Origin: Saccoglossus kowalevskii
Taxonomy: Eukaryota > Hemichordata > Enteropneusta > Harrimaniidae
DNA: 25,906 nucleotides
NCBI RefSeq assembly: GCF_000003605.2
Contig: NW_003147272.1
Location: forward strand, 579,498-605,403
Reading direction: 5' to 3'
Positions 1 through 25,906 of this stretch are shown here, piece by piece. A model generated the notes under the pieces. It saw nothing but the letters and a program-made list of their open reading frames with translations, ran no database searches and was not told the origin of the DNA. Positions within the stretch are counted from its first letter, which is position 1. Each line of letters begins with the position of its first letter. A program made the position numbers and the translations under genes.

Positions 1-8
1 GGAGCTAA
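1..8 (+). mobile_element. possible 3' terminus of a fourth HINE copy, cut by the window edge
   Basis: The window opens with GGAGCTAA followed by an A run. This is identical to the last eight bases of the three complete HINE elements at 15664-16237, 18665-19366 and 20440-21186. Two of those are also followed by extra A residues. Eight bases is too short to prove it, and chance is a real alternative. Sequence upstream of base 1 would settle it. Confidence 0.25.
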
Positions 9-885
9 AAAATAATCAATAAATCGATGTTTGTCACTTACCGTTAGTTGATATAACCCTTTGACACCCCCCTCCCAAATGAAATATTTTTCATTTTTTA
101 ATGAACTTCAACAATTTGAGAACACCCCTAAGGTTGAAGTTACCTCAAAAGTATTTCATGACAGACATCCTGCTTCATCTTTACAAATTCAATCGGTTTA
201 AATTATTACACAAACTCGATTAGAATTCAAAACGCATACAAAGCACGCCATAAAACTAAAAATCAACCTTTTTTATCTACGCGTAATAACTTTTATTCCA
301 CATCTGAACTGTCATGTGGTGTTATTCGTCTACTCAACATAGGAAAAGTAGAATTAAATAGTCATTGCCAGCGTCAGAGAGTAAAGTAAGCTAATCACAT
401 TAAGTGAGTGGAATGTCACAGGGATCAGACTGCTAGATTTCATACTAATTATTGCCTATTGAAAAGCAAAGACCCGTATTATTTTTAGCTACAACACCAC
501 AGCTACGTGTACAATTGATTGCAGAAATAATTAACTTGTTCACTGACTAGACATCTCCAATCAAAATATTACTAGAATTCGTATTATTTTTTTCATTTTC
601 CAATGACTCAAATTTCATTTTTGTTTGGCCATAATTTGGAAGATGACAAGCAGATACAAATAAGTTACGTGACATGATAGAATTACTGTATTTGGTCTAT
701 TAAAAGCACATTTCCAACAGATGTACATATATATCTAAAATTACATTTGGTGTGTACTGAATCATTAAAATATTACTTATCAAATCTGTTACTTATGTAA
801 GTGTATTGACTACTAAGAGCAAAAATACTCAAGTACTCAATAGAGTAATTTTATATTGTATATGTTATGTGTTGAATCATTCAAT
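9..885. other. AT-rich spacer, no feature seen
   Basis: No open frame of useful length, no clear repeat and no RNA gene were found here. The sequence is AT-rich with scattered homopolymer runs. Confidence 0.6.
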
Positions 886-960
886 TACCGTATTTTCCCA
901 ATCATAAGCCCAGGAGCCTGAACATGCAAAAAAGGGGTGGGCCTCTACTCGAGGACCACC
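886..960 (+). mobile_element. MITE terminus (TACCGTATTTTCCC type) with hairpin
   Basis: The sequence starts TACCGTATTTTCCC, continues through ATAAGCCCAGGAGCC, and reaches a hairpin at 936-960. The hairpin arms GGTGGGCCTC and GAGGACCACC pair except at one position around the loop TACTC. This matches, from memory, a recurrent invertebrate repeat terminus in which an ACCGTATTTTCCC start leads into an AAGCCCA block and a GGGTGGGC/CTCGAGG hairpin. Its general design also resembles the left end of the TIR element at 9413, which starts TACCGTACTCG and is followed by GCGCCCA blocks. I found no matching right terminus downstream, so this is probably a truncated copy. Confidence 0.45.
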
Positions 961-1289
961 TCAGAAAACATGATTTATTTTTGGGTTTAACATTGTAACC
1001 ATCTTAGCACCCACGAAAAATTATCCAAATTACATCTTTCATTCACCCCGAAACGCTGTGTCTTACTGACGAAATTTTCCGATTATGGACGATGTAATTT
1101 TGTCAATGCAATGCAGATGCAAACAAGTCATTGAAAATGACACAGTCCCCGTTAAGTTCTCTTTGTGCTCGTCATATTAAAGCGGAGGGGTTGTCGCGAG
1201 CGTGTCCTTGAAACTGAGTTCCAAGTGGCATATACAACAGATTGTTTATTTACATCAAAACACGTGTTTCGTGTCATAGTAATATGGCC
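961..1289. other. unannotated spacer between two repeats
   Basis: This may be decayed interior of the element starting at 886. I see no TIR partner, tandem repeat or convincing ORF. It is slightly more GC-rich than its surroundings near 1150-1215. Confidence 0.4.
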
Positions 1290-1535
1290 AAAATAAAAAC
1301 AGCCGTTATTCAGCCATCTTTGATCTGATTATGAAACACACTGATATGTATGATGTATGTGCCAAATACGAATGAAAATGGTACATAAATTGTGGAAATA
1401 TAGTAGTAAGGCCAAAAAGTCAGATGGCTGTCAATCGGCCATCCTTGACCAGATTTTGAAACAAATTGTCATGGACATGCATCCTAACATGTATAAAGAA
1501 CATGTATGTGCCAAATTTGAATGAAAACCATTTTT

Positions 1536-1691
1536 AATCGAATCGCTAAACCACTGCATGTGCATATGTCCCACATAAGGTACTAGGCACATGCAAAGAA
1601 TGAACGGAATCGGCCCACAGGATTCTGAAATATGAAGTTGGATAGACTGACACACGGACAGATGGACACACGGACGGTCGGACGGACAGAC
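1536..1691 (+). repeat. internal tail block A, lacking its hairpin
   Basis: First copy of the tail module of the composite element. It starts AATCGAATCGC, contains GTGCATATGTCCCACATAA and ends in a GGACGGTCGGACGGAC microsatellite. It matches tail B with scattered differences. It stops at the microsatellite, before the hairpin/CTAA end, and is followed by more core units. Confidence 0.7.
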
Positions 1692-1966
1692 TCAGGAACT
1701 CACGGTTGGTCAGGGACATGTATCCTAACATGTATGATCTATGTACTGAATTTGAATGAAAACTGACAAAGCATGTCCAAAATACGACATTTTCAAAAAA
1801 CAAGATGGCTGCCAGTCGGCCATCTTTGATCCAATTGTGAAATAAATCATCATGGACATGTATCCTAACATGTATAATCCATGTACCAAGTTTGAATGAA
1901 AACTGACAAAGCATGTCCAAAATACAACATTTTCAAAAAACAAGATGGCTGCCAGTCGGCATTTTG

Positions 1967-2150
1967 AATCGAATCGCTAAACCACTGCATGTGCATATGT
2001 CCCACATAAAGTACTAGACACATGCAAAGAATGAATGGAATCCGTCCAAGGGATTCTGAGATATGACTCTGGATGGACGCACAGACGCACGGACGGACGG
2101 AGACCGAATTATAAGTTCCCGTTTTCGGACTTCGTCCAAACGGGGACTAA
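1967..2150 (+). repeat. tail block B with complete terminus
   Basis: Second copy of the tail module, 431 bp downstream of tail A. After the GGACGGACGG tract it continues into the terminal hairpin and CTAA, so this is probably the real 3' end of the element. Confidence 0.65.
2114..2150 (+). repeat. terminal hairpin followed by CTAA
   Basis: AGTTCCCGTTT pairs with AAACGGGGACT over 11 bp (one T-G wobble). An inner GGAC/GTCC stem sits in the loop. CTAA overlaps and follows the last paired bases. A stem-loop at the 3' end next to CTRR is characteristic of Helitron/Helentron-type elements. Confidence 0.65.
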
Positions 2151-2599
2151 TAACCGCGATGTTAAAATGTTATCTGCTAAGACTGACTTCACCGAAGGAA
2201 AAATTGTGATTTTCCCCCTGAAACTGTTGATTTGCAATTTTTTGAAAGGAAAGTGTGGAGGAAGTATTAAGACATCTTTCACTTGTTTTACTCGTTCTCA
2301 CCCCATTCATGATAGTCTCAATGGACACGGTTATTCAGAAAAGTAAAACTATGTCCTATGACCAGGTTTCACAACTTGGCGATCTCATTTGATAGCGTTT
2401 CGAAAGCTACTACTCAAAGACATATGGATTAATTCAATATTGCAACATCCGGGTTGATCTGGAGTAAATGTGCGAAAAGGTGCGAACCATGTTCCGTATG
2501 TTCGTCCATAATGTACTCATAAAAGCACAAACCTATAACTACTATACCAATAACGATTTTTATGCAATGAAACACACTTTTTACATGCATATTTTAATA
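2151..2599. other. spacer, no feature seen
   Basis: An open frame of about 100 codons spans 2035-2346, but it begins inside tail block B and its first third is repeat sequence. The remainder shows no domain I recognise. I treat it as non-coding. Confidence 0.5.
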
Positions 2600-2830
2600 A
2601 ATGTCGTCGACGCTTGTTATATGTTATAATGCAATTTTGTCCCATTAAAGTTGGAAAAATGTATATGTTTATGTTGCATTATGTTTATATTACATCAATC
2701 AATTATGTAATATAATTTGTTGCATTATATTTATATTCATACACAGTATTAATAAGCTTATATGTTTATTTTGCATTGTGTTATGTGTTTGCCATTATGT
2801 TATGGTATTAATCCATGACAAGCAGACACA
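2600..2830. repeat. AT-rich degenerate repeats around GTTGCATTATGTTTAT, with a hairpin
   Basis: Variants of (G/T)TGCATT(A/G)T(G/A)TTTAT or TTATGT recur at about 2673, 2723, 2772 and 2790. An 11-bp hairpin, TTATATTACAT (2685-2695) with ATGTAATATAA (2705-2715), has a 9-nt loop. It looks like a decayed AT-rich tandem or foldback sequence. No superfamily can be assigned. Confidence 0.45.
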
Positions 2831-4252
2831 TATTTTACCTGCAGTGCCTCTTAAAAGATTTCAATTTCATCAAATTTGGCTCAATTAATTACAAATAAAG
2901 CAAAAGTAGAACCCTGAATTATGCTAGTGACAACAAACTTATTACTAGAGACGAATTTGTTAAATTAGCTTCATTGTATATCTGGAATTACTTAAAATAC
3001 AATATAACTTAATGAGTGGAAATAACGTGTTTTACAGTTCACTATAATATCCCTGAACAACCAGCAATTACATAGTTACACTTAGGTATGGAGCAAACAT
3101 AAACGATTAGGGAACTTCCTATGCACACAAAGCCTCAGAAAGGTATTTAAACAAATTTGTTATTAAAAATTAAGTACATTTTTGTATATGACAAATTTAA
3201 TTTGAACTTCAAAATCACTGTATGATTTAACGTTGCCATGGCCACAAAATGGATGGTTTAGAATCCTAACTATGCATGGACATGTACATGTATGCAAGAC
3301 TAAAATAATAGCTTAGACCGAAAAAATAAACTAGTTCAGATGACATGCAGTAGGCCAGATTTATTTATCAGTGTAAGTTGCGTTAGCTTGCTGATTACAT
3401 TTAAACAAAACCCATTTGAAGTTTATGCAGATTTTCCAATTTGGTAAAAATATTACAGCCAGTTCCATGCATGTGTCATTGAATTTTTGATTGATTTTTT
3501 TCACTATTTTTTATTTCAATGATCGCAAAGGACAAGCAGGAAAAGATGTAAAATAACTAGAAAGCCATGATCAGAGATGACAGATCACCCTGGCAACCTG
3601 GTGTGACTTTGTGAAGTTATTGTGTTGGGTATGTAAACATTACAGGTATGCATTCAAGCTTTAGGCAGGCAGATGAGTCTACTTGTACTTAGGAAGTACT
3701 CAGTACTGAAATTTATTAACATGCTACTAAAATTTTCCTTACGACTAAATATGCAAATGAGGCCAGACATAATTATGCATTTTTAATGAGGTCACACAAC
3801 CATATATGGTTATTAAATATATTGACCAGATCTAGTGTGAAATTTCTTCGATATAACACTGTGTGAATATTTCTATCTGCAATAGTGCTACTGCTATGAC
3901 TCGACACCGTACAGATGAATGGACGCAGCAAACCACTATTTCACAGGAAGAGTGTTATAATATATGCAGGCCAAAGAGATGATTAGGAATATTCACAATT
4001 ACCCATTCTCATCAACAATTAGGTATGGGGATATTTGGCTAATAGGCAGGGGTAACATAACAATTCAACAAAAATATATATTCTAAGGTGAAAGTACATT
4101 ATTTCACAATGTGCACAGTCACAACAGAACACAGAGCAAGGAGGACTTGTACAAATGAATGTACATTATGGTGACTAGCCCTCAACAAAACATTCTATTC
4201 ATCATACTATAATAATACCAACTATATTAAATACTGTAATGACAGACTCAAA
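2831..4252. other. AT-rich spacer, no gene seen
   Basis: No long open frames and no inverted or tandem repeat longer than short motifs. CATGTACATGTATG-type alternation occurs near 3280 and an ATGCAAATGAGGCC / ATGCATTTTTAATGAGGTC doublet near 3751-3794. Both are too short to classify. Confidence 0.5.
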
Positions 4253-4466
4253 TACTATGGTAAAACACTTTATTTTCGCTTGGAATTAATTTTCTCTGTT
4301 TTCACTGAAGGAATGATTCAGTGAAAATAAGATTGAGCGAATATACCTTTTTTCCTATACTTTACATTCAACTCATCAAAAATCAGCAAAAATAAATTCT
4401 ATACAAGACACAAAAGAATCTTTTCAGCGAAAATTAATTCAAGCTAAAATAAAGTATTTTACAGTA
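4253..4466. mobile_element. CTGTAAAATAC-family MITE, copy 1
   Basis: About 214 bp. The left end TACTATGGTAAAACACTTTA is an imperfect inverted copy of the right end AAATAAAGTATTTTACAGTA. Inside are further inverted pairs such as TTTTCACTGAA...TTCAGTGAAAA, so most of the element can fold on itself. The central CTATACTTTACATTCAACTC block is shared with copies 2 and 3. It has no coding capacity. The TA ends suggest a TA target duplication, but the superfamily is unresolved. Confidence 0.75.
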
Positions 4467-4835
4467 TTCAGAAGACAATAACTACAAAGACTAACAGATA
4501 ATTTCATACAAGCAGATGACTAAAGCATTTTGGTTGACTGACTTTCATTTTTACGCTTAAATAAACTTATTATATACATCTTTGGAAAACATCTTACAAT
4601 CGCAAATGAACCGTTTCTTCTTAGACTCCTTAAGGCATTCCCTTCACACTCCCTAAGAGAATATTCAATCTACCTTGAGTCTAAAAAGTTCGTTACGTGT
4701 TATAGAAGACCCAATATTAAAGTTCCTACTTCATTGAAACTTTTAAAAATAGCTCACAATCAACAATGTTTTGAATTCACTAATTTGATAGTCTATTGTA
4801 TTTGGTTTACATTTCAAATATGTTTTATGTAGCGA
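4467..4835. other. spacer with a degenerate outlier of the following minisatellite
   Basis: Mostly AT-rich. At about 4620-4680 there are imperfect CTCCTTAAG / CTCCCTAAGAGAATATTCAATCTACC strings that resemble decayed units of the 33-bp array starting at 4836. Confidence 0.4.
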
Positions 4836-5682
4836 ATAGAAGCCTCCCTATGCTTCTCCATCCACATAGAGAACTCCCCAATTTATTACTCAGTCTACAT
4901 AGAAAGCTCCCTCAACAGACATTCCATCTACATAAAAGATCTCTAAGCTATTTCATGTACAAGAAAGCCTCCCTTCTACTATTCCATCACATACACTGTA
5001 GCTGCCTCCCTAAGCTGTTATTTACATAGAAGCATCCCTAAGCTACTATTCATGAACAAAGAAGCCTACCAGTGTTACTCCACTCACAAAGATGCCTCCC
5101 TTAGCTGACATTCCATTCACATAGAAGACTCCCTAAGCCGCTACTCCATCTACATAGAAGCATTCCTAAGCTGACATTCCAATCACATAGAAACCTCCTT
5201 AAGCTGCTACTCCATCTACATTGAAGCATCCCTAAGCTACTATTTATGTACACGGAAGCCTACCAGTGTTACTACTCCTCTAACAAAGAAGCCTCCCTTA
5301 GCTGACATTCCAATCACATAGAAGCCTCCCTAAGCTGCTATTTATGTACAAGGAAGCCTACCAGTGTTACTACTCCACTCTCTAAGAAGCCTCCCAAAGC
5401 TGACATTCCAATCACATAGAAGCCTCCCTAAGCTGCTACTCCATCTAAATAGAAGCATCCCTAAGCTACTATTCATGTACATGTTACTACTCGACTCGCA
5501 AAGAAGCCTCCCAAAGCTGATATTTCATCCACATGGAAGCCTCCTAAAACAGCTACTCTGTCCACTTAGAAGTCTCCCTAAGCTACTGTTTCATCTACAT
5601 AAAAGCTTCCCTAAGCTGCTATTCCATCAATAGGAGCCTCCTTATGTTACTTTTTCATGTAGAAGAAAGCCCCCTTAAGTTA
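4836..5682 (+). repeat. 33-bp minisatellite, about 25 diverged units with higher-order structure
   Basis: The repeating unit is close to AGAAGCCTCCCTAAGCTGCT + ATTCCATCTACAT, 33 bp in total. Many units vary at the second half (GACATTCCAATCACAT, ACTATTCATGTAC, CCAGTGTTACTACTCC). Variants recur in order. For example, a three-unit block starting TATTTATGTACA...GGAAGCCTACCAG appears at 5241 and again at 5339, 98 bp apart. Because 33 is a multiple of three, stretches stay open and encode an 11-residue repeat like RSLPKLLFHLH. Frames change and stops interrupt (open parts at 4796-5029 and 5364-5633 lie in different frames), so I read it as a non-coding array. Confidence 0.88.
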
Positions 5683-6143
5683 TAGGCATTTTGCCAAGTT
5701 GTGTCCAGACATCATCTGACATGCATGCCTTCTTTCATATTCTCCCAATAACTTTGCAGTTAAGAATTTTATCCAATTTTATTTTTTAAGTAGTACTTGG
5801 TCTTGGCCAATTAAATCGAGAGAGTCGTCACCTACGTCAGATGGCCATAGTGTGTCATTGTTTACAAACAAGCGTCTACCTTTGCATTTTTAGCATGTGT
5901 TGTTATCGTCGCTTGGAATTCAATTCCCGCGCGTGTGCAGGCGACGACCCTCCTGCTTTAAGTCTTTCTCACAGGATATGAATTCTAAACATATTTAATA
6001 TTATATTATAGCATTATCAATACCAGTGGATTTTATGACGTCATTGCAGCAGATTATTCGCAATAATGTATTACATTATTGAGCATCAAGGCCCATGGAT
6101 ATGAATACAATGTTATTTTCGAAAACGAATAAAGAAGAAACTA
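5683..6143 (+). promoter_or_regulatory. GC-richer patch with CRE-like sites; candidate regulatory region
   Basis: A perfect CRE palindrome TGACGTCA lies at 6036-6043, and a half-site TACGTCA at 5833-5839. CpG-containing stretches (TCGTCGCTTGG, CCCGCGCGTGTGCAGGCGACG) cluster at about 5890-5950, in contrast to the AT-rich surroundings. The ATG of a short ORF with a good Kozak context lies downstream at 6180. CREB/ATF proteins bind TGACGTCA. Regulatory use here is inference, and a decayed mobile element is an alternative. Confidence 0.3.
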
Positions 6144-6179
6144 TTGAAAAAGAAGAGAAATTGTAGGATAATACCAAAA

Positions 6180-6332
6180 ATGGCATCAAATAAAACAGTC
6201 CACAGCCAACAACAGCGGATTCCAATATCAAAATCAGACAATATTGTGAGGGAATTGTCGTCTGCTCTGTACGCGAACGCGTGTTCGGTCGAAGCGTTCC
6301 ATCTAGTACGCGCTTCTAGATTCCGCGACTGA
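6180..6332 (+). CDS. 50-residue hypothetical ORF (or first exon), unrecognised
   Basis: The ATG at 6180 has A at -3 and G at +4, a good animal start context. The frame runs 50 codons to TGA. The protein begins MASNKTVHSQQQRIPISKSD and ends in an arginine-rich FHLVRASRFRD stretch. I see no signal peptide, membrane segment or known domain. The frame is open further upstream to about 6144, but without another ATG. The region is richer in CpG than its neighbours and lies downstream of a CRE palindrome, which is why I list it. An open frame of this length is not significant by itself. No strong splice donor lies inside the ORF. An AGGTTAAT further on, at about 6386, is a weak candidate. Confidence 0.2.
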   Translation: MASNKTVHSQQQRIPISKSDNIVRELSSALYANACSVEAFHLVRASRFRD

Positions 6333-6774
6333 TGCCGCTGTCCTTGTGGCCTTCTGATTAGTTCGCCCGATCGTGTTGATGAAGTTAGGTTAATCAAGGA
6401 TAATTTATCCAAGAAAATGCCATAAACGAAATGGGGTACAATGTATGTCTACCAGTACAGAGAGATGAATTTGTTCTGTTTTTGTTTTTTGTAAAATAAC
6501 TATTACACAGAAAGAACAGTTGCCAATAATATCTACCTTGATGGTTTGAAAACACTAGTGGGATGGGGTAACAATGCAACTACGTATAGGTTTATAGTTC
6601 CATGGTTTGCCATATGAGATTGTGGAAACAATTTCCAGAAAGACATTTTAAATTATTCAGATTCACGGGCCAGTGACTGTGAAACTATTCCGTTCACTGT
6701 AGATTTTTCTCCAATTTCTTTCGCTTTTTAGAGGCAGCAAATCTACTGGTAATGACGACGCTACAAAATAATAG
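6333..6774. other. spacer, no feature seen
   Basis: No repeat pairing or convincing ORF. The antisense frames over 6113-6579 look like chance openings opposite the small ORF and AT-rich DNA. Confidence 0.45.
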
Positions 6775-6900
6775 CAATAATAAACTCCCCGACAACCCAT
6801 AATGGACTCAATCACACTTTGTGCTCCATATATGTACTCGGCTGTATGTCACACAAAGTGAGCTTTCGCCCACTATGGGTTGGTGGGTCGTTCATTATTG
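6775..6900. mobile_element. 126-bp foldback element / palindromic MITE
   Basis: The left arm starts CAATAATAAACTCCCCGACA and includes ACCCATAATGG and ATCACACTTTGTG. The right arm carries the inverted counterparts CACAAAGTGA, CCACTATGGGTTGG and GTCGTTCATTATTG. The arms match imperfectly over about 50 bp each around a short loop (about 6825-6850). It would form a long RNA hairpin if transcribed. No coding capacity. The superfamily is not assignable from one copy. Confidence 0.7.
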
Positions 6901-7030
6901 TTTAACTAATGCGTTTCTGAAAATTTACATGTATAATTACTGATTGCCATGGAAATAAATTCATTAATTGCATTACAGGAGCATAAATTATTACTGCTAT
7001 TGTTAATAAATATAATATTAGTAATAATGA

Positions 7031-7235
7031 TACTGTAGAATACTTTATTTTCGATTGGAATTAATTTTCGCTGAAGGGATGCTTCCGTGAAAATAAAATC
7101 CAGTGAATACACTTTTTATCCTATATTTTACATTCATCAAAAATCAGTGAAAATAAATTCTGTACAAAACATTTAAAAAGCCTTTTCAAAGATAATTAAT
7201 TCCAGCTGAAATATATATAAAAGTATTTTACAGTA
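7031..7235. mobile_element. CTGTAAAATAC-family MITE, copy 2
   Basis: 205 bp, in the same orientation as the copy at 4253-4466. The left end TACTGTAGAATACTTTATTT mirrors the right end AAAAGTATTTTACAGTA. The internal block CCTATATTTTACATTCATCA and the adjacent AAAAATCAGTGAAAATAAAT correspond to the same blocks in copy 1. A TA target duplication is plausible at both ends. Non-coding. Confidence 0.78.
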
Positions 7236-7327
7236 TAGTCAATGTATGATACATGTACAGTAGTACTACAGACTGATTTATTTAATTAGTTATTTACTTA
7301 GCCAGATACCACCAACTTGTCTATTAA

Positions 7328-7562
7328 CCTTTTCACCACTAGTTTCCTCTTTTCATCACAAATTCACAAAATAGTCCTGTTTATGGTCGGCAATTTCCTT
7401 CAGAAGATTGGGACAAAATAGCCAATTTTTTTGAATAAAACCTAAAAAATTTACTCAAATTTTTTTCTGTTACACTGTAAATCCTAAATTATGGTTCATT
7501 TCCAGAAATATTGAAGAATATACGAAAAAAGTACAGAAAAAAAAAGTCTAGTGGTGAAAAGG
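7328..7562. mobile_element. 235-bp MITE with TTAA target sites (piggyBac- or Kolobok-like)
   Basis: TTAACCTTTTCACCACTAG at 7324-7342 is the perfect inverted complement of CTAGTGGTGAAAAGGTTAA at 7548-7566. Counting TTAA as the target duplication leaves 15-bp TIRs that start CC. TTAA duplications are the hallmark of piggyBac and also of Kolobok. A CC start fits piggyBac better. The interior is AT-rich and non-coding, so it would depend on a transposase made elsewhere. Confidence 0.78.
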
Positions 7563-7566
7563 TTAA

Positions 7567-9412
7567 GTCAGACTGTAATTCAAACCAGATGGTAGCAATT
7601 GCTATAAAGCCACATCAATGATATCAGTTGTCTCCTAAATTGGTCTCCTAAATTACAAACAGCATGGTGGGGGGAGAATCATTCTATGTATTGTGTGATT
7701 CGATATTAATCATCAAAATAATGATGCAAGTAATATGCAAAAGATATGCAAATTAGTAGGTAAACCAGAGAGGCCGGTTTACATTTCTGGGGTGAACAAT
7801 GAATGTCCATGCAGACACTAGAGTCACCCAATAGAATATTTTCCCATTCACTGCAAGACCTCATGTTATGCATAAAACTGAATGTAAACACAGAAGAAAC
7901 AAAGGTCTTAGTGTTGTAGTAGCTTCAAAACATTGCATGAGATTTGACAAACACAAAAGTATTATGATAAAGTAAGGGTATCTCAACTGCATATTTCCCT
8001 CTGAGATATTAGCATTAAGCTCTAACAAGGAAATCAAAAGTTCAAAATCGAAACGTTTGTTTTTTCCGGTCTGTATTTTTCACGCCATATTGAGATTCGC
8101 AGTGGATTGCAAAACTATACAATACATGGCCTAAGCGTCATCAAATATTGATACAATGTAGCATTGTTTTGTAATCTGAAATAGCCACTGTTTAAAACTA
8201 ATGAATTTTTAATTGCAAGCAGCATTCTGCAGAGTGATAAAAAGAACAGATAGCAATCTCTTCAGAACTACATCTTTGACAGGTGATGAAAAGATTTAAA
8301 ACTAGTGTTCTGCACCAAAAGGCATCTAAGATCAGTTGTAATAGATTGGCCAACTGATTAATGATAGATTCAGAATTCAGGGACAACAACATTGGAAGCC
8401 TGACAGACAGAAATGTGATCCTCAGAAAAGAATAATGTTGAAGTAGATCAGAAAACAAATTGTCAGTATTCTCTTGGGAGGTGCATGTACAAGCAGGATC
8501 AATTAATGAATCAATAAAACTTTGCTTTACCAACAATATGGCAACGCATGTTTCTGCACACTCAGACATCAAATTAAGTATTACAAGTACAAATGTACAA
8601 CACTCAGTAGCAGCACTAATTGCCGATCAAGCATAAAAATTGCATCGTCTGCTTAAATAAAATTTTAACTGAGCACTGCAATAAACTGATTTAAAGATTT
8701 TAACTGACAAAATTTAATTCTTGCAAAATTCAGCTCTTTCATTAATTAATTTTACATATAAGAAACACGTTTTTCGCCAATTCAATTTTCAGGCATAATC
8801 ACCAAGAGAACCGACTTCAAGTTTATTAAATTTGCATAAATCATTTAACTAAAAGCTGTTAATTTTATAATACTTTACATTTCGGCTAACAAATTGAAGT
8901 AATGGATGAGAGGTGATTTCCTTACCTCTGAGAGGTCACCTGGGGCAAAGTAGATATCAAACTTTGGTCATCTAAAACGGATAACATTCCTATTTTAAAA
9001 TTTAAATCTGATTACATGTATCTACATTAACCATCTTAAGTAATAAGATTAGTGGTTGCTGTAAAAAAACATACAAGTTTTATCTCTTTTTTACTAGCAC
9101 AATTGGCAACATTAAAGTGCAAAAATTTCGTACTAGCGGTTCTATTCGCATGTACAATTAGAGGCACTACTAAAATACCGTTGACTAATTTATTTTTACT
9201 ACCAATACAGAATGAGGCAGATCAGCAAAAATACAATACAAGCGTAAAATACTTTTATTTTCTATAAAATAAACACAAATGGTAAGATGTCAGAGTCACA
9301 TGACTTTTTTGCCCCAGAAGTAGCGGTTTCATTCTTTCACGAATACAAACAATTATTATACATCTGCCATCGTAACGGCATAATGATTACGAGGGTAAGC
9401 ATCCTCTAATAA
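7567..9412. other. AT-rich spacer, no gene supported
   Basis: The longest antisense frame (8198-8572, 124 codons) is hydrophobic and leucine/serine-rich. It matches no family I know and is not flanked by convincing splice sites. A small imperfect hairpin built on AGAGGTGA...TCACCT lies at about 8918-8942. Nothing else stands out. Confidence 0.5.
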
Positions 9413-10339
9413 TACCGTACTCGACCGCGTTAGCGCCCATGCCCGGGCAAGCGCCCACTCCCCCACTTTTGCGCAATTTTTATATTTAGGGTCACATTCG
9501 GCAAAGCGCCCACCCCTTCAAAATGCAACTAATTTAAAACTTGGTCTTGCGTAACGAATCTTGGTAATCGTTTTTTATATGATACAGCGTGGATATCGAT
9601 CGTTGTGAACATGTTGTGAATGCGTAAGAACACGGTAACCGTGCATAAACTACGCTTCAACAATGACCTGTTAATACAAGGAAAATGCGGTAAATATTTC
9701 ATGCCATATACAGTTTACCTCTCAAAAATGGCTAGTTACTAGTTTTTTGGAAAAACTATGTCGTTTATTTGCTGAAATCAATTCCAACAGATCGTACTTC
9801 GACATCGATAATTTACTTCCGCATTGCGTTACCGCAAAGTCTTCAGGAATTTCCAAAGAATTGCGTCAGTACAACACAGCATTGTGATTGGTTAATAACC
9901 AACTTTACCCATTAGGTCAAAGGACGCCGCTGCAGGTGAAATCTGCAAATGCATCATGGCGGAAAGTGATTTTCATCGAGAGTTTGTGTACGATCCAACA
10001 CCTTCGTCAGTGGAGATAATATGACAATTTTTTAACTTTGACTGTGTTCCAACAGACTCAAATGTTTTTAATTTCGTAAATTCTGGTGGTACGTAATTAA
10101 TATTGTAATAAAATGTGCATATTTTTTGTGATCATTTCTGTTTCTTCATTGTGAAAATCAATGACGGCTCAACTAATTTCGTAATTTGATTTCCCTCAAA
10201 GTCATAATCTGTCACTTGATGAATCAAATTTTTCATTTGCTCTCTATTTTGAGGGGGGTGCTCGGGTAAGCGTGCACCCCTATAAAATCGTGATTTTCTG
10301 AGTTGAGGCCCCTGGGCGCTAACGCGGTCGAGTACAGTA
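9413..10339. mobile_element. 927-bp TIR element (non-autonomous DNA transposon), TACCGTACTCG family
   Basis: The 27 bases from 9413 (TACCGTACTCGACCGCGTTA then GCGCCCA) match the reverse complement of 10313-10339 with one mismatch. GCGCCCA recurs near the left end at 9433, 9451 and 9506 and, inverted, at 10314-10319, giving repeated subterminal motifs typical of transposase binding regions. If the outer TA is the target duplication, the element proper starts C(C/T)GTACTCG. No transposase frame survives. The interior includes a CpG-containing part with an inverted CCAAT motif and a short ATG ORF, annotated separately. The TA-C-N-GTA end resembles the CTGTAAAATAC MITEs and the terminus at 886. 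Confidence 0.82.
9885..10024 (+). other. promoter-like block and 22-codon ORF inside the TIR element
   Basis: GTGATTGGTTAATAACC (about 9885-9901) contains an inverted CCAAT box. It is followed at 9956 by ATCATGGCGGAAAGTG, an ATG in good context that overlaps a YY1-like ATGGCGG core. The frame gives 22 residues starting MAESDFHREFVYD and stops at 10022-10024. It could be the remnant 5' end of a transposase gene or of a captured host gene. It could also be chance. Confidence 0.3.
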
Positions 10340-10455
10340 AAAGCAAACATGGCTGCCACCAGGGTTTGACTGGACTCCACACAAAGAAGTTCACTGATTC
10401 TGTTCTAAACTGTTTGGATTTCGGCATTGCCATAGTGTATCCTTGGAAGAAAAAT

Positions 10456-10596
10456 ATGTATAATAATAAGGTTATTACGAGGATACCTTAAAGTATACAC
10501 TCAGTCGATACTGCCGCTATGCGTCAGTCAATACTGCGACTGTACTGTCTTCATGCATACTTTGAGGTATCCTCGTATTAACCTTATAATATACAT
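10456..10596. mobile_element. foldback element with ~41-bp inverted arms
   Basis: Left-arm segment GGTTATTACGAGGATACC and right-arm segment GGTATCCTCGTATTAACC are inverted complements with one mismatch. With flanking bases the arms cover about 10456-10496 and 10557-10596. The 60-bp centre carries two related strings, CAGTCGATACTGCCGC and CAGTCAATACTGCGAC. The size and near-perfect arms suggest a recent palindromic MITE. Confidence 0.75.
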
Positions 10597-12515
10597 GTAT
10601 AAATGTAATATGATTTGCAGCTGGGAAGAAAGAAAATTAGAACAATACCGACAGTCGGACGAATGGACAGACAGCAGACACTGGGTAATGCTACACAAAA
10701 TCTTTTTGGATTACAGAGTTAATAAAATTGTCAATAAACCAGTAATTCATAAATAATAAATATTTTGATTTGTTTGTATATAATCATCAAAATATAATAA
10801 ATATATATTAAGAAAGTATATGTACATGTAATAAATTTATGAAATAATAAAAAAAAACTATTAGTTCAAGATATTGTTCCGAGTGGTATGATTTTATTTA
10901 TATAATTTTCTCCCTTATTCACTGACTCAGTCATGCATAACTATCAATATCAGTCATTTCATGCAGTTGCAGGCACATCCCTTGAGATAGTATACAAATA
11001 ACCGCATACATTCCTATAAATTTTGTATAAGTAATGGAAAAATCAATTATTTGTATCCACAGTTAATTATTAAGCATACAGTACTTTCATATAAAAATAT
11101 GAGAAGACATACATGTAATATTCAAGGGGAAAAAATTATATTACTGAATAATCATCCATGGTCAGCGAAACTATTAGTCTAAGAATAAAAAGAAATCAGT
11201 TTTATTGGTTGGCCCTCCTCCTGATTTTCATTTTATTTTCTGTTACTAGGTTGAGTCTTATGTTTTGTTTCCATGTTTCACACTTTTGTCCATTTTTCTC
11301 ATTACCACTGACTAAAAATCTACTCACTTAAAAAACATATTTTTTTCTTTTTATTATTAATAATTCAGCAACCTACAAATATAATTATTGGTTCATGATG
11401 GTCCATTGAAAAAAAAAAGAGCGAAAAAGACAATATTTGAGAAAAAAACCTTGTGCAATGTTTGAGGGAAGAATATCATTTTTTATTAAAAATACTCCAC
11501 AAAGAATGACTAACTGAATCAAGGACAATCTAAGCACCATTCAAATCAACAATGGCCCTTCCGGAAGCATTATAGACAAGTTAAGATGACATTCAATTAT
11601 CGGTTTTGCCCTTTTATAATATTCTTTTTCTTCTTTTCTTTACACTAACATTTGCTCCCAAACTAACGCTCTATTCATCCTTGCAACTGATACAACACAA
11701 TGTTACAATTCTCGTAATTGCTTTTTCCTTCACCCCCTTCCCCCATCCTCATTGTTGTTCAAAACTCCATTCAATGCATTTCTTGGTTTGAAAAAATAGA
11801 ATATTTTCAAAAAAAAACTAATGCGCATTCGGTTGAGCTAAAATTTTGCAGCTAACATGATGCTAATTTTTTTATAATTGTACAGAGTAGGCGACTTACT
11901 GGTTTCGGCACCATTCAGTTCAGAGGCAGGGTTTGACATACAATGTACTTCAGTGCACAGTGTATGTTGTTTTTTAGTTTGTGTACCCAAAACTTGATGC
12001 GCATACTATCAATGCAGAAAATGTTAGGCTAATACATTTGTTAATACAAATGATTTAAAATGCAGCAAATTTATGATTGTGGAATAGTTTGGGCTTTGAA
12101 CACATGAACAAGTACAATACCCAATCCAAAATGACATGATCCAAGAAAAACAACCACAGACTGCTGCATACCTTTGAAACAATTATTATAATAACTACTA
12201 GTATAAGAACTTTGCCTACCATAAAAGTTCAACCACCTACATTGTAGCAGATTTTTTGGCTGTGAGAATTTGAATTACGTGTTGCTTTCTGACAACAAAT
12301 GATCACCATGTATGGCATCTAATGTTTTTGTAATCACTGATTTTGACTCAATAAATTTATAACCTGTTCAAAATTTCAACATTATTTTATATCATAACTT
12401 CTTTTTTTGCAAGTGGTCACAGTAATACATTTCTTAAACAATATTTATTAACAGTATTTGGTGCAAGTTACATTAAGATTGGTGAAGATTATTCTTCTAT
12501 ATGTTTATAGTGAAC
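10597..12515. other. AT-rich spacer, no feature seen
   Basis: Very AT-rich, with poly-A/T runs and no ORF above about 67 codons. I found no paired termini or tandem arrays. Confidence 0.5.
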
Positions 12516-12535
12516 TTCATTCATTCATTCATTCC
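12516..12535 (+). repeat. (TTCA)n microsatellite
   Basis: Four full TTCA units followed by TTCC. A short, ordinary simple repeat. Confidence 0.9.
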
Positions 12536-12901
12536 GAAAACCAAAATGCACAATGTACATGCTGTTAAAAAAATTCAATCCCTGGCAGCTTGTTCATGTA
12601 ATAATCACTAAAATGCTCAAATCCACAAATATTCAAATATCAGAGGAAAAGTTGCATCCATTTGATTCATTGTTTTGTACACATGAAATAGTCACCATGC
12701 GTGCCATAAACCAACCTCAAACGAATTACAAGTTGGTTACGTAATCTGACAAAATCAGGCACCAGAAAGCCACAAAGGATCCACTGTTGCAGTATAATCA
12801 AACAATTGTAAACACTTTCCTTTCTCAATTTACTGAGAATAACCGATCCATCAATTCATTCCAGATGAAAAGACTTAGCGATAAATTGTGCCATTTACAC
12901 C
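12536..12901. other. spacer, no feature seen
   Basis: A 63-codon open frame here has no recognisable character. No repeats seen. Confidence 0.45.
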
Positions 12902-12935
12902 TACAGTAAAACCTGTCTAAAAAGAACCCTGTGGA
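12902..12935 (+). mobile_element. possible MITE terminus (TACAGTAAAACCTGTCTA)
   Basis: TACAGTAAAACCTGTCTAAA followed by AGAACC resembles a TIR type, ACAGT(C/A)AAACCTGTCT, that I have met in many invertebrate genomes. I found no inverted partner within reach, so it would be a solo or truncated end. Based on memory and one short string. Confidence 0.3.
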
Positions 12936-13339
12936 ATATTCCATATTATCTTTAATTTATGCTCACTGAAAACTACAATTTCTCTTGACGTATATAATCC
13001 AGTTTCAACACTTTTCTCATGAATTACAAGCCAACGTATTGCCAATAGAAATATTCATGTCTCGAAATCCCTAATAAAATGTTTCTTTTTCTGACTAACA
13101 TACTAGTATATAAATCTCAGCTCCTGTTATATTTTAGTTGTTTCAATGCTTAAATTGAAGCGTTACAGTCATTATGCTGCTGCTGTATTCAAGGCATGTA
13201 AATTTCATTGTTTGCTTACACAAAATTAAATCACACTACATGATGAGTGACATTTTAAGCAGCTTTTCCAGATGCTTCTCTCTACAGTCTCAGATATAAA
13301 CCATATAAACTGAACAGAGCAAAACAAAACTTAATCAAT
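12936..13339. other. spacer, no feature seen
   Basis: AT-rich. May include the decayed interior of the element whose terminus is at 12902. Nothing else identifiable. Confidence 0.4.
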
Positions 13340-13442
13340 CCATTTGATGTTCAACATCGGTGCCTTAGATGTTCAATGATGGTGTTTAATGTCAGTCCCT
13401 TTGGTGTTCTACGTCAGTCCTTCTTGTGTTCAACGTTGTTTA
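13340..13442 (+). repeat. degenerate ~25-27-bp tandem repeat
   Basis: About four imperfect units of the form TTTGGTGTTCAACGTCAGTCC: TTTGATGTTCAACATCGGTGC, TTAGATGTTCAATGATGGTG, TTTGGTGTTCTACGTCAGTC and TTCTTGTGTTCAACGTTG. Non-coding minisatellite remnant. Confidence 0.55.
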
Positions 13443-13654
13443 AATTATGTTGTTTATTGAGCTGTGTCAATTATTGCATTCATTGAATCAATTTTGCAAT
13501 GACATCTTAGTTTACATGAATAAAATGTACATACACTGAAGTGAGGAAAATCTTGCTGCTTTGAGATCCTTGATAGTTAATAAGGTTTATGTTTTATTGG
13601 CAATTATTAAGCAGGGGCAATATACTCCATGGTTTAGGGATAACCAAAACGATT

Positions 13655-13740
13655 AGACAACCTTGTCACAAACCTATCTGACTGACCAACCAACCTTACC
13701 ACTAACCAATCTACTCACCCAGCAACCAACCACTGACAAA
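13655..13740 (+). repeat. CCAA-rich low-complexity stretch
   Basis: ACCAACC, CCAACCTTACC and CAACCAACCAC repeat irregularly in a purine/C-biased run. It is too degenerate to give a unit length. Confidence 0.55.
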
Positions 13741-14396
13741 TTACAAAATAAATAAATAAACAGATTGCCCATTTAATCTGGTTGATCAATTATTTATTTT
13801 TTCTTTATAAATTTTTCACTTTAATATTAACCTGCTAAGGTTAAAGTGCAACTACATGATTGAAAATTACTGCAAAGTTCAACATACATGTATATGCACA
13901 AATTTAGAAGCTTCATCAAGCAATTTAATGCCTTGTTTGTGACACCATATTCTGCACATTTTGAATATTTTTAAAATGTTTATGATTTTGGATTAAATGG
14001 ATATGATATTTTATTGGCAACAACATGATAAAAAATGTTGAATAAAAAAATATAGAAAATAAATGATCTGTTGACTTAGTTAAAGAAGATACAATACATG
14101 AAAGACAAAATCGATAAAATAAATTTTCTTTCTTTTCAGCTTTACAAATGTCATTTTTGATGGTTTTTTATTTAAAGCAATACCGAATTATAAACACTGA
14201 CCCAAAATCAGAACAGAAAACAATTTGAATAAAAAAGACAATTTTTTTACTAAAATATGGCCAGGGCAGGTAGATATCAAAAGATGAATCAGAAAATCCA
14301 ACAACTGAACTGATATTCAAAGTAATACACTGTATAAGAACATGTGTGTTCAAACAGTTTTCTCAAATTTACCATCTCTAAAACATATAATACAAC
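13741..14396. other. AT-rich spacer, no feature seen
   Basis: No paired termini, arrays or convincing ORFs. It ends at the TTA target site of the large element starting at 14400. Confidence 0.5.
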
Positions 14397-14429
14397 TTAG
14401 GGGAGAGTAGGAAATCAAACGGGCGGTTC

Positions 14430-14526
14430 ACCGCGGCTCTCCGCGGTACACCGGGGAGAGCCGTGGACTGCTTATAATTAGGGGTCTCTACCGTGGTGGC
14501 CACCGGTACCGGTTGCAACCGCGGTC
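14430..14526. repeat. left subterminal CCGCGG-rich block
   Basis: CCGCGG occurs at 14431, 14441 and 14519, with ACCGTGG and CACCGGTACCGG between. It is strikingly GC-rich for this region. Repeated subterminal motifs in Harbinger and hAT elements commonly bind the transposase. That role is inferred here. Confidence 0.6.
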
Positions 14527-15663
14527 GTAGGAAAGGTGTGAAATACATACTAAACAGTTTCCTTTGTGATTCCATGAGTCTTTGAAACAAATAGCTGTTT
14601 TTAAATCGAGCAGGTTACGAGCATCGCTGGCATGGAAATACTAAGCATATGGTAATATTATCGGCCCACGTATTTTATTAATAAAAAAATCCATAAGTCC
14701 AATGCTGTATACAAATTGTTGTTGCGTGAAACAATGTTGTATTTTATGCATGTATTTATCACCAATTCCAAGAGTAAAAGTCGTAACTTTCGAAGGTACG
14801 AGTATTATGACTCGTCCATACATTTCACTTACGTTTGTTACACTTGAATAAAGTCTACCACATGAAAAGAATGATATTTACAAAGTTTTAAATAGCAGAG
14901 CCTTCCTGATTCGAGCCTCTTGTTGATTTGACAACGGTGGGTATCATTAATATTTATTCTTTGCCTGTATCGCATTCCAGACAAAAAGTTCAAGATCGGT
15001 AAACAAGAAATGGACGAACTAAAATGTCTCCTGTGTTTCACGTGGGACATGATTATTAAAAAAAACACAGAGTTAAGCGGTCATGTACGTTCTATAAATC
15101 TAACCTTGCACACATAATCTTGTATTGACATGTTTTGTTTTTTTTTTGGTCAAAAACGACGTTGCCTTTAAGTTAACTCTTAGCGAGAGTTTACCGATTT
15201 TTTGAACAAATGTTAAGTAACTATATCGTTTTGCGTCAAACTGGGTGGCCCGAATTTAAATGTCAGTGCGTGAACTCATTGAGGTCATTGCCCATTGGTG
15301 CACGTAATTCAAACACGTGGTTATTAGAGTTCAGTCGAAATGTACGCGGATAATGCGATCGAAGTGCGCTGCAAGTTTATTATAAATGTAACATTACGCA
15401 TAATATTGTATGTTATTGTATGGTTAATATTACATATTCACTTTTTTCGAATAAAATAATTCACCGATGAGTCACAAGTATTTAAAATATGTTCTCGACT
15501 TTCGTTAGACACCTGACTCCGAGACCTGACTATCTTTTTCAATGATTTAAATGCGCCCATGTTTATATTTGCGTAATAATTACGAATGCAACGCATTATC
15601 AAGTCGGTAATATTGAAATATTCACAGACCCAATAGCCCGGGTTAGTGTCCCAACAATAATAA

Positions 15664-16237
15664 AAACAAGTAGCCTCTCGGCTGAGATAGCTCCGCTGTT
15701 AGCAATGCACATTTCAATTAAAGAACAGAAGATATCATTAGAAAATGAACAATATGCATAGTATCAATGCAATGGGACTTGCTGTTTTCAACAAGAATTC
15801 AAAAATATCATTTTTCACCATAAATGATTGTGGTTTTTAACAAGAAGAAAATATCACTTTTTACTAAAAATGACAAAAATATTCACCAAAATTACAGTAG
15901 AGAATTGACGATATCATTACAAAATGAACAAATCTGAGAGAGGTCCACATGTAGTACCTATATATGTAATATCAAAGCAATTGGACTTGCGGTTTTCAAC
16001 AAGAACTTGAAAATATCACTTTTTACCAAAAATTACAAAAATATTCACCAAAAGTAGAAGATATGATCATGAAATGAACAAATCTGAGAGAGGTCTACCC
16101 AAGGTACATATATACCAAGTATCAAAGCATTCAGGCTTGTAGTTTTCAAGAAGAAGTCGAAAAAATAAAACTGACACGGACGCCGGACAATCACTCATAT
16201 GATAAGCTCCGCTCGACAAAGTCGACAGCGGAGCTAA
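15664..16237 (+). mobile_element. HINE/pearl-like element copy 1, nested in the Harbinger-like element
   Basis: 574 bp. The head starts AAACAAGTAGCC and has TAGCTCCGCTGT at 15688-15699, the inverted complement of ACAGCGGAGCTA at 16225-16236. Unit 1 runs to about 15900 and includes a ~47-bp internal duplication shared with copy 3. A single central unit starts at 15901. The tail unit starts at about 16058 and runs into a short GAC tract. The 3' end is a 31-nt hairpin (16205-16235: AGCTCCGCT/AGCGGAGCT plus CGAC/GTCG) and CTAA. Asymmetric terminal inverted repeats, core tandem repeats, microsatellite and 3' hairpin match Helentron-associated (HINE, pearl-type) elements of bivalves. That classification is inference from structure. 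Non-coding. Confidence 0.8.
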
Positions 16238-16439
16238 TAACTTAGTTTGCGTAATTATTATAAAAGCAATACATTGCAAAGTTGAAATACTTAGAGCCCG
16301 TGCAATACTGTAAACATATTTGCGTTATTAGAAAAGCAGCACACTAAGTAAACGATGTTGAAATATTCAAAGCCAGTACAGAGTTGGATACAAGTTGTGT
16401 TATTACAGTACCGCTGGATATAACAAATAATTTACGAGA

Positions 16440-16735
16440 TTGAAGCGCGGACCAAGAAAGAAAAGGGTTGTAAGGTAATGCGCCAGTTCAGTGCGTGACT
16501 TGGGGGTCAAACGTCGGTCAACACACACTTGATGTCAGCATCGCCGCGTAGCAAGTTTTGCAACGTACTTGAAGTTCAATTGTGCCCCAAAATGATGTCG
16601 ACGATCACTCAATTGTCGCAGCACATGTTGTACCAAGTCCATGATACACCCCGTTTCGACTTTGGCTTGCTTTTCCTTCTTAGTGCATGTTCTTGTTCAC
16701 GTAAATGCGACCTCTCACCAATGTATTAAAACACT
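16440..16735. pseudogene. GC-richer patch inside the Harbinger-like element, possible relict coding sequence
   Basis: Base composition is more balanced than in neighbouring DNA. On the minus strand one frame reads through about 16560-16660 (e.g. DLVQHVLRQLSDRRHHFG), then after one stop stays open again with RRLTPKSRTELAHYL. Another frame gives basic residues (LRRKSKPKSKRG). The length and basic character would suit a decayed transposase N-terminus or a captured host exon. I cannot align it with confidence to a Harbinger transposase. A plus-strand frame at 16529-16729 is equally uninformative. Confidence 0.2.
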
Positions 16736-17068
16736 TTGAATTTATACTTAAGCGTGATTATATTTGGTCTACGCGAAACATTAATCTTTCTAAACATTTT
16801 CTGAGACCATGCATGATATATATTCACAAAATAATGAATGCGATTATATTTTATATTATGTTGATCTCTACGTCTTTCTGGATCGTTTTGTGATTTTATT
16901 CCAAGGCTCAGGCAAATAAAATAATGTCAACTATTATAGACTAGTTTCCCAGCTTTTGGCTCAGCCAAATTGGTTTAATTTTTCATTAGAACTTTGTGAA
17001 CCTTTTAATTTCCCAGTTCTTTGTGTTCATTAATGGTCTTGACAATAAGTGTGAATTGCTGTGCGAAC

Positions 17069-17163
17069 CCACCGCGGAAGACCACGGTCAGCCGGCGTCA
17101 TGGAATCTATGCATAAATTTGCAAAAAATGCGGTCGACCGGCGAGCACCCACCACCACCGCGG
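17069..17163. repeat. right subterminal CCGCGG-rich block
   Basis: CCGCGG at 17072 and 17158, with ACCACGG, GTCGACCGGCG and CACCACCACCG between, mirrors the left subterminal block. Confidence 0.6.
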
Positions 17164-17209
17164 TAATGACCGGGCTGCACCGCCCGTTTGATTTCCTACT
17201 CTTCCCTTA

Positions 17210-18028
17210 TGCATATTAATTTGCATTCATACTCTTCTGGATGGCTCTAAGTACCTACTAAATCTGATGGACTAACCAATTTTATGTCTTCTCCGCCTGA
17301 GTGTTGGGTGCAAAACTTCAAAAATTTGTATACTGTATTTGCTCTGTATTAGAAGCATATCTCTACCAGAAGCACATATAAAACAACTTTGAATTGCATT
17401 TTAAATTTTAAGAATACAGCTTGTTTTGACATAATTTCGGTACTACTAATAAAAGAAATATGGTAGAAATTTTTCTATAATTTTTTTTTTTTTTACCAAA
17501 AGGACATACTAGTATTACATTGGGTTTAAGGTCATCATCTGAAAAATGTTGTCAGGGATTGGAATAACCTTACAAGACTGAAACTGGTATAACTGCAAAA
17601 ACATTTTTTAAGACAGAAAAAAAAATTCCTCCTATTATATTATGTGCAAACAACAAAGAATGTGTGAAATGCAGGTCCCAAATTTATGCAATTGATTAAA
17701 GAACTCTACAAAAAAAAAAACGTAAAACCAAGCATTGATAAAGAAACATACTGATTTGCCAGCAATCAAAAATTGAAAGTCAAAGAAACGTCAATTTTAT
17801 TATTTTCAGAATAGAAGGAGTGACCCCCTAGGTACATAAACAGTCATATTTACTTTCTACTGTCAGATACCTTTGAAATTAACAATCCTGGTGCAGTAGA
17901 ATTCCCAAATTGTTAAAATAACTCATTATAACAAAATAAGTATACAAGCAGTTATTTTTATGAAACCCAATATACATAATTAAATAAGCAGTTCTAATGC
18001 ATTTGTAAAGCTGATACTTACCTCAATT
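17210..18028. other. AT-rich spacer, no feature seen
   Basis: Poly-A/T runs only. No ORF, paired termini or arrays. Confidence 0.5.
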
Positions 18029-18095
18029 TAAAACATGCAAATTAATTATTTAATAAAACGTGCAAATTAATTATAAAACATGCAAATTAATTAAT
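18029..18095 (+). repeat. three tandem octamer-plus-homeobox motifs
   Basis: AAAAC(A/G)TGCAAATTAATTA occurs three times, with the (A/G)TGCAAAT core at 18035, 18060 and 18080. ATGCAAAT is the POU-factor octamer and TAATTA a homeodomain core. The cluster could be a small tandem expansion or a binding-site array. The AT-rich background makes chance motifs common, but the threefold repetition is real. Confidence 0.6.
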
Positions 18096-18566
18096 TACTG
18101 GTAATAAAAATCATTTTATTTATACATAGAAAAATAATGGATGGAATATGTGGAGAGCTTTAATGACAAAGGTCAAAACCTCAAATGTATCTTTCAATGA
18201 GTATTGATTCACCAATGCACCTGCTTACACAGAGGTCATCAAATTTATGAGTCCCCAAGGTTTGCAGGAATGCCACATATGGTGCATGAGTACTTTTCAC
18301 ACACAAACAAAATCATAGATTGACTGTACAAGTATAAGATAAACTTGTGATTGATATTTACATATACATTGAGGGAGAAAAATAATCACTTGAAACTCAA
18401 ACTAATTTTGAAAAAAAAAAGCTATTTTATGCAGTAGTAATTTAGGTGGCTGCATATAACTATTTATTCCAGATAATTTGACATGTAAACACAGCTTCAA
18501 ATTAATTTTCTGATAATTTACATATATATGATTTTATTACACGAGGTTTGTCATTTACATGTTAAC
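18096..18566. other. spacer, no feature seen
   Basis: AT-rich, with nothing identifiable before the MITE terminus at 18567. Confidence 0.5.
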
Positions 18567-19383
18567 TACTGTAAAATACTCAATTTTGCCTGAAAAATTG
18601 TTTTGGGTGTTTTGTGTGGATTTTATTTTCACTGAATTTTGAAGAGTTGAATGTAAAATATAGGAAACAAGCAGCCTATCGGCTGAGATAGCTCCGCTGT
18701 TAGCAATGCACATTTCAATTAAAGAACTGAAGACATCATTAGAAAATGAACAATATGAATAGTATCAAAGCAATCGGACTTACAGTTTTCAACAAGAAGT
18801 CGAAAATATCACTTTTTACCAAAAATGACAAAAATATTCACCAAAATTAGAGAATTAAAGATATCATCACAAAATGAACAAATCTGAGAGAGGTCCACAT
18901 GTAGTATCTATATATGTAGTATCAAAGCGATTGGACTTGCGGTTTTTAACAAGAAGTCGAAAATATCACTTTTTACCAAAAATGACAAAAATATTCACCA
19001 AAATTAGAAAATTAAAGATATCATTACAAAATGAACAAATCTGAGAGAGGTCCACATGTAGTACCTATATATGTAATATCAAAGCAATTGCACTTGCGGT
19101 TTTTAACAAGAAGTCGAAAATATCACTTTTTACCTAAAATGACAAAAATATTCACCAAAATTAGAGAATTGAAGATATCAACATGAAATGAACAAACTTA
19201 AGAGAGGTCTACCCAAGGTACATATACACCAAGTATCAAAGCATTCAGGCTTGTAGTTTTCAAGAAGAAGTCGAAAAAGTAAAACATTGACACGGACGAC
19301 GACGGACGACACCGGACAATCACTCATATGATAAGCTCCGCTCGACAAAGTCGACAGCGGAGCTAAAAAAGTATTTTACTGTA
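18567..19383. mobile_element. CTGTAAAATAC-family MITE, copy 3, split by a HINE
   Basis: TACTGTAAAATACTCAATTT at 18567 is one terminus and AAGTATTTTACTGTA ending at 19383 the other. The left part (TTTATTTTCACTGAATTTTG then AAGAGTTGAATGTAAAATATAGGAAA, up to about 18667) aligns with the reverse complement of copies 1 and 2. The HINE at 18665-19366 interrupts it. Only the last ~17 bp of the MITE remain after the HINE, so about 80-100 bp expected from copies 1 and 2 are missing at the junction. Confidence 0.7.
18665..19366 (+). mobile_element. HINE/pearl-like element copy 2, nested in a MITE
   Basis: 702 bp. Head AAACAAGCAGCC, with TAGCTCCGCTGT at 18689-18700 and its inverted counterpart at 19354-19365. 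Core unit starts at 18851, 19008 and 19165 are exactly 157 bp apart, and the two central units are nearly identical. Unit 1 lacks the ~47-bp duplication of copies 1 and 3. The tail has the longest GAC tract of the three (GACGACGACGGACGACACC region at about 19292-19313). The terminal hairpin at 19334-19364 is followed by CTAA. Non-coding. Confidence 0.82.
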
Positions 19384-19442
19384 TTTGCATGACATGAAAA
19401 GAAGACCAGATTTAATCTGATGATACCATGAAGCAACCATAA

Positions 19443-19633
19443 TACTGTAAAACCATTTATTTTCACTGACATTTAATTTAACTATTTGGATGTTTTGATC
19501 ATATTCACTGTGTTTTAACAAATATGTCTAGAAAATGAGTTCTATTGTTATTTTACATGTTCATGTATATTTAATTTAGCAGATTTTACACATCAGCGAA
19601 AATAGCAAAATTAGTGATAAATTAATAACAGTA
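19443..19633. mobile_element. CTGTAAAATAC-family MITE, copy 4, diverged
   Basis: Starts TACTGTAAAACCATTTATTT and ends GATAAATTAATAACAGTA. TTTTCACTGA near the left and CAGCGAAAATAGC near the right mirror the arms of the other copies. The middle is too diverged for base-by-base alignment by eye. Confidence 0.6.
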
Positions 19634-20032
19634 TCTGCCCCCCTACCTCCTCTCACTTAAATTGATTAATTCCCCAGTTATGTCTTGAACTGCAGTTTGA
19701 CTTCTCAGTATACATATACATTTTTGTAAGAACTATCAATCAATAATACCATTATGGTAGACTCCGCAAATATTTAATATGCTTTTTAAACATTTTAGCA
19801 GCTAATCTATCATATTTTATACTGAGGTTTGATTTCACTGATCATGAAGTGACTGTGTACTTTGACTGCATTGTTGTACACAAACTGTCATAATCTGACT
19901 CCTTATTTGTAACAAGAAAATTCTACATAATTATCTTGTGATGCCAGCTGAGTATACACCATTATCTATCAAGGGCAAATAACACAAAGGTTTTGAATTT
20001 TAGGATAGGTATTAAACTGACATTAAGGAGGG
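19634..20032. other. spacer, no feature seen
   Basis: No repeat or ORF of note. Confidence 0.45.
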
Positions 20033-20226
20033 ATTAATCTGAGAGGGTGAGGCTATCTCTATATCAGGACTGTGAAATCTGTATTAAAATGGTACAATGC
20101 AACAGAGAGAATGTGGTTTCTATTAGAGCATCTACACATATGAGAAATGGTGAATTTTTGGTTCTCAATTATTCAAAAAGAATGAGTGCGACTTCTATCA
20201 GGGATGTGGCTTCTAATACAGATTTA
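20033..20226 (+). repeat. degenerate GTG(A/C/G)CTTCTATYAG-type repeat fragment
   Basis: GTGGTTTCTATTAGAGC, GCGACTTCTATCAGGG, GTGGCTTCTAATACAG and, more weakly, GTGAGGCTATCTCTATATCA share a common form. A 67-codon frame through this stretch (20047-20250) owes its openness to the repetition. It resembles a recurrent ACTTCTAT(T/C)AGGG-type invertebrate repeat. No family name can be given. Confidence 0.4.
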
Positions 20227-20439
20227 CGGTATGTAATGAAACAAACCTGACAATTCAAACTACTATAAGCAGCGGTGTTCTTTGCTCCAGTCACAGAACT
20301 ATAAATTTCAAATACCTGTACGATACCCTATCTGCCACTAGAATTTAATTTGGGTGTAAACTTACCGGTAATTTCAGTATTGCATATAAATTCGTTTCAC
20401 TTAATCACAAGAATTAGAGATGCATGCAAAATACAGAAA

Positions 20440-21186
20440 AAACAAGCAGCCTCTCGGCTGAGATAGCTCCGCTGTTAGCAATGCACATTTCAATTAAAGA
20501 ACAGAAGATATCATTAGAAAATGAACAATACGTATAGTATCAATGCAATGGGACTTGCTGTTTTCAACAAGAATTCAAAAATATCATTTTTCACCATAAA
20601 TGATCGTGGTTTTTAACAAGAAGAAAATATCACTTTTCACCAAAAATGACAAAAATATTCACCAAAATTAGATAATTAAAGATATCATTACAAAATGAAC
20701 AAATGTGAGAGAGGTCCACATGTAGTACCTATATATGTACCGGTAATAATATCATAGCAATTGGACTTGTCCTTTTTAACAAGAAGTCGAAAATATCACT
20801 TTTTACCAAAAATGACAAAAATATTCACCAAAATTAGAGAATTGACGATATCATTACAAAATGAACAAATTTGAGAGTGGTCCACATGTAGTACCTATAT
20901 ATGTAATATCAAAGCAATTGGACTTGTGGTTTTTAACAAGAAGTCAAAAATATCACTTTTTACCAAAAATGACAAAAATATTCACCAAAATTAGAGAATT
21001 GAAGATATGATCATGAAATGAACAAATCTGAGAGAGGTCTATCCAAGGTACATATACACCAAGTATCAAAGCATTCAGGTTTGTAGTTTTCAAGAAGAAG
21101 TCGAAAAAGTAAAACATTGACACGGACGACGACAGACAATCACTCATATGATAAGCTCCGCTTGACAAAGTCGACAGCGGAGCTAA
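20440..21186 (+). mobile_element. HINE/pearl-like element copy 3
   Basis: 747 bp, the longest copy. Head AAACAAGCAGCC, with TAGCTCCGCTGT at 20464-20475 and its inverted counterpart at 21174-21185. Unit 1 carries the ~47-bp duplication shared with copy 1. Core units start at 20672, 20838 and 20995. The first interval is 166 bp because of a 9-bp insertion (CCGGTAATA region at about 20738), and the second is 157 bp. The tail holds a GAC tract, the hairpin at 21154-21184 and CTAA. In the hairpin CGAC is changed to TGAC, which still pairs with GTCG through a wobble. Non-coding. Confidence 0.82.
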
Positions 21187-21530
21187 AAACTGTTTTGACT
21201 GCATTTTATTTTTTCTGACGAAATATACATGTAATATTAATTAATATTTCTCCAGTATAGGTAAACACACATGAAACATCAAAATTGATAAATTGACAAC
21301 TCAGTACGCTTTGTACAGTAGTACATATCATGTTACAAGTCTGGCCATAGCATGTCATGGTAGGTTTCCGTTATTACTTCACCAGTCACAAATGGTGAAT
21401 TTCAATTAAATGCAATTGAATCATCAAACTGTGAAAATACAAATTACAAAAAATTTAACAATTTGCAGCGACATTTTTGTGAAATATAATTCCCTTGATA
21501 AATGCTGTCAATTATCCAATGACGTACATT
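21187..21530. other. spacer, no feature seen
   Basis: AT-rich, no repeat or ORF of note. Confidence 0.45.
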
Positions 21531-21620
21531 TGTGATAGCAGAATTTAGCGGTTTATAACTCACTGTGTTATTGACTTGTGATAGCAGAATTTAGTGGTTT
21601 ATAAGTACGCTGTGTTATTG
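21531..21620 (+). repeat. two-copy 46-bp tandem duplication
   Basis: TGTGATAGCAGAATTTAG followed by (C/T)GGTTTATAA and CTGTGTTATTG occurs at 21531 and again at 21577, with a few differences. A simple recent duplication in non-coding DNA. Confidence 0.85.
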
Positions 21621-21994
21621 TAAATTACATACTGTAATATTGTTACTGACTGCAGCAAAATAATCAAATATATACACTAATCAAGTTACAGATGTATATT
21701 AAATATTGTGATGTAATTTCATGAAGACAAGGAATAGGATTTCTTTCTGTGAAGTAATTACACACACTATAGAAAGATTGGCATACATGTATATAACCTT
21801 TAAATTGTCAACTGCTTTGTAAATTAAATTATGTCTTATATACAGTCATATACTGGATCTATTCAATAAGCTTGTTTAACTTACTGTATACGTCTAACTT
21901 GTCAAATCCACATTTGAAAGAAATCATTCCAGTTTTCATGCAATTCATGTCTTAGCTCATGCAGTTTCAGAATTAACCCAGTTCCAGATGTCTA
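21621..21994. other. spacer, no feature seen
   Basis: AT-rich, nothing identifiable. Confidence 0.45.
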
Positions 21995-22050
21995 GGCCCT
22001 GTCATAATACTGAGGCAATTCCAGCTTGTCTTGGCCCTGTCATAATACTG
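21995..22050 (+). repeat. two-copy 38-bp-period repeat
   Basis: GGCCCTGTCATAATACTG occurs at 21995-22012 and 22033-22050, in both cases a short distance after a CCAG string. It lies directly before the 27-bp minisatellite and may be related to how that array arose. Confidence 0.75.
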
Positions 22051-22060
22051 TGATCATGTT

Positions 22061-22352
22061 TGACTCTGTTCTCACTCATGACCCTATTCTTGCTAGACCC
22101 TCTCTCAGTGATGACCCTTTCTTGACCTCTCTTGACCCTATCTCAGTGTTGACCTCTATTGACCCTGTCTCAGTGTTGACCTCTCTTGACCCGGTATCAG
22201 TGTTGACCTCTCTTGCCCCGGTCTCAGTGTTGACCTCTCTTGACCCTGTCTCAGTGTTGACATTGTCTTGTCTGTCTCAGTGTTGACCTTGTCTTGACCC
22301 TATATCAGTGTTGACCTTGTCCTGAGCCTATCTCAGTGTCGACCTTGTCTTG
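22061..22352 (+). repeat. 27-bp minisatellite with nuclear-receptor-like direct repeats
   Basis: The core unit is TTGACCCTGTCTCAGTGTTG then ACCTCTC (27 bp). Exact 27-bp spacing holds for TGACCT at 22123, 22150, 22177, 22204 and 22231. The last third shifts to a 28-bp variant with ACCTTGTC. Each regular unit contains TGACCT-4 nt-TGACC(C), the reverse of GGGTCA-4-AGGTCA. In the variant at 22284-22300 the spacing is 5. An 86-codon frame encoding repeated SVLTSLDPV runs through the first part, because 27 is a multiple of three. It is lost where units become 28 bp, so coding is unlikely. Confidence 0.9.
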
Positions 22353-24213
22353 AAAAAGTAAATGACGAAACACATTTGTGAGCTAAAATTACAAATATTT
22401 CATAACTTTGCAGTCTTCCTAGTATTATTTGTCATGCAAATCTACTGCTATTATTACTTTTCAATAGTTAAAAAATATTTGATTATTTTTTTTAATTTTG
22501 TACATACCAGTAAATCTTTAATGTACTGCTTTACTTTGTTAAGTCTGCGTTGTATCAATACACCTACGTGTATCACATCACTATCTGTTCACATATTTGT
22601 ATTATAGTTGGACAAAACCCAAAAGCTCTTATGAAGCTGACAGAGCTAATAGGTATATTGCAGATTATACAAAGACAGAATGCAACTAAAAATAATCAAA
22701 GTACATATTGATTTCAAAACATTTTCATCTCTGTGGAATGAAACATTGTCTAAAGATCACTTTGTATTTTGCTAAAAAAAACATTAAGTAGTCCTGAAAT
22801 CGATAACACTTACAACCATGACATGCAGCATTTGTATACTATAGAACTGCATGAAATTGAAACTTAGGAAAGTATTAAGTAACCCATTATATTGCAGAAA
22901 ATAACTTGTTTTCTCAATAATACAGTACCACTTTTGAAATATCAGATTTCTTGAAAGTGAATGTTTATGTATGCATTGTGGATGTACATGCATGTGAAAT
23001 AAAATTTGCCTCATTGACAAATCACACCACCAATATCCAATATTTATGGTGCTATACCTGTTAATAGGACTACTGAACTCAGTAAATCCATATTTGATTT
23101 TAAAATTCAGATACTTAGAGAGTATGGATTACACCTAATTGTATTTCCTTCATTAGATCAACCATAAATGGCTTCTATGGATCAATGTATATTTTGAACT
23201 TTAGATGAAAGCAATCCTGATCTTAATGCATGCTTTATAAGTAAATGCAAGGAAGTCAGTATAGCACAAGACGTACAGCTATAATAGATACATTGGGCGA
23301 TGAAGCAAATTTGCACCCATATTCGTATAGTTTCTTGTTAATGACAACAATGGTATATGTGCAATTGTCTCAACATAATTTCAACGAAATAAATATAACG
23401 ATTGGTTTTGTATGCCTGACTGCGTTTGGAAGAATGACAAAACTTCACAAGCAAGTAACTGCAAACTGTTTTTTTTGCATTGTTGGCAGAATTCTGTAAA
23501 TTTACTCTTCTAATGCTTCTCTTTTGAACCCAAGATATCCATGGGACATATTTTCTTTTATTAAGCTCTTCATCTATAGCACAAAATATTGCTTTTGCCA
23601 CTTTCAGTTGACAGAAGGCTTTAACCCTTCTGTGTGTTATTCATGTTTGGGGCCTACTTCTAAACATGAAAAACAGTGGTTTGTTTAATCACACTTGCGC
23701 TTGTATCATCTCGACCAATCAGAGCTACTTATTCAAGCAATTGAAATGTTGGTATTTAATTATTCTTTAAGTACTTTGGATGGTCACTATACACAGGTCT
23801 GACTGGATAATAATAAATTCTCATAACCATTATTCAACAAAATGTGCATAATGTTATTATCACCATAGTTTTGACATCGACCCCACTTTTTCAGAAAATG
23901 CATTCCAGCGGTGTGCCTGCAAGAAAATTTGGCAATGAGAAATGTTGTAATTACATCTTAAAAAACACTTTGATTCAGGTGAATTTAAAGAGACAATAGT
24001 TGTGAACATTTTTTGTTTAAATATGCATAATCACTTAAAGATGACCAAAACTTACCGAAATGGCACAACTGCATGGACTCTACTCAAGGGTAATGTCACG
24101 TTAAGCAATGTGAAAACTAAAAGTTGAGCCAGAGGAAACAGCCAGTAACCACCTAAATGACCACCTACGCTGAATAATATACCAGCTACTTTTTATTTCC
24201 CCTTTTTTAGGGA
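22353..24213. other. AT-rich spacer, no gene supported
   Basis: Several ORFs of 78-87 codons on both strands show no domain, no repeats and no splice context. Two at 23245-23601 overlap on opposite strands, which points to chance. No paired termini were found. Confidence 0.45.
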
Positions 24214-24223
24214 GGGGGGGGGG
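24214..24223 (+). repeat. poly-G run of 10
   Basis: A ten-base G run within GGGAGG...TTCC, unusual in this AT-rich setting. It is too short for a stable multi-tract quadruplex by itself. Confidence 0.85.
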
Positions 24224-24972
24224 TTCCTACTGGTATATTTCCATTTTCTCTTTCAACTCGAAAACAAAACTACATCATTATTATGAACACTCACAGCACC
24301 TTGATCTCAGCTGACTTCTCCAGAAGCTTTTTACTTGCACAGATTTATTAATCACAGGTGACAAATTGAGAGATAAGGTAAGTGCTCATAAACTCAGTTG
24401 TAGGCATTACAAACCTGTTCTGTGAGAGACATACACGTTATCAAATGTGTTTCCATTACAGGTATAACACTGAATACACTTTGCAATAGTCTCAACAATA
24501 GGCGATTGGTGATAATGGACTTTTTAAAAGTTAAACACAATTTAAATAATCAAATCAGCAAGTCAAACAGTGCAAAAAGTTGAGAGAAACAGTGTTTGTA
24601 AATATACATGTATGTTGTTCATTACCCATTTGCATCTAAGTACTATAAAAATATAATTTTACTGGTAAAATTTTATTGAAATGCATTCAGCAAATTTCAA
24701 TGTTGAAGTATTAATTAATTACAGGCCATTGTATACCAGTGCACATTATCATATGTTACTTTTACATTGAATTGACCACATAAGGGTTATTAATTAATTT
24801 CAATTAAACGAATTTCTCACAATGGAAAAATGTGAAACAGAATTGTTTTAGCAGTTTAAAAAGTACGAGACAATTACCCATCCATGCATGACTTGAGAGA
24901 GACAGGAAACATTTTAATCACTTTATAGAGAAAATAATGTACTCAAATGTTTTAATTTCCACTTGTATTTCC
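24224..24972. other. AT-rich spacer, no feature seen
   Basis: No arrays, paired termini or ORFs of note before the MITE target site at 24973. Confidence 0.5.
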
Positions 24973-24975
24973 TTA

Positions 24976-25184
24976 GGGACGAACCATTTGATATCCTGGG
25001 GGCAGAAAGATTGAAATGAAGCCTACTTTTTTTCCCCTATCTGATATAGAATTATTATTTTTCAGCAGACCCTGTCTCTAATTTTGACATGCATATAGTG
25101 TAGGATTGTTTTTTTCAAGCATTGTCATAGAATTTTCTTTTTCACAAAATCTTCCTGCCCCCCTGATATCAAATGGTCTGCCCC
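24976..25184. mobile_element. 209-bp Harbinger-type MITE with TTA target duplication
   Basis: TTA at 24973-24975 and 25185-25187 flanks inverted termini of about 36 bp. The left starts GGGACGAACCATTTGATATC, and the reverse complement of the right starts GGGGCAGACCATTTGATATC. Both are followed by a G-rich block, GGGGGCAG(A/G)AAGATT. TTA duplication and a GGG start fit PIF/Harbinger. The sequence is unrelated to the 2.8-kb element at 14400, so this is a second family. Non-coding. Confidence 0.82.
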
Positions 25185-25187
25185 TTA

Positions 25188-25800
25188 TATTTTTTGTGAG
25201 ACAATTTGTTTCATGAGAGTGAAAAACCTGAGACAAAAATATAAGGCAAATGTTTCATGCCTGGTGAGAACACTGCAAGATCATATTACCAATAGTAACA
25301 GCCCTATGCTTCTTCCTCAGCTCCTGAGAGCGAGGTTATTTGTAGATATGCTGGCGATCGCCTCTGTGTCTGCGGAAGTACTATGGGAGATTGCATGATG
25401 GGAGTGAAAATTCTTTTGATCAATAAAATAATTTTATAAAAGTGAAAACTAGAGTGACTGTGAAATAAAGGTCATGGAATCTGGATGAAATAATAAAAGG
25501 AAACTGAACTGGTATAAAAGGGAGGTAAATGTAGCTAGAATGCAAGGTCAAATTCCGGGGGTCAAAATACATCACAATGCATTCATCATTGCGGCTGCAA
25601 AGTGACAACAACTATGGATGCAGTAAAAACCTTTATTTGCAGTTTGCGTGAATGGCCGGGAAAAAAACATGCAAATTATGTACTTCAGTAACAGTATCTG
25701 CTGCTTTTTTGTTCAAAATTAACACAAGAAATGCTGCCAAAAGACATTTCCTTCTAGTAAACAAAACGTTTATCTTGTAAATGTTATGGTTCTGTTACAG
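25188..25800. other. spacer, no gene supported
   Basis: A 61-codon frame at 25213-25398 is moderately GC-balanced towards its end but has no recognisable domain. Nothing else stands out. Confidence 0.4.
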
Positions 25801-25906
25801 CAAATCTCAGAAGTATTGGGGCATCCAATTTGCAAACTCGCTAGCGAATTTGCTAACTGCCTGGCTTTCAAATCTCGCTGGCGCCGATTTGTGGTCGCGT
25901 CTACTC
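25801..25906. repeat. GC-richer repeat-like sequence at the window edge
   Basis: AATTTGCAAACTCGCTAGCG and GAATTTGCTAAC are related strings around the palindrome CGCTAGCG, followed by TCTCGCTGGCGCCGATTTG. This looks like the start of another repeated element that is cut by the window end. It cannot be classified. Confidence 0.3.

Follow-up and report, generated by a model that had tools for sequence, protein, structure and literature searches.

Three copies of a probable non-autonomous Helentron family with 157-bp core units in Saccoglossus kowalevskii

Anatomy of the three copies

The window (the whole stretch analysed: 25,906 nt of Saccoglossus kowalevskii contig NW_003147272.1, positions 579,498 to 605,403) holds three related elements, all on the minus strand: E1 at 15667-16236 (570 bp), E2 at 18668-19365 (698 bp) and E3 at 20443-21185 (743 bp). 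Each is a full copy with the same order of parts on that strand: a T-run, a 12-bp 5′ subTIR that folds with a complementary IR, a GTC microsatellite tract, 157-bp core units, a 3′ subTIR, a palindrome and a second T-run. The 12-bp pair (TAGCTCCGCTGT at the 5′ side, ACAGCGGAGCTA at the 3′ side) has no mismatch in E1, E2 or E3, and a scan allowing two mismatches found no further sites of it in the window. That scan places the 5′ subTIRs at 16225-16236, 19354-19365 and 21174-21185 and the 3′ subTIRs at 15688-15699, 18689-18700 and 20464-20475 (here and below in the order E1, E2, E3). The IR, AGCGGAGCT, lies 11 nt downstream of the 5′ subTIR, which itself adjoins the T-run. It was located by the same scan and by a folding test (16205-16213, 19334-19342 and 21154-21162), and the stability of the resulting 5′ hairpin was reached by 0 of 200 base-composition shuffles in each copy. 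The GTC tracts, delimited by eye, follow at 16173-16188, 19289-19318 and 21119-21138. The terminal palindrome of the 3′ side (AGCCGAGAGGCT at 15672-15683, CAGCCGATAGGCTG at 18672-18685 and CAGCCGAGAGGCTG at 20447-20460) comes from reading the sequence and from a folding test in which it barely beat its shuffles: 44, 14 and 23 of 200 were equally or more stable.

The sequence-only reading had described three same-orientation copies with common ends, 157-bp units, a GAC tract and a hairpin, and all of these are present. It had also called the CTAA terminus with its 31-nt hairpin the 3′ end, and the opposite “head” the 5′ end. HINE and Helitron2 elements are described as carrying one subTIR at the 5′ terminus or close to it and a second, with a palindrome after it, about 20-60 bp in from the 3′ terminus (PMC4067079; PMC3627910). 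Since this published order is found on the minus strand only, the orientation is reversed: the element lies on the minus strand, the CTAA terminus is its 5′ end, and the head, with a palindrome of its own, is its 3′ end. The ends are T/TAGC (5′) and CTTG/TT (3′), a slash marking the element boundary. The last A of CTAA belongs to the flanking T-run (minus strand) and is thus not with certainty a fixed base of the element; in E1 the 5′ side reads TTAT, not TTTT. The elements appear to lack coding capacity: a single stop-to-stop frame of at least 90 aa overlaps them (95 aa, minus strand, 20953-21240), and it crosses the core repeats.

Core units and arrays

E1 carries one near-full core unit and a composite unit (anchor spacings 150 and 179, the latter the composite), E2 two full units (157, 157 and 128) and E3 two full units and a composite (157, 166 and 174, the last the composite). 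The earlier count of one, two and two units therefore holds for near-full units between anchors, as read from these spacings. TRF scores the E2 array (18760-19277, minus strand) as 3.3 copies of 157 and the E3 array (20606-21108, minus strand) in two rows as 2.7 and 3.1 copies of 157. Across the genome, arrays contain from 1 to 41 unit anchors; the longest, with up to 41, sits in an otherwise ordinary element on C2586 (L043) and abuts a second array. In 26 of 29 copies the distance from the 5′ end to the first anchor is 154-176 nt, and all homology blocks in 20 stretches share one orientation. Homogenisation of units within elements was considered and is not supported: with the units of the long C2586 array excluded, mean identity is 0.923 within elements (57 pairs), 0.927 between units that occupy the same position in different elements (553 pairs) and 0.913 otherwise (1220 pairs).

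The family across the genome

Exact matches to the 31-bp 5′ end, which forms the hairpin, number 820 in the 572-Mb assembly, and those to the 3′ end, with its palindrome kept, 1012; neither has a match in the reversed control, so the pattern seen in the window is not due to chance. The family thus amounts to roughly a thousand copies. Its end pattern is, 5′ to 3′, TTTT/TAGCTCCGCTGT ... ACAGCGGAGCTATCTCAGCC..GGCTGCTTG/TT. TTTT directly precedes the 5′ end in 660 of 820 genome copies and TT directly follows the 3′ end in 927 of 1012, against a background of 2.0% and 12.6% of 112,642 positions in the flanks of 32 full copies. These 32 come from a fuzzy scan of which the 40 top-scoring 5′ ends were taken (39 of them retrieved), a choice that favours young copies. 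The set includes E1 and E2 (as L004), misses E3, counts both copies of a tandem (L052) and has N gaps in four copies. In all 32, exactly 21 nt separate the 3′ subTIR from the 3′ end of the element, and this subTIR matches the 5′ subTIR of its own copy with no mismatch in 24, one in seven and two in one.

Eight head-to-tail junctions (seven found in the genome by pattern, plus L052) are consistent with bypassed termination. Some copies seemed to have no 3′ end, and 3′ truncation was considered for the 11 downstream stretches L033-L043. Seven homology blocks there (L033-L036 and L038-L040) stop at assembly gaps and that of L042 stops four bases before one; L037 and L041 are interrupted by other sequence with the 3′ end further on, and L043 is the long array, so these stretches are not read as 3′ truncations. 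Two further copies (L009, L019) are cut off by the end of their contig.

Insertion sites

The T count is all that distinguishes filled from empty sites (by 0-2 Ts in the closer comparisons and five in the most diverged). The site of L026 matches its empty sites L069 and L070 at 98% over a 120-nt query with a difference of one T; among the 41 matches listed for this query, 40 span at least 118 of the 120 bases across the junction, and two were read base by base. The site of E2 matches an empty site in L037 at 84% over 108 nt with an equal T count. Within the window, two uninterrupted paralogues form part of a MITE-like repeat: one at 4340-4435 (81.8% identity to the E2 site across the junction, with just 12 aligned bases beyond it) and one at 7059-7197 (75% to the E2 site and 69.5% to the E3 site). 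The E3 comparison has five fewer Ts in the empty site, at an identity of just 69.5%. When the 5′ flank was replaced by random ones, the joined score of the in-window empty sites was reached in 46, 191, 162 and 10 of 1000 trials, a control that is too weak for these sites to stand alone. L005 compared with L036 was not accepted as a clean empty site; around the junction the two agree well on the 5′ side alone.

No exact duplication of 5-10 bp flanks any of the 32 full copies. A looser test, which asked for a non-poly-T word of the 5′ flank within the start of the 3′ flank, found words of 4, 5 and 6 nt in 1, 2 and 2 of 32 copies, and no words of 7-10 nt. The elements insert in T-rich sequence, and no target bases but Ts are duplicated.

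Interpretation and alternatives

The best explanation of E1-E3 is that they are very probably non-autonomous Helentrons (HINEs) lying on the minus strand and belonging to this family of about a thousand copies. The HINE class proposed in the sequence-only reading is upheld by the genome-wide copies, the insertion in T-runs and the empty sites; its assignment of the 5′ and 3′ ends is not.

Cut-and-paste MITEs, moved by a DDE transposase and having the 12-bp pair for their terminal inverted repeats, would also be expected to show a short inverted pair and a high copy number, and 2, 3 and 4 nt are indeed common across the junctions in 29, 18 and 8 of 32 copies. These shared bases are the flanking Ts, however: with T-runs removed the counts fall to 2, 0 and 1, and nothing of 5-10 nt is shared. 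The pair is moreover asymmetric (0 nt and 21 nt from the ends in 32 of 32 copies), and there is no target duplication of fixed length, as filled and empty sites differ in T number alone. MITEs are thus extremely improbable, and the earlier preference for Helentron-associated elements over cut-and-paste ones is supported by the empty sites, a comparison that the sequence-only reading had asked for and in which no target duplications are seen. Derivation from a canonical Helitron (Helitron1) is very improbable as well. The absence of target duplication, the 3′ palindrome and the tandem copies are Helitron traits too, but the 3′ end is CTTG instead of CTRR, a 5′ TC is absent, the elements have paired subTIRs and a 5′ hairpin, and insertion is into T-runs.

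The three copies could also stem from one local duplication instead of separate insertions, since they lie within 5.5 kb in one orientation and E1 and E3 are 97% identical over 233 nt at the 3′ side. The junction motif common to E1 and E3, however, is found 170 times in the genome and so marks a subfamily; E2 and E3 occupy T-runs in two different copies of the MITE-like repeat, and both have empty-site paralogues. Joining the flanks of E1 gives a sequence that matches the joined flanks of E2 over just 18 nt and shows no match to those of E3. We regard a single duplication as very improbable.

If E1-E3 are HINEs, Helentron biology suggests how they may have spread. Rep, helicase and endonuclease from an autonomous Helentron would work in trans, nicking at the T/TAGC 5′ end, after which one strand would be peeled off and copied by rolling circle. 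Copying would stop once the 3′ module is reached: its subTIR may pair with the 5′ subTIR (a step suggested by Bao and Jurka; PMC3627910), and the palindrome could act as terminator. The ends would then be joined into a T-run. Missed termination would yield tandem copies, and core units would most likely be gained and lost by slippage or unequal exchange.

The sequence-only reading had proposed a search for an autonomous Rep/helicase element with the same 3′ end; no autonomous element with both family ends was found at the loci followed. Helentron-type Rep, helicase and endonuclease frames are present in the genome. C2261 holds a broken Rep-helicase-endonuclease Helentron, with Rep and helicase in different frames and a stop between the helicase and endonuclease frames; 16,001 bases around it (3415 of them gap) contain nothing similar to E2 or E3. 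Its Rep motif differs from the published consensus (PMC4067079) in having C instead of R. Further helicase matches lie on C167 (931039-932007) and C1479 (9085-10050). On C3364, an 8-kb stretch begins with an old HINE 5′ end and closes with an old HINE 3′ module; between the two, and on their strand, is a decayed Helentron-type Rep fragment. It is possible, if doubtful, that the family acts as a satellite-DNA factory whose arrays grow from one anchor to 41, and that the C3364 locus is a decayed relic of its autonomous partner.

Relation to known elements

The bivalve elements pearl and DTC84 were reportedly described originally by Gaffney and colleagues in 2003 and by Satovic and Plohl in 2013. 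They resemble the present family, by their description in later papers, in being modular with core repeats of about 160 bp, and pearl is there said to have been re-categorised as a non-autonomous Helentron (PMC7492417; PMC5139131). Cg_HINE of the Pacific oyster, as described by Zeljko et al. (2020; PMC7492417), has likewise a 5′ subTIR with a complementary IR, a GTC-type microsatellite, satDNA-like tandem units in constant orientation relative to the ends, a 3′ subTIR followed by a palindrome, and TT insertion without target site duplication. It differs in its units (138-181 bp in the consensus of 13 oyster clusters, none of them 157 bp) and in the variable segment of 10-500 bp before the first unit, against the 154-176 nt found here.

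HINE-Mo and DINE-1 share, according to Thomas et al. (2014; PMC4067079), the subTIRs, the 3′ palindrome, a T-rich and unmodified target, empty sites and a varying number of terminal Ts. The 3′ subTIR of HINE-Mo is placed about 38-60 bp from the 3′ end instead of 21 nt, and HINE-Mo families have no IR (PMC4067079), which is present here as in DINE-1 and Cg_HINE. The 12-bp 5′ subTIR, at or near the terminus, falls within the 11-15 bp that characterise HINEs. Among Helitron2 non-autonomous elements, Helitron-1N1_CRe also inserts after TTTT (Bao and Jurka, 2013; PMC3627910); it comes from a green alga, and the passages on such TTTT-specific elements do not mention tandem core units.

Two viral contigs match the 3′-end pattern and none the 5′-end pattern; by eye the stretches read from the two have no further similarity to the element, and their matches are taken as chance. 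Literature matches listed for short end strings have unrelated titles, which is no evidence that the family is unpublished. The family may be a new one of a known kind.

Significance

The architecture and its link to satellites have already been published for the Pacific oyster, in a paper that cites the same for Drosophila elements (PMC7492417). What is gained is therefore a further, well-documented example and a corrected orientation; the principle itself is not new. The family links dispersed mobile elements and satellite-like repeats within one genome. With short and long arrays, a nested insertion, tandem copies and empty sites resolved to the base, it can serve as a test case for the spread of rolling-circle elements and the growth of their tandem repeats.

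Anatomy and class of the three elements

Three copies of one element lie on the minus strand of the window, at 15667-16236 (E1), 18668-19365 (E2) and 20443-21185 (E3). They are well supported as a family of HINEs (non-autonomous Helentrons), ordinary in kind. Architecture of this kind has been described before (PMC7492417, PMC4067079, PMC3627910, PMC5139131), and each structural HINE feature tested is also present here. Read on the minus strand, all three copies start with TAGCTCCGCTGT; AGCGGAGCT lies eleven bases downstream, and the two pair in a 5′ hairpin. Next come a GTC-rich tract and the 157-bp core units, then ACAGCGGAGCTA, a short palindrome (AGCCGAGAGGCT in E1, CAGCCGATAGGCTG in E2, CAGCCGAGAGGCTG in E3) and finally CTTG. 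For the 5′ 45 nt of each copy, none of 200 base-composition shuffles folds as well. The 3′ 45 nt barely beat their shuffles (44, 14 and 23 of 200 were equally good for E1, E2 and E3), so the 3′ palindrome is supported by conservation and position rather than by energy. The sequence-only reading had correctly assigned these elements to the Helentron-associated class, and the parts it described match those found, but it read the wrong strand: because it described from the plus strand elements that lie on the minus, it named the 5′ end the 3′ end. The flanks of E1 (window 15467-16436) are weakly alike, at about 60% over 199 aligned columns with many gaps, as if E1 had been placed within an old tandem repeat.

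Copies across the genome

The host assembly, which contains the window, comprises 572,110,611 bases in 4830 contigs. A 107-bp 5′ query gave 1143 candidates at first look and a 93-bp 3′ query 1232; the 40 scored in each case were 95-100% and 100% identical, respectively. Counted as exact patterns over the whole assembly, the 31-bp 5′ hairpin occurs 820 times and the 33-bp 3′ end 1012 times, and the reversed patterns occur nowhere in the genome. Such abundance of identical copies suggests recent spread. From the best-scoring 5′ ends of a fuzzy scan we drew a set of 32 full copies, which takes in E1 and E2 and lacks E3. Among the first 100 5′ ends listed, a count by eye found four pairs of neighbours less than 5 kb apart, two pairs on C189 and a single pair on each of C315 and C363, all of them between same-strand copies; a common orientation within clusters is also seen in the window.

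Insertion between Ts

TTTT directly precedes 660 of the 820 exact 5′ ends and TT directly follows 927 of the 1012 exact 3′ ends, against backgrounds of 2.0% and 12.6% of positions in the DNA around the 32 full copies. In that set, the 5′ side carries four or more Ts in 29 copies and the 3′ side two or more in 30. None of the 32 has an exact 5-10 bp duplication at its junctions, and a looser test (a non-poly-T word of the 5′ flank that recurs close to where the 3′ flank begins) found one, two and two copies at word lengths of 4, 5 and 6 nt.

The initial random-flank control for the in-window empty sites was weak; the case rests on genome-wide empty sites. The joined flanks of E2 match an uninterrupted repeat in a stretch of the host assembly (L037), with 84% identity across 108 nt; at the filled site five Ts border the element on one side and three on the other, and the empty site has eight. 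Further matches lie in L025, L016 and two places within the window. E3 has ten Ts, compared with five in an in-window copy of E2's empty-site repeat (69.5%) and eight in the copy in L025 (63%). The L003 copy is inserted in an apparent core unit of another copy, with seven Ts filled and five empty. The joined flanks of the L026 copy are 98% identical to L069 and L070, where the empty site has seven Ts and the filled one eight; among the 41 matches listed in that search, 40 extend over 118 or more of the 120 query bases. No duplication other than of Ts appears in any filled-versus-empty comparison made, the kind of comparison that the sequence-only reading had proposed.

The window also holds two copies, 76% identical over 216 nt, of a roughly 220-bp MITE-like repeat with ends resembling TACTGTAAAATACTTTATTTTCG; judged by eye, they span about 4247-4470 and 7028-7245. 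Further copies of this repeat host the E2 and E3 insertions. Other repeats in the window are a minisatellite at 4836-5682 (units of about 33 bp; higher-order periods of 66, 98, 117 and 131 bp), 8.5 tandem copies of the 27-bp unit TTGACCTCTCTTGACCCTGTCTCAGTG at 22122-22353, and partial duplications within 1346-2098 (1529-1667 and 1960-2098, 86%; 1710-1835 and 1850-1974, 90%), adjoined by a GGACAGAC microsatellite and possibly another repeat element.

Tandem copies and core-unit arrays

A genome-wide pattern search found seven exact head-to-tail junctions, in which a 5′ end follows a 3′ end at a distance of no more than 12 nt, and an eighth, with two intervening Ts, lies in L052. By a rough estimate, chance adjacency should be well below one for about 1000 copies in 572 Mb; head-to-tail junctions are a sign of rolling-circle copying. 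Among the 32, the gap-free copies measure 400 to 6564 bp. A strict scan finds 1 to 41 unit anchors per copy, spaced mainly at 157 bp; the distance between the last anchor and the 3′ end is 87 nt in 23 of 29 gap-free copies. The largest array, in L043 (C2586:1-9900), is a HINE of 6564 bp with 41 anchors; it abuts a second array that fills the rest of the stretch, an expansion resembling a satellite. Mean identity between units of one element (0.923) does not exceed that between units in matching positions of different elements (0.927; L043 excluded). A composite unit adjoining the 3′ module is common to E1 and E3; with 170 occurrences across the genome, its junction motif places both in a widespread subfamily rather than in a local duplication.

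Search for an autonomous partner

Pfam Helitron_like_N has eight matches in the genome. That on C2261 (3142000-3158000; L053, L063 and L064) lies within a 977-aa frame, followed on one strand by PIF1 helicase and then Exo_endo_phos frames. The Rep and helicase frames differ and a stop separates helicase from endonuclease, so this is not a single intact frame. After FYR its Rep carries the motif VEFQQCGSPHTH, which agrees with the Helentron-type serine reported by Thomas et al. (PMC4067079), except that C replaces R. The 16-kb neighbourhood, of which 3.4 kb is gap, shows no similarity to E2 or E3, and the locus is a Helentron with broken frames, lacking this family's ends within those 16 kb.

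On C3364 the match is a Rep fragment containing a stop, about 6 kb downstream of a decayed 5′ module (TTTTTAT followed by TAGCTCTGCT, about 81% identity); a 3′ module lies 1.3 kb past the fragment, broken off within the subTIR (the 12-bp inverted pair), and all three are on one strand. The arrangement may represent a relative of the autonomous partner in a decayed state, or it may be two old HINE copies beside a Rep fragment; a well-kept HINE 3′ half 2 kb upstream on the same contig somewhat favours such coincidence. Comparison of the remaining Helitron_like_N loci with E2 and E3 gave nothing below E = 0.98 in the stretches compared; helicase matches also occur on C167 and C1479. The family is of modest interest, for its arrays, its tandem copies and a possible decayed partner.
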